Shown here: positions 1 through 64,000 of the stretch, one piece after another
Numbering within the stretch: position 1 is the stretch's first letter
Layout of the letters: every line of letters starts with the position of its first letter
Assembly (NCBI RefSeq): GCF_002215215.1
Contig: NZ_CP018632.1
Location: 6,816,501-6,880,500 of the forward strand
Reading direction: 5' to 3'
Length of the DNA: 64,000 nt
Origin: Granulosicoccus antarcticus IMCC3135
Lineage (GTDB): Bacteria; Pseudomonadota; Gammaproteobacteria; Granulosicoccales; Granulosicoccaceae
Notes under the pieces: generated by a model
The model's input: only the letters and a program-made list of their open reading frames with translations
The model's database searches: none
What the model was told of the DNA's origin: nothing
Position numbers and translations under genes: made by a program

Positions 1-330
1 CCCGCCCCAGAGTCGAGCCTGACAAGTTCGCTGCACGACGTAATAACCGGTGGCAAACAGCGCGCTTCCGCCGAAGGCAAAGATCACGGCATTGGTATGC
101 AAAGGTCGCAGACGACCAAAACTGAACCAGGAGATACCCAGATTGAACTCAGGCCATGTCAACTGGGCTGCAATGATGACACCAACCAGCATGCCGACAA
201 CGCCCCACACAACAGTCATCACGGCAAACTGCCGAACCACTTTGTAGTTGTAGGTGTCTTTACTCTCAACCTGCAAGTCGTCGTGCTCAGCAGCTGCCAA
301 CCCCGCCGTCTCGTTCATGGTAGTACTCAT
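1..330 (-). CDS. ccoN: cbb3-type cytochrome c oxidase subunit I (N-terminal part, cut by window edge)
   Basis: First 110 codons of the haem-copper catalytic subunit of the high-affinity cbb3 terminal oxidase, an inner-membrane enzyme that reduces O2 at low oxygen tension. The visible part begins [10 protein letters not shown], has a short hydrophilic lead, then the family-typical run [17 protein letters not shown] into transmembrane helix 1, WPEFN, and [18 protein letters not shown], which holds a conserved CcoN histidine. The ATG at 330 is preceded by GAGGG at a suitable distance. Transcription leaves the window, so ccoO/Q/P would be expected beyond the left edge. An FNR-type dyad lies about 150 bp upstream. 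Family assignment is secure; the metal ligands further downstream cannot be seen. Confidence 0.93.
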
Positions 331-481
331 CAATCGCAACCCTCGGCGTGAAATCTATATGGCATTACAGCAACGTCCAGTCCTTAGTACAACTGAAAGA
401 TGCATTTTCTGCAGGCGAAAATACGTATCGACATAGCGCCTGTCGATCTGCAGATGTTACGCAATAGAACACGGCAACTTC

Positions 482-495
482 TTGACATAGGTCAA
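482..495. promoter_or_regulatory. FNR/Anr-type box upstream of ccoN
   Basis: TTGACATAGGTCAA is a perfect 5-4-5 dyad (TTGAC-N4-GTCAA) close to the FNR/Anr consensus TTGAT-N4-ATCAA. It lies in the 288-bp gap between ccoS and ccoN, about 150 bp before the ccoN start. That position would allow activation at a -41.5 promoter with a leader of about 110 nt. Oxygen control of ccoN by FNR/Anr is well known in proteobacteria. The site itself is a sequence match, not a demonstrated binding site. Confidence 0.6.
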
Positions 496-618
496 GCCGA
501 GGAGGATAGAGCTGCCAGCTGACTGATAAAGCAGGAGAAACACCTGTGAACAACAATCGTCACAAGCAGCGAAACCCTCAACCTCTAACCGCTGCCAGTA
601 CCTGAACCTGCGTGATGA

Positions 619-864
619 TCAGTGACTTTCAGGAGGCGTCTCATTCTCGCTTACCCCTATCTTGTCACCCGTCTCGTTCAATTTCTCTGCCTTCTTCTCA
701 GTACTGTTCTTAGCCTGGACGGGCCGGTCATCATCAAGCAATATGCTCCATGCAGGCCCTTGGTCATCGTCGAACTGGCCGCTCTTGTTCATCCAGAAAA
801 AGACCAGAACAGCCACCACCACCGCCATGACCGACAGTGGTATCAGAAGATATAGCGATTCCAC
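619..864 (-). CDS. ccoS: cbb3 oxidase maturation protein CcoS
   Basis: Short single-span membrane protein of 81 residues needed for cofactor insertion into cbb3 oxidase. It starts VESLYLLIPLSVMAVVVAV (one transmembrane helix), followed by the CcoS signature FFWMNKSGQFDDDQGPAWSI and an acidic DDD. The charged tail of about 35 residues is longer than usual. I chose the GTG at 864 because GAGG lies about 8 nt upstream and homologues start at this point; an in-frame ATG at 921 would add 19 unlikely residues. The start lies 22 bp inside the 3' end of ccoI, which implies translational coupling. Confidence 0.88.
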   Translation of the reverse strand: MESLYLLIPLSVMAVVVAVLVFFWMNKSGQFDDDQGPAWSILLDDDRPVQAKNSTEKKAEKLNETGDKIGVSENETPPESH

Positions 865-3443
865 AGGCGGGACCTCGGTTGACGAACAGAATCGACCGGC
901 ACAGATCCGGGACGCGACCATAATCGTTGAGCGTTACTGACGACCAGCAGCGAGCTGGCCGCCATACCAATGGCGGCAGCCCAAGGTGGCACATAACCCA
1001 AGGCCGCTAGCGGAATGGCCGTGACATTGTAAATGGCTGCCCATGCCAGATTCTGACGTACGATTTTCATGGTCTGGACAGACTTGGCAAGCAACGGCTC
1101 CAATCCCTCAAGCCCGGGTAGTAGAGAAATGACATCAGCGGCGGTGCGTGCCAGCGCTGTCGCCTCACCCGCGGCCAGAGAGACATCGGCACTCGCCAGC
1201 ACCGGGGCATCATTGATGCCATCACCCACCATCAAAACAGTCGCGCCACCAGCTTGCAACTTAGCGACATAAGCCTGTTTTTCAGTCGGTGTAACACCTG
1301 CCGTGTATTGAGCAATACCCAGTGACTGAGCTGCGACTTGTACCGCAGGCAGCCGATCACCGGACAATAGATGAACCGTCAACCCATCTTGAATCAAGCC
1401 CCTGACCAAAGACAAGGCTTCATCACGCAACGAATCACTGATGAGAAAACGTGCCAGTACGACCGGCGCTCCAGGCTCAAGCCCCCCACCTGATTCCATC
1501 AGCGAACGTTGTGCCAGAAAGACCTCACTGGCAGCTCGTGCCTGCTCGTCATCGGCGGCCTGCCATGAGTGCGCAGTCTCTGGCGTCACGCCACACCAGT
1601 TGGCAGACCCCACATAGAAGGCAAATCTTGCGCTATCGGTCGGTTCGATACTGGCCGCCAGACCATGGCCTGCACAATGTTCCAGATCGACAGCGACATA
1701 CCCCAGGTGTACCAGCTCGGCAATAGCGTCAGCACCTGTCGGTTCTACGCTGGACGCCTGTCGCAAGGCATGCGCGTAGGGATGTGTGGAGCCCATTTCC
1801 AGAGCTGTAGCCAACTGCAAAACCTGACTACGCTCCCATCCCTGAGCCAGCTGAATACCACTGACAGTGGGAGCGCCGGTGGTCAGCGTGCCGGTCTTGT
1901 CGAACACGACATCTGTCACTCGGGCCAGAGTTTCCAGAGCGTGGCCGCGGGTGATCAGCAAACGGCTACGTAACAGATCACCGGTGGCTGCAGCCAGCGC
2001 CGCTGGTGTCGCCAGTGACAAGGCACAAGGACAGGACACGACCAGTACGGCAATAGCCGTTGTTGCTGCTCGTGTTGCATCCAGCTGCATCCAGACTAGC
2101 CACACCATCGCGGCAAACACCAGCAAAGCGGTAACAAAAACGGTTGCAATGCGATCAGCAATACGAACGGCCCTGGGTTTCTCAGTGGCACCGCGATCAA
2201 TCAACCGATCTATGACCGACAAGGTACTGGCCGCCTGCCGTCGCAGAACACGCACTTGTACAGGCGCACCCGTCAACAAAGAACCTCCGGCCAGCACATC
2301 CCCCGGCCCGATCGGCACGGGCACCGATTCACCGGTCACCAGGGCATTATTGACGTCGCTATGGCCGGCCTGCACAACACTATCCACAGGCACACGTTCA
2401 CCGGTATTGATCAGAACAAGATCATCCACGTCGAGTCGCGCTGCCGGTACCGTTTCGAGCTCATCACCAACAAGACGTTGTGCGGTTTCAGGTGCCGCAG
2501 CACTGATGTCATCCACCGCCCGCATCGCACGTCGCCGCGCCGCCCATTCAAGATAGCGCGCACCAGACAACAGAAATACGAACATGGCCACCGAGTCAAA
2601 ATAGATCTCTCCAGTGCCGGTGACTGTCGCCCAGACGCTCGAAAAAAAAGCGGCCAGTATGCCGATACTCACCGGCACATCCATACCCGGCTCACGCCGT
2701 TTCAGATCCAGCCAGGCGCCCTTCAAAAAAGGCACGGCACTGTAGAGCAATACGGGGGTCGTCAGCACCAGACTCGCCCAGCGCATCAGACTCTCGTGGC
2801 TCGGATCAATGTCGCCATCCCCACTCAGATAAGCTGGCAATGCATACATCATGACTTGCATGGTGGCAATACCTGCCACAAACAGGCGCTGCAAATGCAC
2901 ACGAGATTCGCGCTTGAGTGCCAGCTCGCGCTCGCGGGCATCAAAGGGTGCGCAGCTATAACCCATCTGCGCCACCCGTCGCAAGATATCGGACAGCTTC
3001 AGACGCGCGATATCAAAACGGACACTGGCACGTCCACTGGAAAAATTGACACTACTGCGCTCAACTCCTGGCAAAGCCGCAATCGAGCGCTCCAGTACCC
3101 ACACGCAGGCGCCACAACGCATGCCCTCAACCGACAAATTCACATCCACCAGTTCGCTGCTACGAGCAGGGTCATCTGAACTCACTGGCTGCAGATAACG
3201 CTCACTGATTTCGGGCTCGTCAAATACTCCCACTTCATCCAGTCTGGCGGCAAGTTTGTCCGGGATAACACCAAATTGGGCAGGTTCAGTGCGGAAGCGG
3301 TAATAGTCGCCCAGGCCCGACTCCACGATGGCTTGCATGACCGCCTCGCAGCCAGCACAGCAAAGATCATGCGAGGCGCCGTCAAAGTCGACTTGCCAGC
3401 ATCCGGGCTCCAGCACCTCTTCTGTACAGTGGTAGCATCTCAT
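843..3443 (-). CDS. ccoI: Cu+-exporting P1B-type ATPase for cbb3 oxidase assembly
   Basis: Copper-translocating P-type ATPase of 866 residues (FixI/CcoI type) that exports Cu+ across the inner membrane for the CuB site of cbb3 oxidase. Seen in order: an N-terminal cysteine-rich metal-binding segment (CYHC at 3-6, CC at 28-29), a heavy-metal-associated domain with GMRCGAC at 107-113, the transmembrane copper motif CPC at 471-473, the phosphorylation motif DKTGT at 515-519, and the hinge GDGINDAP near residue 765. The length is right for CcoI with the extra N-terminal domain. Its ATG overlaps the TGA of the TauE/SafE gene (ATGA) and its 3' end overlaps ccoS, so the three form one transcriptional unit. 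Confidence 0.95.
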   Translation of the reverse strand: MRCYHCTEEVLEPGCWQVDFDGASHDLCCAGCEAVMQAIVESGLGDYYRFRTEPAQFGVIPDKLAARLDEVGVFDEPEISERYLQPVSSDDPARSSELVDVNLSVEGMRCGACVWVLERSIAALPGVERSSVNFSSGRASVRFDIARLKLSDILRRVAQMGYSCAPFDARERELALKRESRVHLQRLFVAGIATMQVMMYALPAYLSGDGDIDPSHESLMRWASLVLTTPVLLYSAVPFLKGAWLDLKRREPGMDVPVSIGILAAFFSSVWATVTGTGEIYFDSVAMFVFLLSGARYLEWAARRRAMRAVDDISAAAPETAQRLVGDELETVPAARLDVDDLVLINTGERVPVDSVVQAGHSDVNNALVTGESVPVPIGPGDVLAGGSLLTGAPVQVRVLRRQAASTLSVIDRLIDRGATEKPRAVRIADRIATVFVTALLVFAAMVWLVWMQLDATRAATTAIAVLVVSCPCALSLATPAALAAATGDLLRSRLLITRGHALETLARVTDVVFDKTGTLTTGAPTVSGIQLAQGWERSQVLQLATALEMGSTHPYAHALRQASSVEPTGADAIAELVHLGYVAVDLEHCAGHGLAASIEPTDSARFAFYVGSANWCGVTPETAHSWQAADDEQARAASEVFLAQRSLMESGGGLEPGAPVVLARFLISDSLRDEALSLVRGLIQDGLTVHLLSGDRLPAVQVAAQSLGIAQYTAGVTPTEKQAYVAKLQAGGATVLMVGDGINDAPVLASADVSLAAGEATALARTAADVISLLPGLEGLEPLLAKSVQTMKIVRQNLAWAAIYNVTAIPLAALGYVPPWAAAIGMAASSLLVVSNAQRLWSRPGSVPVDSVRQPRSRLWNRYIF

Positions 3444-4186
3444 GCGGCGATCATCATGCTCCAGTGCATGAACCCTCTCAGGCCCAGCAGGATGATCAGA
3501 CTACCTGCCAGTAAACGCACCCAGCGGTTCCGACTGATCCTGCCCAGCCATTGGCCGGACAAGCCCAGCAACATCAGGTTGGGCAAGGTACCGAGACCAA
3601 AGGCCAGCATCAATAGTGCCCCCTGGTACCAGCCACCCGATACCAGTGCCGCGCTGAGAGCTGCGTAGACCATCCCACAAGGCACAAGCCCCCACAGAGA
3701 ACCAGCCAGCACTGAATTCACAAACCCCAAACCCGTCAGGCGAGCCGTGGCGACAGGCCGGATATGCTGCCAAAGATGCTTGCCCCAAGACTCCGCCATG
3801 GCCCCTATTCGCTTGAAGCCAATAACGTACAAACCCATCAGCACCACCAACAGATTACTGAGAAAGAAGGCTGTCTGTTGAATCGGCAGCATCGACTGCA
3901 TTAACCATGCAACGGAACCCACACCTCCCGCCAGCGCACCCAACAGGGAATAGGTCAGTATACGACCCAGGTTATAGGCGGCCACGGCTGAAAAAGCGGA
4001 GCGAACAGGACCCTCTGGCGTTTTGCCACCCTCGACCTTCACGGGAATGTTCAACGCGCGCGACACAGGCTTTTGATTCATCATGCCCAGCGCACTGACA
4101 ATGCCACCACACATACCCGCACAGTGCACACCGCCCAGCAGCCCTGTCAGGAATACGGCAAGCAGAGAAATATCAGGATAGGTCAT
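3440..4186 (-). CDS. TauE/SafE-family (urease-accessory-protein-like) membrane protein of the cco assembly operon
   Basis: Polytopic inner-membrane protein of 248 residues. It has the short-form TauE/SafE (CcoI-associated) pattern: a first helix followed by GGVHCAGMCGGI, and a second half with GSLWGLVPCGMVYAAL, so each half carries one conserved cysteine motif (HCAGMCGG and VPCG). Proteins of this type recur next to ccoI/ccoS and related copper-assembly genes; a role in copper handling for the oxidase is inferred from that context. The 4-bp overlap with ccoI supports co-expression. No strong ribosome site precedes the ATG at 4186. Confidence 0.82.
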   Translation of the reverse strand: MTYPDISLLAVFLTGLLGGVHCAGMCGGIVSALGMMNQKPVSRALNIPVKVEGGKTPEGPVRSAFSAVAAYNLGRILTYSLLGALAGGVGSVAWLMQSMLPIQQTAFFLSNLLVVLMGLYVIGFKRIGAMAESWGKHLWQHIRPVATARLTGLGFVNSVLAGSLWGLVPCGMVYAALSAALVSGGWYQGALLMLAFGLGTLPNLMLLGLSGQWLGRISRNRWVRLLAGSLIILLGLRGFMHWSMMIAA

Positions 4187-4224
4187 GGTTGCAGATCAGG
4201 TACCAGGAACGCACGTCACCAGAT

Positions 4225-4434
4225 TCAGATATCCAAAATGCGCTGAATAATACTCTTGGCAATAAACCCCAACATGCCAAAACCCAGTACAAAGAAAAGA
4301 ACCAAGGTGCCCACCTTGCCAGCCTTCGATTCTTTCGCCAGATTCCAGACGATGAACAACATGTACAGCATGAAGCCGCCAACACCAAAGGTCAGCCCGA
4401 ATGATGAAATCTGTTGTTCTGTAAAACCAAACAC
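4225..4434 (-). CDS. DUF2788 small membrane protein
   Basis: Protein of 69 residues that matches the DUF2788 family: MFGFTEQQ start, two hydrophobic helices, and the linking motif FIVWNLAKESKAGK followed by FGMLGFIAK. The function of the family is unknown. The start is a GTG directly behind the TAG of the DUF2189 gene with no spacer, so translation is probably coupled. DUF2788 genes are typical of gammaproteobacteria. Position inside the presumed cbb3-maturation operon suggests, but does not show, a link to respiration. Confidence 0.78.
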   Translation of the reverse strand: MFGFTEQQISSFGLTFGVGGFMLYMLFIVWNLAKESKAGKVGTLVLFFVLGFGMLGFIAKSIIQRILDI

Positions 4435-5298
4435 CTAATTAGCAGACTCAGGTTCGACTAGATCACGATAGGCATGCCATGTGGCGTGACCAATGAGAGG
4501 CGCTGTAATCAGCAACGGGAGGAAACCTGCAGCCAGACTCAGACCAATGATGACTACAACCAGTAAAGCCCAGAAATACAGGGGGCGAGGATTGGCCTGC
4601 AGACTGCGCACACTGCTGAACAGCGCCATGAACGTATCGGATGTGCGATCAAGCATCATCGGCGCGGATATAACACTGAGGGCGAAGACGATCGAGGCGA
4701 AAATAAAGCCAACTCCCACCCACAGCACCAGGAACTGCGGATTCTGAAAGGAAAAAATCATCGATAGCACACCCTGGACGGTCGGGAAGCTGGTCGTAGA
4801 ACTCAAAGCAAAGAGTATCAGGGAAACTCGCGCCCAGACGATCATGGCGAAGGTCAGAATGATGGCAAAAAATGCCAGCCCTGAGAGGTTTCTCGACCAG
4901 CAAGTCAATGATTTGGTCAGACTCGCCTTGCCGAATTTTTCCTGCTGACGTGACAAATCGTAGATTCCAGTACACAGGAAAGGCCCCATCAGGAAGAATC
5001 CGCCAATCAGCCCCATGGTCAGTTGCCACTTGGTGGCATAGACCCAGACGATGGCATAACCCATCAGCACGAATACCAGGCCATAGAGGCAACCCTTGAA
5101 GCGTGTAGCCACCATATCCTGCCAGCCACGTTGCAACCAGCTCAATGGCGCCCTGGCCTCCAGACGTCTGATGGCCGGCATTGGCGGTGGCAATTCCTCA
5201 CCCACAGTAGAGCTTGCCTCTACGGGTGCTGTGCCTCCGGCCTCAGGCGAGCCAGCGCTCGGTCGGGATCCAGTTGAATTGTCGGTGGTATTTGTCAT
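4435..5298 (-). CDS. DUF2189 integral membrane protein
   Basis: Membrane protein of 287 residues with a proline-rich cytosolic N-terminus (about 70 residues), then about six hydrophobic segments. The motif GWQDMVATRFKGCLYGLVF opens the DUF2189 domain and HATWHAYRDLVEP closes it. I used the ATG at 5298 (MTNTTDNS), which has GGGAG upstream, rather than the longer frame beginning at 5364. It is the first gene of the run DUF2189-DUF2788-TauE/SafE-ccoI-ccoS, and an FNR-type box lies 78 bp upstream. The family's biochemical role is not known. Confidence 0.8.
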   Translation of the reverse strand: MTNTTDNSTGSRPSAGSPEAGGTAPVEASSTVGEELPPPMPAIRRLEARAPLSWLQRGWQDMVATRFKGCLYGLVFVLMGYAIVWVYATKWQLTMGLIGGFFLMGPFLCTGIYDLSRQQEKFGKASLTKSLTCWSRNLSGLAFFAIILTFAMIVWARVSLILFALSSTTSFPTVQGVLSMIFSFQNPQFLVLWVGVGFIFASIVFALSVISAPMMLDRTSDTFMALFSSVRSLQANPRPLYFWALLVVVIIGLSLAAGFLPLLITAPLIGHATWHAYRDLVEPESAN

Positions 5299-5375
5299 GC
5301 CTACTCCCGCGCTGTACGCAATAACCTGTAACGGTGGCCCAGACGCTAACATAGCGCAAACCAATCGCCCACATG

Positions 5376-5389
5376 TTGACCATGATCAA
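5376..5389. promoter_or_regulatory. FNR/Anr-type box upstream of the DUF2189-ccoS gene run
   Basis: TTGACCATGATCAA matches the FNR/Anr consensus TTGAT-N4-ATCAA at nine of ten positions. It lies 78 bp upstream of the first gene of the presumed maturation operon and reads towards it. Together with the similar box before ccoN it suggests that oxidase and assembly factors respond to the same oxygen signal. Confidence 0.62.
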
Positions 5390-5545
5390 CGAGATGCATC
5401 ACGATGATCAGTCGATATACAGCGTTACCAATATAGCCTCTTATCGTGCCGGTTACAGCAAGGCCTGACAACAGACTTACAATCCGTAACTGCTTTGACT
5501 AATTCTCTTGCATACATTGATGAATCAGAGGCTAACATGGCGTAA

Positions 5546-5702
5546 GGGATCGTGAAATAATTAAGTATCAGTTTTCAGTTGGTCCTGCGCCTGTCCGGCA
5601 AGGCGTGAGAAGGGCGAATAGCTGGCTATTCAACCGCCGAACAACGCGGCAGGGCAGGATGCAGGGACGACTGAAAATGATAATTAATTGTTTCACGATC
5701 CC
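5546..5702. repeat. MITE copy 1 (157 bp), related to the ISAzo13-like element
   Basis: Non-coding element with ends GGGATCGTGAAATAATTAAG and its inverted partner at the right. The inverted match continues with substitutions for about 45 bp on each side, and the centre contains GAATAGC-TG-GCTATTC, so one strand can fold into a long hairpin. It is flanked on both sides by TAA (5543-5545 and 5703-5705), compatible with a 3-bp target duplication. A copy at 10106-10276 is identical apart from one substitution and a 14-bp insertion. The terminal motif resembles the ends of the element at 60863-62230. Confidence 0.8.
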
Positions 5703-5771
5703 TAAGCCTATCGCCCGCGTCTTGACGATTGTCAAAGGACGCTTTCTTTCAACCCACCTTAAAATTTGCAC

Positions 5772-7817
5772 ATGAAAGGATATGCCCGAATTGCTGCCGC
5801 CATACCTGCTGCTGCCGTTGCCGATGTCACTGCAAATCGTGAGCGCACTCTGACACTGTGGCGTGAAGCCGATATGGGTTGCGCCAACGTTGTCGTGTTT
5901 CCGGAACTGGGCCTCAGTGGCTACAGCATCCGCGATCTCTGTATGAACACCACGCTACTGGACGCCTGCGAAGACTCCTTGTCGCAACTGATCGAAGCCG
6001 GCGAATCCTTCGAACCTGTTGCCATCGTGGGATTGCCCTTGCGCTTCAACCATGGTTTGTACAACTGCGCCGCCCTGATCCATCACGGCAAACTGCTGGG
6101 GGTGGTCCCCAAGGCCTACCTGCCGAACTATCGTGAATTTGAAGAAGCACGCTGGTTCCGCTCCGGTTTTGACTTGCCACCAGGCGCCACCATCACGGTG
6201 GGCAAACACAAGGCACCTTTCGGACTCGACCTGTTATTCAACAGCTCCCTGCCCGAGTTGATGCTCGGTGTGGAGGTCTGTGAAGACAACTGGGTACAAG
6301 TGCCACCCAGCAGCTTTCAGGTCTCGGCTGGGGCTAGCGTCATCTGTAACCTGTCCGCTTCGAATTTCACGATCGGCAAAGCCGAACTGCGACGCCTGCT
6401 GGCACGATCAACATCCGATCGTGGCAAATGCGCTTATGTCTATGTTGCAGCAGGTCCGGGAGAATCATCCACCGATGTCAGCTTCGACGCCGATGCCTTC
6501 ATTTGTGAAAATGGCAACGTGCTGGTGGAATCACATCGCTTCCAGCGTACCGGGCAGCTCATCGTGCAGGATATCGATCTGGAACTACTGGCCTTCGAAC
6601 GACGTTCCACGGGAACCTTTGGTGACTGTGCCCGTGAAAACCAGCGCCCGATGCGAACCATTGACTTCAAGTCCACGGTGCCTCAAGGCATGGTCAGACA
6701 TGTATCACGCACACCTTTCCTGCCACGCGACCCGGCCACTCTGGCCAATCGCTGCTGGGAGATGTTCGAGATTCAGAGTAATGCACTAGCCACCCGCATG
6801 GCGGCTATCGGCAAACCCAAACTGGTGCTCGGTGTTTCCGGAGGCCTGGACTCCAGCCACGCAGCTCTGGTGGCCGCAGCCGCTCTCGATCTGCGAGGCC
6901 AGCCGCGCACCGATCTGCTGTGCGTCACCTTGCCAGGCTTCGGTACCAGCGATGGCACTCGTGACAACGCCGAAGCACTATCCCACGCCCTGGGTGCCAG
7001 CTTCAGTCAGGTGAGCATTTCCGATGCCAGCCGTACGGTACTTGAAGCTATCAAGCACCCTGCCACACAGAATGTGGATACGGTTGAACAGCTTATCGAA
7101 CAGCTGCGCACTCATCCTGAATTGGGCGATGTCACTCTCGAGAACGTCCAGGCACGACTACGCACCTTGTTGCTGATGACCATGGCTAACCAGAACGGTG
7201 GCCTGGTGGTTGGCACAGGCGACCTGTCAGAGAAAGCCTTGGGATGGTCTACCTATGCTGGCGATCATATTGCCATGTACGATGTGAATGCGGGTGTACC
7301 CAAGACACTCATCCAGTTCGTCATACGCTGGGTGGCCAATGAACGGGCCAGCACCTGGAGCGACAGTGAGAGCTTGCGAACAACCTTGTTTGCCATTCTG
7401 GACACGCCTATTTCCCCGGAACTGCTGCCGGCCAGCGCCGAAGGTCAGATATCGCAACTCACCGAAGAGAAAATCGGGCCTTACGAACTGCACGATTTCT
7501 TTCTCTATCACTTTGTCCGACATGGTGCCCGACCGTCACGCATTCTTGATCTGGCACGCGTCGCCTTCAACGAATCACAATACAATGACGAGACCCTGAA
7601 GAAATGGCTCAGCGTTTTCATCAAGCGTTTTTTCACACATCAGTTCAAACGCTCTTGCACTGCCGATGGACCAAAGGTGGGCAATGTAGCCTTGTCGCCC
7701 AGAGGTGACTGGCGCATGCCTTCCGATGCCAAGCCTGACACCTGGCTGGAAGATATTGCCAATTGGCATGCCAGCCCGACTGTCGCCAAGGACTCAGGTG
7801 GGCGGCCTTTGTACTAA
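5772..7817 (+). CDS. nadE: glutamine-hydrolysing NAD+ synthetase
   Basis: Two-domain NAD+ synthetase of 681 residues that makes NAD from deamido-NAD, ATP and glutamine-derived ammonia in the cytosol. N-terminal nitrilase-type glutaminase: catalytic Glu in VVFPELGLSGYS (near residue 45), Lys in VVPKAYLPNYREF (near 117), Cys in GVEVCEDNW (near 174). C-terminal synthetase: the ATP P-loop LGVSGGLDSSHAAL near residue 355 and the STYAGDH/DVNAGVPKTL region. The length is typical for the long-form enzyme. I used the ATG at 5772; a TTG two codons earlier is possible. The gene stands alone, 66 bp after MITE copy 1. Confidence 0.95.
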   Translation: MKGYARIAAAIPAAAVADVTANRERTLTLWREADMGCANVVVFPELGLSGYSIRDLCMNTTLLDACEDSLSQLIEAGESFEPVAIVGLPLRFNHGLYNCAALIHHGKLLGVVPKAYLPNYREFEEARWFRSGFDLPPGATITVGKHKAPFGLDLLFNSSLPELMLGVEVCEDNWVQVPPSSFQVSAGASVICNLSASNFTIGKAELRRLLARSTSDRGKCAYVYVAAGPGESSTDVSFDADAFICENGNVLVESHRFQRTGQLIVQDIDLELLAFERRSTGTFGDCARENQRPMRTIDFKSTVPQGMVRHVSRTPFLPRDPATLANRCWEMFEIQSNALATRMAAIGKPKLVLGVSGGLDSSHAALVAAAALDLRGQPRTDLLCVTLPGFGTSDGTRDNAEALSHALGASFSQVSISDASRTVLEAIKHPATQNVDTVEQLIEQLRTHPELGDVTLENVQARLRTLLLMTMANQNGGLVVGTGDLSEKALGWSTYAGDHIAMYDVNAGVPKTLIQFVIRWVANERASTWSDSESLRTTLFAILDTPISPELLPASAEGQISQLTEEKIGPYELHDFFLYHFVRHGARPSRILDLARVAFNESQYNDETLKKWLSVFIKRFFTHQFKRSCTADGPKVGNVALSPRGDWRMPSDAKPDTWLEDIANWHASPTVAKDSGGRPLY

Positions 7818-7831
7818 AGTATAAAAGCGAG

Positions 7832-7855
7832 ATGACCCTCAGAAATGAGGGTCAT
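7832..7855. terminator. hairpin between nadE and the convergent lipoprotein gene
   Basis: ATGACCCTC-AGAAAT-GAGGGTCAT is a perfect 9-bp stem with a 6-nt loop, 15 bp past the nadE stop. No clear U tract follows on either strand, so intrinsic termination is plausible but not certain. The convergent placement fits a bidirectional transcription stop. Confidence 0.5.
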
Positions 7856-7910
7856 TAACCTCCAACCAAGCAGCCACCAGAATAGGCCCGCTCAGCGTGA
7901 CACCTATCCC

Positions 7911-8840
7911 TTAGCGTCCTGATACTGAATCGAATATCAAGCTATCGGACCACAAGGACCATGATTGTATAATGGTGCTCGTAGTTCCATCAGCGGTTAT
8001 CGTGACTTCAACCGTGTCCACATCCCCTGTAGCCCCGTTCATGGTCAGCACGTTGCCCGATTCAAAGCTAAGCTCCATTTCGCCTGCACCGTTGGCGGGG
8101 GTCAGATCAGTGGGGACATGAACTGTCATTCGTTCACCCCCTGTCCAGTCAGCTTGTACCGAGAAGTCTCCGGTGAGCGCAGAATCACGCCAGAAGTCAG
8201 TATCCGAGTCCTCGATAACCAGAGAAGCGTCACTGCCTTCACGACTGAAATCAAAATTGGTGGTGGTCCAGAACCTGTCACTACGGCCGCCGAAGTCTCC
8301 TGAAGCTCGAATAACTTCAGTTTGATCATCACGTTCGAAATCAGTGAAGGTGATGTATATGGCCTCATAGATTGCAGTCGATACCTGCCCATCAAACATC
8401 ACGATCCCATCCTGGCAGTTATCAAAGTCAAAATGCCAAGTCAGCAAGTTATCTGTGTGATAGCCCTGGGTTTCAGGTATGACAACCAGTGTCCCTCCAT
8501 TACTGCAGACGGTGTCCGCACGTTGAGTGATCAATTCAGTCGTTTCAGGGTTCACCTCCGGCCAGCCATCATAGGTTGGATCAGAATAGTCTGGTGCTGT
8601 GAGAATTTTATCGCCGTAAAGCTTGCCTGAAAAGATGCCAAAAACATTGGCAACGATATCGACGTAATTGTCCGGTGTAATCACCGCTGCAGATTGCTCA
8701 GGATCCGGTGTGGGATCCGGTGTTGGGTCGGGTGTGGCTGTCTGTTGGTCAGTCGGATCGTTCAATGGCTGTGCGCCTTCGTTATCACTTCCACTACAAG
8801 CCGCGACGAACATGACAAATACAAGCGATAGATATTTCAA
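7911..8840 (-). CDS. predicted outer-membrane or periplasmic lipoprotein, unknown function
   Basis: Protein of about 309 residues with a lipoprotein signal MKYLSLVFVMFVAACSGS (lipobox VAAC), then an acidic proline-rich linker made of repeated PDPT units, then a domain of about 250 residues that I do not recognise. That domain is rich in Asp, Thr and Trp and looks beta-rich (CQDGIVMFDGQVSTAIYEAI, GAGEMELSFESGNVLTMNG). I prefer the TTG at 8840 because AAGGGG lies 8 nt upstream and the signal peptide is then compact; an ATG at 8858 adds six residues but has no ribosome site. A CRP-like operator overlaps the leader. Convergent with nadE. Confidence 0.68.
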   Translation of the reverse strand: MKYLSLVFVMFVAACSGSDNEGAQPLNDPTDQQTATPDPTPDPTPDPEQSAAVITPDNYVDIVANVFGIFSGKLYGDKILTAPDYSDPTYDGWPEVNPETTELITQRADTVCSNGGTLVVIPETQGYHTDNLLTWHFDFDNCQDGIVMFDGQVSTAIYEAIYITFTDFERDDQTEVIRASGDFGGRSDRFWTTTNFDFSREGSDASLVIEDSDTDFWRDSALTGDFSVQADWTGGERMTVHVPTDLTPANGAGEMELSFESGNVLTMNGATGDVDTVEVTITADGTTSTIIQSWSLWSDSLIFDSVSGR

Positions 8841-8868
8841 AGTCAGCGCCCCTTCCATTCCATGAAAT

Positions 8869-8884
8869 TGTGATGTAAATCACG
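8869..8884. promoter_or_regulatory. CRP/Vfr-like site before the lipoprotein gene
   Basis: TGTGATGTAAATCACG matches the CRP consensus TGTGA-N6-TCACA at nine of ten core positions and is flanked by AAAT on the left. It lies only 28 bp upstream of the preferred start, closer than a class I or II activator site would normally be, so repression or a promoter for the divergent gene at 9002 are both possible. Confidence 0.45.
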
Positions 8885-9001
8885 ATAATGTAAGAACCGG
8901 TCGCAACTGTCAAACCTACTTTCAGACAGGACCATTACTTACAACGCTCATCCACCATCGACGCTGTACGATGACTGTGAAAGTGCAAAAATACAGTACC
9001 G

Positions 9002-10105
9002 ATGACCACACTCAATAGACACTCTGACGAGGATAGCAATTTGCACGTTCGCAATAATTTGAAAGGATTCAGGGGCGCACACTTTACTGACCTCCGGTTG
9101 GTTACCGTGCTGCTCACATTGCTCTTACTGCAGACCGCCTGTGCTACTAAAGCTGCTGTCAATAACGACTCGCAACTAACACTGATCGCGGCAAACGGTG
9201 GCGCGTGGTACCGCCAAGTCAATCTTCAGTTACACGAGGTGCTTGGCGCAGCGACCAGCAGTGAGCTGCAGATCATTAACGCGACGCCACTAGGCTTTCA
9301 CATGGCGTTGAGAGGCCTCAAAGACCAAGCCGGCGCCGTTGTGTTCCAGTCCCCAGCCAACTCTGTAAAGTTAGCCAGCGAAGGCAAATTGACGATTACG
9401 AAGTTAGGAGGCGATGACAACATGACGGTTGAAAAAGAGCCGGTAGCACGTATTGACGGCATCACGGCTCTGTTCCCGATTCCTGCTCTGATCACGTATG
9501 TGGTGGTCAGTGATCTTAGCGGGTTAACTCGTCTTGATGATCTGCCTGAACTGGATGTCGCCTGGCTCGTGTTCGAAAACAAAGCGGAGCTCATCACGTA
9601 CACACATTTTCTGCGCAGCGCCAAACTGAAATCACACGCACTTTTGCTGAGCGAGAGCTCGTTACCGGAGACAGTAGCCGATCTGCGTGACGAACGTATC
9701 GACGGCTTTATCTTCAAGCGTCTCGGTCAGGCCGAGGATCTGAGCAACGCTCTGCAGAGTCTGGAGGACATTGGCATCAGAATATTGTCGCTGAGCGACG
9801 AGCATATCAAGGCACTACACCTCACACCGATTGAGATTCCTGCGGATACCTTCGCCGGTCAGTCTGAGCAGGTCGTAACAGGCTCTTTAAGAATGTTTGC
9901 CTATGCCAACGCACACGTGAGCGATGACATGGCCTATCAGCTAGTCAAGGCATTCTGGGAAAACCAGAACGCTCTAGTCGGCAAGTCCACGACTTGGTCA
10001 GGCATCACACCTGCTCTACTGGATGAGGTGAGCACACCCTTCCATCCTGGCGCATTGCGCTATTACCAAGAAATCGGGGTCGAGTTGCCTGATAATTTGC
10101 ACTAA
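9002..10105 (+). CDS. TAXI-type TRAP solute-binding lipoprotein, orphan
   Basis: Protein of 367 residues resembling the TAXI family of TRAP-transporter receptors. A basic N-terminus leads into LRLVTVLLTLLLLQTACAT, a lipobox ending at Cys. The mature part has LIAANGGAWYRQVNLQLHEVL near its start and finishes with the TAXI-typical FHPGALRYYQEIGVELP. The usual DctQ/DctM membrane genes are absent nearby, so it may use a distant permease or serve as a sensor. The ATG at 9002 leaves about 30 residues before the hydrophobic core; a TTG at 9041 with GAGG 8 nt upstream is a credible alternative start. Its TAA stop is the left flank of MITE copy 2. Confidence 0.72.
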   Translation: MTTLNRHSDEDSNLHVRNNLKGFRGAHFTDLRLVTVLLTLLLLQTACATKAAVNNDSQLTLIAANGGAWYRQVNLQLHEVLGAATSSELQIINATPLGFHMALRGLKDQAGAVVFQSPANSVKLASEGKLTITKLGGDDNMTVEKEPVARIDGITALFPIPALITYVVVSDLSGLTRLDDLPELDVAWLVFENKAELITYTHFLRSAKLKSHALLLSESSLPETVADLRDERIDGFIFKRLGQAEDLSNALQSLEDIGIRILSLSDEHIKALHLTPIEIPADTFAGQSEQVVTGSLRMFAYANAHVSDDMAYQLVKAFWENQNALVGKSTTWSGITPALLDEVSTPFHPGALRYYQEIGVELPDNLH

Positions 10106-10276
10106 GGGATCGTGAAATAATTAAGTATCAGTTTTCAGTTGGTCCTGGGGGACGCCCAGTCCGCCTGTCCGGCAAGGCGTGAGAAGGGCGAATAGCTGGC
10201 CATTCAACCGCCGAACAACGCGGCAGGGCAGGATGCAGGGACGACTGAAAATGATAATTAATTGTTTCACGATCCC
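10106..10276. repeat. MITE copy 2 (171 bp)
   Basis: Second copy of the element at 5546-5702, same orientation. It differs by one substitution in the central palindrome (GGCTATTC to GGCCATTC) and by a 14-bp insertion, GGGGACGCCCAGTC, after GGTCCTG. The insertion creates a small extra hairpin, CTGGG-GGACG-CCCAG. The flanks are again TAA on both sides (10103-10105, which is the stop codon of the TAXI gene, and 10277-10279). Near identity suggests recent movement or gene conversion. Confidence 0.82.
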
Positions 10277-10463
10277 TAACTCCCGTTCCGTCAGAATTTA
10301 GCACTTCAGTCGCTAAAAATGTAACCTTCAAAGCACCGAGCGGAATTACATCACTCTACATGTCTGCCTCAGGACTACCGTTAACAACAATACGCATTGA
10401 CAGAATCTATTCGTTTTTCATTAACGCATTCGATCTAGGACTGTTGCACTTGCTTAAATTGTG

Positions 10464-11414
10464 ATGGAAAACACCATGTCCACTGAACGAACAATAGCTC
10501 AATACTTGTTACCAATAGTTGTATTTGCAGTCGCTCTGGGATTCGGGTTCAAGTTCATCGATTTAAACCAGACTATCCGCGTCAACGAAAGCCAATTGGA
10601 GCGCCAGCAGCTACTGGCAGATGTACGCTCACAAATTGAACGCCATCTTGTACAAACCCTGACATCCACAGAACTGCTGGCACACGAGGTCGTGCGTACG
10701 CGTGGCCATCTGCAGAATTTTGAAACTCTGGCTCAAGGCATTCTCAACAGAATGCCAGCTATCAGCAACCTGCAACTGGCTCCCAACGGCGTAGTCAGAC
10801 GAATTCATCCTCTGGCGGCTAATGTGGAGGCACTGGGGCACAATATTCTGAGAGACAAGCGGGTCAACGCGGATGCGTTCACCGCAGTTGAAAGTGGCAA
10901 TATAACGCTCGCTGGCCCCATACACCTGGTGCAGGGCGGAGTCGCTGTTATTGCACGACAACCTGTTTATCTGTGGAAAAATCCCATTCAGAATGTCAGT
11001 CTGAACAAACCGAGTGAGCGACCACCGTTCTGGGGGTTCGTATCAGCGCTGATCACGCTCGATAATCTGCTCGCCTCTGACACTCTGGATTCACTGGCCG
11101 GCAAAGGCTACGGTTATCACTTCAGCCGTATTGAAAACAAAAAGGATTCGATTATCTACTTTGCAGAGAACGGCACATTGAACAATGCCTGGTCAGACAA
11201 GATAGAGATATGGGTTCCCAACGACAAGTGGACTCTAACAATTGGAAATCAAACCGCAGTAGGAGCCAGTTCTGCAGCCTTTGAACTGGCTATGACATTA
11301 CTACTCTCATTACTACTGGCAGGCGCTACCCGGTACTTCCTGCAACGGCAGGGAACACAGGTCCCCCACCGTACACGTTCAAACAAGCAATACGCGACTA
11401 CAGAACGCTCATGA
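10464..11414 (+). CDS. CHASE-domain membrane sensor without an output domain
   Basis: Protein of 316 residues: an N-terminal transmembrane helix (YLLPIVVFAVALGFGF), about 230 extracytoplasmic residues with CHASE-like features (LQNFETLAQGILNRMPAISNLQLAPNGVV, a conserved block in this sensor family), and a second helix (FELAMTLLLSLLLAGATRYF). Only about 30 basic residues follow. CHASE domains are normally fused to GGDEF, EAL or histidine-kinase modules; none is present here or directly downstream. The start could be GTG 10461, ATG 10464 or ATG 10476; none has a strong ribosome site. The last 17 bp overlap the convergent alkaline phosphatase gene. Confidence 0.68.
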   Translation: MENTMSTERTIAQYLLPIVVFAVALGFGFKFIDLNQTIRVNESQLERQQLLADVRSQIERHLVQTLTSTELLAHEVVRTRGHLQNFETLAQGILNRMPAISNLQLAPNGVVRRIHPLAANVEALGHNILRDKRVNADAFTAVESGNITLAGPIHLVQGGVAVIARQPVYLWKNPIQNVSLNKPSERPPFWGFVSALITLDNLLASDTLDSLAGKGYGYHFSRIENKKDSIIYFAENGTLNNAWSDKIEIWVPNDKWTLTIGNQTAVGASSAAFELAMTLLLSLLLAGATRYFLQRQGTQVPHRTRSNKQYATTERS

Positions 11415-13008
11415 TCTCCTGTGCCCACTCGTTTGTGCGCAGAATGCCCTTGAAAGCATCAGTGCTGTCGCCCGGCCCCTTGGAAAACAGGTATACCGGC
11501 GTACTACTGTGGTTATCACTGGCCCAGACCACATTGGATTGATTGGCCACAACAGCTGCCAGGATGTTCTTTCGAACGCCCGTGCTATATACATAGAACG
11601 CCTTGCGCTCATGCATCACAGGGAAGCGCTCTGCACTGAGCGTGCCGTGATCTGCCACGTAGAACTCGTTCTCTTCGGTCTCCAGCACCCGTTCTGCATC
11701 TGCCAGACTAATGGGGAAGCTGGTGTTCTCATTAACGATGGCACGCAGGTTTTCAGCTGTTTGCTCGCTCTCATCCAGACCATCGAACTCACTGAAGATG
11801 CCGTCGTAGGAGAGCTTCTGGCTGAACATACGATCCAGAGTTTCCACCTGTCCGAAGTTCCAGTTTGGCTTGTACTCGTCGCCGTTGAACACATCGCCAT
11901 CCAGAGGCTGACCTTCAGGCAAGTCGTTACGTGAATAGGCAAATCCAAAGCCACCGGTTTCATGGTCTGCTGACACCACCAGAAGTGTGTCATCACGCCC
12001 TTCCATCCACTCCAGTACCGAATCGATGGCATCCGAGAACTTGATCATCTCATGCAGTACGGTGCCCGCATCGTTGTTGTGTGCGGCCCAGTCAATCTGC
12101 CCGCCTTCTACCATCAGGAAAAAACCATCTTCATCCTTTTCAAGCACTGACAAAGCCTTGTCTGTCATTTCCGTCAGCGTTGGCTGAACGCGACTCGCAT
12201 CGCTCAGAGCTTTGGTATTTGCAATACCATCCAGCATGCCCGAATAGGCATAGAGACCCAATACCTTATCGCCGGTACTGGCTGCCAGATCGGTTCGATT
12301 GAAAGACAGATCGTAACCAGCTTGCGCTGCTTCATCCAGCAAATTGCGATCATCCTTACGCTTGGAGGTTAATCGGATAGTGCCACCTGTCTGGGCTTCC
12401 AATTGCTGTCGAATGGCACTGCCTTCCTCATTAACGCCTTGTGGCAGCCAGTGTCGAATGCCACCGCTGAGCATCACGTCAGCACCGGTCTCCAGCATCT
12501 CTGCTGCAATTTCGTTTTCCAGACTACGGTGCTGCTGATGAGAGGCATAAGCCGCTGGAGTCGCATGTGTCAGCCGCGTGTCTGACACGATACCGACAGC
12601 TTTACCCTTGGTCTGTGCCAGCTCCAGCATTGACTCAGCCCGGTTACCTTCGTAATCGGTACCAATCATTTCTGAACCAGCCAACTTGCCACTGGCAAAC
12701 TGCGTTGCCGATGCAGCAGAATCAACGACCAGCACATCATGAGATTCGGTACGAGAGATACCAATAACACCCTCTTCTGCCAAACGCTCGAAAGCAGAGG
12801 ACTTCAAAACCGGGTTGGGTGCATAGCGAATATAGGAATCCAACAGGCCTACCTGCTGAGGTCCCATACCATCTCCAATCATGACGATGACATTCTTTAT
12901 CTTGCTCCCGACAATGGGCTCCATTGCCTTTTGGGTAGCTTCCTCTACCGTTGCGCAACTGACCAGCAACGTCGCAGTACAAATGGAAGTCAGTACTTTA
13001 GTAATCAT
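11398..13008 (-). CDS. alkaline phosphatase, lipoprotein form
   Basis: Alkaline phosphatase-superfamily enzyme of 536 residues that hydrolyses phosphomonoesters outside the cytoplasm. The ATG at 13008 gives MITKVLTSICTATLLVSCAT, a lipoprotein signal with lipobox LVSC, and AGGAAGAGG stands upstream. Motifs: metal ligand Asp in VIVMIGDGMGPQQV, nucleophile Ser in VVDSAASATQFASG, His/Thr in TRLTHATPAAYASH, ligands in FLMVEGGQIDWAAHNND and VSADHETGGF, and the last His in ADHGT or DNHSSTPV. A longer frame to 13161 lacks a signal peptide and is unlikely. I saw no convincing two-repeat Pho box in the 285-bp upstream gap. Confidence 0.9.
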   Translation of the reverse strand: MITKVLTSICTATLLVSCATVEEATQKAMEPIVGSKIKNVIVMIGDGMGPQQVGLLDSYIRYAPNPVLKSSAFERLAEEGVIGISRTESHDVLVVDSAASATQFASGKLAGSEMIGTDYEGNRAESMLELAQTKGKAVGIVSDTRLTHATPAAYASHQQHRSLENEIAAEMLETGADVMLSGGIRHWLPQGVNEEGSAIRQQLEAQTGGTIRLTSKRKDDRNLLDEAAQAGYDLSFNRTDLAASTGDKVLGLYAYSGMLDGIANTKALSDASRVQPTLTEMTDKALSVLEKDEDGFFLMVEGGQIDWAAHNNDAGTVLHEMIKFSDAIDSVLEWMEGRDDTLLVVSADHETGGFGFAYSRNDLPEGQPLDGDVFNGDEYKPNWNFGQVETLDRMFSQKLSYDGIFSEFDGLDESEQTAENLRAIVNENTSFPISLADAERVLETEENEFYVADHGTLSAERFPVMHERKAFYVYSTGVRKNILAAVVANQSNVVWASDNHSSTPVYLFSKGPGDSTDAFKGILRTNEWAQEIMSVL

Positions 13009-13293
13009 TTTCCTCTTCCTGTGTCCTTGAGATATTTTTATTGTACTTGCGTACCTTTTCAGGCTAGCACGACACAGACATAGTCGTAAGTCATTATTAG
13101 TGATGCTCACTTGCATCATTTCCTGATGTTTTCGTATCAGTGTTTCGTGCGATTTTTTCAAAGGCTCAATTCGAGCCCTTATCAGTACGCTGTCAATGGC
13201 GGCAGATTCACGTCACTTGTACTGAAAGCAGCAGAGCAGACTATCGAAGTACAAACCTGTCACTCTTGCGCCCTACCAACTGACTACTGAGGA
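13009..13293. other. intergenic leader of the alkaline phosphatase gene
   Basis: This gap lies between the start of the phosphatase gene and the stop of the upstream nicotinamidase gene, both on the minus strand. It should hold the phosphatase promoter. I see a ribosome site just before 13008 but no clear Pho box, hairpin or small gene with a good start. Confidence 0.4.
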
Positions 13294-14004
13294 TCAGGCT
13301 ATATCAGCGGATTGTATTCGGCTGACGCCCGCTTCCGACATCGCCTTCCAGGCAGCATCCACAGAGCCATTCAGATCAATCCCTCTGCAGGCATCCTCGA
13401 TCACAGAAACAACCATTCCGGTCGAGGCTGCGTCCTGTGCCGACCAGCTGACGCAGAAATCAGTTGCCAGACCACAGACGTAAACCTTGCTGAGACCGCG
13501 TTCCTGCAGGTATCCCGTCAGACCTGTTTTGGTAGTGCCATCGGCTTCCATGAAACCTGAATAGCTATCTACCTCGTTGTGATAACCCTTGCGCATGATC
13601 AATTGGGCATGGGGAATATCCAGAGCATCTGATAGCTGAGCATCCTGCGTGCCCTGAACACAATGATCCGGCCACAACACCTGAGTGCCATAGGGCATTT
13701 CAATGGTTTCAAAGGCTGACTTGCCTGGGTGAGTTGATGCAAAAGATGCGTGTTCCGGCGTATGCCAATCCTGTGTAAAGACCACGTTCTGAAACTTGGC
13801 ACCCAATGAGTTGATCACCGGAATAATCTGATCGCCATTGTCGACCGCCAGTGTTCCACCTGGCAGAAAACAATTCTGCACATCGATGACCAGTAACACG
13901 GCATCTGCTCCGGGAGTTACTGATGCAGCAGCCAGGGCTCTTGCGCTCGAACTCAGAGTCAGCGCACTCATACCCGCCAGCTGTAAAAAACTGCGTCGAT
14001 TCAT
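13294..14004 (-). CDS. pncA: nicotinamidase/isochorismatase-family hydrolase with Tat-type signal
   Basis: Protein of 236 residues closely matching PncA, which converts nicotinamide to nicotinate for NAD salvage. Catalytic triad: Asp in LLVIDVQNCFLPGG, Lys in LIMRKGYHNEVD, Cys in VCGLATDFCVSW. Metal site: Asp/His in TQDWHTPEHASF. Unusually, it begins MNRRSFLQLAGMSALTLSSS with an Ala-rich stretch to ALAAAS, a good twin-arginine signal, so the enzyme is probably periplasmic; most PncA proteins are cytosolic. Whether the signal is cleaved cannot be told. NadE, another NAD-pathway gene, lies 6 kb away but not in the same operon. Confidence 0.86.
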   Translation of the reverse strand: MNRRSFLQLAGMSALTLSSSARALAAASVTPGADAVLLVIDVQNCFLPGGTLAVDNGDQIIPVINSLGAKFQNVVFTQDWHTPEHASFASTHPGKSAFETIEMPYGTQVLWPDHCVQGTQDAQLSDALDIPHAQLIMRKGYHNEVDSYSGFMEADGTTKTGLTGYLQERGLSKVYVCGLATDFCVSWSAQDAASTGMVVSVIEDACRGIDLNGSVDAAWKAMSEAGVSRIQSADIA

Positions 14005-14038
14005 ATGATTCTATTGAGATTTATCGTTACTGTGCATT

Positions 14039-14317
14039 TTAGGCTTTCACTTTCCTGACGATGACAGCTGCTTTTCGTTCAGGCTGATGTTGCGAGACGA
14101 TATTGGGGCTCTCGCAATCTTTACGATCTGCCTGGCCACCCTCGTCCGAGTCGGAGGAGCTGCTTTTTGAGCCGCCCTGATCGCAATCGGTTGCCAGTGT
14201 TGAACCACTGAAGGCAATTGCAGCCCCCGCCAGCAAAACACTACTACCGCTGCGCATAAACTGTCGACGACTGGACTTGTCCAGCACCACTATGGATTCC
14301 GGCTGCTTGCTGGACAT
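14039..14317 (-). CDS. small Tat-signal protein, unknown function
   Basis: Protein of 92 residues with a twin-arginine-type leader: KSSRRQFMRSGSSVLLAGAAIAFSG. The mature part is only about 50 residues, Ser/Asp-rich in the middle (GGSKSSSSDSDEGGQ) and basic at the end, with two cysteines (DCDQGG, KDCESP). AAAGGAACTGACC before the ATG at 14317 is a good ribosome site. Short Tat-signal proteins of this kind often accompany redox genes as partners, but no such partner is adjacent. It lies 34 bp upstream of the Tat-type nicotinamidase and could be co-transcribed with it. Confidence 0.6.
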   Translation of the reverse strand: MSSKQPESIVVLDKSSRRQFMRSGSSVLLAGAAIAFSGSTLATDCDQGGSKSSSSDSDEGGQADRKDCESPNIVSQHQPERKAAVIVRKVKA

Positions 14318-14391
14318 GGTCAGTTCCTTTCAGGGGACTTTGAAAACACCATAACTCAGACTTTATTGTGCGGTCAATGCCAGACACCCAA

Positions 14392-15663
14392 TTAAGGCGC
14401 AGCAGACTCTTGACTCGACGCTTCATCTATAGAAAGCTCCGGAAGCTTCAGAATATTGGCGTACAGAAGGCGTTGACAGACAGCCAGCTTCTGCTCATCG
14501 TCCAAGCCGGGCAATGATGACACCACACACTGCCCCACACCTAACAGCCACTCTACGGCAGAAGCCGATGGCTCACTGAACTCCAGCACCTGTCCGTGAG
14601 TTCGACAACGCAAAGTAGTGCCCGAACGCTCCTTGCTGATAAGCAGTGAATGCTTCACCTTGATATTTGCTGACAGACAAAGCCCTGAGGCAGGATTGTC
14701 TGTCTGTGCAACACCCGGCTCCTGAGTGATCGAATCAGACAACAGGGAGCTCAACATGCCACGACAATCAGCGGACGAGTCAATAGCGGCTGTATCAGCC
14801 AGACTCGACAAGGCTTGCTGCAGATGCAATGGGCTGAACACCGGACTCAGCTCCTCAGTTTGCGACAATGGCGTAGATGAATCGATCAACTCATTCTGCC
14901 GCAACCAGCTCCCAGGCACGCTTTGCCGGTATCGGGCATCCTGCTGCGTCAATTGCTGCACCATCTCCAGCAAGACATCTCGCCATGTAACCGCATATAC
15001 GCCAAGCGTTATATGCAACGATGAGGCTTCACTCGCCACCGCATCGTGCATCACGCCGCGGGGAATATACAGGGTATCGCCAGCCTCAAGCAAAATGGAC
15101 TCTTGCAGTTCTCCGCAAACGTGACGGGAAGCCTCAAAGCCATCGTGCGAATAGGGTAATTCAACACCTCCACCATAGAAATTGAAAGTCTTGGAGCCTG
15201 CGACCTGAAGAATGAAAACATCGTGCGAATCATAGTGTGCGTTGAAGCCCTGCTTGCCTGGCGGCGACAGGTAGACATTGGTCTGACAACGTAACTGCAG
15301 GGCCGTCTGCACAGAGCGTCGAAAATCTGCAAGACTGGCAATCTTCTCGTGCGCTTGCGACAGCACGATGGTGGCACCGTTGCGATGATATTCCACCAGC
15401 CGGTGTGGAATGATGCGTCTTGCATCGTCGGTATAGGTAGAAGTTACAACAGGATCATGCAGACGTACTAGCTGAACCGATGGAAAGTACAGAGCCTGGG
15501 ATGACAGCAGGGTTTCGATCTTCTGCAATGATAATAACGAACTAAAGTGACCTGGATCCGCCCTGCTCACATGTAGCGGGGCCTGCTCCCAGTAATCATT
15601 AAAAAACTCAGCCTCTTGAATCGGGCCTAGAATCACCGATAATTCTTCACCGCTCGTGTGCAT
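14392..15663 (-). CDS. JmjC/cupin-type 2-oxoglutarate oxygenase, ribosomal-oxygenase-like
   Basis: Protein of 423 residues of the cupin_4/JmjC type (RoxA/ROX-like), Fe(II)/2-oxoglutarate-dependent hydroxylases whose known members act on ribosomal proteins. Seen: an N-terminal FFNDYWEQAPLHVSR typical of the family, iron ligands HYD in GFNAHYDSHDVFILQ, a 2-oxoglutarate region KTFNFYGGG, and the distal His in LYIPRGVMHDA. The C-terminal 150 residues form the expected winged-helix-like tail. I chose the ATG at 15663 (MHTSGEE); a frame start at 15705 adds 14 atypical residues. Divergent from alkC. Confidence 0.8.
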   Translation of the reverse strand: MHTSGEELSVILGPIQEAEFFNDYWEQAPLHVSRADPGHFSSLLSLQKIETLLSSQALYFPSVQLVRLHDPVVTSTYTDDARRIIPHRLVEYHRNGATIVLSQAHEKIASLADFRRSVQTALQLRCQTNVYLSPPGKQGFNAHYDSHDVFILQVAGSKTFNFYGGGVELPYSHDGFEASRHVCGELQESILLEAGDTLYIPRGVMHDAVASEASSLHITLGVYAVTWRDVLLEMVQQLTQQDARYRQSVPGSWLRQNELIDSSTPLSQTEELSPVFSPLHLQQALSSLADTAAIDSSADCRGMLSSLLSDSITQEPGVAQTDNPASGLCLSANIKVKHSLLISKERSGTTLRCRTHGQVLEFSEPSASAVEWLLGVGQCVVSSLPGLDDEQKLAVCQRLLYANILKLPELSIDEASSQESAAP

Positions 15664-15742
15664 GTTTTTCTCATCCTCACTTTGAGTCAGGATAGCAACC
15701 GCCACGAACCGACGCCAACTCCCTCATGAACCGAGTCGCCGA

Positions 15743-16867
15743 ATGGAACCCTTCAAGAACTTGATCAGTGCCGAACTGGTAGCACTGATAGCGGATCAAC
15801 TCGCCCAATGCAGCGACAGAAAATCAGCCAATCGATTCAGCCGCACTGTTCTTGAAACTCTGCAGGAACTGGAACTGAAAGAGCGTGTCCAGTCGATAGC
15901 CGACGCGCTGTTTGAGGAACTCCCCGACCACAGTGTCGAGCGGCATGCCGCCTTACTTGGCATGCTGCACCCGGTGGTCGGCATCGGCTTCAACCGCTCA
16001 TCCGATACCCAGGGCATCGCTGGCTGGGGCATCTGGCCTTTGTCCCTGATCGTCGGCCAACACGGTCTGGATGACTTCGAAGGCGGCATGATCTTGCTGC
16101 GCGAAATGACCCAACGCAGCACGGCAGAATTCGCCATTCGCTATTTTCTGATTGCTGATCAGCAGCGGGCTCTGGCAATCATGAGTAGCTGGGTCGAAGA
16201 TGACAATGAAGATGTGCGTCGCCTGGTTTCGGAAGGCACACGTCCACGACTCCCCTGGGGCATGCGGCTGCCTTCTCTGGTCAAGGATCCCAGACCCACA
16301 TTTTCACTGCTTGAGGCCTTGCGTGATGATCCAACGGAATACGTCAGACGTTCAGTGGCCAATCATTTGAATGATGTCGCCAAGGATCACCCTGAACTGG
16401 TTGTCGATATTGCCAGGCGGTGGTATGAAAATACAAGTTCGGAACGAGAAAAACTACTCCGGCATGCTTGCCGTACCTTGATCAAGCAGGGCCATCAAGA
16501 GACGCTGGGGCTGTTTGGCTTCCCCCCGGCCAAGGCTGACATTACGCCAGTCAATCTGTCGAGCGAGAGAGTTTCAATGGGTGAAAGTCTGACAATCTCG
16601 GTGCTCATTGAATCGCAGAGCAACAAGCCGCAAGCATTGTCCATTGACTATGTCCTGCACATGCTCAAAGCCAATGGTTCATCCAGCCAGCGCGTCTTCA
16701 AGGGAAGTGTGATCCGCCTTGAAGCGGGTGCTCAAATGAATTTCAGTCGCACTCACAAGTTCAGGGAAGTGACCACCCGTCGGCACTACCCCGGCACTCA
16801 TGCGGTGCACCTGCGTATCAACGGGGTGGATACACCCAAAACTGATTTTGAACTTGCCTGTGCTTAA
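15743..16867 (+). CDS. alkC: AlkC-type DNA alkylation repair glycosylase
   Basis: Protein of 374 residues of the HEAT-like-repeat DNA glycosylase family, which removes bulky or positively charged alkyl lesions. The first 260 residues are helical repeats; SEGTRPRLPWGMRLPSL and DDPTEYVRRSVANHLNDVAK are the hallmark segments of AlkC/AlkD. The last 100 residues (NLSSERVSMGESLTISVLIE to GTHAVHLRINGVDT) look like a beta-sandwich; an Ig-like C-terminal domain is a known feature of AlkC and not of AlkD, which is why I call AlkC. It stands alone with a weak ribosome site, divergent from the JmjC gene. Confidence 0.85.
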   Translation: MEPFKNLISAELVALIADQLAQCSDRKSANRFSRTVLETLQELELKERVQSIADALFEELPDHSVERHAALLGMLHPVVGIGFNRSSDTQGIAGWGIWPLSLIVGQHGLDDFEGGMILLREMTQRSTAEFAIRYFLIADQQRALAIMSSWVEDDNEDVRRLVSEGTRPRLPWGMRLPSLVKDPRPTFSLLEALRDDPTEYVRRSVANHLNDVAKDHPELVVDIARRWYENTSSEREKLLRHACRTLIKQGHQETLGLFGFPPAKADITPVNLSSERVSMGESLTISVLIESQSNKPQALSIDYVLHMLKANGSSSQRVFKGSVIRLEAGAQMNFSRTHKFREVTTRRHYPGTHAVHLRINGVDTPKTDFELACA

Positions 16868-16914
16868 CTGCTGCTCAGAGCAACAGCAACGCTCGGTAGA
16901 TTGTCAAACGCGCC

Positions 16915-17850
16915 TCAGTCTGGCAATGGAATGAATTCTGAACGATCGTCTGGCGGCAGATCGAACTGTCCGGCACCCCACTCTGCTCGACGCCATTGCT
17001 CTTTCGCCTCCTCGATTCTCTCTTTACTGGAGGATACAAAGTTCCACCAGACATAGCGTGGCCCGTTCAGCGTCTCCCCGCCCAGAATAATCACGCGCGC
17101 GCCTCGCGCACCAGCAGCGATGGTGATTTTATCGCCGGGACGAAACACCATCATCTGTGCTTCGCTGAATTCCTTGCCGGCAATGGATACCGATCCTTCC
17201 ACGATATAGATTCCTCGATCCTCATGATCGTCCGGCATTGGCAGCAAGGCACCTGGCTGCAAGATGGCATCACCATAGAACATCTCGGAGAAAACACTGG
17301 CAGGTGCCTTCTCCCCGTAGGCCGTACCAAGAATCAATTTCATGCTCACACCGGTATCTTCGATAATCGGCAGAACCTCCTTACCGTGGTGTTCGAAACT
17401 CGGCGCCTCCTCCTCCTTGTCTTCCGGCAAGGCCACCCAAGTCTGTATACCAAACAAGCTATGGGGCGCCTTGCGAGTCTCTTCACTAGTGCGTTCTGAA
17501 TGCGTCACTCCATTACCGGCCACCATCCAGTTGACCGCACCGGGCAAAATCATCTGGTTGGTACCCAGACTGTCCCGGTGCTGAAACTCACCCCGGTACA
17601 GATAGGTAACCGTGGCCAGACCGATATGCGGATGTGGCCGCACATCGACCCCCTTACCCGTGATGAATTCAGCCGGTCCCGCCTGATCAAAGAATATGAA
17701 AGGACCAACCATCTGTCGTTTAGGCGCGGGTAACGCCCGTCGCACTTCAAAACTACCCAGATCCCGAGCTCGTGGAACTATCAGTGTTTCGATCGAATCC
17801 ATACCGATCTCATCGGGGCAACCTGGTTCTAATCCTGGTATCCAACTCAT
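16915..17850 (-). CDS. pirin-family cupin protein (first of two)
   Basis: Bicupin pirin of 311 residues. N-terminal cupin with PFIFFDQAGPAEF, VRPHPHIGLATVTYLYRGEFQHRD and the metal-site residues His/His/His/Glu of the HPHIG and GVTHSER motifs. The ATG at 17850 (MSWIPGLEP) has AGGAGAAAAAC upstream; the open frame continues to 17937 but lacks support. Bacterial pirins have been described as quercetinases or redox-linked regulators; which applies here is unknown. It lies 49 bp downstream of a second pirin gene on the same strand. Confidence 0.88.
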   Translation of the reverse strand: MSWIPGLEPGCPDEIGMDSIETLIVPRARDLGSFEVRRALPAPKRQMVGPFIFFDQAGPAEFITGKGVDVRPHPHIGLATVTYLYRGEFQHRDSLGTNQMILPGAVNWMVAGNGVTHSERTSEETRKAPHSLFGIQTWVALPEDKEEEAPSFEHHGKEVLPIIEDTGVSMKLILGTAYGEKAPASVFSEMFYGDAILQPGALLPMPDDHEDRGIYIVEGSVSIAGKEFSEAQMMVFRPGDKITIAAGARGARVIILGGETLNGPRYVWWNFVSSSKERIEEAKEQWRRAEWGAGQFDLPPDDRSEFIPLPD

Positions 17851-17899
17851 GTTTTTCTCCTGATTAACTGATCTGGCCGAAGCCGCCCTTCTTCGTGAC

Positions 17900-18778
17900 T
17901 TAAACCGCGTCTGCCACCGGCATTTGGCCCAATGCACCTCGGTTGAACTGCATGACAGCCTCCCTGATTTCCTCTGTCGTATTCATGACAAACGGACCAT
18001 GCGCAACAACGGGCTCATCAATGGGTTCACCACTGAGAACCAACAATTTAGCCTCACCCTCCGCCTCAATGCTCACTAGCCCACCGTCTCGACTCAGCAG
18101 CACGGTCTGCGCCTCTCGGGCCAGCTCCTGTCCATTGATACTGACAGTTCCCGACAGCACCAGCACTGACAGTGTGTGCCCTTCAGAAACATCCAGTTCT
18201 ATCCTTTTTTCGCGATGCAATCTGACATCCCAGATATTGATGGGCGTGAAACTCTGAGCCGGACCCCTTCCATTGAGAAATTCACCGGCAATCACACGCA
18301 CGGAACCAGCGTTGTCCGGGAGTTCTACCTCCGGAATGTGTGCATTCAGAATCGTCTGATATCCCGGGCTGGCCGACTTGTCCTTAGCCAACAGGTTGAC
18401 CCACAACTGCACCATTTCGAATTTGCCGCCGGAGGCTGCAAAGGCTGGCGAATGATATTCCTCATGCAAAATGCCAGATCCAGCCGTCATCCACTGAACA
18501 TCGCCCGGACCAATCACCCCACCAGCACCTGTCGAATCCCGGTGCTCCACTTCACCTTGATAGACGATAGTGACGGTCTCGAAGCCTTTGTGGGGATGCG
18601 CACCAACACCGCGCCGAGCGCTTGTCGGTTCAAAGCTTGCCGGGCCCGCATAGTCGAGCATGATGAACGGGCTTATATGCTGCCCCTGATCATGGTGCGA
18701 AAGCATGGTGCGAACAGGAAAACCATCACCCACCCAATGCTGTCCGGGTGCGCTGTGTATGCCGAGTATCTGTCTCAT
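17900..18778 (-). CDS. pirin-family cupin protein (second)
   Basis: Pirin of 292 residues with PFIMLDYAGPASF, VGAHPHKGFETVTIVYQGEV, and SGILHEEYHS, giving the usual metal ligands. The ribosome site AGGAG precedes the ATG at 18778. It is only moderately like its neighbour pirin (different N-terminus and linkers), so the pair is not a recent duplication. A LysR gene is divergently transcribed 126 bp away and is the likely regulator of both pirins. Confidence 0.9.
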   Translation of the reverse strand: MRQILGIHSAPGQHWVGDGFPVRTMLSHHDQGQHISPFIMLDYAGPASFEPTSARRGVGAHPHKGFETVTIVYQGEVEHRDSTGAGGVIGPGDVQWMTAGSGILHEEYHSPAFAASGGKFEMVQLWVNLLAKDKSASPGYQTILNAHIPEVELPDNAGSVRVIAGEFLNGRGPAQSFTPINIWDVRLHREKRIELDVSEGHTLSVLVLSGTVSINGQELAREAQTVLLSRDGGLVSIEAEGEAKLLVLSGEPIDEPVVAHGPFVMNTTEEIREAVMQFNRGALGQMPVADAV

Positions 18779-18904
18779 GACTTATCTCCTGGAATGAGTC
18801 GGTGGTTTCCGACCAATTGCTTGCCATCAAGTATATTGACGAGACAATGCATTGACTAGATGGCAATATTGCATCAGATCGTTCCATATACAGGACAATG
18901 AAGC

Positions 18905-19819
18905 ATGCATGATCTCAACGATCTCTACTACTTCGTCAAGGTGGTGGAACATGGCAGTTACGCGGCAGCATCCCGGGCATTGCTGGTACCAAAGTCCAGG
19001 TTGAGCCGTCGCATCATTGCCCTGGAAGAGCGACTGGGCATTCGCCTTATTCAGCGCTCAACCCGTCGGCTGGCCATCACGGATATCGGCCAGGAATACT
19101 ACCGGCACTGTGTCGCCATGCTGGTGGAGGCCGAAGCTGCCCAGGAAGTGATCGACCGCTCACGCTCAGGACCACAGGGTCTGATCAGAGTCAGTGCCCC
19201 GCCAGCTCTGCTGTGCTTCGAGGCGGGCCCCATGATTGCCCGTTACATGGCCGCCAACCCTCTGGTTACGGTAGAACTGGAATCCACATCACGCCGTGTC
19301 GATGTCATTGGCGAAAGCATTGATATTGCCTTGCGTGTGCGCTTCCCTCCCGTTGAGAACTCAGACCTGACCTTGCGGGTACTGGGCGACAGCAAGCAGC
19401 GGATGGTGGCAAGCCCCGGCTTGATCAATCAAGGGCCTGCGACGCTCAAGCCTGCCGATCTTGCCTTGTTGCCGAGCCTGGATCTGAACCAGACAGGAGG
19501 TGAACATGCATGGAAGCTGGATGGTCCAAACCAGTCGCAAGTGCGTATCCGGCATTCACCACGACTGGTAACCGATGACATGTCGCAGCTGCTGCATGCA
19601 GCCGTTGAAGGTGTCGGTGTTGTGCAATTGCCTGCCATGGTGGCAGAAGATGCCTTGCAGGCAGGCACCATTGTAGACCTACTGCCAAACTGGAGACCGG
19701 TCGCCGGATCGGTTCAGGCGATCTTCCCCTCACGACGAGGGTTGCTGCCATCAGTCAGGAGTCTGATCGACTTTCTGGTAATGGAGTATGCACGGCGTGA
19801 TGCTGCAGATAATGGCTGA
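18905..19819 (+). CDS. LysR-family regulator, likely controls the pirin genes
   Basis: LysR-type regulator of 304 residues. The N-terminal helix-turn-helix is seen in HDLNDLYYFVKVVEHGSYAA and KSRLSRRIIALEERLGIRL, followed by QRSTRRLAITDIG. The effector domain has GLIRVSAPPALL and a class typical of the large CrgA/AaeR-like group. Divergent arrangement with the pirin pair implies autoregulation and control of pirins. AGGA lies 9 nt before the ATG. LysR upstream of pirin is a recurrent proteobacterial arrangement. Confidence 0.88.
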   Translation: MHDLNDLYYFVKVVEHGSYAAASRALLVPKSRLSRRIIALEERLGIRLIQRSTRRLAITDIGQEYYRHCVAMLVEAEAAQEVIDRSRSGPQGLIRVSAPPALLCFEAGPMIARYMAANPLVTVELESTSRRVDVIGESIDIALRVRFPPVENSDLTLRVLGDSKQRMVASPGLINQGPATLKPADLALLPSLDLNQTGGEHAWKLDGPNQSQVRIRHSPRLVTDDMSQLLHAAVEGVGVVQLPAMVAEDALQAGTIVDLLPNWRPVAGSVQAIFPSRRGLLPSVRSLIDFLVMEYARRDAADNG

Positions 19820-19825
19820 GCCCCG

Positions 19826-20560
19826 TTAAAGAGCAAAAACACTCCCCCAACCCATGATTTCTGAAGGATCTTCCCCAACCAGACGTAATGTCTGCCAGGC
19901 GGTAATGGATACCGAGTCAATCACTGGAATACCGATTGCCGCCTCAACCTCAGCGGCAATGGGGGCGCCACGAAAGTTGGTACAAACGATCAGAATGGCA
20001 TCAGGCTTGGACTCAGCGGCACTCATCGCATAGCCTTTGATTTGATCGGAAGGGTATGTGGCAAAAGAGAAATTACCCTGATCTTCCAGCCGAGTGTCAT
20101 GCACGATCTCAAAGCCTGCAGCCTGGTATCTGGCAATGATGGCATCCTGAATCTCGGAGGTGTATGGCGTTATCAATGCCAGACGTTTTGCCCCCAGACG
20201 CTCGACGGCTTCTGCAAACGCGGCCATGGTAGATGTTGCCCGAATGCCAGTTTCCTCGGTAATACGTCGGCATAAGGCCTGCTCCTGTTCCATACCCAGC
20301 CATGCGGCAGCCGTGCCACTCCAGGCAATGCAATCAACACTGGCTTCTGCCAATCGGTGGGCCGCCTCCATAATCGTATCGTGATCGAACTGCTTCACTG
20401 ACTCCGGAGAGAGTGAGATGCCAGTTACCTTGAAGCGCGCATAATGCACACTCACGGTTTCCATGAATGGCATGAAAAGCCTGGAGGTGTAGGGCTCAAT
20501 CACCGTATTTGATGAGGGTGTCAGCATGCCGATGCGCTTGGGACTTACAAATGTGCTCAT
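19826..20560 (-). CDS. Asp/Glu racemase superfamily protein, arylmalonate-decarboxylase/maleate-isomerase-like
   Basis: Protein of 244 residues with the start PKRIGMLTPSSNTVIEPYT that is typical of maleate isomerases and arylmalonate decarboxylases. The second active-site cysteine is present (Cys193 in ILIVCTNFRG), but at the first site the sequence is AWSGTAAAW (Ser81-Gly82-Thr83) with no cysteine. Racemases and maleate isomerases use two cysteines; arylmalonate decarboxylase of Bordetella has Gly at the first position and one Cys. The pattern therefore fits a single-cysteine decarboxylase-like enzyme, though the substrate is unknown. EutA-like proteins of ectoine use are another possible relative. 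A GST gene lies 58 bp upstream on the same strand. Confidence 0.72.
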   Translation of the reverse strand: MSTFVSPKRIGMLTPSSNTVIEPYTSRLFMPFMETVSVHYARFKVTGISLSPESVKQFDHDTIMEAAHRLAEASVDCIAWSGTAAAWLGMEQEQALCRRITEETGIRATSTMAAFAEAVERLGAKRLALITPYTSEIQDAIIARYQAAGFEIVHDTRLEDQGNFSFATYPSDQIKGYAMSAAESKPDAILIVCTNFRGAPIAAEVEAAIGIPVIDSVSITAWQTLRLVGEDPSEIMGWGSVFAL

Positions 20561-20618
20561 GGTTGGATTCGTGCTTCGATGGAGATCAACAGACTAAAGT
20601 AGGTGCGATAGGTCGGAT

Positions 20619-21236
20619 TCACAATGTCTTCATCACATGCAGTACCGATTCGCGCTCAAGCATTCTGGCACGATGCGCCTGAATCTTCGGGTAACGTGAC
20701 GGATCGACTCCATCGCCCTCCATCCACAAGCTGAGCGCAAACAGATAGGGATCGCTAATGGAAAATGCCTCACCGTGCACCCAATCCCCTTGCAGCATCT
20801 CTGTTTCGATCAGTTCAAAACACGCGCTCATCGAGACAGGCACATAGGCTGTCATCGCTGTCAGAGCATTGGCATCATCTGCCCAGCGCCGACCCCGCTT
20901 CTTGTGCGCATGTGCGATATGCACAGTGGAGGACAGATAACTGTTGAACGACTGCAGCTGCGCAAATGCCAGCGGATCAGTAGGCAGGGCCAATATGGAA
21001 GCAGGTGCCAGCTGTGCCAGGTAAACCAGAATAGCAGGGGTTTCGGTGAGCACCTGATCATTGACAAGCAATGCTGGCACACGCAATTTGGGATTGACCT
21101 GACGATACTGGTCAGTCAGTTGTTCGCCACTGGCAAAATCAATCCTGATCAGCTCATAGTCCAGGCCGGACTCTTCAAGTGCAATATGCACAGCCACGCC
21201 GATGCTGCCTGGTGATGTATAGAGTTTCAATGTCAT
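20619..21236 (-). CDS. glutathione S-transferase
   Basis: GST of 205 residues. Thioredoxin-like N-terminal domain: MTLKLYTSPGSIGVAVHIAL, the cis-Pro in KLRVPALLV and the glutathione-binding LTETPAILVYLA. All-helical C-terminal domain with the N-capping box SISDPYLFAL. The active-site Ser in YTSPGS is in the bacterial beta-class position, but Cys10 of classical beta-GSTs is missing. Same strand and close to the racemase-superfamily gene, so they may share a transcript. Confidence 0.88.
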   Translation of the reverse strand: MTLKLYTSPGSIGVAVHIALEESGLDYELIRIDFASGEQLTDQYRQVNPKLRVPALLVNDQVLTETPAILVYLAQLAPASILALPTDPLAFAQLQSFNSYLSSTVHIAHAHKKRGRRWADDANALTAMTAYVPVSMSACFELIETEMLQGDWVHGEAFSISDPYLFALSLWMEGDGVDPSRYPKIQAHRARMLERESVLHVMKTL

Positions 21237-21267
21237 GAATCCGTTCAGCCATGATGGGATGCGAGCG

Positions 21268-21306
21268 CTAGGAGGCTGTCCGAGAATAGTGAGGACAGCC
21301 TCCTAG
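21268..21306. repeat. long perfect inverted repeat in GST/helicase intergenic region
   Basis: CTAGGAGGCTGTCC is followed after an 11-nt loop by its exact complement: a 14-bp perfect stem. It lies 32 bp upstream of the GST start and about 100 bp before the helicase gene, between divergent genes, where a terminator is not expected. It may be an operator, a cruciform, or a palindromic mobile scrap. It is unrelated to the GGGATCGTGAAA family. Confidence 0.55.
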
Positions 21307-21406
21307 TCTATTACTCTGGCGAGTACTCGTGTTGTGGCAAGGCTGGCCTGTGAGATGATTGCCCGCAGAGCCACTATCGGTTTGCGCCTTGTTTTCGAAC
21401 CTAGCC

Positions 21407-23371
21407 ATGTTACTCATTGATGCCGCCATGTACTTACCTGTCAGCGAAAGCACGCTGCTGACGGTGCTTGACGAGACGGCCAGCTGGGAGAACACTTTAC
21501 AGCGGCTCGAGATACCGGAAATTGCCGCCCTCTTTCTTCTGGCTCACCTGCCCGCGCTGCGCGACCACAAGCGTCTGCCTGCCGAACGCGTATTAGCTGA
21601 AACCATCGAGTCATGCAAGCAACAGGTCGACAGAGACGGCCTGGCTGAGCTGACTGACTACGCCCTGAAAAACCTGAACCGGCAATCAGTGGCTATAGGC
21701 TCTGAGCTGCTTGTCGACTTTCGCATCGCACTGCTGGACGAGGAGACGGTCAGGCGCAAGGCTTATCTTCACTACACCGGTCTCTGGGATTATGGTTTTC
21801 AGCAGAAGTATCGGGAAAGCCTGGCCAGCCAACGCGTCAGCACGACGATTGATTCAAGACAATTTTCACTGAGCGCCGAGCAAAGCCGGGTCTACCGGGA
21901 ATTCGAATCGCAGAAAGACGAGCATATGCATATTCAGGGTTATGCAGGGACTGGCAAGTCTTCCCTGATTAAAACCCTGTTGGGCATGTTTGAAACATCG
22001 GGTGGAAAAATACTGGTACTGGCGGCTCAGAAGCGACAACTGGACGCCCTGAGTATCGACTCTTCCAGCCTGCGCCATGTCCACAAATGCACCTTTTCCG
22101 AACTGGCCGAAATGGTCATCCCCGTCGATTTCACCTCCTCGGCCAACCGCAACATGCTGCGCAAGTACAGCACTCGTGCCACCATGCCTGACAGTGTGAT
22201 TGTGCAACAGCTGGGGGTAAAGCCCAGTAACGAATTCGGCACCGATCAGATCATAAAAGCCATTCGCGCCACCGTGTTCAGCTTCTGCCAAAGTGGCGAC
22301 GCTCAAATCCAGACAAAACATATACCGGCCAGCTATGCCAGCACCTTCGATCTGACTCTGCGCGCCGTCGTCTGCCAATACGCCAAAGAGCTCTGGAACA
22401 CACTGCTATCGCCACCGACACCAGACTTCAAACCTCAGATTCGTGGTTTTCATAAAATCAAATGGGCAGCTCTCAATGGCTGGTCCGTTCCGGAGAAGTA
22501 CACCCACGTTCTGGTTGACGAGTGCCATGATCTGCCCAAACCTGTATTCCAGATTCTGGCCTGCGGCCCGCAAGCCCGTTCAACTCTGGGTGATGATTAC
22601 CAGAACCTGAAAGGCCAGTCCACCAGGCATTCGGGTCAGACTCGTTTGCGCGAGATGGTTCATTCAGTACGTTCCGGCCACGAACTGGAGAGCATCATCA
22701 ACCCCATCATTGCCACGCACCCCAGTGGCACAAAAGCCAGATTCCAGGGCAACAACCTGAGCAGACTCGACATTCAGTACTACCAGAAAGCAGTGGTGCC
22801 AGACGTGCCAGCCGTGATCCTGGTCAGTGACACCTGGGGCTTGTTCGAATGGGTACAGCGTCTGGCAAACCAGAATATCAACCCGGTCCTGATGAGCGAT
22901 CACAAGGATCTGGACATGTTCGTACAGGACTGCATCGAGCTCAAGTCAGGCGGCGGCAGTGCCCGACATGGCGAGTTGTTCCGCTTCAATTCCTGGGACA
23001 GGCTAGCCAGCAGTTATCAGAACAACCCGGGCTTTCGACGCATCAATCAACTACTGGAAAAAGGCTATGGGCAGAAAAACTGGCAGCAGACCTATATGCG
23101 TCTAGGCACAACTCGCAGCCACACACATACCCATGCCGTAAGCCTGATCGAGAATGTACGTAATCTTGAATTCGATAACGTCATGCTGGCACCCGATGTT
23201 TTCAATGCGGTAGAAACAGCCTCAAGAGCTGCCTTCAGCTCCGCCATCTATGTCGGAGTAACACGAGCCAGAAAACGGCTCATGGTTCCCGAGGAGCTCA
23301 GACACTGGATCGAAGAAATCTCTGCCACCGGCAAGGTTGACAACAAACCCGGCAGACGAACACGAGCCTGA
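21407..23371 (+). CDS. UvrD/Rep-like superfamily 1 helicase with unassigned N-terminal domain
   Basis: Protein of 654 residues with SF1 helicase motifs: Q-like motif SAEQSRVYREF, Walker A GYAGTGKSS (about 178-186), Walker B VLVDECHDLP, motif III GDDYQNLKG, motif V RNLEFDNVMLAPDVFN and motif VI YVGVTRARKRLMV. The first 160 residues are helical and match nothing I recognise. The DECH box in place of the usual DEAQ/DEFQ is a variant. I used the ATG at 21407; an upstream TTG frame adds 16 residues. No nuclease or methylase is adjacent. It could act in DNA repair, plasmid/phage response or RNA metabolism; no evidence favours one. Confidence 0.82.
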   Translation: MLLIDAAMYLPVSESTLLTVLDETASWENTLQRLEIPEIAALFLLAHLPALRDHKRLPAERVLAETIESCKQQVDRDGLAELTDYALKNLNRQSVAIGSELLVDFRIALLDEETVRRKAYLHYTGLWDYGFQQKYRESLASQRVSTTIDSRQFSLSAEQSRVYREFESQKDEHMHIQGYAGTGKSSLIKTLLGMFETSGGKILVLAAQKRQLDALSIDSSSLRHVHKCTFSELAEMVIPVDFTSSANRNMLRKYSTRATMPDSVIVQQLGVKPSNEFGTDQIIKAIRATVFSFCQSGDAQIQTKHIPASYASTFDLTLRAVVCQYAKELWNTLLSPPTPDFKPQIRGFHKIKWAALNGWSVPEKYTHVLVDECHDLPKPVFQILACGPQARSTLGDDYQNLKGQSTRHSGQTRLREMVHSVRSGHELESIINPIIATHPSGTKARFQGNNLSRLDIQYYQKAVVPDVPAVILVSDTWGLFEWVQRLANQNINPVLMSDHKDLDMFVQDCIELKSGGGSARHGELFRFNSWDRLASSYQNNPGFRRINQLLEKGYGQKNWQQTYMRLGTTRSHTHTHAVSLIENVRNLEFDNVMLAPDVFNAVETASRAAFSSAIYVGVTRARKRLMVPEELRHWIEEISATGKVDNKPGRRTRA

Positions 23372-23434
23372 TATCGATCCACCTGATAGGCGTTATGACC
23401 GATGCTCGCCCTTTAAGCCCAGTTGAGAAATCCT

Positions 23435-23803
23435 ATGAACATGCAAAGCCCCATACCGATTCTGCGCAGTTTCGACGAAGCGAAAACCAAAGCTTTCTAT
23501 CTGGATTTTCTGGGCTTCGACGTCTCCTTCGAACATCGTTTTGATACGGAATCACCCTTGTACTTCGGTGCCTTCAAGGATAACTGCGTCTTGCATCTGT
23601 CCGAACATCATGGCGATGCCTGCCCCGGCTCGACACTCAGAATCGATGTTGACGATGTCGATGCCTACTGCAAAGAGTTGAATGCAAAAGGCTATCAGAA
23701 TGCCCGACCTGGTGTGCAGGAACAGCCCTGGGGCTATCGCGAAATGTCGATCCAGGACCCTTCAGGCAACAGACTTGTATTCTGCACATCTGTTTCAAAC
23801 TGA
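23435..23803 (+). CDS. VOC (glyoxalase/bleomycin-resistance-like) protein
   Basis: Protein of 122 residues with the VOC fold pattern: PILRSFDEAKTKAFYLDFLGF, then FGAFKDNCVLHLSEHHGD, STLRIDVDDVDAYCKEL and YREMSIQDPSGNRLVF. It resembles the glyoxalase-superfamily proteins that bind bleomycin-type ligands; here the enzymatic role is unknown. The ATG at 23435 is preceded by weak GAG. Likely separate from the helicase gene, 63 bp upstream on the same strand. Confidence 0.82.
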   Translation: MNMQSPIPILRSFDEAKTKAFYLDFLGFDVSFEHRFDTESPLYFGAFKDNCVLHLSEHHGDACPGSTLRIDVDDVDAYCKELNAKGYQNARPGVQEQPWGYREMSIQDPSGNRLVFCTSVSN

Positions 23804-23883
23804 TCCCAATAACGACGGCGTCCGCGACGACGCACTCACTGCATCCACAATGAATCCACAATGAATCCGCACTGCGTACGCAA

Positions 23884-24852
23884 CTACTCAAGCACTGGCT
23901 GTCTGATCTCCCAAACACCATAAAGCCTGGCCAGCACAGCAATAACAACAAACGAAAATATCAGTCTTGCCCATAAAATACCTGACAAATCAGCGCCAAG
24001 TGCCAGAATCAGCAAGGTATCCTCAATGATGCTGTGGAGCAAACCCAGAAAACACAGGGAAAGATAGGCATCACGCCGGTTCATCACGCCCTGGTCAAGA
24101 TCGCGTATCAGCAAACCTGCCCCATAGCTCAAGCCGAGAGCTACGCCTACCACAGTGACATTGGCGGCTGAGCGCCCGATTCCCAGCACACGCAGTACAG
24201 GAACCAGCCCGATATGCATTAGCCTCTCCAGGCCCAGCAATCGAAGTGTATTCAGCAAAATGATCAGGGACAGAATCACAAAGTAGATCATGCCCAATGT
24301 CTTGGCCTGACTAATAACCCACGCCGTCAGAGAATCATCGCCACCCGAAGAACTCCAGACAATGGTCGCAGGCTCCTGCAACAAGTTGAAGTGTGTATAA
24401 AACAAATGCAGCAGGCTAGCCAGCAGTAGTGCGCCACCCACCCGTAATACAATAGTGACCCACCAGGGTACGCCTGCCCTTCTGGCCACCGCGCCTTCAA
24501 TCGGAATGGAGTGTCCGATCAACATCAGAGTACCCAGCACCGTTACCTGCTCGACACTCAGGGAAAGCTGACCGGCCAGCCCGACAAAGACCACGATTCC
24601 GGAGAATATATTCGTCAGCAATGTGGTCGCCCAGACGACACCCAGCAAGGCCGGTAACCCCGTCAGGTACATGACCGGTGCCAGAACCGCGCCGATAAGC
24701 TGCATGGCTCCCAGCTCCTCCAACACCTTCACCACCAACAGGGCCGGAATCATGATCTTGAGCAAGACGCCGTAAACCTTGATTGATTCGACCAGGATGG
24801 TGCGTACTGCAAACAGGGACTGAGAGAATTTCACTAGCTGGATGTCGGTCAT
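23884..24852 (-). CDS. nucleoside-recognition (Gate) domain membrane protein
   Basis: Polytopic membrane protein of 322 residues. GVVWATTLLTNIFSGIVVFVGLA and LMLIGHSIPIEGAVARRAGVPWW form the first Gate-type domain; LSYGAGLLIRDLDQG and CFLGLLHSIIEDTLLILALGADLSG the second. Such proteins are related to SpmA/SpmB and to nucleoside/purine transport; the substrate here is not known. The ATG at 24852 has no clear ribosome site. A divergently transcribed Lrp/AsnC regulator 100 bp away is the likely controller. Confidence 0.8.
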   Translation of the reverse strand: MTDIQLVKFSQSLFAVRTILVESIKVYGVLLKIMIPALLVVKVLEELGAMQLIGAVLAPVMYLTGLPALLGVVWATTLLTNIFSGIVVFVGLAGQLSLSVEQVTVLGTLMLIGHSIPIEGAVARRAGVPWWVTIVLRVGGALLLASLLHLFYTHFNLLQEPATIVWSSSGGDDSLTAWVISQAKTLGMIYFVILSLIILLNTLRLLGLERLMHIGLVPVLRVLGIGRSAANVTVVGVALGLSYGAGLLIRDLDQGVMNRRDAYLSLCFLGLLHSIIEDTLLILALGADLSGILWARLIFSFVVIAVLARLYGVWEIRQPVLE

Positions 24853-24952
24853 TAACGAGGCATAACGATACGACAATCAAGACAGAATATTCTGCAATAT
24901 TCCATCTGTTCACGTATTTTTATAGCGTATCAGCCTGCCCTTATCGAATTTT

Positions 24953-25426
24953 ATGTACATGGACTCACTTGACCGTCGAATACTTGATCATCTGCAGCAG
25001 GACGCCAATATCACCAACCAGACACTGGCTGAACGAGTCGGACTCTCACCCTCTGCCTGCCTGAAGCGTGTCAAGCGACTGCATGCCAGCGGCATCATTG
25101 ATCGAGTGGTTGCGCTGTTGAATCCCGAAGCCACGGGCAACAGCATCTACCTGATCATCGAAGTCACGATGGAGCGCGATCACAAACTCATGTACAAGCG
25201 TTTTGAAGACAGCGCGCTGGCCGCCCGAGAGGTCAAGCAGTGTTATCAGGTGACCGGTGAATCCGACTTCATGTTGATCGTTTCTGTGCCCGACATGCAG
25301 GCTTATGACAGATTCTGCGATGCGGTGCTGTATGCCGATGACAACATGCGCAAATTCAGAACCTTACTGTCACGCAAACGCAGCAAGTTCGACACATCCA
25401 CCTTGCTGGCCCCTGAAAAACCGTAA
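24953..25426 (+). CDS. Lrp/AsnC-family regulator
   Basis: Regulator of 157 residues. Winged helix-turn-helix: LDRRILDHLQQDANITNQTL followed by SACLKRVKRL. RAM effector domain: IIEVTMERDHKLMYKRF, QCYQVTGESDFMLIVSVPDM. An alternative ATG at 24959 removes two residues. Convergent with the DMT exporter to its right and divergent from the Gate-domain gene to its left. Confidence 0.92.
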   Translation: MYMDSLDRRILDHLQQDANITNQTLAERVGLSPSACLKRVKRLHASGIIDRVVALLNPEATGNSIYLIIEVTMERDHKLMYKRFEDSALAAREVKQCYQVTGESDFMLIVSVPDMQAYDRFCDAVLYADDNMRKFRTLLSRKRSKFDTSTLLAPEKP

Positions 25427-25459
25427 AACAAGCACGCTCAACCAAGAACCTGCGCCATC

Positions 25460-26320
25460 TCACCCCAAGCGCCGGCCACCAACGACACAGAATATAACCA
25501 GTGCCGAGGTCCCAACCATGGCAAGACTGATCGTCTCTCCCAGTACCAGTGCTGCCAGTAACATCCCTATGAAAGGTTGCAGAAGTTGCAGCTGACCTAC
25601 CGCCGCGATTCCGCCCAGAGCCAGGCCCCGATACCAGAATACAAAGCCGATAAGCATGCTGAACAAGGAGACATAAGCCAGAGCAACCCAGGAGGCAGCG
25701 CCAATCTCCCGAAAGCTTGAAGGCTGCAGCACAACACTTGAAACCAGCATCAGCGGTAGTGAAAACGCCAATGCCCAGCAGATGACCTGCCAGCCACCCA
25801 GTTTTCTGGATAACTTCGCCCCTTCGGCATATCCCAGCCCGCATACGACAATAGCTGCCAGCATGTAGACATCACCCAGCATGCTTGCCGAGGAACTACC
25901 GTACAAGGCAAAGCCTGCGACCAGCGCACTACCTGCAATGGAGAAAAACCAGAATGCCAGGCTTGGCCGCTCGCCGGCGAGAATGACGCCGAACAGCGCC
26001 GTCATCAAAGGTAACAGGGCAATGTAGACAACAGAATGAGCGGCGCTCACCTGCTGCAAGGCCAGAGCGGTCAACAGCGGAAAGCCGACAACCACGCCAA
26101 TGGCCACCAGCAGAAGCGAGATGGCATCGACGCGCTCTGGTCTTTTCACTTTCAGAAGCAGTAGAACACCAATGGCAACCAGCCCGGCAATTGCCGCTCT
26201 GCAAACCGTCAGAAACACGGGATCAAAATCCATGACGGCCAACCGTGTCGCAGGTAGAGATCCACTGAAGATCAGCATCCCCACAAATCCGTTCAGCCAA
26301 CCTGTCGTGATGTCCTTCAT
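25460..26320 (-). CDS. EamA/DMT-family exporter (first)
   Basis: Drug/metabolite transporter of 286 residues with ten hydrophobic segments in two EamA repeats, e.g. GMLIFSGSLPATRLAVMDFD, ALQQVSAAHSVVYIALLPLM and LFSMLIGFVFWYRGLALGG, LQPFIGMLLAALVLGE. The ATG at 26320 (MKDITTGW) has GAGTAG upstream; the frame to 26515 is open by chance. Divergent from a MocR regulator with a shared inverted repeat between them, a common arrangement for amino-acid or vitamin-related exporters. Confidence 0.87.
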   Translation of the reverse strand: MKDITTGWLNGFVGMLIFSGSLPATRLAVMDFDPVFLTVCRAAIAGLVAIGVLLLLKVKRPERVDAISLLLVAIGVVVGFPLLTALALQQVSAAHSVVYIALLPLMTALFGVILAGERPSLAFWFFSIAGSALVAGFALYGSSSASMLGDVYMLAAIVVCGLGYAEGAKLSRKLGGWQVICWALAFSLPLMLVSSVVLQPSSFREIGAASWVALAYVSLFSMLIGFVFWYRGLALGGIAAVGQLQLLQPFIGMLLAALVLGETISLAMVGTSALVIFCVVGGRRLG

Positions 26321-26381
26321 GTGTCTACTCGTGAAAACCGTTAGACACAGCATGCGGTGTTCTGGAGAAATAAACCAGAGA

Positions 26382-26412
26382 CAGTAGGGTACAATTTGAT
26401 CATACTGTACTG
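26382..26412. promoter_or_regulatory. candidate MocR operator between the DMT exporter and its regulator
   Basis: CAGTAGGGTA and TACTGTACTG form an inverted repeat (8 of 10 paired) with an 11-nt spacer, in the 115-bp divergent region 24 bp before the MocR start. Paired, spaced sites are usual for MocR/GntR proteins. Offered as a pattern only. Confidence 0.45.
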
Positions 26413-26435
26413 GTCTGTCAAGAACGACAACTCTT

Positions 26436-27866
26436 ATGAACGCACCAGATCGGCAATCAGCAAAATCCTCTACCACACTGATTGCCAGCACCATGGCCGC
26501 TGTGCACGAACGCATTGCTGCAAGAACACTGACACCGGGTTCTCGGCTGCCCTCAATTCGCGAGTTCGCCCAATGCCTTGGCGTGTCAAAGTCGACCGTG
26601 GTGGAAGCCTACGAACGACTGCGAGCAGACGGCGTCATTCAATCACGTCCCGGTGCTGGCTATTATGTATCGGCACCACTCGCCCCCTTATCCTTGTCAA
26701 GGACTGAGCCTTGCCGGGATCGCGACATCGACCCTTTGTGGATCACCAGACAATCACTGGATGCAGCCCATGACACACTCAAACCTGGCTGTGGATGGAT
26801 GCCACCATCGTGGATGCCCGAGGCCAGCCTGCGTCGTGCACTGCGCAAAGTCGCCAGAAGCACAGGGAACGCTCTGGCCGACTACGCACCAGCACAAGGC
26901 CTGGCACCACTGCGAGAGCTTCTGTCCCACCGCCTGGCAAACATCAGCATCAACACGGCAGCAGCAGACATTCTGCTGACAGAATCGGGCACCCAGGCCA
27001 TTGATCTAATGTGCCGTTGCCTGCTCGAAAACGGCGACACCGTACTCGTCGATGACCCCTGCTATTTCAACTTCCATGCCTTGCTCAAGGCCCATGGTGC
27101 TCATGTGATCAGCGTGCCTTACACGGCAACCGGGCCGGATATCTCGTTATTCGAAAATGCTCTGAAAACGCATCGACCACGCCTGTACATCACCAACTCG
27201 GGTGTTCACAACCCAACGGGAGCCACCTTGTCTACCGACACGGCTCTGCGCGTCGTCAAACTGGCTGAGCAGTACGACCTGAGAATCGTGGAAGACGATA
27301 TCTTTACCGATTTCGAGCAAAGCCCAGCGGTCCGACTGGCAGCGCTGGACGGACTGCAACGAGTCTGTCTGATTGGCAGTTTTTCCAAAACCATTTCGGC
27401 ATCGATTCGCTGCGGCTTCATCGCAGCACCCGCTAGCTGGGTAGAGGAATTGCTGGATCTGAAAATTGCCACCTCATTTGGCAGTGGCAACCTGGCCGCA
27501 CATATCACGCTGGCCATATTGAAAGATGGCGCCTACCGAAAGCATGTGGAATCACTGAGACAGCGATTGTCTGATCAGCGCATTCGGGTTGCACAGAGAC
27601 TTGCCACCATGAATATCCTGCCCTGGTTGACACCTCAAGCTGGCCTTTACCTGTGGTGCCAGCTTCCCAATGGCATTGATGCTGCGGCTGTAGCACGCAA
27701 AGCACTGGCCGATCATGTCGTGCTCGCGCCCGGTAATGCTTTCAGCTTGTCACACGACTTCAGTGACTTCATGCGATTCAACGTCACCCAGACTCACGAT
27801 GAAACTGTTTACCAAGTGCTTGAAGCGGCGATGAGTGATACTCCCCAGAATGAGAAAGCTCAATGA
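26436..27866 (+). CDS. MocR-family regulator (GntR helix-turn-helix fused to aminotransferase domain)
   Basis: Regulator of 476 residues. The N-terminal GntR winged helix has LTPGSRLPSIREFAQCLGVS and STVVEAYERLRADGVI. The fold-type I aminotransferase domain follows: ADYAPAQGLAPLRELL, TESGTQAIDLMCR, the ligand residues in NSGVHNPTGATL, IVEDDIFTDF, and the PLP lysine in GSFSKTISASIRCG. Members are PLP-binding transcription factors that control amino-sugar, amino-acid or vitamin B6 genes; the divergent DMT exporter is the likely target. Its TGA overlaps the ATG of a LysR remnant (ATGA). Confidence 0.92.
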   Translation: MNAPDRQSAKSSTTLIASTMAAVHERIAARTLTPGSRLPSIREFAQCLGVSKSTVVEAYERLRADGVIQSRPGAGYYVSAPLAPLSLSRTEPCRDRDIDPLWITRQSLDAAHDTLKPGCGWMPPSWMPEASLRRALRKVARSTGNALADYAPAQGLAPLRELLSHRLANISINTAAADILLTESGTQAIDLMCRCLLENGDTVLVDDPCYFNFHALLKAHGAHVISVPYTATGPDISLFENALKTHRPRLYITNSGVHNPTGATLSTDTALRVVKLAEQYDLRIVEDDIFTDFEQSPAVRLAALDGLQRVCLIGSFSKTISASIRCGFIAAPASWVEELLDLKIATSFGSGNLAAHITLAILKDGAYRKHVESLRQRLSDQRIRVAQRLATMNILPWLTPQAGLYLWCQLPNGIDAAAVARKALADHVVLAPGNAFSLSHDFSDFMRFNVTQTHDETVYQVLEAAMSDTPQNEKAQ

Positions 27867-28033
27867 ACCTGCGATCGCTGGATCTTAACCTGCTGGTCGT
27901 GTTCGATGCCCACACCCCGGGCACTGGATGTGGTCTGGACCTGATCTGGCATGACAGGTTCAGCAGACACCCTGCGCAGCAATGGCTTCGACAAGTCATA
28001 TTGCGGGCAGCTCACTCAGTCGCCAACGCCTGA
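27863..28033 (+). pseudogene. LysR-family regulator with internal deletion (N- and C-terminal ends joined)
   Basis: A 56-codon frame begins MNLRSLDLNLLVVFDA, the standard opening of LysR regulators, then after about 8 junction residues changes to LDLIWHDRFSRHPAQQWLR, the standard closing helix of the same family. Together the ends account for about 45 residues; about 240-250 central residues, including the recognition helix and effector domain, are missing. The reading frame is intact, so the deletion kept phase, but the product cannot act as a LysR protein. The start overlaps the MocR stop by 4 bp. Confidence 0.75.
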
Positions 28034-28096
28034 CACGACCAGTCGTTCAAACCGAAGTATCGGAATTCATACCACCCACTTTCTGGAGCATTCACA

Positions 28097-28975
28097 TTGG
28101 ATAATTCTCGCGGCAGCCTGTTCATGGTACTTGCCATGGCGGCATTCGCCCTGGAAGACATGTTCATCAAGGCTGCAACCTTGACTCTGCCTGTTGGTCA
28201 GGTACTCCTGATATTCGGCCTCTCTGGAACGATCGTGTTTGCAATACTGGCCAGGCGCCAGGGCAGTCCGGTATTTGACCCCTCCAGCTTTTCACGAGTC
28301 ATGGTCGCCCGATCCGGGTTCGAGATCATGGGTCGTCTGTGTTTCACTCTGGCGATTGCCCTGACCCCCTTGTCCAATGCATCAGCTATCCTGCAAGCAA
28401 CGCCTCTGGTGGTCGCTGTCGGTGCCGTTTTTGTGTTCGGCGAAACCGTCGGATGGCGACGCTGGAGTGCAATCTGCATCGGCTTCATCGGCGTGCTGCT
28501 GATATTGCGCCCTGGTTTGAGCGGTTTCGAACCTGCCTCGATATTCGCTGTGCTGGGCACTATCGGTTTTGCCGGCCGGGATCTGGCAACCAAGGCAGCC
28601 CCACCACAATTGACCAATGCACAATTGGGCGTCTACGGTTTTACCATGTTGATGATTGCCGGCATCATCGCCCTGAGTTATACCGGCGGTGCAATGTGGC
28701 CGGATATCAGCGTCTTGTCCAAGATTGCAGCAGCCACTGTCTTCGGGGTCCTGGCCTACAGCGCACTGACCAATGCCATGCGCCTGGGAGAGGTGTCCGC
28801 GGTAGCGCCTTTTCGCTACTCACGACTGGTCTTCGCCATGCTTATCGGCGTTGTGGTTTTCGGCGAGCGACCGGACACATTAACCCTTATTGGCAGCGCC
28901 ATTGTTGTGGGCAGTGGGCTTTATACCGTGCTGAGGCAACGTCGGGTGGATACCACTGATGCGCGATTGCCCTGA
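28097..28975 (+). CDS. EamA/DMT-family transporter (second)
   Basis: Transporter of 292 residues with ten hydrophobic segments, EamA type: FMVLAMAAFALEDMFIKAAT at the start, LTPLSNASAILQATPLVVAV in the first repeat, GEVSAVAPFRYSRLVFAMLIGVVVFGE in the second. The start is a TTG at 28097 with GGAG 9 nt upstream; the first in-frame ATG would cut into helix 1. It follows the LysR remnant in the same direction, so the lost regulator may once have controlled this transporter. Confidence 0.86.
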   Translation: MDNSRGSLFMVLAMAAFALEDMFIKAATLTLPVGQVLLIFGLSGTIVFAILARRQGSPVFDPSSFSRVMVARSGFEIMGRLCFTLAIALTPLSNASAILQATPLVVAVGAVFVFGETVGWRRWSAICIGFIGVLLILRPGLSGFEPASIFAVLGTIGFAGRDLATKAAPPQLTNAQLGVYGFTMLMIAGIIALSYTGGAMWPDISVLSKIAAATVFGVLAYSALTNAMRLGEVSAVAPFRYSRLVFAMLIGVVVFGERPDTLTLIGSAIVVGSGLYTVLRQRRVDTTDARLP

Positions 28976-29067
28976 CTCGACAATCCCACCATTGCGCTAA
29001 TGCTATTCCCGTAGATAGACATGATTCACTGATTGCAGGATTGCGACTAACACGCACTACATAACAC

Positions 29068-30468
29068 TCATGGCTTCTCGTCCTGCGCCTCTTCGAGTAC
29101 GGGCTGATAATCCCGGTCTCTGACTTCCTGGATCATCAGGTCGATATCATTGACTGGCACCCGCAGTACCTGCAACGCGGTTGCACCCAGACGCAGGCTC
29201 GCTTCGATCATTTCCGGATAGGCATGCGAGACCCCAGCGGCAAGCAAACTGGAACTCGACTCCAGATCCCTGGCGCGTGCAATGATGGGCACATGCGGTG
29301 CAGCGGTACGCACATTTGAAACTGCCTGCAGTGCAACCGGGAAATCATCAACACTGAGTATCACCAGAGAAGCTTGATCCACTTGAACCGTCGCCAATAG
29401 CTCCGGATCAGTAATATCCCCATACATCACCTGATGGCCATCAGCCTTACCTTGCTCGACCCGTTTCATATCAGTATCAAACGCCATGAAGGCAATACCA
29501 CTGTCATGCAGCAACACAGCGATCGTATGACCGACACGACCATAACCACCGATCAGTACTCTAGGCTCATCTGAACTCAGCGTCGCATCACTCAGATCCG
29601 AAGCTTCGCCTTGCTTGACACCACTGAGTCGAGTTGCAATTGCCTGATTGAATCGAATCAGAACCGAACCACCAATCATTGAGAAAAAGACAGAGGTCAA
29701 GGCAATCTGACCCAGGCGCACGTCAATCACATTCGCATCCAGCGCAATGGCAAGCAAAGCAAAACCAAACTCGCCCCCAACCGCCAGCAACAAGCCCACA
29801 CGCCAGGCTGTCAATGTGACGATGCCGCTCATCCTCACCATTGCAGCCACCAGTAGTAACTTGCTCGATAGAATAAGAACAGCACCCAGCATGGCCAAGT
29901 GCCAGATGTCGGGGATTGCCCCCGGATCAATCAAGGTACCGATACCGACGAAAAACAAACCGAGTAAAACATCCCGGAAAGGACGCATGGTCGATTCGAC
30001 CTGAAAGCGAAACTCGGTCTCGCCCAGCATCATCCCAACCAGGAATGCCCCGAACGCAAGAGAAAGACCCAAACCGTTGGTCGTCCACGCAGCCAGCAAT
30101 GCAACCAGTAGAACTGTCAGGGTAAACACCTCGGCTGAACGACGCCGGGTAACCAGTTGAAACAGCGGACGCAGCAACCAGCGGCCGGCAAAAAACACCA
30201 GTGCGAAGGCGAGCACCGCCTTGCCTATGGCCAACCCCAAAGCACCCGCCAGTGCCAGGCTGCCAACTGCAGTACCCAACACCGGAATGACCACCAGAAA
30301 AGGCACAGCCGTAACGTCCTGAAAGACAGACATCGCAAGCCCGAGGCGGCCATGGGCGCTGCCCTCCTCGCCTTGTTCGGTCAACTGACTACTGAAAACT
30401 GACAACGCTATTGTTCGACTCAGGGAACAATACCTGAGCAACGCCAAGAGCTCACCTCTCGCAATCAC
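29068..30468 (-). pseudogene. KefB/KefC-type K+/H+ antiporter missing its first membrane segments
   Basis: The 466-codon frame has the second half of a Na/H-exchanger domain (GRLGLAMSVFQDVTAVPFLVV, AFGAFLVGMMLGETEFRFQVE, FFVGIGTLIDPGAIPD), followed by a TrkA-N domain with the nucleotide motif VLIGGYGRVGHTIAVLL. Kef proteins have about 600 residues; here about 130 residues with the first four or five helices are absent. Homology begins around IALSVFSSQLTEQGEE. The frame opens with a GTG that overlaps the TGA of the upstream hydrolase gene (GTGA), so the break lies exactly at a gene boundary. It may still be translated, but transport is doubtful. Confidence 0.7.
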
Positions 30469-31523
30469 CTCTCAATGAACGCTGCGATCTGCTCAATCAC
30501 TTGCTCGTGAATCCTTTGCCTATCTGCACTTACTGGATCAGTACAGACCGGATCATCTCCTTCTTCTGCCAACAGTTCGGCGCCGATTGGCTTACACAGA
30601 AGAAACGTGCTGAAGTGATTAGCCGGAGCAATACTCGAAATTGTGGCGTTCGGCAGCATCGCTGCAAATCCGCTACCCGAATCACTGAAATCTGTCGCCA
30701 GCAGGCGATCCTTGCCTTCACCTAAACCGATGAGCAATACATTGTCGACAAGCTCAACGACATCGGAACGCTGTATCCCATAAAGCAGCCCGGGATCGAT
30801 AGCAATCACTGACTTGATACGCTTGTCTTTATATGAAGCATCCCAGTGAACAGAATCCAGCGTACTCAGATCGATACCAGCACGCGTGATATCAGCGCAA
30901 TGCGTCGAGGCCGTTCCCACGGATTTGCAATGTGCGGCATAACCGGCCAGATTCCCACTCACGCCCCCCATCGACAGAGCCGTCCAGCCACCGTATGAGA
31001 ATCCGGCTGCGTGAAGACTGTTCATATCCATACTGGCTCCCATGACAGGATCTGCAGCCAACTGATGCAGTGCTGCTTGCAAATCCAGCACGCGTGTCCA
31101 GTGATCCAGTCCCTTGAGCATGTCGAAATCACGCGTTGTACTGTTCGGGTGATTGACCGCCACAACCATGACGCCCTGTCGAGCCAACTCAGCTCCCAGC
31201 CAGCTCAGAGTCCCCGTATGACCACCCAGGCCATGTGAGAGTAGGAGCACCGGAAACCGGCCTTTCGCCATACCCGCATCCTGCCTGACATTGACTCCCT
31301 GGAACACGGGATTCTCCCCCAGCAGAACCGTATTGCCATCCTCATTTGCCGGATAGTACATCACGCCCGAGAATGGGTTCTCGTGATGTCCGGCCTGCAC
31401 TTCGAACGTACGGTATCCCGGCTCATGAATGACTGCTTCGCCAGCACTTGGGGATTCTGAAGCCTGCACACAGTGTGTGGCAGCAATCAACAAGAGAGTA
31501 AAACTGATTCCAGAGAGATTCAT
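30465..31523 (-). CDS. exported alpha/beta hydrolase (PAF-acetylhydrolase/dienelactone-hydrolase-like)
   Basis: Protein of 352 residues with an N-terminal signal peptide (MNLSGISFTLLLIAATHCVQA). The alpha/beta-hydrolase core shows LLLSHGLGGHTGTLSW (oxyanion segment), the nucleophile elbow GFSYGGWTAL, an acid region around VIAIDPGLLYGI, and the catalytic His probably in APANHFSTF. The family includes predicted dienelactone hydrolases and PAF-AH-like esterases acting in the periplasm. Substrate unknown. Divergent from an AraC regulator; overlaps the truncated Kef gene by 4 bp. Confidence 0.83.
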   Translation of the reverse strand: MNLSGISFTLLLIAATHCVQASESPSAGEAVIHEPGYRTFEVQAGHHENPFSGVMYYPANEDGNTVLLGENPVFQGVNVRQDAGMAKGRFPVLLLSHGLGGHTGTLSWLGAELARQGVMVVAVNHPNSTTRDFDMLKGLDHWTRVLDLQAALHQLAADPVMGASMDMNSLHAAGFSYGGWTALSMGGVSGNLAGYAAHCKSVGTASTHCADITRAGIDLSTLDSVHWDASYKDKRIKSVIAIDPGLLYGIQRSDVVELVDNVLLIGLGEGKDRLLATDFSDSGSGFAAMLPNATISSIAPANHFSTFLLCKPIGAELLAEEGDDPVCTDPVSADRQRIHEQVIEQIAAFIER

Positions 31524-31688
31524 TTGTTGTTTCGTTCGTGGGAAGATGGATATCCATTTAGCGCCTTCGACACGCTTTTCGCGTCCTGAAACCGGATCGA
31601 GGACGTGCAGAACACGTTAATAGGACCTGAACTCTCTGGGTTCAGCTCCACGTTCACTCTTGCCTCTTGTACTTGTGCTTACGCCGCT

Positions 31689-32732
31689 ATGTTGGTTTTA
31701 CCGATTCCGCTGATCGTATCCATCCTGCTTGCCTTTTTGATGATGCGGGCAAGCCTGCGTGAGAATCCGCAGAAGCCTCTACTATTGCTTATCGGTTTGT
31801 GTGCACTACAAAGCTTGATCATAGCCCTGGTACATCATTACGGCTGGATCAACATGCGCTGGTTGCAGCCCCTGACGGCCTCGCTGATCCCACCGGCTTG
31901 CTGGCTGGTTTTTGCCAGCACTACCCGTCGCGCATTTAATGTGCAAACAGATGCTTTGCATGCCGTGCTGCCACTGGCCACCCTACTCAGTCTGGTAACC
32001 ATGCCAGCAGCACTTGATACCATCGTGCCGCTCAACTTTGTGATCTACGGAAGAAAACTGCTGGCGGCTACGTCACAAGATGGCGACAGCTTGCCTGGCA
32101 TGCGACTGGAAAGTGGTGAGCTGCCGAGACGACTATGGCGAGCAATTGCCTTTGCTTTGCTGGCCTCTGCTGTCTGTGATGCTCTGATCATTCTGGATCA
32201 GGCGATCGGCAGCGGGCACTGGCTACCGGTCATTGTCAGCCTGTTTACGTCCGTCAATCTACTGCTTATTGGCGCGCTCTGCCTATCTCAAGAGCTGACA
32301 CAAGCTCAAGGGCAAGTGTGTGATTTGCCAGCTCGTGATTTGCCAGCTAATAAGGAAACTGACGACACAGAGCCCTTGCTCTCAGAAGAGAACATCCAGC
32401 GAGATGTGGAGATCATGAGTCAATTGAGCACACTCATGAATAAAGAACAGCTATTTCTGGACGCGGATCTGACACTCACACGGCTCGCACGCAAGCTGGG
32501 TATCCCCGCCAAACAAGTCTCTGCAGCTATCAATAGACAAAAGGGAGAAAACGTCTCCAGGTACGTCAATCGCTACCGTATCGATCACGCCTACAAACTA
32601 TTAAAGGCAGGAAAAAGCATTACTCAAACAGTTTACGAATGTGGATTCAATACAAAGTCCAACTTCAATCGCGAGTTCATGCGCCTCAGCCAGGCCAGTC
32701 CGAGCGATTGGCTGACAACCCAATCGGGCTAA
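31689..32732 (+). CDS. AraC-family regulator with membrane N-terminal domain
   Basis: Protein of about 347 residues. The first 220 residues contain six to seven hydrophobic helices (e.g. MLVLPIPLIVSILLAFLMM, FALLASAVCDALIILD). The C-terminal 100 residues are an AraC helix-turn-helix pair: LTLTRLARKLGIPAKQVS and SITQTVYECGFNTKSNFNRE. Membrane-bound AraC proteins of this type occur next to genes they control, here probably the divergent hydrolase. The start is uncertain: ATG 31689 opens directly on helix 1, GTG 31605 would add 28 residues. Confidence 0.82.
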   Translation: MLVLPIPLIVSILLAFLMMRASLRENPQKPLLLLIGLCALQSLIIALVHHYGWINMRWLQPLTASLIPPACWLVFASTTRRAFNVQTDALHAVLPLATLLSLVTMPAALDTIVPLNFVIYGRKLLAATSQDGDSLPGMRLESGELPRRLWRAIAFALLASAVCDALIILDQAIGSGHWLPVIVSLFTSVNLLLIGALCLSQELTQAQGQVCDLPARDLPANKETDDTEPLLSEENIQRDVEIMSQLSTLMNKEQLFLDADLTLTRLARKLGIPAKQVSAAINRQKGENVSRYVNRYRIDHAYKLLKAGKSITQTVYECGFNTKSNFNREFMRLSQASPSDWLTTQSG

Positions 32733-32796
32733 CTAAAAACTTTAACCGTGATTCGTGCATTTTTATCATGAGGCGAACCGTTCGAACACCCAACCT

Positions 32797-33354
32797 TTAG
32801 CTGATTACGAACTCGCCTCTCGCCGACTCGCCTTGCACGATAGCTTCGACAAAGCAGTCGCAAGAGGCATGCATACAGCGACAACCTCTTTTGAATGCTC
32901 GTATCCACTCAGGCTTTACAATGCCGCCATATCCCCTGTCTTTCATGATCTTCTGCAGAATCTTGAGTTGATCAATCTGTGTCATTGACTCAATCCAATG
33001 AAAAAAGGGCTCAGCCGGTTTCAGGTCATTGTATGCATCCATGAAAAAATTGAGCAATTTACCCATACGATGCCTGGAATCCATTTCCTCCAGTGCCTGC
33101 TCACCATCTTGCAGTTCGCCGTCGGTTTGTGCCCGCCGCTGCATCTGTATTTGCCTCGCCAGGGTACGCTGACGCCAGTACTCATCCTGTCGAGCACGTC
33201 GCTTTTCGACTTGCTTGTCAGGCTCCATCAATACTCGTTGTCGCTGGGAAGTATTCGAATCCAATCGTTTATAAATCACGCGATTGCTGGTTGGCGACAC
33301 GCTCTCTTTGTCGAGAGCGTCAGGTGAAAAGCTTGAATTCCCTTGAATGTTCAT
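32797..33354 (-). CDS. hypothetical charged protein
   Basis: Protein of 185 residues with no family I recognise. The N-terminal third is polar and low-complexity; residues 45-100 are rich in Arg, Gln and Glu and probably form a coiled coil (VEKRRARQDEYWRQRTLARQ). The C-terminus has MTQIDQLKILQKIMKDRGYG and a Cys/His cluster (CRCMHASCDC). No signal peptide or membrane segment. ATG 33354 (MNIQGNS) is chosen over an in-frame GTG four codons earlier. Its convergent neighbour is the AraC gene. Confidence 0.55.
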   Translation of the reverse strand: MNIQGNSSFSPDALDKESVSPTSNRVIYKRLDSNTSQRQRVLMEPDKQVEKRRARQDEYWRQRTLARQIQMQRRAQTDGELQDGEQALEEMDSRHRMGKLLNFFMDAYNDLKPAEPFFHWIESMTQIDQLKILQKIMKDRGYGGIVKPEWIRAFKRGCRCMHASCDCFVEAIVQGESARGEFVIS

Positions 33355-33556
33355 GACATCAGGCACTTGCTTTAAGAACTGGTTGATTCACTATGCCAGC
33401 TGTTCAAAGAGCAGTCTGTGAACAAATGCTGCATTAGAACGCGAATATTCCCGTGCAATAATTTGCCACAAACAGCTCGGAAATGTGATGCGCATTCGAT
33501 GCAGCCATGCAGTGCTGATAGATATTTGCACTATACAGCCTGCCACGTTTGCTCTT

Positions 33557-35083
33557 CTACTCAAATAGCTGCCAATGCTGCGATTGAATTTGATCAATCA
33601 TTTTTCGCAGTTCTTTCTCCAGGGCACGATCCTCCTTGAGAAACGCAAACTCTTCCCGCACCTGAGAAAGTGTCTCCTGCATACCGCCAGTCAGTGCGTA
33701 TTCACCATCCCCCGCTTGCGCTCGCAGCTCAACACCCTGACAGGCAGCTAACAAGGCGGCGGCTGCAACCTGCTCTGTCAACTGCAATATTCGCAGGCAA
33801 TCTCTTGCTGCGATGGTTCCCATGCTGACCTTGTCTTGATTATGACATTCCGTTGAGCGGGAAAAAACACTTGCTGGCATGGTCAACTTCAATGCTTCTG
33901 CGGTCCAGGCTGACATGCCAATTTGAACGGCCTTGAAACCATGATTGATCGCTGCTCGATCTTTGGGTGCACCTGATAGATTCGCGGGCAAGCCATTATT
34001 GAACTTTGGATCAACCAGTTGCGCCATCTGCCGATCCAGAAGGTCAGCCACATTGGCAACGGTATTTTTCATTGAGTCCATGACATAGGCGATATGCCCT
34101 CCATAAAAATGCCCGCCATGCAGCACATGCCCACCTTCTCCATCAATGATCGGGTTGTCATTAGCGCTATTCAGTTCATTTTCAATAAATTGTCGCCACC
34201 ACGGAAAACTGTCGGCAACCACACCTATGACATGTGGTGCACAACGCAAAGAATATCGATCCTGAAGCCTGTCTGGATTTCTAGTAGGCTCACCAGCATG
34301 CAGATCCTCGCGCAGCCATGCAGCAATTTTCTGCTGACCAGGATGAGGTTTAACGCTGAACAGCAATTCATCAAAATGATGAGCATTACCGTGTATTGCC
34401 ACGGTCATCAAAGAAGTAATGCGAGTCGCTAGCTGAGCAAGATAGCTTGTTCTTTCATAGGCGACACAGGCCAACGCAGTCATCACTGCAGTACCGTTCA
34501 TCAAAGCCAACCCTTCTTTTGGGCGCAGATGAACAGGTTCTATTTTCAACTCACGAAAAACACCTTTCGTCTCACGCCGCTGACCCTGATAATAGACTTC
34601 ACGCTCACCGCAGAGAACTGCTGCGACATAAGATAATGGCGTTAAATCCCCACTAGCACCGACCGATCCTTCCTCAGGAATAATGGGAATAATGTCTTGT
34701 CGTAACAACAGCATGAGTTGTTCCAGCAAACCATAGCTAACGCCAGAAAAACCCTTTGCCAATGAGACCAATCTCACGGCCAATACGGCACGCCCAATAG
34801 GTGCCGAAAATTCCGCGCCCAAGCCACAGCCATGAAAAGTATATAAATGCTTTGGCAACTCTGACACCAGATCCATAGGGATATGAGTTGTACATGAATC
34901 ACCGTAGCCGGTCGTTACGCCGTAGATAACACCTTCTTCTTTTAGTAGATCATCAAGGAATTCAGCTCCCTTGTTAATTTTCTTTACGAAGTCAGGTGCG
35001 CCACTAAGGCAGCTCTCTTTGCGCTGATAAGCCACATCAACAACATCTTCTATAACTAATGCTGAGTCATCAAAAACCAACAT
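33557..35083 (-). CDS. histidine/aromatic amino acid ammonia-lyase (MIO family)
   Basis: Protein of 508 residues of the HAL/PAL/TAL family, which eliminates ammonia from an aromatic amino acid. The self-cyclising MIO triad ASG is seen in EEGSVGASGDLTPLSYVA; other hallmarks are VIYGVTTGYGDS, PKEGLALMNGTAVM, QDRYSLRCAPHVIGV, and NSANDNPIIDG. At the substrate-selectivity site the sequence is YTFHGCGLG, that is Phe-His, where histidine lyases usually have Ser-His and tyrosine lyases His-Leu. The hut genes hutU, hutI and hutC are not nearby, so histidine use is not supported by context. The start at 35083 has no clear ribosome site. Confidence 0.85.
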   Translation of the reverse strand: MLVFDDSALVIEDVVDVAYQRKESCLSGAPDFVKKINKGAEFLDDLLKEEGVIYGVTTGYGDSCTTHIPMDLVSELPKHLYTFHGCGLGAEFSAPIGRAVLAVRLVSLAKGFSGVSYGLLEQLMLLLRQDIIPIIPEEGSVGASGDLTPLSYVAAVLCGEREVYYQGQRRETKGVFRELKIEPVHLRPKEGLALMNGTAVMTALACVAYERTSYLAQLATRITSLMTVAIHGNAHHFDELLFSVKPHPGQQKIAAWLREDLHAGEPTRNPDRLQDRYSLRCAPHVIGVVADSFPWWRQFIENELNSANDNPIIDGEGGHVLHGGHFYGGHIAYVMDSMKNTVANVADLLDRQMAQLVDPKFNNGLPANLSGAPKDRAAINHGFKAVQIGMSAWTAEALKLTMPASVFSRSTECHNQDKVSMGTIAARDCLRILQLTEQVAAAALLAACQGVELRAQAGDGEYALTGGMQETLSQVREEFAFLKEDRALEKELRKMIDQIQSQHWQLFE

Positions 35084-35350
35084 TTATTCAGCCCCGCCCA
35101 ATACAGTAAAAATACAAGATTTCATCATTCTAATCCGCCCTGACCAATTCGAAAATTCTAGCAGCATATAACGTCCGCGTTTCGCTTCTAACGAATGACG
35201 ATGGATTCGATACAGGCGTACCAGATGGATGTCCCAACACCTTACTAAACGGCAACAATACAAACCCAGCTCTTTTACGATTTGTGTGCTTTTCAATTGC
35301 AAATTGCCTCGGTATTTATTTTGGGTTATTTATCCCATTTTGTACTTGAA

Positions 35351-35369
35351 TGTGGCATAGTCTGCCACA
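35351..35369. other. small perfect hairpin upstream of a short ORF
   Basis: TGTGGCA-TAGTC-TGCCACA is a 7-bp perfect stem with a 5-nt loop. It ends 6 bp before the AAAGGAG ribosome site of the short frame at 35390 and could mark a regulated leader. Confidence 0.35.
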
Positions 35370-35389
35370 CACGCAAAGGAGTGCACCTG

Positions 35390-35470
35390 ATGAAATACCC
35401 CTGGCAGATAATTGCGCCTTCCGACACAGCAAGGCGATCAGATCGGCTGATATTCGAACCGAAGCGCTGA
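35390..35470 (+). CDS. possible 26-residue peptide
   Basis: A short frame beginning MKYPWQIIAPSDTA with AAAGGAG 8 nt before the ATG, rich in Arg at its end (KR before TGA). The ribosome site is better than those of many neighbours, which is the only reason to list it. It has no recognisable family and may be chance. A hairpin lies just upstream. Confidence 0.25.
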   Translation: MKYPWQIIAPSDTARRSDRLIFEPKR

Positions 35471-35641
35471 TTCTATTCAGCCCTGAACGAGCTGTACGAA
35501 GGCCACCCAGGCCTCTGCCATTACCCACCGATTGTCCACAATCCACGAAGCCGATTCATTCGGCTGGATGGAAGCTCGTGACTGTGCGCAAGGTGGACAC
35601 TCAGCACTCGATTTACCCCTATTAAACTCGGAGAAAAACTT

Positions 35642-36115
35642 ATGAAACGTCGTACGATTCTCAGCCTGGTTCTTGTTTCCGCCTTCATTACTGCCTGTGG
35701 CAGCAACAGCGATGTTCAACTAGCACTGCCAGCTACTGATGGAACTCAGCTCTACCAGATAGCGAACATCTCCAGCAGTGCCGCCGATGTTCCTGATAAG
35801 TTTGAGAGCAACCTGCGCAAGTACCTGGAAAAGGATCTGAAAAAGAAAGGCATGCTGGCGACAGGCAATGCTGCTCGAAAAGTAGACGTGACAATCACTG
35901 AATTCAAAATGTCTAAAGGTGTGTCTCGCATCCTGCTGGGCGGACTTGCTGGCAAGGACTCTGTCCAGACAAAAATCAATGTCATTGATACAGCTAGCAA
36001 CAAGAGCATAGGAATTTCGAACATTGAATCGACAGATGGCTTGGCCGGTGGTGGTCCAGAGCTGTTTACCAGCAACCACGCCAAGGCTATTTCCAAGTTC
36101 CTGCAGGGAAAATAG
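35642..36115 (+). CDS. DUF4410 lipoprotein
   Basis: Lipoprotein of 157 residues: MKRRTILSLVLVSAFITACGS with lipobox ITAC. The remainder fits DUF4410-type proteins: a Tyr/Ile-rich first strand (LYQIANISSSAADVP), FESNLRKYLEKDLKKKGML, VDVTITEFKMSKGVSRIL-LGG and a final helix in FTSNHAKAISKFLQGK. Function unknown; likely anchored in the outer or inner membrane. CGGAGAAAAACTT before the ATG is a good ribosome site. Confidence 0.75.
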   Translation: MKRRTILSLVLVSAFITACGSNSDVQLALPATDGTQLYQIANISSSAADVPDKFESNLRKYLEKDLKKKGMLATGNAARKVDVTITEFKMSKGVSRILLGGLAGKDSVQTKINVIDTASNKSIGISNIESTDGLAGGGPELFTSNHAKAISKFLQGK

Positions 36116-36233
36116 TACTCACCCAAGAGCCATGATCGCTCAATCTGTGTTGCGGTCACGGTTGGGAATTACATTCCCCTCTCTTCATCTGTGAACAAGC
36201 TCTCGAAATGTGCATAACCACAACTCCTGATTC

Positions 36234-36419
36234 TTGTTCAACAGCGAAATATTCATACTCGAATTGCGATCGTCAATCGCCTGCATCGAACTGTATATCA
36301 GCTTTGCCTTGGGCGGCGGCTACCAGACAATGCCCAGGCTGACGCTTGAAGCCGACTTCACCAACGTTGACGAAGACAATGACTGGTTCATGATTTCGGC
36401 CAGATACCAGATAAAGTAA
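36234..36419 (+). pseudogene. possible C-terminal remnant of an outer-membrane beta-barrel protein
   Basis: The last 36 codons read LGGGYQTMPRLTLEADF-TNVDEDNDWFMISARYQIK, two amphipathic strands joined by an acidic turn, as at the end of a porin or OmpA-like barrel. The preceding 25 codons do not look like a barrel or signal peptide, and no start with a ribosome site exists. The frame ends at 36419 with TAA directly against the stop of the convergent PL17 gene. I read it as the 3' scrap of a lost gene. The rest of 36116-36233 shows nothing clear. Confidence 0.35.
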
Positions 36420-38567
36420 TTATTCCTGGCAGGCGAAGAAGCCGGTCCATCGATAATCACGACCATTGAAATGGACCTCATTGACGCTGTCTGATTTGAC
36501 GTCTGGCCGGTTGCTGATCATGACGATCAAATGCAGACGTTTGCCCCGCAGCTCGATCACACTGGCTGTATCATCATGGCCAATGATGCGGATCTCATCA
36601 AGCTCACCACGTCCGCCCCAGCAACGTTCGGTCGGCTCGTCAAAGAAACCATGGGTTTCGAATGCCGATGCAAACAAGTGAGTGCTGCCCCGTTGACGTA
36701 AAAGCAAAGTCGATTCACGACGCAGGTTGAACGAGGGATCATTGCCACCGAGTTGGGCGAACACCAATTCACCTTGATCGGCTGCACTGAGCCAGGTATT
36801 GAAGCGCTGCCCTTGCAGCCAGGTAAGGCGAGTCGGCTCTGTGATGCTGGCCTGCGCCATGCCCATCAGGTGTTGATAGCCGTGGGCCTCGCCCAGCACT
36901 GACCACTGATCAAGATTGGGTTGGTAGTCCGCACTCGTATCGCAGATCTGCCCTGAATACTGCAAGGCGTAATCGTAATCGTGTTCGACATCGCTACTGA
37001 GACGATACAGATCGACGAGCAACGGTGTACTCAATACTTCATGCTCAATCATCAATACCGTGCGCTGCATCCCAACGCCCGGATAGTGCTCATTGGCAAA
37101 TGCACTCATTGCCTGCACGGGTCCCGAGCCAACAAAGAAGTGTGATTGGCCATGGACGCCATCGGCACGTATCTGATCACCGTCATTCTGGGATCGACGG
37201 TCTACCACGACACCGTTGTGAGCTAATGTCTGACGCGCCCACGACTTGTTCTCGGGGAGATAACGTCCACCAAACTTGGGCTCAACGTTGAGCCAGCGGG
37301 CAAAGCCGTATTCGCGCAGCGACTCACCGCCTCGGTTGAACAGATTAATACCCAGGGTATCGAAATGGCCATGATCCATACCGTGCTGACCGTAGTTCAT
37401 CGACACCTGGCTGATATCACCATCAGCGGCCCTGGCACGCAAGAACCCTTGAGCTCCCTTGTCACCGTTTGGTCCCTCGCTGAGCTGGGCACTGGGCCAG
37501 AACGGCGGCGCATTGCCGACCAATTGATCGGCCGATGCTGCCAGAGCGAGTCCGGTCGGATGCACCCATACCTGAGCTTGCTGGCGTGCCAGTGCGTGAA
37601 CAGCAGGATCATCGCCGTAGCGTGCGTTGTAGACACTGGCGGCAATCAGTAGTCCATCGTCCTGAATGCCCATGCTCAATGAGGCATCATTCAACGCTGG
37701 CAGACGCCCGTCGGGATAGACAAGCGACAACAAGGCCTTGATCGTAGCGCCGATGCGCTGCCCACTGACGTTATAGATATCCAGCTCTGGACGATGCGTA
37801 TGTAGCGCCTCGGCAAAAATCAGTAGAGGTCGAATCGCGAATCGGTGGTAGTAGGGTCCTTCTATGTAATAACCCGAAGGTGCGAACAGCTGGCCGATCT
37901 CAGCCAGATAGCCGCCACTGGTGCGGTCCCCTTGCAGGCCATCGACAGCTTGCGCCACATAATTGTCATCGCCGATCACCAGACCGCATATGCCCACCGC
38001 CGCAACGCTCCACAGACCATGATTGTGTATGGTGCCAAAGTGGTGAGCGTAATGCTGCGTCATCATCTCCACCACTGGGCGCAGCAACTGGGTCTCGATA
38101 TGACTGCGACGCTCTGGCGTCAGGCTGTGTTTGATGCAGCCATAGCCGATCGACATCGACAACAACCACATGTTCTCGTTGAGAATCTGGTGAAAGATGC
38201 GACCTGCAGGATTGGTGTTCCTGGCTTGCTGGAAACCCAGGCCCAGGTAGCAGTCGGCATAGCGGCTCAGTAGATCAGCCGCAAAGTCAGCGTAACGCTG
38301 CTCCCCGGTTATCTGGTGGAGCGTTCCCGCCTCTTCACACAGCCGACAGTTTAGCTGATGCTGATTGTGTGCATAACTACCGGCTTCTCCATGCCCCGGT
38401 ATGTCGCTTGACTGCAGAAGGTGTGGCGCAAGACGCGACACCATCGCGGCAATACTGTCACCCATGAGACCAGTCTGGTCCTGCGCCTGGCGCAGACCCC
38501 CCATGTCAGTGGCTGTAGACAGTGCCACCGAATTTGCGATGGCAGTTGGGTCCTTGTCGATCGTCAT
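36420..38567 (-). CDS. PL17-type oligoalginate lyase
   Basis: Protein of 715 residues matching PL17 exolytic alginate (oligo)lyases, which release unsaturated uronate monomers. The N-terminal alpha-toroid contains NQHQLNCRLCEEAGTLHQIT, the catalytic-site segment FGTIHNHGLWSVAAVGICGL with Asn/His, and GPYYHRFAIRPLLIF with the likely catalytic Tyr. The C-terminal heparinase II/III-like beta-domain has MNYGQHGMDHGHFDTLGINLF and NKSWARQTLAHNGVVVD. No signal peptide is seen, so it may be cytosolic, acting on imported oligomers. No PL7, porin or KDG-pathway gene is adjacent in this window. Confidence 0.87.
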   Translation of the reverse strand: MTIDKDPTAIANSVALSTATDMGGLRQAQDQTGLMGDSIAAMVSRLAPHLLQSSDIPGHGEAGSYAHNQHQLNCRLCEEAGTLHQITGEQRYADFAADLLSRYADCYLGLGFQQARNTNPAGRIFHQILNENMWLLSMSIGYGCIKHSLTPERRSHIETQLLRPVVEMMTQHYAHHFGTIHNHGLWSVAAVGICGLVIGDDNYVAQAVDGLQGDRTSGGYLAEIGQLFAPSGYYIEGPYYHRFAIRPLLIFAEALHTHRPELDIYNVSGQRIGATIKALLSLVYPDGRLPALNDASLSMGIQDDGLLIAASVYNARYGDDPAVHALARQQAQVWVHPTGLALAASADQLVGNAPPFWPSAQLSEGPNGDKGAQGFLRARAADGDISQVSMNYGQHGMDHGHFDTLGINLFNRGGESLREYGFARWLNVEPKFGGRYLPENKSWARQTLAHNGVVVDRRSQNDGDQIRADGVHGQSHFFVGSGPVQAMSAFANEHYPGVGMQRTVLMIEHEVLSTPLLVDLYRLSSDVEHDYDYALQYSGQICDTSADYQPNLDQWSVLGEAHGYQHLMGMAQASITEPTRLTWLQGQRFNTWLSAADQGELVFAQLGGNDPSFNLRRESTLLLRQRGSTHLFASAFETHGFFDEPTERCWGGRGELDEIRIIGHDDTASVIELRGKRLHLIVMISNRPDVKSDSVNEVHFNGRDYRWTGFFACQE

Positions 38568-38645
38568 GGCTTGCTCCTTCTGATGCCTGATGCCTCATGG
38601 CAGCTAGTCGAGTGCGAAGTGGCCGGTATCAGGAAAATTCCCTGA

Positions 38646-40034
38646 CTACTTCATTCCCATCCCACCCATGCCGCCCATTCCACCCATACCGGGCGGCAAT
38701 TTGCCTTGCATGGAGCGCATCATCTTGGCCATGCCACCCTTACTCATCTTCTTCATGGTACGAGCCATTTGCTGATGTTGCTTGAGCAGGCGATTCACAT
38801 CCTGCACCTGCAGACCTGCACCAGTGGCAATGCGCTTCTTGCGTGAGCCTTTCAGGATAGCCGGGTACTTACGCTCCTGCGGAGTCATGGAGTTGACCAG
38901 TGCGATCATATGGACAAACTGCTTGTCGTCCATCTTCTTCTTCATGGCCTCAGGCACTTCGTTCATGCCTGGCATCTTGTCCATCAGGGCGGCCATGCCA
39001 CCCATATTGGCCATTTGCTCCAGCTGATCCTTCAGGTCCACAAGGTCGAAGTTGTGACCCTTCTTCATCTTGTTGGCAAACTTCTCCGCCTTGTCGTGAT
39101 CGACTTTGGCGGTGACCTCTTCTACCAGACTGACAACATCGCCCATACCCAGAATGCGAGAGGCAATTCTGTCCGGGTGGAAGGTTTCAAGAGCATCGGT
39201 CTTTTCACCGGCACCAATGAACTTGATGGGTTTACCGGTGATGACGCGTACGGAGAGTGCAGCACCTCCACGAGCATCGCCGTCTGTCTTGGTCAGCACA
39301 ACACCCGTCAGAGGCAGAGCCTCACCGAAAGCGGCAGCCGTGGTGGCCGCATCCTGACCCGTCATGCTGTCAACGACAAACAGGGTTTCTACCGGCTTGA
39401 TGGCTGCGTGAAGATCCTTGATCTCCGCCATCATTTCCTCATCGATAGCCAGACGGCCGGCGGTATCGACCAACAGCACATCCACCATCTGCTTGCGCGC
39501 AGCATCCAGAGCGCTCTTTGCGATAGCGACCGGTGACTGATCTATCGAGCTTGCAAAGAAAATGGCACCCACCGAGTCGGCCAAGGTCTCCAGCTGCTTG
39601 ATGGCGGCCGGACGATAAACGTCACAACTGACCACCATGACCTTTTTCTTGTCACGCTCCTTTAGCAGGCGCGCCAGTTTCGCAACCGTGGTGGTTTTAC
39701 CTGCGCCCTGCAGGCCCGCCATGAGAACGACAGCCGGCGGCTGGGTTGACAGATTCAGCGGCTGGGCGTTGTCGCCCATGACCGACACCAGCTCGTCGTT
39801 GACGATCTTGATGAAGGCTTGTCCGGGAGACAGGCTGCCGATGACTTCCTGACCCATCGCCTTTTCGCGAATGGCGTCGATCAGTTGTTTGACGACGGGT
39901 AGGGCAACATCGGCTTCCAGCAACGCCATGCGCACTTCGCGCAGCGTATCCTTGATGTTGTCCTCGGACAGGCGACCCTGACCCCGAAGATTCTTGATGG
40001 TGCGGCCTAACCGCTCACTGAGACTATCGAACAT
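38646..40034 (-). CDS. ffh: signal recognition particle protein
   Basis: Ffh of 462 residues, the SRP GTPase that binds 4.5S RNA and signal sequences at the ribosome. N domain, then GTPase motifs AGLQGAGKTTTVAKLA, VDTAGRLAIDEEMM and LTKTDGDARGGAAL; methionine-rich M domain with MGDVVSLVEEV, MPGMNE, and RIATGAGLQVQDVNRLLKQ, and a final Gly/Met tail (GGMGGMGGMGMK). ATG 40034 with AGGACAGAGC upstream is chosen over a frame to 40109. The position beside ypjD and yfjD is the common gammaproteobacterial context, though here a DUF2786 gene intervenes. Confidence 0.96.
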   Translation of the reverse strand: MFDSLSERLGRTIKNLRGQGRLSEDNIKDTLREVRMALLEADVALPVVKQLIDAIREKAMGQEVIGSLSPGQAFIKIVNDELVSVMGDNAQPLNLSTQPPAVVLMAGLQGAGKTTTVAKLARLLKERDKKKVMVVSCDVYRPAAIKQLETLADSVGAIFFASSIDQSPVAIAKSALDAARKQMVDVLLVDTAGRLAIDEEMMAEIKDLHAAIKPVETLFVVDSMTGQDAATTAAAFGEALPLTGVVLTKTDGDARGGAALSVRVITGKPIKFIGAGEKTDALETFHPDRIASRILGMGDVVSLVEEVTAKVDHDKAEKFANKMKKGHNFDLVDLKDQLEQMANMGGMAALMDKMPGMNEVPEAMKKKMDDKQFVHMIALVNSMTPQERKYPAILKGSRKKRIATGAGLQVQDVNRLLKQHQQMARTMKKMSKGGMAKMMRSMQGKLPPGMGGMGGMGGMGMK

Positions 40035-40194
40035 GCTCTGTCCTGGATCGTTTGGGTGGCAATCGGTCGAATCCCGGGCAACAGGCCCGGCTACCGGCCG
40101 TATGTCCACAGTATACGGGACACAGCAGGAGGCTTTCAGGGCTTCCTGTACCGTGTCGTTGAAAAGGTTAGCTGTACCGGGTTTGCGGCTGGCC

Positions 40195-40932
40195 TCAGCT
40201 TTCCTGCAAGGCCGGGTTATTACGTCCCGTCACCTGCTTGTCCAGCGATACTCGCGACCCGTCGTCAGAGCCGGCCGAGTGGGCGTTACCGCTGCGATAG
40301 CGCACCCGCTTGGGCCGCCCTGTCACCAGCCCCTCCATGCAGTTTTCCCGCACGATTTCACGCTTTCTGATGGTCAGACTGGATCCACGAGGAATGCTTG
40401 AATCACTATCCGGGGGGGTATCAGGACGATTATTGCGAAGCGCCGCCTCAGCGGCCTGTCGATCCTTGTCAATTTTACGGGCCCGCTCCAGCACGGCCAA
40501 TGAGAACCCGACCCGGTAGTCAAAACTGGCGGATCGACCTGGCGGCACCGAACCGTCGGCCTTGCGCAGCTTCAGTGAGCGCTCCATGACCTCGCTGAGA
40601 TAGCCATAGGTCAACGATGCCACTTCGGCATCGATGCTGAAGCCTCGGAACTCGATACTCCGGCTTTTCACACAGATGCAGTCATGTAACAGGGCAACTG
40701 CCGAGCCCAGCACACCGACATAGGCAGGTACCGCGCGAAAATCCTTGCCAATGCCACTGGCACCGAACTCCGAGGTTTCCAGATCGCTCTCGGTAACGCC
40801 AAATTTTTCCATCAGAGACTGACAGCGACGCATGGCAATCTCAGCCTCATGCGGGCTGGACTCGCTCTCCCGGCTCATGGCGTAGAGCTTGCGGATGCGT
40901 GTCAGCAGTTTTTCACGGTCAGCAGTTTTCAT
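40195..40932 (-). CDS. DUF2786 domain protein
   Basis: Protein of 245 residues. The N-terminal 45 residues (KLLTRIRKLYAMSRESESSPHEAEIAMRRCQ, split here by a gap-free helix pair) match DUF2786, followed by a domain with VAYVG-like FRAVPAYVGVLGSAVALLHD and VASLTYGYLSEVMERSLKLR as in the accompanying DUF7168. The basic tail is low-complexity. The family is frequent in prophages and near DNA-related genes, with no known activity. It separates ffh from ypjD. Confidence 0.75.
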   Translation of the reverse strand: MKTADREKLLTRIRKLYAMSRESESSPHEAEIAMRRCQSLMEKFGVTESDLETSEFGASGIGKDFRAVPAYVGVLGSAVALLHDCICVKSRSIEFRGFSIDAEVASLTYGYLSEVMERSLKLRKADGSVPPGRSASFDYRVGFSLAVLERARKIDKDRQAAEAALRNNRPDTPPDSDSSIPRGSSLTIRKREIVRENCMEGLVTGRPKRVRYRSGNAHSAGSDDGSRVSLDKQVTGRNNPALQES

Positions 40933-41104
40933 GAGTTCAGCATACCGACCATGGAGTGCAAACGTTACAAAAAACCCGCCTGCAAGTTACGTTCGCATGC
41001 CAGCTTACAAGGTACTGATGACGATAAGTAGTGCATGCTATTCTTGACAAATCCTGGCAGCCATTAAACTGCCGTTTCCGCTTGAAGCAACTGGCACTGT
41101 TATT

Positions 41105-41971
41105 GTGAGTTTCACCATACCCTTGATTGCAGTCGCGTTCTACAGCTTGGCAAGCGCACTGTTATCACGTTCACTGGCGGCCTCTGCCCCCCGTGCCGAT
41201 CAATTGCAGAGCACAGTGGCTATCGGGCATGCGCGCGATGGCGCGCGCAGCGGCCACCCGCCTATTCCAGGCAGTCGCCGCAAGAAAACGCTGACACTCG
41301 CATTCATTGCAGCCCTGTTTCACGCCTGGGTAGTGATTCAGCAAACGGGCCTGCCCGACGACCTGCGACTACCACTGCTTACCTCTTTTGCTGCAACCAC
41401 ACTCATCGTTGCACTACTACAGATAGCTCTTTGCCTGTATCAACCAGCAGATTATCTGGGTCTGGCCGTATACCCACTGGCAGCTATATCGCTGGTCGTC
41501 AGCCACGCCTCAGGCGGTGGCACAGAAATCATTGGTGATGCGGTACAGATACACGTCTTTCTATCACTGCTCTCCTACGCCATGCTCTCACTGGCGGCGG
41601 CTCAGGCCATACTGGTATCGATACAACGCCACTTTCTGTCCCGTCACAAGCCCGGAGGCTTCATGCGGGCACTACCACCACTGGACACCACTGAAGAGCT
41701 GCTATTCACTTTATTGACGGCCGGCTTTGTTCTGCTGTCACTGAGCCTGATGACCGGCTTTGCATTTCTGGAGAACATGTTTCACCAGCACCTGGTTCAC
41801 AAAACCGTACTATCCTGCATCGCGTGGGCAATTTTCGGTATTTTGCTTTTTGGGCGCTGGAAGTTTGGCTGGAGGGGCAAAAAGGCCGTTCATTGGACTC
41901 TGGCGGGCTTTGCGATGCTGATTCTTGCCTATTTCGGCAGCAAACTCGTATTGGAAGTGGTTCTGCGTTAG
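41105..41971 (+). CDS. ypjD: CcsA/YpjD-type inner-membrane protein
   Basis: Protein of 288 residues of the cytochrome c assembly family (CcsA/HemX-like, E. coli YpjD type), with about eight hydrophobic helices. Seen: the histidine-containing loops FHAWVVIQQT and VHIHVFLSLLSYAMLSLAAAQA-like (QIHVFLSLLSYAML), MTGFAFLENMFHQHLVHKT and GRWKFGWRGKKAVHWTLAGF. The start is GTG at 41105. The gene lies directly before yfjD and near ffh, the standard gammaproteobacterial set. Known E. coli data suggest no essential role in cytochrome c maturation; the function remains open. Confidence 0.85.
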   Translation: MSFTIPLIAVAFYSLASALLSRSLAASAPRADQLQSTVAIGHARDGARSGHPPIPGSRRKKTLTLAFIAALFHAWVVIQQTGLPDDLRLPLLTSFAATTLIVALLQIALCLYQPADYLGLAVYPLAAISLVVSHASGGGTEIIGDAVQIHVFLSLLSYAMLSLAAAQAILVSIQRHFLSRHKPGGFMRALPPLDTTEELLFTLLTAGFVLLSLSLMTGFAFLENMFHQHLVHKTVLSCIAWAIFGILLFGRWKFGWRGKKAVHWTLAGFAMLILAYFGSKLVLEVVLR

Positions 41972-42077
41972 CACGATGCACACTGGTTACAAAACACTTA
42001 GTTGAAGCCCGAGCACTCAAACAGGCTTACTCGTTGCTATAGTGCAAGTATCTTTAGCAAACTCAGGTTAGTTGTTC

Positions 42078-43385
42078 TTGAACAGCATCCCCATCAGTGC
42101 ACTATTCTCCATTCTAGTGCTGCTGGTATTGATTTCAGGTTTCTTTTCCGGATCTGAAACGGCATTAATGACCGTCAATCGGTATCGATTGCGGCACCAG
42201 GCCAATAACGGACACAAGGCGGCCCAAAGAACGGCCAAATTGCTGGAAAACCCTGATCGGCTTATCAGCCTGATCCTGCTGGGTAACAACTTCGTCAACA
42301 TTTCGGCGTCAGCCATTGCGACGGTTATTGCTCTGCGCCTGATGGGAGAAGCCGGTATTGCGATAGCAACCGGGCTGCTGACCATTGTCATACTGGTGTT
42401 TGCCGAAGTAACGCCCAAGACGTTCGCAACACGCCGTGCGGAACAGTTCGCGTTTCTGGCCTCAGCCATCTATGGCCCGCTGATGACAGTGACCTACCCT
42501 CTGGTTGTTGCTACCAACTGGATCAGCTCCCTGATTCTCAAGTTGCTCAAAACCGACTCCATTCCTGCCGAGGATGAGCACCTGTCCAGTGAAGAGCTGC
42601 GAACCGTGCTCAATGAGACCGCCGGCATGGTGCCGCAGCGCCACCGCGACATGTTGCTCAATATTCTTGATCTTGGCACCGTATCGGTCAATGACATCAT
42701 GGTGCCGCGTAACGAAATCGTGGGGATCGATCTTTCTGCTCCCTGGGACGAGGTTTTACACGGAATCATCAATAGCCCTCACAGCCGGGTCATGGTCTAT
42801 CGCGAAGATGTCGACAATGTCGTCGGTTTTCTGTACCTGAGGAAAATGCTGGACGCCCTGCGTGCCGGAAAAATCACGCGTGAATATGTAGAGTCGGTTG
42901 TCCGTGATCCCTACTTCATTCCCGAAGGCACGACTCTGACGGTGCAGCTACTGAACTTCCAACGTGAGCGTCGACGTGTAGGACTCGTGGTTGATGAGTA
43001 TGGCGATATTCAGGGCTTGCTGACACTGGAAGAAATTCTGGAAGAAATTGTTGGCGAGTTTGACAATGACCCGCACGTCAAACCGGCAGAAATCCGGCCA
43101 CAGCCTGACGGCAGCTTCATTGTCGATGGCACCACACAGGTCCGCAACCTGAACAAATCGCTCAACTGGTCCTTGCCCTCGGAAGGCCCCAAGACGCTGA
43201 ATGGCATTGTGGTCGAACATTTCGAAAACTTCCCGCCACAGGGTGCCGTGTTCACCTTCAATGGTCACCCTATTACCATACTGGCCGTCGAAGACAACAA
43301 GGTTCAGCAAGTGCGCATTGAACCGGCAGACTTCGATGAAGCTGACGAGGATGCCAAGAATACGGATATCGCTTCCAGCAGCTAA
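42078..43385 (+). CDS. yfjD: CNNM/CorB-type transporter-associated protein with CBS domains
   Basis: Protein of 435 residues: CNNM (DUF21) membrane domain with VLISGFFSGSETALMTVNRYRLRH and LISLILLGNNFVNISASA, CBS pair beginning at NDIMVPRNEIVGIDLSAPWD, and a CorC_HlyC domain near the C-terminus (VRNLNKSLNWSLPSEGPKTLNGIV). Homologues take part in Mg2+ transport or resistance. No ATG is available near the N-terminus; TTG 42078 (MNSIPISALFS) with AGG 10 nt upstream is preferred to TTG 42072. The TAA stop at 43383-43385 abuts a short GTGAAA-family hairpin. Confidence 0.88.
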   Translation: MNSIPISALFSILVLLVLISGFFSGSETALMTVNRYRLRHQANNGHKAAQRTAKLLENPDRLISLILLGNNFVNISASAIATVIALRLMGEAGIAIATGLLTIVILVFAEVTPKTFATRRAEQFAFLASAIYGPLMTVTYPLVVATNWISSLILKLLKTDSIPAEDEHLSSEELRTVLNETAGMVPQRHRDMLLNILDLGTVSVNDIMVPRNEIVGIDLSAPWDEVLHGIINSPHSRVMVYREDVDNVVGFLYLRKMLDALRAGKITREYVESVVRDPYFIPEGTTLTVQLLNFQRERRRVGLVVDEYGDIQGLLTLEEILEEIVGEFDNDPHVKPAEIRPQPDGSFIVDGTTQVRNLNKSLNWSLPSEGPKTLNGIVVEHFENFPPQGAVFTFNGHPITILAVEDNKVQQVRIEPADFDEADEDAKNTDIASSS

Positions 43386-43419
43386 GAGGTCGTGAAATAG
43401 TTAATTGTTTCACGACCTC
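43386..43419. repeat. short GTGAAA-family hairpin at the yfjD stop codon
   Basis: GAGGTCGTGAAA-TAGTTAATTG-TTTCACGACCTC is a 34-bp inverted repeat with 12-bp perfect arms, starting immediately after the TAA of yfjD. It resembles the two ends of the MITEs (GGGATCGTGAAATAATTAAG) joined without the interior. It sits between convergent genes and could end transcription on both strands. Confidence 0.65.
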
Positions 43420-43438
43420 CAAGCTCCTCTAGCAGCAG

Positions 43439-44014
43439 CTATTCTGAATAAGGCAGAACCGCTTCCACTTCCAGACGGTAGCCGGCTTCTGCCAGTTCAC
43501 TATTCGTCGTATCGACATGTAGTACGCCGACGGCCCACACCGGCTCATAGGGACTTTTCAGTTCCACCAGAGTCGGTGACATGGCATACACGATCTGATT
43601 GGCTGGCGGAGGTGGCGTGTGAATGCAGGCCCCCATATAGGGCACCAGCAAGAATTCCTTCAGTTGCATTTGCTCATCGAAATCCAGTGGCGTCACGTAG
43701 GCTGCCAAGCGAACGCGCTTACCATCCAGCGCCTCAACAGTTGGCGCATAGTCAAACGCCTCCTGTAGTCGAGTCAGCTCCGCGTTGGATTCATCACTGC
43801 CATCAAGCAACTTGTCTATGGCCTCCTGCGTCATGGTATTGAAAGGATTTTCCGGTTGCTGAAAATCGGCAGGTATCAGGTCATCCCAGCTCAGCTCCTG
43901 CAGCTCCCCGGTCACCGACTCATCGGATGACCACCACCATGCCGCATTGGCCATCGCCATCCAGCCGCCGCCCAGGCTCAGTGCCACGAGCAAGACAATT
44001 CTGATTGCTTTCAT
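43439..44014 (-). CDS. DUF3299 secreted protein of the zinc-linked ABC locus
   Basis: Protein of 191 residues with a signal peptide (MKAIRIVLLVALSLGGGWMAMANA) and a DUF3299 domain: GKRVRLAAYVTPLDFDEQ, LLVPYMGACIHTPPPPANQ (a conserved Cys-Ile-His motif) and VWAVGVLHVD. GAGGATAAAACA precedes the ATG. It matches the position and type of PA4066 in the Pseudomonas PA4063-PA4066 zinc-starvation locus. The CIH motif suggests metal binding. Convergent with yfjD. Confidence 0.8.
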   Translation of the reverse strand: MKAIRIVLLVALSLGGGWMAMANAAWWWSSDESVTGELQELSWDDLIPADFQQPENPFNTMTQEAIDKLLDGSDESNAELTRLQEAFDYAPTVEALDGKRVRLAAYVTPLDFDEQMQLKEFLLVPYMGACIHTPPPPANQIVYAMSPTLVELKSPYEPVWAVGVLHVDTTNSELAEAGYRLEVEAVLPYSE

Positions 44015-44074
44015 TGTTTTATCCTCGATTCAAATTGATTACAGAACGTTGAGTAACTACCGGTTGATTACCCA

Positions 44075-45328
44075 CTAGAGTCGCTGTGCCATGCCATCTG
44101 ACAGCGATTTACGATAGGCGCTCAGTGCCGGCAGTGTTCCGGCAACCAGTCCTGCCATCACGATAGAGCCCAGAATGAACAGCTCATTTCTGCCCGGCAA
44201 CGACAAACTCAGGTTGATTCCGTACTGATGTTGCAGCCACTGTCCACCCAGCATGGTGGCCAGGTAATACAAGATGAGCCCCATGATGACCCCCACGATC
44301 GTCAGCAGCGTCGACTCGATACACAGCAACAGAAATATATGCGCAGGACGGGCCCCGGCGGAGCGCAGAATTGCCATCTCTCGACGCCTCTCGTTGAGTC
44401 CTGCCAGCAACACGGTAATGAGATTGACAAGCCCACATATCACCACGCTGACAGAGACGATGAACAAAGCACTCTCTGCAACCCCTACCAGGCCCCATAG
44501 TTCTTGTAACGCCACTCCCGGCAGAATCGCCAGCAAGGGTTCTTCGGTATAGGTATTGATGGCACGCTGCTCCTTGAATACAGCGCCTCGGGAGTGCAAT
44601 CCCACCAAAACGGCCGTTACCGCACCGGGCTGCAGATCCATGTCGCGGATGATGTCCGCCGGCGTACCTTCACCACGCTTCTTGGTACCGCTGCGCCAAT
44701 CCACATGCATCGCCTCGATACCCTCCAGGCTGACATGCACCGCTCTGTCGACGGGTGTTCCCGTACGCTCAAGAATCCCACTAACAACGAATGGCTGATT
44801 ATCATGCTCTACCAGCCCCACGTTGCCGGTACCGTGAGCCACGACGATGGACTGACCCACTGAATACCCCAGCTTTTCCGCCACTTCACTACCAATGACC
44901 GTGTCAAATACGTCATTAAAGGGCTTTCCGGTCTGCAGCTTCAGCGAGCGATCATTGCCATAACGGAAGTGCTCGAAAAAGGCGCTATTGGTCCCTACAA
45001 CCCGAAAGCCCTTGTGCGAATCACCAAGCGACAAGGGAATCAGCCATTCCACTGCAGAGCGATCCGCAATGTCCTGAACACTTTCCCAGCTGATGTTGTT
45101 AGTCGCATTGCCAATCCGGAAAACGGAATAGAGCAACAGTTGAACCGCACCACTCCTGGCACCCACGATCAGGTCAGTGCCGGATACTGTCTGGGTAAAA
45201 CTGGATCGCGCATCGTGCCGAACCTTCTCTACCGTCAGGATCAAGGCAACGCTCATGACGATGGCCAGAATGGCCAGCATTGCTGTTGGCCAACGATTGC
45301 AGAGACTTTTCCAGGCAATTGAAAACAT
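44075..45328 (-). CDS. ABC transporter permease of MacB/FtsX type
   Basis: Protein of 417 residues with the four-helix MacB/FtsX layout: an N-terminal helix (TAMLAILAIVMSVALILTV), a large periplasmic domain of about 230 residues containing AVLVGLHSRGAVFK, and three C-terminal helices (ALFIVSVSVVICGLVNLITV, LLCIESTLLTIVGVIMGLIL, LFILGSIVMAGLVAGTLPAL). The motif LRSAGARPAHIF is the coupling segment. Its start lies 1 bp from the stop of the ATPase gene with GGGAG inside the ATPase end. It resembles PA4065. Such permeases drive mechanotransmission rather than simple import. Confidence 0.87.
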   Translation of the reverse strand: MFSIAWKSLCNRWPTAMLAILAIVMSVALILTVEKVRHDARSSFTQTVSGTDLIVGARSGAVQLLLYSVFRIGNATNNISWESVQDIADRSAVEWLIPLSLGDSHKGFRVVGTNSAFFEHFRYGNDRSLKLQTGKPFNDVFDTVIGSEVAEKLGYSVGQSIVVAHGTGNVGLVEHDNQPFVVSGILERTGTPVDRAVHVSLEGIEAMHVDWRSGTKKRGEGTPADIIRDMDLQPGAVTAVLVGLHSRGAVFKEQRAINTYTEEPLLAILPGVALQELWGLVGVAESALFIVSVSVVICGLVNLITVLLAGLNERRREMAILRSAGARPAHIFLLLCIESTLLTIVGVIMGLILYYLATMLGGQWLQHQYGINLSLSLPGRNELFILGSIVMAGLVAGTLPALSAYRKSLSDGMAQRL

Positions 45329-45329
45329 G

Positions 45330-46067
45330 TCAGTGCAACTCCCCGATCAGGCTCGTACTAGCGCTATTGATCTCACCCAGATCGACGCATCGATCAAAAC
45401 CTTTCGCCAGTGTCTCGTCATGACTGACGAACAACAGGCTGGAGTTTGCAGCCGCCACTTCTTCGAACAACAGACTGGTAAAGGCTTGCTGGGAGTCCCT
45501 GTCCAGAGCTGATGTCGGCTCGTCAGCGATGATAAGAGCCGGCTGCCCGATCAGCGCCCGCGCAACAGCGACTCGCTGCTGCTGACCAACACTCAGCTGC
45601 ATGACAGAGCGCTCCAGCGTATCGCCAGCAAGCTTCATGCGCTCAAGCAATCGGGTTGTCTCCTCCCGCAGGCTCAAACCTGCCTGCGTAGCGCGGGCAC
45701 GCCGATTAGAAGAAAATCGGCAAGGCAATTCGATATTTTCAGCAACGGACAGAAACGGCAACAAATTGAACTGCTGAAAAACAAGCCCGATAGTATCGGC
45801 ACGGAACCGATCCCGGTGCCGACCATCAAGATTGTGCAGATCAACACCGGCAACCTCGATAGTGCCGCGCTGAGCCATCAGCACGGCAGAGACCAGACTC
45901 AGTAATGTTGTTTTACCCGACCCCGATGGACCGCGCAAGAACACACGCTCCCCCGCTGCAATCGTGAAATGATCAATGCTGATGACAGGCTTGCTCTGCC
46001 CTGGCCAGGCAAACTCCACCTTCGACATCTGCACAATTGCAGAGGATGTACTACGGGATACAGTCAT
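45330..46067 (-). CDS. ABC transporter ATPase, LolD/MacB type
   Basis: ATPase of 245 residues: Walker A GPSGSGKTTLL, Q-loop LVFQQFNLLPFLS, signature QLSVGQQQRVAVARAL, Walker B LIIADEPTSALD, and switch His in LLFVSHDETLA. The PFLSVAENIELP segment is typical of MacB/LolD-like ATPases. Adjacent to the FtsX-type permease and to two secreted metal-binding proteins, as in the PA4063-PA4066 locus. Confidence 0.92.
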   Translation of the reverse strand: MTVSRSTSSAIVQMSKVEFAWPGQSKPVISIDHFTIAAGERVFLRGPSGSGKTTLLSLVSAVLMAQRGTIEVAGVDLHNLDGRHRDRFRADTIGLVFQQFNLLPFLSVAENIELPCRFSSNRRARATQAGLSLREETTRLLERMKLAGDTLERSVMQLSVGQQQRVAVARALIGQPALIIADEPTSALDRDSQQAFTSLLFEEVAAANSSLLFVSHDETLAKGFDRCVDLGEINSASTSLIGELH

Positions 46068-46100
46068 GATGTCGGCTACCGGGTTGATGTTATCCAGCCG

Positions 46101-46697
46101 TTAAAGTACTGAAGCCATATCGACTGTTTTATTATCGGCCCCTAGCTCGGTAGAGGACTGCCCCTGGGGTCCGACAATCTGTACATCAATATCGTCTATA
46201 CCAGACCAGACTGACTGCAGCTCCACATCAATCGTTTCCAGCTTGCTGATGTCGGCACAATCAAAGACATAACTGACGACGATCTCGGAATGTTCACCAC
46301 CTTCGTGTTCTTCGTGATCTGAGTCGTGATCTGAGTCGTGATCTGAGTCGTGATCTGCATCATGCTCCTCGTGTTCGCTATTCATCGAACTTTCGACGAC
46401 AGTTTCATGCAATTCGCACTGTGTTCCGGCGAAGGCAAAAAGAGTGCCGCCTTCCTGCAGTCTTTGTATGGATTCTGCAATCGCCGCTTCTTGCTCTTCA
46501 GTGGAGGGTTCGTGCTCGAAACCCACCAGATTAACCCATGGCGATTCGAATTCCACAAACAAGGTATTGTCATCTATCGCCATGTTCAGCGAAGCGCCAC
46601 CGTGTACATGGCTATCAAGATCACGCTCAGTGGCAGCATGCAGGGAAAGGGAGGTTGTCAGGCACAGCGTGATCGCTGGCAAAGCTTGGTATTTCAT
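46101..46697 (-). CDS. DUF2796 (ZrgA-like) periplasmic zinc-binding protein
   Basis: Protein of 198 residues: signal peptide MKYQALPAITLCLTTSLSLHA, then the DUF2796 opening DLDSHVHGGASLNMAID and WVNLVGFEHEPSTEEQ. A His/Asp-rich stretch (HEEHDADHDSDHDSDH and further HEEHEGGEHS), partly encoded by a 12-bp tandem repeat around 46318-46356, likely binds zinc. The C-terminal part VVSYVFDCADISKLETIDVE matches the family. DUF2796 proteins (PA4063, Vibrio ZrgA) are zinc-uptake linked. AGGAAAATACCC precedes the ATG at 46697; the frame to 46742 is not needed. It would be the first gene of an operon with the ABC genes. Confidence 0.85.
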   Translation of the reverse strand: MKYQALPAITLCLTTSLSLHAATERDLDSHVHGGASLNMAIDDNTLFVEFESPWVNLVGFEHEPSTEEQEAAIAESIQRLQEGGTLFAFAGTQCELHETVVESSMNSEHEEHDADHDSDHDSDHDSDHEEHEGGEHSEIVVSYVFDCADISKLETIDVELQSVWSGIDDIDVQIVGPQGQSSTELGADNKTVDMASVL

Positions 46698-46763
46698 GGG
46701 TATTTTCCTGAGATTGGGTGACACGGCAATGCGCAAAGGCATTGCACGTCAAAACAATGAACT

Positions 46764-47171
46764 TCAGGAAAAGTGGGGAGGACCCCGAATACTATGCAGA
46801 CCTCGAACCAGCATTACCCATTCAGGGGTCAGGCTTGGCAACTGATGGAAATTGATAAAACCTGCCACTGAGGCAAGCCCATCGTCCTGCGGCAGGAAGC
46901 AGGCACCTGCATGAATGTGATACATCGTGCAGGACAGCGGCAGCTTATGTTGCGTATCCGCATCGTTGTGCCCGGCCTTGTCAGCCGTCAGGCCATGATT
47001 GGCATGATTGGCATGATTGGCATGATCAATATGATCGGCATGCTCATGAAACTGACTTTCTGAGTCCCGGGGACCATGAAGGTGACCCGCAATATGGGCA
47101 GCCGAAACCATCTGGCTGCACAGCAGTGCAACAACGATCAGTAGATGGATAAGGCGGCCGCGTATCATCAT
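46764..47171 (-). CDS. His-rich secreted protein, likely metal-binding
   Basis: Protein of 135 residues with a signal peptide (LIHLLIVVALLCSQMVSAA) and many histidines: HIAGHLHGPRD, FHEHADHIDHANHANHANHG encoded by a 9-bp tandem repeat (about 46991-47020), and CTMYHIHAGACFLP with two cysteines. The C-terminal part is a single hydrophobic stretch and a short basic tail. It resembles DUF2946-type proteins that accompany zinc or copper transport genes. The start could be 47171 (MIRGRL), 47174 or 47186. It lies just upstream of the DUF2796 gene, same strand. Confidence 0.65.
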   Translation of the reverse strand: MMIRGRLIHLLIVVALLCSQMVSAAHIAGHLHGPRDSESQFHEHADHIDHANHANHANHGLTADKAGHNDADTQHKLPLSCTMYHIHAGACFLPQDDGLASVAGFINFHQLPSLTPEWVMLVRGLHSIRGPPHFS

Positions 47172-47338
47172 GGAAGTATAGGGCAATGTTCATGAAACGG
47201 GTGTTACCGAAAAGCATTGGCCCGCGTCGACTGTGTAGTAATCGGCATTCCGCAAGCTCACTTGAGGGCCGATATGATGTTCACAACTGTCACGCGCTCA
47301 GTCGCCACACTGCTACCCAAACATGACACACTTCCGCT

Positions 47339-48718
47339 ATGTCGAAAGTCAAGCAACGCTATCAATGTACCGCCTGCGGCGCAATATCCTCAAAATGGAG
47401 TGGCCAATGCGCAGACTGCGGTGAATGGAACTCGCTGGAAGAATCTACAGCAGTTGTAGGCCCTGCCAGCACAGCAACGGCGGCGGCCACCAATGCCCGC
47501 TACGGTGGCTACGCTGGTGGTAATGGCATCACCAATGCCTCCGATGTCACCATGGTCGAGCAGGCACGTGTCAGCACGGGACTCTCCGAACTTGACCGTG
47601 TGCTGGGGGGTGGACTGGTCTCGGGTTCAGTGACACTGCTTGGCGGCGATCCGGGTATCGGCAAGTCAACCTTGCTGATCCAGAGCCTGGCCTATCTGAG
47701 TGAGCAGCGTCGTGTGCTGTACATCACCGGTGAAGAATCCTTGCAACAGGTCACACTCAGGGCACGACGTCTGAACTTGCCAGAGAAGAATCTGCGGCTA
47801 CTGGCAGAGACTCAGGTAGAAGCCATTCTTGGCCATGCCAGCCAGGAAAAGCCGGATGTCATGGTCATTGACTCCATTCAGACAATGTATACCGAGCTGC
47901 TGAGTTCGGCGCCTGGAGCCGTTGCCCAGGTACGCGAAAGTGCAGCCCGACTGGTGCGTTACGCCAAACAGACAGGTACGGCCATCTTTCTGGTTGGGCA
48001 TGTCACCAAGGAAGGCGCATTGGCAGGTCCGCGAGTGCTGGAACACATGGTCGATACCGTCCTGTATTTCGAAGGCGACCCCGGCAGCCGCTATCGAGTC
48101 ATTCGTGCTGTCAAGAACCGCTTTGGCGCTGTTAATGAGCTGGGTGTCTTTGCCATGGATGAGTCGGGCTTGAAGGCCGTCAAGAACCCATCTGCCATTT
48201 TCCTGTCCCGGCATCCGGAGCCGGTCAGCGGCAGTGTCATCATGGTTACGCGAGAAGGTACAAGACCCATGCTGGTGGAGGCCCAGGCGCTGGTGGATAC
48301 CAGCCACTCAGGCAGTCCTCGGCGCGTCTCTCTGGGACTGGAACAGAACCGCCTGTCAATGTTGCTGGCTGTCATGCATCGCCATGCAGGCATTGCCATG
48401 TTTGACCAGGATGTCTATGTCAACGTGGTCGGAGGCGTTCGTATATCCGAAACCGCTGCCGACCTGCCCGTCCTGCTGGCGGCTCTGTCATCTTTTCGCA
48501 CACGCCCTCTGCCCAGTGACCTTGTGGTATTTGGTGAAGTCGGCCTGGCAGGCGAGGTTCGCCCGGTCTCCAATGGTGAGGAACGCTTGCAGGAGTCCGT
48601 CAAACACGGATTCAAGCGAGCGATCGTCCCCTATGGCAACCTGCCCAAAAAAGCCATCAAGGGGCTGCAGGTGGATGGCATTCATCGCCTGCATGAGGCC
48701 ATCGATCTGCTGGACTAG
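47339..48718 (+). CDS. radA: DNA repair protein RadA/Sms
   Basis: RadA of 459 residues, a RecA-like ATPase that processes recombination intermediates. N-terminal C4 zinc finger: YQCTACGAISSKWSGQCADC. RecA core: Walker A GGDPGIGKSTLL, RadA-specific KNRFG motif in VKNRFGAVNELGVF, and Lon-like C-terminal domain with VNVVGGVRISETAADLPVLLA. The length is normal. The next genes (xseB) start 126 bp downstream after a hairpin. Confidence 0.96.
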   Translation: MSKVKQRYQCTACGAISSKWSGQCADCGEWNSLEESTAVVGPASTATAAATNARYGGYAGGNGITNASDVTMVEQARVSTGLSELDRVLGGGLVSGSVTLLGGDPGIGKSTLLIQSLAYLSEQRRVLYITGEESLQQVTLRARRLNLPEKNLRLLAETQVEAILGHASQEKPDVMVIDSIQTMYTELLSSAPGAVAQVRESAARLVRYAKQTGTAIFLVGHVTKEGALAGPRVLEHMVDTVLYFEGDPGSRYRVIRAVKNRFGAVNELGVFAMDESGLKAVKNPSAIFLSRHPEPVSGSVIMVTREGTRPMLVEAQALVDTSHSGSPRRVSLGLEQNRLSMLLAVMHRHAGIAMFDQDVYVNVVGGVRISETAADLPVLLAALSSFRTRPLPSDLVVFGEVGLAGEVRPVSNGEERLQESVKHGFKRAIVPYGNLPKKAIKGLQVDGIHRLHEAIDLLD

Positions 48719-48729
48719 ACTGGCCAGAC

Positions 48730-48752
48730 AGCCAGTGCGCAGAGCACTGGCT
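48730..48752. terminator. hairpin after radA
   Basis: AGCCAGTGC-GCAGA-GCACTGGCT is a perfect 9-bp stem with a 5-nt loop, 11 bp past the radA stop. No strong U tract follows, so the terminator call is tentative. A short direct repeat, CCTGCAACATCA twice, lies directly after it (48755-48778). Confidence 0.5.
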
Positions 48753-48844
48753 TGCCTGCAACATCACCTGCAACATCACACGAGGCTGCCGGATGAGCGC
48801 CAATCCCGTAAACTACGACTTGAGCACACCAGAAGAGTACGCAC

Positions 48845-49114
48845 GTGTCGCAGAAAACGCGAAAAATACCCAAGTCCACCAAGTTCGAAGACGCACTCGG
48901 CGAACTGGAAACCCTCGTTGAGTCACTGGAAAGCGGCGATCAGTCACTGGAAAGTTCTCTGGAGCAATTCGAGCGTGGTGTCGCTTTGTCGCGCTTCTGC
49001 CAGCAAAGCCTGAGCGAAGCTGAACAGAAAGTGAAAATACTCATGGATGACACCGCCGAGGACTCAGCGGACAATGATGGCTTGGCAGACTTCGAACCTG
49101 TTGCGGAAAATTGA
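48845..49114 (+). CDS. xseB: exodeoxyribonuclease VII small subunit
   Basis: XseB of 89 residues. The signature is seen in KFEDALGELETLVESLESGD, SLESSLEQFERGVALSRFCQQ and LSEAEQKVKIL. Start is GTG at 48845. The acidic tail of about 20 residues is longer than in E. coli. Its TGA overlaps the ATG of ispA by 1 bp, the classical xseB-ispA-dxs operon. Confidence 0.93.
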   Translation: MSQKTRKIPKSTKFEDALGELETLVESLESGDQSLESSLEQFERGVALSRFCQQSLSEAEQKVKILMDDTAEDSADNDGLADFEPVAEN

Positions 49115-50040
49115 TGTCAACTCTGACTCCTACCCCTATTCAGGTCGACGCAGCTTTCACTGAAACTCTCAAGATCTATCAGCAACGTGTCGACGCAGCC
49201 TTGCTTCTGCATTTGCCGGATCCCAAAATCAGTGGCACCCGACTGCCCTCAGCCATGCGTTACTCGGTAACCAATGGCGGCAAGCGCATACGTCCGATAC
49301 TCACCTATGCCACTGGCAAGGCTCTGGGCCTGTCACTTGATCGGGTCGATGTCGCCGCCTGCTCTCTTGAAATGATGCACGCCTATTCTCTGGTCCATGA
49401 CGATCTGCCTGCCATGGATGATGATGATTTGAGGCGGGGCAAGCCTACCTGTCACAAGGCATTTGATGAGGCGACCGCTATTCTGGCAGGCGATGCTCTG
49501 CAAGCGCTGGCATTCACGATTCTGGCCTTGAATCGCGACCCTCTGGTGTCCGCCACGGCCAAATTGCGCATGGTCGAAATTCTGGGTCAAGCCAGTGGTG
49601 CCCACGGCATGGCTGCAGGCCAGGCCATTGATCTGGAATCGGTCGGTCGCAAGCTGACATTGGCCGAGCTGGAAAACATGCACAATCACAAAACCGGGGC
49701 CCTGATCAAAGCCAGCGTACTGCTACCTGCCATGCTGGCTGATCCCGAGACGTCAGAATTACAGACCAGGCTGGAAAATTACGCAGGGGCCGTCGGTCTG
49801 TGCTTCCAGATTGTGGACGACATTCTGGATGTCGTCAGCGATACTGAAACGCTTGGCAAGAAACAGGGTGCCGACATTGCCCTGAACAAACCCACCTACC
49901 CGGCACTGCTAGGCCTGGAGGGCGCTCGCGAGCATGCTCAGAATATGCACCAGACAGCCTTGTCACAGCTCGACGGGCTCGGACCGGATTTTGACGAACT
50001 GCGAATGCTTTCGGCCTATATTGTGCAACGTAATTTTTAG
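49114..50040 (+). CDS. ispA: farnesyl diphosphate synthase (short-chain prenyltransferase)
   Basis: Protein of 308 residues that condenses IPP with DMAPP and GPP to give farnesyl diphosphate. First Asp-rich motif in HDDLPAMDDDDLRRGKPTCH, second in QIVDDILDVVSDTETLGKKQG; NGGKRIRP and GQAIDLES are further family markers. Two residues before the first Asp motif are small, consistent with C15 product length as in E. coli IspA. Operon with xseB (overlap) and dxs (190 bp downstream). Confidence 0.95.
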   Translation: MSTLTPTPIQVDAAFTETLKIYQQRVDAALLLHLPDPKISGTRLPSAMRYSVTNGGKRIRPILTYATGKALGLSLDRVDVAACSLEMMHAYSLVHDDLPAMDDDDLRRGKPTCHKAFDEATAILAGDALQALAFTILALNRDPLVSATAKLRMVEILGQASGAHGMAAGQAIDLESVGRKLTLAELENMHNHKTGALIKASVLLPAMLADPETSELQTRLENYAGAVGLCFQIVDDILDVVSDTETLGKKQGADIALNKPTYPALLGLEGAREHAQNMHQTALSQLDGLGPDFDELRMLSAYIVQRNF

Positions 50041-50230
50041 ACAAGGCTTTCAGCACGCTGCCAATCAGCCGATTCAGCGCTAAAACTGCCAATACACACT
50101 TTCGCCAATCGCGCTAGCACAGGCTGACGGCCGCGTCAAAGTAATGGGAATTTCACACGTTTTTGCAACTCGGGTTGTAATTTGAGTCTTACAACAGTGA
50201 TAATCCGCGTTACGTATCTAATGTGACACC

Positions 50231-52177
50231 ATGACCAAAGCGACGGATTACCCCCTGTTGGACCGCATTGACGCACCGTCAGACCTGCGCAAGCTCGATG
50301 TGAACCAGCTCCCTGCTCTATCTCACGAATTGAGAAATTTCGTGGTGGAGTCCGTGTCACGTACTGGCGGCCACCTGGGCTCCAGTCTGGGCACCATCGA
50401 GCTGACCATTGCCATCCACTATGTCTATAACACCCCGCGAGACAAGCTCGTCTGGGATGTGGGGCATCAGACCTATGGCCACAAGATTCTGACCGGTCGA
50501 CGCCATCAGATGCCAAGCATGCGCAAGCAAGGTGGCCTGGCAGGTTTCCCCAATCGCGCTGAGAGCGAGTACGACACTTTCGGTGTCGGGCACTCCAGCA
50601 CATCCATCAGTGCGGCTCTGGGCATGGCATTGGCGGCACGCCAGCGAACCAGAAACAGCAGTGCGAGCGACCAGCCACCAGCCACGAAAGCGGCGGGCCA
50701 GGCTCTGGCCGACCCTGCACAGGGCCCCGAGAAGGTCGTTGCCGTCATTGGTGATGGTGCGCTGACAGCCGGACTCGCCTACGAGGCACTTAATCATGCA
50801 GGCGGCATAAAGGCCGACATGCTGGTCATTCTCAATGACAACGACATGTCCATATCTCCCAATGTCGGTGCCATGAACAAGTATCTGGCTCGCATGCTGT
50901 CCGGCAAGTTCGTATCCGGCGCACGCGAAGGCAGTAAACGCGTATTGAGCCACGTACCGTCCATGCTCGAGCTGGCCAGACGCACCGAAGAGCACGTCAA
51001 GGGCATGGTCGTCCCCAGCTCCCTGTTTGAAGAACTGGGTTTCAACTATTTTGGCCCGGTTGATGGTCACGATGTGGAAAGCCTGGTAGCGGTCCTGCGC
51101 AATGTACGCGAGCTGAAAGGCCCGGTCTTTCTGCACGTGGTGACCCGCAAAGGACAAGGCTACAAATTTGCAGAGCAAGACCCTCTGGCTCTGCATGCCA
51201 TTGGCCCGTTCGACACGGCCACCGGCAAGGTTCTCAAAAGCAGCAAGTCCAACCGCCCTACCTACACTCAGGTTTTCGGCCAATGGCTCTGCGATATGGC
51301 CGGCAAGGATGATCGACTGATCGGCATCACGCCTGCCATGCGCGAAGGTTCCGGGATGGTGGCATTCGAGCAGCAGTTTCCTGATCGCTATTTTGATGTC
51401 GGCATCGCCGAGCAACACGCCGTCACACTGGCTGCAGGGCTTGCCTGCGGTGGCATGCGACCGGTCGTGGCCATCTACTCCACGTTCTTTCAGCGCTCCT
51501 ACGACCAGCTCATCCACGACGTAGTCATACAGAATCTACCCGTCGTTTTTGCCATAGATCGCGCAGGTCTGGTCGGCCCCGATGGTCCGACCCATTCGGG
51601 CAGCTTCGATTTCTCATTCATGCGCTGCCTACCCAACATTGTCGTCATGGCCCCGGCTGATGAGAACGAATGTCGACAGATGCTCTACACCGCCATGCAG
51701 ATAGACGGTCCCAGTTCAGTACGCTATCCACGTGGCAATGGCCCCGGTGTCGATGTGGACGAGCTCATGACAGCCTTGCCTGTCGGCAAGGCCCAGCTGC
51801 GTCGCGAAGGCAAGCGGGTTGCCCTGCTCGCCTTTGGCACACTGGTTGAGCCGGCCCAGCAACTCGCTGAAGAACTGGATTTCACGATGGTGAACATGCG
51901 CTTTGTCAAACCGCTGGATACCGAACTGCTGGAATCCATCGCGCAATCTCACGACCTGATCATCACCCTGGAAGAAAATTCGATTGCTGGCGGTGCCGGT
52001 GCCGGAGTTCTGGAGTATTTGAGCCAGGTTGGCGCTACCACCGCCATCAAACTGATCGGCTTACCGGATGAATTCGTGGAGCATGGCTCACGCGAAGAAC
52101 TGCTCGAGTATTGCCGACTGGATTTAGCGGGTCTGCGTGAGCAGATCAATGTTCTGGTTGCTGCCCAAGCCGCGTGA
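50231..52177 (+). CDS. dxs: 1-deoxy-D-xylulose-5-phosphate synthase
   Basis: Thiamin-diphosphate enzyme of 648 residues catalysing the first step of the MEP isoprenoid pathway from pyruvate and glyceraldehyde-3-phosphate. Motifs: [37 protein letters not shown], ThDP motif [18 protein letters not shown] followed by [14 protein letters not shown], the transketolase-middle [15 protein letters not shown] and [14 protein letters not shown]. An insertion of about 20 residues ([18 protein letters not shown]) precedes the ThDP motif. The 190-bp leader shows no TPP riboswitch that I recognise. Confidence 0.96.
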
Positions 52178-52182
52178 TTCTG

Positions 52183-52220
52183 AAAATCTGGTCGAGCCCT
52201 GCAAGGCTGACCAGATTTTT
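52183..52220. terminator. intrinsic terminator after dxs, probably bidirectional
   Basis: AAAATCTGGTC pairs perfectly with GACCAGATTTT (11 bp), and the interior AGCC-CTGCAA-GGCT extends the stem. A T run follows on the plus strand and an A run precedes it, so it works for the minus-strand MBL hydrolase gene as well. The hairpin starts 5 bp past the dxs stop. Confidence 0.8.
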
Positions 52221-52369
52221 GCTTCCGCAGTAAATCGGATCCATTCCCGGACAGGCCCTTGCAAGGCGTTTACGGCATCAGGGCCGCACTCTGGCTAAAA
52301 GAGAGGCGCCACACAGCCCCGCAGGCACACCACAGACACAGAAAAAGGGCAAGAGGCCCCGTGCTTGCC

Positions 52370-53167
52370 TCAGGCGGGCTCCAAAGCCTCAGCTGCGACA
52401 CTGCAGACGACATCGAACCACTGACTGCAACAGTGCTGAGCCAGCACGGATATACGCTCATGACGATCTTCGACATGGGCTTGCATGGTGGCCAGTGCCA
52501 AAGCATCAGAGTTATTCTGTTCTGACAGATGCCCCAGCAGGATGAACTGCAATTCCGGATGATCCAGCTCCTGCAACAGTTCGCCGGCCTGATCGTTTCC
52601 CAGGTGCCCGTAGTCGGAGCGTATCCGTGCCTGCAAGCTGGGTGGATAGGGCCCTTTGCGCAACATCTCGTTGTCGTAGTTGCATTCCACGACAAGACCA
52701 TGAATACCGGCCAGCTTCTCACGCACGTGCGGCGTGCAGGCCCCCAGGTCCGTCACATTGGCGAACCGTACATCATTGACTGAGAAGACGAATTGACAAG
52801 GCTCTGCGGCATCGTGCGGCGTCGGAAACGGATCGACTTCCATATCGCCGATGATGAATGGCTCATGCGCATGAAACAGCCGTACCGAGGAGAAACGATT
52901 GTCACGTGCACGGTGGTAAGTACCATGCGTACACCAGACAGGCAGACCAAACTTGCGGGACATCGGCCCCACACCTTTCATGTGGTCACCGTGTTCATGC
53001 GAAATCAGGATAGCGTCAAGATCTGACGGTGCCAGCCCCAGATGGTGGAGCCTGGCGATGGTTTCCTTCATCGTGAAACCGCAGTCGATCAGCAGTGTCG
53101 TTTTATCTGATCGCACCAATAACGAATTACCGGAACTGCCACTACCCAGTGCCGCAACCTGAATCAT
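52370..53167 (-). CDS. MBL-fold metal-dependent hydrolase (YycJ/WalJ-like)
   Basis: Protein of 265 residues with the metallo-beta-lactamase fold: start VAALGSGSSGNSLLVRS, metal motif ILISHEHGDHMKGV, VWCTHGTYHRA, and further ligands in SDYGHLGNDQAGELL and ILLGHLSEQNN. This subgroup includes YycJ/WalJ exonuclease-like proteins. It is 2 bp downstream of bamC, so dapA-bamC-MBL form one operon. The 190-bp stretch beyond its stop holds only the dxs terminator. Confidence 0.9.
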   Translation of the reverse strand: MIQVAALGSGSSGNSLLVRSDKTTLLIDCGFTMKETIARLHHLGLAPSDLDAILISHEHGDHMKGVGPMSRKFGLPVWCTHGTYHRARDNRFSSVRLFHAHEPFIIGDMEVDPFPTPHDAAEPCQFVFSVNDVRFANVTDLGACTPHVREKLAGIHGLVVECNYDNEMLRKGPYPPSLQARIRSDYGHLGNDQAGELLQELDHPELQFILLGHLSEQNNSDALALATMQAHVEDRHERISVLAQHCCSQWFDVVCSVAAEALEPA

Positions 53168-53169
53168 CG

Positions 53170-54156
53170 TCAGGCAATTTTCGCCAGTAAAGCGTTCAAT
53201 ATCGTCTCTTCTGTCGTTTCTGGCAGACGCCGTCCGTCCATGTCGCTCAAGGCCGCTCGCACTTCGCTGATGTGCTGTGGTGTCAGTTCGATAACCATCG
53301 GTGTTTCACCGTCCATGAATTCGATACGACCAACGCCATCATCACTACTCGTAACGGCATAGTCGAGCTGATTCAAGGCTGCCAGCACGGCGGTGAAAGT
53401 CGGCTTGAAGCCGCGCTGGACAACCAGCTGCCGGCCTGCACCTGTCTCTTGCACCAATGCCTCATCGGTCACAAGACTTGCCTGTCCCGCATCGATAATG
53501 CCACGCGCCTTCTGCTCTTCTACTCCCAGAAATACCAACAGACTGTTCAGCACAGCACTGGTCTCTTCCGGGTCATGAGAGCTGGCAGGCCAGGCAATCT
53601 TGTCACTTGCCGGGGCGTTGGCAACTTTCTCAGAGGCTGCCTGCGAGCGTGCAAAAAGGCGCGAACCGGTACCGTTTCGTTCGATGCGAAAGCTTAGTCG
53701 ACTGTATTCCTCATCAGCACCAATCAGGTTTTTCAGCAAATTGGCCTTGGCCACCGCGCTAGCGGGACGCCATTGCGTCACAAGCAGACCGGTGGCCGGC
53801 TCGGTTTTGTAGATCAGATACTTTTCCTTTTTGGCAAATGCCAACAGCTCGGGCCAGATATCTTCCGGTGAGCGTTCAAAAGTCAGCCAGCTCTGTTGCC
53901 CGGCACGCTCAAAGCGTACGGTTGAGAACTCCGGCAACAGAGTATTGCGGGTCACCGGGCCACCCGATGTACCAGGCAGGACAAATTGCTCTGCATTACT
54001 GATGTCGGTCAGATCAGGGGGAACCTGCAACTCACGAGCGGCTTCCGCCCGGGTGTCGTACACCACATCGGGACTGGCATCGGAACGAAAACTGGCACAA
54101 CCAGACAGGATCGTGGCACTAAGCGCCAGCAAGGCAAGTGAATTGCAGGTATTCAA
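53170..54156 (-). CDS. bamC: outer membrane assembly lipoprotein BamC
   Basis: Lipoprotein of 328 residues, an accessory part of the BAM complex that inserts outer-membrane proteins. Lipobox in LALLALSATILSGCAS; then the long unstructured N-terminus with PDVVYDTRAEAARELQVPPDLT, typical of the BamD-binding segment, and two helix-grip domains. The start is TTG at 54156, overlapping the dapA stop, with GGAG 8 nt upstream. The dapA-bamC order is the standard gammaproteobacterial one. Confidence 0.92.
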   Translation of the reverse strand: MNTCNSLALLALSATILSGCASFRSDASPDVVYDTRAEAARELQVPPDLTDISNAEQFVLPGTSGGPVTRNTLLPEFSTVRFERAGQQSWLTFERSPEDIWPELLAFAKKEKYLIYKTEPATGLLVTQWRPASAVAKANLLKNLIGADEEYSRLSFRIERNGTGSRLFARSQAASEKVANAPASDKIAWPASSHDPEETSAVLNSLLVFLGVEEQKARGIIDAGQASLVTDEALVQETGAGRQLVVQRGFKPTFTAVLAALNQLDYAVTSSDDGVGRIEFMDGETPMVIELTPQHISEVRAALSDMDGRRLPETTEETILNALLAKIA

Positions 54157-55031
54157 GATAGGGCTCCGGCTTTCTTCAGGGCAACAGTGACCGCTTCGTG
54201 ATACTGACTTGCCAATGGCGTTAACGGTAGGCGAATGCCGCTACCAATGCGCCCCATGGCATACAAGGCCCATTTAACCGGAATGGGATTTGACTCGCCA
54301 AACAGATCTCGATGCAGATCGCAGATTTTTTCTTCGATGGCCGTCGCGGTCACCCGGTCACCAGCAATGGCTGCCTTGCACATCAAATGCATTTCACGCG
54401 GCACGACATTGGCCGTTACCGAGATATCGCCATGCGCACCTGCCAGCATGCTTTCCATGGCAGTGGCGTCATCGCCGGTCACAATCATGAAATCATCGGC
54501 ACAGACTTCCAGCAGCTCGCGGATGCGATCGACCGTACCGAAGGCCTCTTTGATGCCAACGATATTGGCAAGCTGTGACAAGCGTGCCGTCGTCGCAGGT
54601 AACATATCCACAGCCGTTCTGCCCGGCACGTTGTACAGGATCTGGGGAATATTCACAGCCTTGGCTATCGCCTCGAAGTGCAGATACAGCCCTTCCTGTG
54701 TGGGTTTGTTGTAATACGGGGTGACCAGCAGACAGGCATCTGCACCCGCATCTCGAGCGAAAGCCGTCAATTCAATGGCTTCAGCTGTGGCGTTTGCCCC
54801 TGTACCCGCAATAACCGGCACCCGTTTAGCGACCAGCTCAATGATCCGTTTGATCACCTGAGCATGCTCTGGTACCGTCAATGTAGCTGACTCTCCTGTA
54901 GTACCTACCGCCACAATGGCGTCAGTACCAGATTCGACATGAAACTCGATCAGATCGGCCAAAGCCGTATCATCAACCGAACCATCGTCGAGCATGGGGG
55001 TGACGAGTGCCACCATACTGCCCTGAAACAT
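54153..55031 (-). CDS. dapA: 4-hydroxy-tetrahydrodipicolinate synthase
   Basis: Enzyme of 292 residues that condenses pyruvate and aspartate semialdehyde in lysine/diaminopimelate synthesis. Markers: GSMVALVTPM, VGTTGESATLTVPEH (pyruvate site), GTGANATAEAIELT, YYNKPTQEGLYLHF, active-site Tyr in ILYNVPGRTAVDM and Schiff-base Lys in NIVGIKEAFG. AGGAG precedes the ATG. First gene of dapA-bamC-MBL; divergent from bcp, a very common arrangement. Confidence 0.96.
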   Translation of the reverse strand: MFQGSMVALVTPMLDDGSVDDTALADLIEFHVESGTDAIVAVGTTGESATLTVPEHAQVIKRIIELVAKRVPVIAGTGANATAEAIELTAFARDAGADACLLVTPYYNKPTQEGLYLHFEAIAKAVNIPQILYNVPGRTAVDMLPATTARLSQLANIVGIKEAFGTVDRIRELLEVCADDFMIVTGDDATAMESMLAGAHGDISVTANVVPREMHLMCKAAIAGDRVTATAIEEKICDLHRDLFGESNPIPVKWALYAMGRIGSGIRLPLTPLASQYHEAVTVALKKAGALS

Positions 55032-55120
55032 GCATCACTCCTGAGTTATTCCGCAATGGTACTGTTGCCACGCGGCTTTCTCAACCGCTATCCGAACGAT
55101 TACACCGTTACTGAAATCAC

Positions 55121-55588
55121 ATGAGCATTCCAGATCTCGACAAACCAGCCCCGAGTTTCGATTTACCAGCCACCGGCGGGCAGAACATTTCTCTACCCAG
55201 CCTGAAAGGTAGCAAAGTGGTGCTGTATTTCTACCCCCGCGATGCCACTCCCGGTTGCACGACCGAAAGCCAGAATTTTCGTGACTCCATCGATGCATTC
55301 ACCGCCGCCGGTGTTGTCATCCTCGGATTGTCACAAGATACAGTCGCCAGCCACGAGAAGTTCAAGACCAAGCAGGAAATGCCCTTCGAATTGCTGTCTG
55401 ACGAAGATGGCAGTGTCTGTCGCGCCTATGATGTCATCAAGCTGAAAAAAATGTATGGCAAGGAGTTCGAAGGTATCGAGCGCAGCACTTTCCTGATCGA
55501 TGAGGCTGGGGTTTTGCGTCAACAATGGCGCAAGGTCAAGGTTCCGGGGCACGTCGACGAAGTGCTGGAAGCCGTTCAAGCCCTTTAG
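55121..55588 (+). CDS. bcp: peroxiredoxin Q/Bcp
   Basis: Thiol peroxidase of 155 residues that reduces hydroperoxides. Peroxidatic Cys in YPRDATPGCTTESQNFRD; the resolving Cys found five residues later in E. coli Bcp (TPGCTVQAC) is replaced by Gln here. Another Cys is present in DGSVCRAYDV, so either that residue or an external thiol may complete the cycle. Other markers: LPSLKGSKVVLYFYPRD, GLSQDTVASHEKF, RSTFLIDEAGVL. Divergent from dapA. Confidence 0.93.
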   Translation: MSIPDLDKPAPSFDLPATGGQNISLPSLKGSKVVLYFYPRDATPGCTTESQNFRDSIDAFTAAGVVILGLSQDTVASHEKFKTKQEMPFELLSDEDGSVCRAYDVIKLKKMYGKEFEGIERSTFLIDEAGVLRQQWRKVKVPGHVDEVLEAVQAL

Positions 55589-55603
55589 AACCTCTACGAT
55601 CGA

Positions 55604-55666
55604 TAGCTGATTGTTTCACAAGTCTTCCAGGCTCGTGAAATGGGTAGCTAACTGTTTCACAAGGCC
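55604..55666. repeat. degenerate GTGAAA-family repeats after bcp
   Basis: Two pieces of the family lie side by side just beyond the bcp stop: a single right-end-like piece (GATAGCTGATTGTTTCACAA, from about 55606) and a short hairpin GGCTCGTGAAA ... TTTCACAAGGCC at 55630-55666 with imperfect arms. They look like decayed copies of the MITE ends. Convergent genes flank the site, so a termination role is possible. Confidence 0.5.
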
Positions 55667-55726
55667 TTGGCACTATCTGGCGGCAGACTCTGCTCTTGAG
55701 TTAAGAGTCTGCCGTTTCCCGCACAC

Positions 55727-56839
55727 TCAGGCGCGGTTATCGGTGTCTATTATTATATGGCCCGCTTCCGGGTCATGCAGCAATCGTTGCTCTCGCGCCT
55801 TGGGCCAGGCATTCATGACTGCCTGCACCAGCGTGGCCAGCGGGATAGCGAAGAAGACGCCCCACAATCCGAACAGCCCGCCAAAGAAGAGAACGCCTGT
55901 GATGATGGCCAGCGGATGCAGATTGACGACTTCGGAAAACAGCAATGGGACCAACACATTACCGTCGAGAATCTGAACCACCTGATAGGCAATCAGCATG
56001 TAGCCAAGCTTGGGCGTCAAGCCCCACTGGAAAAATCCGATCAATGCGATAGGTACAGTGACCGCGATGGCACCTACGTAAGGAATGATGACGGACAAAC
56101 CCACCAGAAAACTGAGCAACAAGGAATAGTTGAGGCCCATGATCGCAAACAGAATGTAGCTGGCCACCCAGATGATGACAATTTCGACAAACTTGCCGCG
56201 AATATAGTTGCCTATTTTTTCGTCCACCTCGCGCCATACCTGAAACGTCAGCTCACTGCGATGAGGAACAAATTTGGAGGCAAAAGCCAGCAGCTTGTCT
56301 TTGTCCTTGAGAGCGAAGAAGACCATGATGGGCACCAGCACCACATACACAGCGATCATGACCAGGTTACCCAGACGTGCCAGTGAGAATGACAGTACGT
56401 TCTGTGTAAATGAGGTTAGTTCGCGGCGCAGAACTTCAATCAGGTCATTGACCTGAACGGTGGTAAAGATATCCGGATATTTCTCCGGCAGCCGTAGCAA
56501 CTGTTCCTGGATGTTGCCAATCATGCCCGGTAACTCTCGAACGATACTGGTCAGCTGCTGCGACAAAACCGGTACCAGACCGAACAGCACAACAATGGAT
56601 AGCGCCAGAATCAGACACAAGACAATCGCCGAGGCCAGTGTCCGTGGCACGTGAAGTCGCCGCATGGCCGCAACCACGCTTTCAAGCAGATAGGCCAGTA
56701 CCAGAGCAATCAGTACAGGCGCCATGATATCGCCCACCGCCCACAGTAGCCCTGAAACGACTACCAGGAGAAACGCAAGAATGACCGCTTGGGGATCCGA
56801 GAAATTTCGGGAGTACCAGTCCCGGACTATGTCGTACAT
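55727..56839 (-). CDS. AI-2E/PerM-family membrane protein
   Basis: Protein of 370 residues with the AI-2E transporter family layout: two N-terminal helices (AVILAFLLVVVSGLLWAVGDIMAPVLIALVLAYLLE, split by a short turn), a helix and amphipathic region, GKFVEIVIIWVASYILFAIMG, LSVIIPYVGAIAVTVPI and LFGLWGVFFAIPLATLV. The ATG at 56839 (MYDIVRDWY) is chosen; a longer frame to 56920 is possible. Members act as Na+/H+ antiporters or exporters; the substrate is unknown here. It is often found near bcp and dapA in gammaproteobacteria. Confidence 0.88.
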   Translation of the reverse strand: MYDIVRDWYSRNFSDPQAVILAFLLVVVSGLLWAVGDIMAPVLIALVLAYLLESVVAAMRRLHVPRTLASAIVLCLILALSIVVLFGLVPVLSQQLTSIVRELPGMIGNIQEQLLRLPEKYPDIFTTVQVNDLIEVLRRELTSFTQNVLSFSLARLGNLVMIAVYVVLVPIMVFFALKDKDKLLAFASKFVPHRSELTFQVWREVDEKIGNYIRGKFVEIVIIWVASYILFAIMGLNYSLLLSFLVGLSVIIPYVGAIAVTVPIALIGFFQWGLTPKLGYMLIAYQVVQILDGNVLVPLLFSEVVNLHPLAIITGVLFFGGLFGLWGVFFAIPLATLVQAVMNAWPKAREQRLLHDPEAGHIIIDTDNRA

Positions 56840-57033
56840 TGCCAGAACGACTCCATCATTAACCCTATTGAATAACAGAAAGCCAGAGCTCAGCACTCTG
56901 GAATATGGATAGTATGACACTAGCGAGTGTCCCCTGTGTCACAGGATGCTCGCTTCATCATTGATTGCAAACGACTTGCAACAAACCTTATCAGGCCTGT
57001 CAGCAGCATTCCGACTTGACCATGAGCGTGGCA

Positions 57034-57945
57034 TCAGACTGGAGGGCTACTGGCTTGTTCAAAATAGTTGCGAGCAAACTGAAACAGCTCATCCATCAAA
57101 TGAGTTCTGAACTGCTGCTTCTGCCGCACGAAATAGAATGAGCGCATAAGTGGCGGATTCAAGGGCAGAGCCACCAATTGTCCCAACGATAATTCCTTCT
57201 GCAAGGCTGAGCGCGACACGATACTGATACCGACACCGGCTTGCACCGCCCCCTTGATAGCCTCTGTACTGCCCAGTTCGAACGGACGGTTCAGATCATT
57301 TACGCTGACACCGTGCTCACTGAAATAACGTTCGATGACACTACGGGTTCCCGAACCACCCTCACGGTATATGAACGGGTAATCGGTCAGTTCAAGCACG
57401 GTGATGCAAGATTTCTGAGCCAGTTCATGTTCTGGCGGCACAATGACCTGCAATTCGTCTCGCTGGCATTGCTCAACCCGAAGCAACTGGTTATCCACCT
57501 CACTTTCCACGACCCCCAGTTCGATGGAATTGTCGGCCACCATACTGACCACAGCATCCGTATTGGCAACTCGCAACCTGATTTGCACCTCTGGAAACCA
57601 TTGGCGGAACCCCCCAAGCAAACCTGGCAACATGTATTCGGCAATAGTGGTGCTGGCCCCCAGCGTGACCAACCCGGTACGATCCCCTGTCAGCGCCTTG
57701 ACAGATTCCTGCATCTCATCATAGAGAGCCAGAATACGATCGGCGTACTCCATGACCTGTTGGCCAGCGGTGGTCAGACTGATGCGATTGTTGCTGCGAT
57801 CGAACAGGCGCGCGTTGAGCTCCTCCTCCAGCTGACGAATCTGATGGGTCACAGCTGGCTGTGTCATATGCAGCAGTTCTGCAGCACGTGTAAAGCTGAG
57901 CACACCGCCTACGGTATGGAACACCTGCAATCGACGGTCAGACAT
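57034..57945 (-). CDS. LysR-family regulator (CysB/CbbR-like group)
   Basis: Regulator of 303 residues. Helix-turn-helix: RLQVFHTVGGVLSFTRAAEL, MTQPAVTHQIRQLEEELNARLF. Effector domain: TLGASTTIAEYMLPGLLGGF, YREGGSGTRSVIERYF (sulfate/C-ring-binding type loop) and STEAIKGAVQAGVGISIVS. This resembles the CbbR/YeiE/CysL subgroup. ATG 57945 (MSDRRLQ) is the family start. Divergent from proS, 126 bp between; no obvious target gene. Confidence 0.88.
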   Translation of the reverse strand: MSDRRLQVFHTVGGVLSFTRAAELLHMTQPAVTHQIRQLEEELNARLFDRSNNRISLTTAGQQVMEYADRILALYDEMQESVKALTGDRTGLVTLGASTTIAEYMLPGLLGGFRQWFPEVQIRLRVANTDAVVSMVADNSIELGVVESEVDNQLLRVEQCQRDELQVIVPPEHELAQKSCITVLELTDYPFIYREGGSGTRSVIERYFSEHGVSVNDLNRPFELGSTEAIKGAVQAGVGISIVSRSALQKELSLGQLVALPLNPPLMRSFYFVRQKQQFRTHLMDELFQFARNYFEQASSPPV

Positions 57946-58070
57946 GACAGGCGTGCACGCGGTAGCAAATCTCATTCATAGACATATGGTACCTCTCTCC
58001 CGCGCACAGAGGACGACATACAGGCGGCATGGCTCGTTATACTGAGCATCGGACCATCGAGATAAAAGGC

Positions 58071-59762
58071 ATGCGCGCCAGTCAGTTCCATATAAGTACC
58101 GCTAAAGAAACACCCAATGATGCGGAAATTGCCAGCCATCAGCTGATGCTGAGAGCCGGTCTCATTCGTCGCCTGGGCTCCGGCCTGTATTCCTGGCTGC
58201 CGCTGGGATTGCGAGTTGTACGCAAAATTGAAGCCGTTGTACGTGAAGAGATGAACAAGGCTGGTGCTCTGGAGGTGTTGATGCCCTCTATCCAGCCCTC
58301 AGAGCTGTGGCAGGAGTCGGGACGCTGGGAAAAATTCGGACCTGAATTGTTGCGCCTGCACGATCGGCATAACCGTGAATACTGTGTAGGACCGACCCAT
58401 GAAGAGGTCATTACCGATATCGCACGGCGTGAAATCAAGAGCTATCGCCAGCTACCTCTCAATTTCTACCAGATTCAGACCAAATTCCGGGACGAGGTCC
58501 GACCCCGTTTCGGCGTCATGCGTGCACGCGAATTCATCATGAAGGATGGCTATTCCTTCAACCTGGGTGCCGAATCCCTGCAACAGAGCTTCGATCAGAT
58601 GCACGTCGCTTACTGCAACGTCTTCGACCGCATGGGATTGACATACCGGGCAGTGGAAGCTGACAGCGGTAGTATCGGTGGTGCGCAGTCGCGTGAATTT
58701 CACGTTCTGGCAGACAGCGGTGAAGACGCCGTGGTCTATTCGACAGAGGGCGAATACGCAGCCAACATGGAAAAGGCGGTGGCTGTCAGCCAGGGCACTC
58801 GCGGCGAAGCCTCGCAAGCCATGGAAACCATTGACACACCTGGCGTTCATACCATCACCGAACTGGCCACTCAGCTCGATATTGACGAGTCCAAGTGCCT
58901 GAAAACACTATTGGTACAAGGCGTTGAAACACCGGTAATCGCCTTGGTACTGCGCGGTGATCACCAACTCAATGAAGTCAAGGCAGAACACTTGCCTGAA
59001 GTGGCCTCCCCATTGACCATGGCCGACGCCGCTGCCATCAAGGCTGCAGCCAATTGCGATGCAGGATCCATCGGTCCCGTCGGCCTGTCTATCCCGGTCA
59101 TCGCCGATGCCGATGCTGCCAAGATGAGTGATTTTGTCTGCGGAGCCAATCAGAATGACAAGCACCTGAGCGGTGTCAACTGGGATCGCGACCTGCCAGA
59201 ACCAATCGTGCGTGACTTGCGTAACGTTGTGGAAGGCGACGCCAGTCCTGTCGGTGGCGGCACACTGAAAATAGTGCGCGGCATAGAGGTCGGTCATATC
59301 TTCCAGCTGGGCGACACCTACAGTCAGTCCATGGGCGCATCGGTTCTCGATGAGAACGGCAAGCCTCAGGTTATGCTGATGGGTTGCTACGGCATTGGTA
59401 TCACGCGGATAGCGGCAGCTGCAATTGAGCAGAACAACGATGACAAGGGCATGATCTGGCCTATGGCCATTGCACCTTTCGAGGCGGTGATCTGCCCCAT
59501 CAACATGGTGAAATCCGAGGCCGTAAAAGAGGCAGCCGAGGCGCTCTACAACGAGCTCAAAGAGGCCGGCGTCGACGTCTTGTTTGATGATCGCCCTTTG
59601 CGACCTGGTGCCATGTTTGCCGATATGGAACTCATCGGTATTCCGCATCGCTTTGTGGTCAGCGACAAGTTGCTGGCCAACAATGAAATCGAATACCGCG
59701 ACCGTACCGCTGCAGAATCCGTGATTATTCCACGTGCTGACGTTTTATCGAAAATAGTCTGA
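58071..59762 (+). CDS. proS: prolyl-tRNA synthetase
   Basis: Class II synthetase of 563 residues, bacterial type with an editing insertion. Start at the ATG at 58071 gives [20 protein letters not shown], the family opening; the frame extends to an ATG at 58029 with 14 atypical residues. Motif 2 in [21 protein letters not shown], the insertion domain with [20 protein letters not shown] and [14 protein letters not shown], and motif 3 in [17 protein letters not shown]. Anticodon-binding domain at the end. A pair of hairpins follows the stop (59765-59826). Confidence 0.95.
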
Positions 59763-59764
59763 CA

Positions 59765-59826
59765 CCGTTCTCTTTTTTCAGAACGGAAAACCGGCCGCCT
59801 CGCTCACCTGAGTGACTGAGGCGGCC
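59765..59826. terminator. two tandem hairpins after proS
   Basis: First, CCGTTCT-CTTTTTTC-AGAACGG (7-bp stem); second, GGCCGCCTC ... GAGGCGGCC (9-bp stem, GC-rich, 59793-59826). Neither is followed by a clean U run. They may stop or slow transcription from proS. Confidence 0.4.
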
Positions 59827-59833
59827 CGGGCTG

Positions 59834-60160
59834 TTGCAAGACAGGTGCGGCGGTATCGACAAACCGGCATTCTTTCGCGCCATGTGGAGCGAAGAGACCA
59901 TCTATTCGGGCAATGAAGCTTATATGGCCGCCTCAGAGCAGCTCGGTTCCAACCTGAAAGGCGGCTTTGCTGATTCCATCCACGATACCGACCCCTTCCA
60001 ACTCAGCACCGAAGAGCTGCTGGCCTGGTCATCTGTTCACGGGCTCGCCAATTTGTTCATCGATGGCCCCATTGCACGAGGGCAGTCCCGACAACACAAG
60101 TTGGCACTTGCCACACGCATGATTATCGCCATGAAACCTGTATTCACCACTGCCAGCTAG
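59834..60160 (+). pseudogene. TetR-family regulator fragment lacking the DNA-binding domain
   Basis: The frame of 108 codons reads as the C-terminal ligand domain of a TetR/AcrR protein of the WHG type: PAFFRAMWSEETIYSGNEAYM, LGSNLKGGFADSI, and the hallmark ELLAWSSVHGLANLFIDGPI, followed by KLALATRMIIAMKPVF. The N-terminal helix-turn-helix of about 90 residues is missing; upstream sequence goes straight into the proS terminator region. No ribosome site is seen. A decayed gene. Confidence 0.6.
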
Positions 60161-60324
60161 CGCCGTTGCGGCAATGGCATTTTGGTGATGACGGTTCTCA
60201 CCCCATCAGCTCGCTTGCCGGCCAGACCCCAGGACTGCCTCCATTTGCCTGCAATCATTACATCGCTATTGATTTACCAGTCACGATTAATAGTATGAGC
60301 GCAACTCAACTTGATGGAGAACTC

Positions 60325-60852
60325 ATGCAAGCTTCAAAACTGACCGCCGGCAGTGTATTTCCCGAACTTATCGTCTCTGATATGAACGGGGGTGAAATCA
60401 ACCTGGCCAAGCCGACCGCGCCCAATGACTGGAAGCTGGTCATCGTGTACCGAGGCAAACATTGCCCTCTTTGCACAAAATATCTGACTCAGTTAAATGA
60501 TTTCAGCGGCAAGCTGGCTGAACTGAACGTCGATCTGGTAGCCGTGTCCGGAGATCCGCTGGAAAAGGTAGAAGAACAGATGTCGACCATTGAGCCAACT
60601 TACACCGTTGGTTATGGGCTGAGTATCGAACAGATGCAAACACTGGGACTCTACATCTCTGACCCTCGTTCACCTGAGGAAACTGATCGGCCTTTCGCAG
60701 AGCCAGGCGTGTTTCTCATCAACGATAAAGGCACTTTGCAGTTAGTCGATATTTCCAATGCTCCCTTCTCTCGCCCGGATCTTGAATCGCTGGTGGGTGG
60801 AATTGGCTTTATCCGCTCAAACGACTACCCGATCAGAGGCACCCATCAGTAA
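60325..60852 (+). CDS. peroxiredoxin-like protein with CxxC motif
   Basis: Thioredoxin-fold protein of 175 residues: MQASKLTAGSVFPELIVS, the motif VIVYRGKHCPLCTKYLTQL with CPLC at the peroxidatic/resolving position, VAVSGDPLEKVEEQM and FAEPGVFLINDKGTLQLV. This is the AhpC/TSA-like family with RGxHCPxC. The ATG at 60325 has TGGAG 6 nt upstream, better than the ATG at 60295 or the long open frame to 60166. Likely a thiol-dependent reductase. It is 10 bp from the left end of the ISAzo13-like element. Confidence 0.82.
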   Translation: MQASKLTAGSVFPELIVSDMNGGEINLAKPTAPNDWKLVIVYRGKHCPLCTKYLTQLNDFSGKLAELNVDLVAVSGDPLEKVEEQMSTIEPTYTVGYGLSIEQMQTLGLYISDPRSPEETDRPFAEPGVFLINDKGTLQLVDISNAPFSRPDLESLVGGIGFIRSNDYPIRGTHQ

Positions 60853-60862
60853 ACAGTGCTAA

Positions 60863-62230
60863 GGGCTTGTGAATTAATTAACTAGCTTTTTGAGACAAGT
60901 CTGCTACGCTTATATTAATGAAAAGTGAAAAGCAGATCCGAGAGCAGTATTTTCAGATTCTACCCTCGCTCGACGAACGTGGACGACGCGAGTGGGCTGC
61001 CTCTGAGGCGATGGCGATTGGTTACGGAGGTATTGCTCTGGTTCATCGGGCCAGTGAGCTTTCTCTGATGACCATTCGCCGCGGTATTGACGAGTTGCGC
61101 GAGCGCGACGGTGAGGAGATAGAATCGCCGCGTCGGGTTCGCCGTCCCGGTGCAGGGCGGCCGTTGAAAGTGGCCGAGGACCCGACATTGCTCAGCGCCC
61201 TTGAGTCGTTAGTCGAACCCGAGGCACGGGGTGATCCGCAGTCGCCGCTGCGATGGACTCTGAAGAGTCTGCGTATACTCGCCGCCGAATTGGGCGAGCT
61301 TGGCCACACGGTGAGCTATCGTACGGTGGGTCATCTGCTCAAGAAGAAGTTGGGTTATTCGTTGCAAGGCAATGCGAAGAAGCTTGAGGGTGCCCAGCAT
61401 GTTGATCGTGATGCACAGTTTCGACATATCGCCAGTCAGAGCAAGCGACGGATCAAGGCCGGAGAGCCCGTGCTGTCGGTGGACACGAAGAAAAAAGAGC
61501 TTGTAGGGCTCTATAAGAACGGCGGCAAGGAGTACCGTCCGAAAGGTGAACCACTGCCGGTGAAGACTCACGACTTCAAAGGCGAGTTGGGTCGGGTGAG
61601 CCCCTATGGAGTCTACGACATTGGTGACAACGAGGCTTGGGTGAGCGTGGGGATCAGTGCTGACACCGCCGAATTCGCTGTGCACAGTCTGCGCCGCTGG
61701 TGGCAAGAACTGGGTCAGGAACGCTACGACTCGACGAGCGAGATTTTCGTCACAGCCGATTGCGGGGGCAGCAACGGCTACCGAGCCAGACTCTGGAAAC
61801 TGGAGCTGCAGGAACTCAGTGACGAGCTGGGCATTGCAATCAGCGTCAGTCACTATCCTCCAGGGACAAGCAAGTGGAATCGGATTGAGCACCGCCTATT
61901 CAGTTTCATTACGCTCAACTGGCGCGGCAAGCCCTTGGCGGATTACCGCACGGTTGTCGAGCTGATCGGAGCGACAAAAACTCAAGAAGGACTTCAGGTG
62001 CACTGCGAACTTGATCAGAACACCTACGAGAAAGGCAAAAAGGTCACTGACAATGAGATGGAATCGATAAACTTGCACCCCCATCGATTTCATGGTGAAT
62101 GGAATTACACGATTAAACCAAGAGAATAGTGACACGACGTAGAAATATAATTTATTTATTCACACCCCCTAACGCAGTAGGACAATATGCAGGGGCGGTT
62201 GAAATGGATAGTTAATTATTTCACCCGCCC
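60863..62230. mobile_element. ISAzo13-like insertion sequence with two candidate right ends
   Basis: Left end GGGCTTGTGAATTAATTAAC at 60863. The complement of 62209-62230 matches it at 19 of 22 positions (outer end, total 1,368 bp). An inner end, complement of 62148-62169, matches at 17 of 22 and is flanked by TAA like the left end (60860-60862 and 62170-62172), total 1,307 bp. The 60 bp from 62171 match the last 60 bp of the MITEs at 45 positions without gaps. Either the element carries a subterminal MITE-like end, or it inserted beside or within a MITE. It encodes one transposase. Confidence 0.75.
60918..62129 (+). CDS. ISAzo13-family transposase
   Basis: Transposase of 403 residues. N-terminal helix-turn-helix region with LPSLDERGRREWAASEAMAI and YGGIALVHRASELS, then RRVRRPGAGRPLK and TLSSL-like PTLLSALESLVEPEARGD-P. 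DDE catalytic domain: first Asp in VLSVDTKKKELVGLYKNGG, second in FVTADCGGSNGYRARLW, Glu in KWNRIEHRLFSFITLNWRG. These blocks match the ISAzo13 group (IS630-related). All catalytic residues and a normal length are kept, so it could be active. It lies within terminal repeats of the GTGAAA family. Confidence 0.9.
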   Translation: MKSEKQIREQYFQILPSLDERGRREWAASEAMAIGYGGIALVHRASELSLMTIRRGIDELRERDGEEIESPRRVRRPGAGRPLKVAEDPTLLSALESLVEPEARGDPQSPLRWTLKSLRILAAELGELGHTVSYRTVGHLLKKKLGYSLQGNAKKLEGAQHVDRDAQFRHIASQSKRRIKAGEPVLSVDTKKKELVGLYKNGGKEYRPKGEPLPVKTHDFKGELGRVSPYGVYDIGDNEAWVSVGISADTAEFAVHSLRRWWQELGQERYDSTSEIFVTADCGGSNGYRARLWKLELQELSDELGIAISVSHYPPGTSKWNRIEHRLFSFITLNWRGKPLADYRTVVELIGATKTQEGLQVHCELDQNTYEKGKKVTDNEMESINLHPHRFHGEWNYTIKPRE

Positions 62231-63498
62231 CTGGCTCGCTCCTGCCACTTATCCATGAGCTGGTAGCCCCAATAAGTTGCCTGCACTGCCGCACGCCCCA
62301 CCACGCCCCCTGTGTATTCCAACCCGAAGGGGCTGAATTGACGATAGCGATCAGATTGCCCGGTGATCGCCTCCGCAATGACATGCCCACCAATGGCAGT
62401 GGTATTCATGCCATGCCCGCCAAATGCGGTGCAATACCACTGCCCATTGGGAAGTTGGCCAATTTGCGGCATGCGGTGACGCGCATAGCTCATGCTGCCC
62501 GACCAGGCCGTGTCAACTTTCAGCTGCGCCAGCTGCGGGTAGGTTGCAACCATTGAGCGATGCAACAATACAGACAAGGCACGAGGCTCAGAGACACGCG
62601 TTGTGATGCGCCCGCCCCAAAGCAGTCGCCGGCCTTCATCAACCACTCGATAATAATCACTGGCACGTCGATCATCCAGTATGGCCGAGCGTGTGCTGAT
62701 GACACTGGCGATCAGCTCCGGATTGTTCTCGGTGAGCATCACATAGGTGGCAATCGGCAGATAGCTTCGATGCAATGCAGGCTGCAATTTACCGGTGTAT
62801 CCACCGGTCGTCAGCAGAACATCACGCGCTGCAACCGTGCCGCGTGAAGTCACAACCTTCCAGCTGCCCTGCGAGCCGTTGATGGTTTCTACTGCCGTTT
62901 TTTCATGGATGCGACCACCCAGCTTTCGAATAGCGGCGGCCAATCCCCTGGCGTAGGCCAATGGGTTGAAGTGGAAGGCGTTCTGATCATGCAAGGCATC
63001 GTGATAACAAGCACTTTTCAGATGCTCACTCAACTCATCACCGGCAAGGTGATCTACATGATAGTCAAAGTGCTTTGCCAACCAGTCACGGCGTGACTTG
63101 AGTTCGCCGGCGGCAGGGTATCGACAGATTCCCAGAATACCCGGGACAGGCTGAGCATCTTCAATCTGCAATTGCCTGATATTGTCAGCAACGATCTGCA
63201 TACCTTCGATGGACAGGCCATGCAACGCCTGTGCAGCAGTTTGCCCGACACGTGCTTCGACTGCCGCATAACCCTGAGCAAAACCAGGAGTTACGAACCC
63301 GCCATTTCGACCCGATGCCCCCCAGGCGATTTGCTCTGCCTCCAGCACAACCACTTGCAGACCACTACGTGCCAGTTGCAGAGCACTGGTCAATCCGGCA
63401 AGACCGGCACCCACAATGCAGATGTCGGCCTCGCAGGATTCCGACATGACATCCACTGTCGGTTCGGCCAGGCAACGCTTGTACCAGGTATCAATCAT
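62221..63498 (-). CDS. FAD-dependent oxidoreductase (DAO family, glutamylputrescine-oxidase-like)
   Basis: Flavoprotein of 425 residues. Rossmann motif ADICIVGAGLAGLTSALQLA, then VVVLEAEQIAWGASGRNGG typical of PuuB-like deaminating oxidases, and the C-terminal FAD contact TAFGGHGMNTTAIGGHVIAEA with WSGSMSYARHRMPQIG. The likely reaction is oxidation of an amine or amino acid with H2O2 release; the substrate is unknown. Start ATG 63498 (MIDTWYKRC) is preferred; the frame reaches 63597. The last codons (RGG then TGA) lie inside the outer end of the IS/MITE repeat, which thus supplies the stop. Confidence 0.82.
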   Translation of the reverse strand: MIDTWYKRCLAEPTVDVMSESCEADICIVGAGLAGLTSALQLARSGLQVVVLEAEQIAWGASGRNGGFVTPGFAQGYAAVEARVGQTAAQALHGLSIEGMQIVADNIRQLQIEDAQPVPGILGICRYPAAGELKSRRDWLAKHFDYHVDHLAGDELSEHLKSACYHDALHDQNAFHFNPLAYARGLAAAIRKLGGRIHEKTAVETINGSQGSWKVVTSRGTVAARDVLLTTGGYTGKLQPALHRSYLPIATYVMLTENNPELIASVISTRSAILDDRRASDYYRVVDEGRRLLWGGRITTRVSEPRALSVLLHRSMVATYPQLAQLKVDTAWSGSMSYARHRMPQIGQLPNGQWYCTAFGGHGMNTTAIGGHVIAEAITGQSDRYRQFSPFGLEYTGGVVGRAAVQATYWGYQLMDKWQERARGG

Positions 63499-63659
63499 GT
63501 CAGTTGAGCTGCTTGAGAAGTCACGATGGCAATCATCGCATTTTCCCAGCTCATCAACACCATTGGCCTGCGTCAACAGACCTGGTGCGGACTCCATCAG
63601 GCTATCTTGAAAAACTCGTGATATAGCCTTTGCTGCGACATCAACACACCGCCCCGAAC

Positions 63660-63980
63660 TCAGGCCTGTGTATCTCCTTCATCAGCGGACGGTACCAACT
63701 TCTCGGGCAAATCTGGCGTGCGGCGCTTGTCTGCTTCCATCAAGGCCGTCAACAAGCCATTGATACGGCTGTAATGACGTGGCCCCATGGCTTTCAGCCA
63801 ATCCATGACCTCTACATTCAGCCTGATCTTTGCATCGACTTTCGGCACATAGCCTGAGCCACGCTTGGGCCGACCAATTACCGAGGTCGATACGACATTG
63901 TCGGCCCGTTGGAACAACTCATCAAGATCCAGAAGAATCTTGTCATTACTTGATACTGGGTCCGTGCTTGAATCTGGCAT
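63660..63980 (-). CDS. BrnA-like antitoxin-family protein
   Basis: Protein of 106 residues whose centre, KIRLNVEVMDWLKAMGPRHY and SRINGLLTALMEADK, matches the ribbon-helix-helix-like BrnA antitoxin family (usual pattern RLDxDVLxWFxxxGxxYQTRINxxLRxYM). GGAAG lies 8 nt before the ATG. BrnA is normally encoded directly after the toxin gene brnT; the upstream side lies at the window edge, and no toxin is seen downstream. It could be an antitoxin partner outside the window, or a solitary regulator. Confidence 0.65.
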   Translation of the reverse strand: MPDSSTDPVSSNDKILLDLDELFQRADNVVSTSVIGRPKRGSGYVPKVDAKIRLNVEVMDWLKAMGPRHYSRINGLLTALMEADKRRTPDLPEKLVPSADEGDTQA

Positions 63981-64000
63981 CCGGAAACTTCCACCGTGAA

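Follow-up and report, generated by a model that had tools for sequence, protein, structure and literature searches.

MITEs of Granulosicoccus antarcticus as probable passengers of ISAzo13-family transposases

Results and discussion

Sequence comparison indicates that the MITEs of Granulosicoccus antarcticus IMCC3135 are very probably non-autonomous passengers of ISAzo13-family transposases. The MITEs and the resident ISAzo13 insertion sequence (IS) have the same ends (18 of 22 positions) and the same TTA/TAA target duplication. Common ends, a common target duplication, identical MITEs at different sites and an intact transposase gene are all directly seen in this genome. The analysis started from a window of 64,000 nucleotides, bases 6816501-6880500 of the single-contig 7.78-Mb genome (NZ_CP018632.1), and was extended to the whole genome, to related genomes and to ISAzo13 loci from other organisms.

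The insertion sequence and its copies

The IS of the window has the following features:

60863..62169, plus strand: ISAzo13-family insertion sequence of 1307 bp, bounded by inverted repeats, with TAA on either side and equivalent boundaries in sister copies
60918..62129, plus strand: intact transposase of 403 aa, PF07592 with E 6e-133 over residues 94-401, with D189, D281 and E324
60863..60884, plus strand: left terminal inverted repeat, 18/22 against the MITE left ends, weight-matrix rank 2 of 1356
62148..62169, minus strand: right terminal inverted repeat (the true end), 17/22 against the left end, weight-matrix rank 1 of 1356
60860..60862, no strand: left copy of the 3-bp target duplication TAA, read from the sequence
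62170..62172, no strand: right copy of the same duplication, within a MITE core, read from the sequence

The element starts with GGGCTTGTGAATTAATTAACTA and terminates in the imperfect complement GGGGGTGTGAATAAATAAATTA. In a profile search, its transposase matched the full PF07592 domain with 443 bits against a cut-off of 26.9. The residues D189, D281 and E324, which are among the 13 D/E residues invariant across 14 aligned transposases, are the predicted DDE catalytic triad. All ISAzo13 features tested (PF07592, a 3-bp duplication and GGG-starting terminal inverted repeats) were present, and the likeness to the family extends to IS length and to TTA/TAA as the duplicated target. ISAzo13 has been described as making 3-bp duplications and as resembling the eukaryotic Zator (PMC10045372).

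Seven full IS copies of 1307-1329 bp were identified in the genome, six with identical TTA/TAA flanks and one with TAA on one side and TTA on the other. We divided them into group A, consisting of the window IS and a sister copy (L002; 1309 bp, TTA on both sides) with a mutual DNA identity of only 80%, and group B, consisting of five copies that are 99.8-100% identical. Of the two groups, it is group B that has moved recently. An eighth ISAzo13 transposase gene is truncated, covering PF07592 positions 144-308 (L078; genome 3838381-3838875).

MITEs of the genome

Two complete MITEs are located in the window:

5546..5702, plus strand: MITE of 157 bp, TAA at 5543-5545 and 5703-5705, both ends within weight-matrix ranks 3-6
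10106..10276, plus strand: MITE of 171 bp, TAA at 10103-10105 and 10277-10279, both ends within weight-matrix ranks 3-6

A search of the genome with a pattern for the MITE ends (GGGRTCGTGAAAYAATTAA) gave 65 places, and none in the reversed control. Altogether, 54 of these places pair as 27 MITEs of 156-171 bp, a number that comprises those with two ends of the search pattern and leaves more diverged ones uncounted; the other 11 are single, including five in the short palindromes described below. Every one of the 27 MITEs is flanked by a perfect 3-bp duplication (TTA in 15, TAA in 12). Tn3-derived TIMEs have a 5-bp target duplication, and we rejected this identity for the MITEs on the basis of their 3-bp TTA/TAA duplications. 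With at most 171 bp, the elements are too short for a protein of about 400 aa and have no transposase of their own; they are short and multicopy, with inverted repeats, a target duplication and a strong stem-loop, as expected of MITEs. Exactly identical copies occupy different sites in five sequence classes of 2-5 copies each (14 of 351 pairs), and thus some of the MITEs moved recently.

Six of the 27 MITEs lie where a frame of 100 or more open codons uses the duplicated TAA as its stop; for TAA sites of the window, counted in the same way without regard to start codons, the figure is 24 of 674 (Fisher P 0.0006). An insertion at a stop TAA keeps the stop by virtue of the duplication, and little cost to the host would be expected; the excess would also arise from gene avoidance by MITEs.

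Two kinds of small variation were observed between otherwise near-identical copies. The two tip bases of the core palindrome (GAATAGC NN GCTATTC) vary, and so does one base in AACGC N GCAGGG, as seen at 5546-5702 and in the MITE alignment. At one locus (L245; genome 3354577-3355064), a distance of 175 bp separates two MITEs that differ in type, and each of them has a TTA duplication of its own.

Comparison of MITE ends with ISAzo13 ends

As a reference independent of this genome, we collected 80 ISAzo13 loci from named genomes, of which 69 were scored by a script and 11 left out. In each locus, the script looked for the strongest pair of inverted repeats flanked by the same three bases, whatever these were. 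Among the 20 best end-pairs from the 69 foreign loci scored, 18 had TTA/TAA flanks, three of these 18 being copies of one IS; the resolved foreign elements measure 1273-1351 bp. A weight matrix was built from 36 ends of 18 foreign loci, namely 15 of the best 20 (after dropping two loci without TTA/TAA, two copies and one locus at a contig edge) and three lower-scoring loci with TTA/TAA. When the 1356 TTA/TAA-preceded sites of the window were ranked by this matrix, the IS ends took ranks 1-2, the MITE ends ranks 3-6, and a 34-bp palindrome rank 7. Shuffled MITE ends that keep the GGG scored equally high in 0.02-0.45% of cases (P 0.0002-0.0045).

Direct comparison gave a concordant picture. The preliminary description of this DNA had reported 18 of 22 matching positions between the left end of the IS (60863-60884) and the left ends of the MITEs; our recount gave the same number, which exceeds what chance would give. 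When this 22-bp end was compared with every position of the window on both strands, 17 or more matches were otherwise obtained only at the MITE remnant described below (62230), the four ends of the two MITEs, the true right end of the IS (62169) and two small palindromes (43419 and 55666). Of the 21 ISAzo13 elements compared, it is the window IS whose ends are most like those of both MITE types, and the ends of group B fit the MITEs less well than those of group A. An end-pattern search of 49 genomes, this one included, gave 72 matches here and 0-2 in each of the others. No other element with such ends was found in the genome by the end-pattern searches; for nine single end matches outside palindromes, no TTA/TAA-preceded partner above 5 bits was found within 3 kb.

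Short palindromes of two MITE-type ends

The window also contains short palindromes built from the same type of end:

43386..43419, no strand: 34-bp palindrome of two MITE-type ends, TAA on the left and CAA on the right, weight-matrix rank 7
55604..55666, no strand: two neighbouring palindromes, both degenerate, with ends of this type

The first of these scored 4.5 bits on the weight matrix against 2.5 for the next site. A palindrome pattern gave 29 match rows in this genome and none in the control, as compared with 0-4 in the other 94 genomes, where the controls were of the same order. Twenty distinct palindromes were examined, in which two MITE-type end cores face each other; 17 measure 34-40 bp and the remaining three 29, 32 and 43 bp (L085, L086, L088, L091, L093 and L104 are among the loci). 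All 20 contain GTGAAA..TTTCAC by choice of the search pattern, and six have identical TTA/TAA flanks. They may be deletion remnants of MITEs. In size (about 34-40 bp) and hairpin form they are similar to REP elements, which are tied to tyrosine transposases, but they differ in the TTA/TAA flanks of six of the 20 and in the MITE-end sequence GTGAAA..TTTCAC.

A MITE remnant adjoining the insertion sequence

The sequence immediately beyond the IS constitutes a further feature:

62170..62230, plus strand: right part of a MITE with the left part missing, the target of the IS; it matches MITE right ends of the genome and no IS copies

Bases 62171-62230 match the MITE right end at 45 of 60 positions without gaps. 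We interpret the arrangement as an IS that landed on a TAA within a MITE core, the left part of the MITE having been lost. The loss may have occurred by recombination between the two similar left ends or through a transposase-made adjacent deletion; the upstream reading frame ends at 60852.

In the preliminary description, 60863-62230 had been regarded as one element, and the 45 of 60 matches as a likeness of the IS itself. The count is correct, but 62171-62230 lies outside the IS, which is flanked by TAA and ends at 62169; the boundary in sister copies is equivalent. The description had also named such shorter IS copies as an observation that would tell against it, and they exist: L002 and the five group B copies all stop at the equivalent of 62169. 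For the five full group B copies, the alignment to the query stops at 1313-1317 (query 1312 being base 62169), and 21 further places of the genome align to query 1314-1367 only, the part beyond 62169. Since 62170-62230 is a part of a MITE outside the IS, the 45 of 60 matches are uninformative on the IS, and the shorter IS copies remove only this false right-end evidence. That the whole of 60863-62230 is one transposon with a MITE-like right end has in its favour that 62230 is the best other match in the window to the 22-bp IS left end (19 of 22). This is nevertheless highly improbable, because the TAA-flanked IS and its relatives stop at 62169 and the flanks of the longer segment are TAA on the left and CTG on the right. 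A single 1368-bp element was rejected for this want of TTA/TAA at 62230.

Distribution of MITEs and ISAzo13 transposases among relatives

Among 95 genomes including this one, PF07592 was matched eight times here (once by the truncated gene), once in G030 and in none of the others. MITE matches were obtained, with up to eight candidates scored per genome, in this genome, in G012 (four match rows) and in G033 (one weak match). Thus G030 has a PF07592 transposase with no MITE match, and G012, a draft genome that is 100% complete, has MITEs with no PF07592 transposase. The G012 MITEs are diverged (84-92%) and vary in their ends (GGGATCGTGCAAC, GGGTTCGTGAAAC, GGGCTCGTGAAAC and GGCGCCGTAAAC). Their situation fits a lost driver, an assembly gap or another driver in that genome.

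The occurrence of MITEs in strains without an ISAzo13-type transposase was the other observation that the preliminary description had named against the pairing, and it was made in this one relative. It speaks against a strict dependence and somewhat lowers confidence in the pairing. By these matches, the MITEs do not occur solely with an ISAzo13 transposase, a criterion that is not strictly defining because a driver can be lost.

The same relative lends some weight to the idea that the MITEs are moved by another TTA/TAA-duplicating transposase, IS5/IS1031-type elements being of a transposase type that duplicates TTA/TAA, and that the end likeness is convergence. MITEs of a further genome (G401), which combine the same core and TTA/TAA duplications with quite different ends (GAACCTATC), point the same way. 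We consider this explanation unlikely in view of the foreign-IS weight matrix, the 18 of 22 matches and the absence of any other element with such ends among those found in the genome; moreover, the ISAzo13 matrix gives -16 to the G401 ends as against +11 to +17 for the MITE ends here.

ISAzo13-ended MITEs in other organisms

We searched 16 ISAzo13-bearing genomes with a generic end pattern; 11 gave matches, and a selection of the places was examined, several matches at contig edges being left aside. Short elements were found in two of the 16. A Gracilibacteraceae MAG of the Bacillota (G102), with two PF07592 matches, contains a 157-bp MITE bounded by ISAzo13 ends; of its 41 match rows, many are truncated at contig ends. 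Perfect TTA duplications were observed in three of the six copies with both flanks read by the script (14 loci given). In likeness to these MITE ends, the ends of the MAG's own IS tie for first place with a foreign IS among 21 elements. This is a second family of ISAzo13-ended MITEs.

The other case is a single 144-bp MITE in a Reyranella MAG of the Alphaproteobacteria (L272, G100:C85:1437-1580). It has ISAzo13 ends and is flanked by CAA on each side; its palindromic core (CTGTCATCCCGAGCGCAGCGAGG) is a different one. Two foreign ISs match its ends better than its own IS does (rank 3 of 21).

A hairpin core shared by MITEs with unlike ends

Between their ends, the MITEs of the window carry a conserved core:

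5583..5664, plus strand: conserved bulged hairpin core of the first MITE, matched by models R1 and R2
10157..10238, plus strand: conserved bulged hairpin core of the second MITE

The core of about 82 nt has the form GGCAAGGCG..CAACGCNGC with AAG and CAA bulges. In the G102 MITE, whose discovery relied on the ends only, GGCAAGGCG lies no more than two bases from where it stands in the MITE of this genome, and CAACGC-GC occurs towards the right end; 40 of 20000 pair-preserving shuffles gave such in-register 8-mers. When ten cores were aligned, the fold comprised 17 pairs, 12 of them with changes on both sides; part of the invariance in this alignment is circular, because four of the ten cores were picked by motif.

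With model R1, and up to 11 candidates scored in each genome, 83 of the phylum's 398 genomes (including this one) gave matches at E<=0.001; the highest R1 score obtained from 512 kb of control loci was 15.4 bits. To lessen circularity, model R2 was built from the MITEs of this genus alone. It finds the core in all 14 G102 loci, weakly (15-19 bits, E 0.007-0.08) and in copies that are close relatives. For loci of other genomes, which had been chosen with R1, R2 recovers the core in 31 of 40 from six genomes and in 26 of 29 further ones, with up to 54 bits; the 512 kb of control loci yielded nothing at E<=1. R2 misses L533 and all eight cores of G463, and gives L508 one weak row off the core, so that these cores are recognised through R1 only.

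The ends around the core were read by eye in the 40 loci from the six genomes (L496-L535), and the duplications were counted by script:

G401: ends GAACCTATCTCAGTAG, TTA/TAA duplications in 4 of 11
G463: ends GTGTGGTGTTTC, TA duplications in 5 of 8
G277: ends GTGTGGTGTTTCG, TA duplications in 2 of 3
G248: ends GGGCGTGTCCTCAATTAG, TA duplications in 2 of 5
G200: ends GGGCCTGTTAACACTAAT, a TA duplication in 1 of 6
G237: ends GTGTCCTGTCTC and others, no clear duplications, 7 loci

The ISAzo13 matrix gives -29 to the ends of G463 and -18 to those of G237, in addition to the -16 of G401; the GGGC-starting ends of G248 and G200 score 6.7 and -2.1. Three end types are therefore clearly not those of ISAzo13, and two (G248 and G200) are uncertain. 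The core thus occurs, across several genera, with ISAzo13 ends and TTA/TAA here and in G102, with other ends and TTA/TAA in G401, and with TA-duplicating ends in G463, G277, G248 and perhaps G200.

These observations bear on whether the MITEs are internal deletion products of the ISAzo13 IS (type I MITEs), as the ends common to both might suggest. Such an origin is extremely doubtful, since a self-comparison of the window aligns the IS and the MITEs through the MITE remnant only, and the hairpin core was matched in the 83 genomes and, where examined, has other ends. Rather than being truncated ISs, the MITEs of this genome contain a hairpin module of wide occurrence, which in this lineage is fitted with ISAzo13 ends. 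The view that the IS and the MITEs belong to one lineage therefore holds for their shared ends and fails for the core, which is a separate module found elsewhere with other ends.

On balance, we lean towards the hairpin core as the conserved unit, re-fitted many times with the ends of different transposases and probably functional for the success of the MITE whichever enzyme moves it. Repeated re-fitting with new ends would suggest that the core probably does something, candidate roles being host-factor binding, transposase binding, cruciform structure or RNA structure.

In other genomes, a second core is often located about 110 bp away in inverted orientation (L520, L521, L524-L526 and several of L467-L495), and the core is also present in locus L281. 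In Rfam, the MITE matched only mir-4436 (E 0.6, 21 bits, the gathering score being 74), and the cores of L332, L366, L339, L386 and L281 matched nothing; the rows for C4, c4-a1b1, isrK and DUF3800-VI in L332 and L366 fall outside the cores. No match was obtained by blastn for the MITE of this genome against plasmids and phages, or for the G102 MITE against plasmids. A plain core-motif search of viral contigs gave 81 stretches, which barely exceeds the 60 of the control, so that most of these matches are due to chance; four (L332, L366, L386 and L339) were retained as hairpins by eye. Short motifs of the Neisseria Correia element are reminiscent of the core. A relation of this type was rejected, as R1 gave no match with E up to 10 in 12 loci bearing the Correia sequence; by this test the core is not a member of that type. 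Searches of the open-licence literature for core sequence strings returned only works with unrelated titles.

Which transposase moves the MITEs

The preliminary proposal that the MITEs are moved by an ISAzo13-type transposase is upheld, on grounds other than the match of the right 60 bp: the common ends, the TTA/TAA duplications of all 27 MITEs, the weight matrix from foreign ISs and the MITE family of the Bacillota MAG. Mobilisation in trans is what we infer from this evidence, as is the identity of the driving IS copy. Several observations run against the pairing. Besides the distribution in G012 and G030, the recently moved IS is that of group B, with ends less MITE-like than those of group A, whose two copies are only 80% identical; in neither MAG is the own IS the sole best match to the MITE ends; perfect duplications were read in three of six G102 copies; short elements came from two of the 16 ISAzo13-bearing genomes; and one of the seven IS copies has unlike flanks. 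Because the MITE ends are nearest to the ends of group A, the driver is most likely this group or a close relative that has been lost, the chances being about even between the two.

In the mechanism that we propose, the DDE transposase would recognise an end of about 20 bp with the form GGGNYYGTG..AATNAA, cut out or copy the DNA bounded by such ends and join it at TTA or TAA, duplicating the 3 bp. It would act on its own IS and, in trans, on any DNA with such ends, the passengers here being the 27 MITEs of 156-171 bp and perhaps also the palindromes of about 34-40 bp. At 60863-62230, an ISAzo13 IS would have inserted on a TAA in a MITE core, with loss of the left part of that MITE.

Significance

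Pairs of an IS and a MITE are already known in kind. For the pneumococcal RUP, PMC2229807 describes a MITE that was inferred to be the partner of a resident IS, IS630-Spn1, from shared inverted repeats and target. The inference made here is of the same type, but the IS is of the ISAzo13 rather than the IS630 type, and the target is TTA/TAA rather than TA. A review of prokaryotic MITEs (PMC10969869), which mentions elements as small as 39 bp, describes features shared by the MITEs reported here (short length, inverted repeats, target duplication, multiple copies and a strong stem-loop); no mention of ISAzo13 was found in that review, nor, in its sections on prokaryotic MITEs and their distribution, of a core common to MITEs with unlike ends. 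Probable MITE partners distinguish the present IS from the ISAzo13 family as otherwise described: we found no report of such a pairing in the open-licence literature, where the passages of the one paper naming both ISAzo13 and MITEs do not link the two, in agreement with the preliminary description, to which none was known.

The ISAzo13 family would hence gain MITE passengers that are open to direct testing, together with a rule for finding more of them, GGGNYYGTG ends flanked by TTA/TAA. More surprising than the pairing is the core common to MITEs with unlike ends, which raises the testable question of what role the core has beyond that of the ends.
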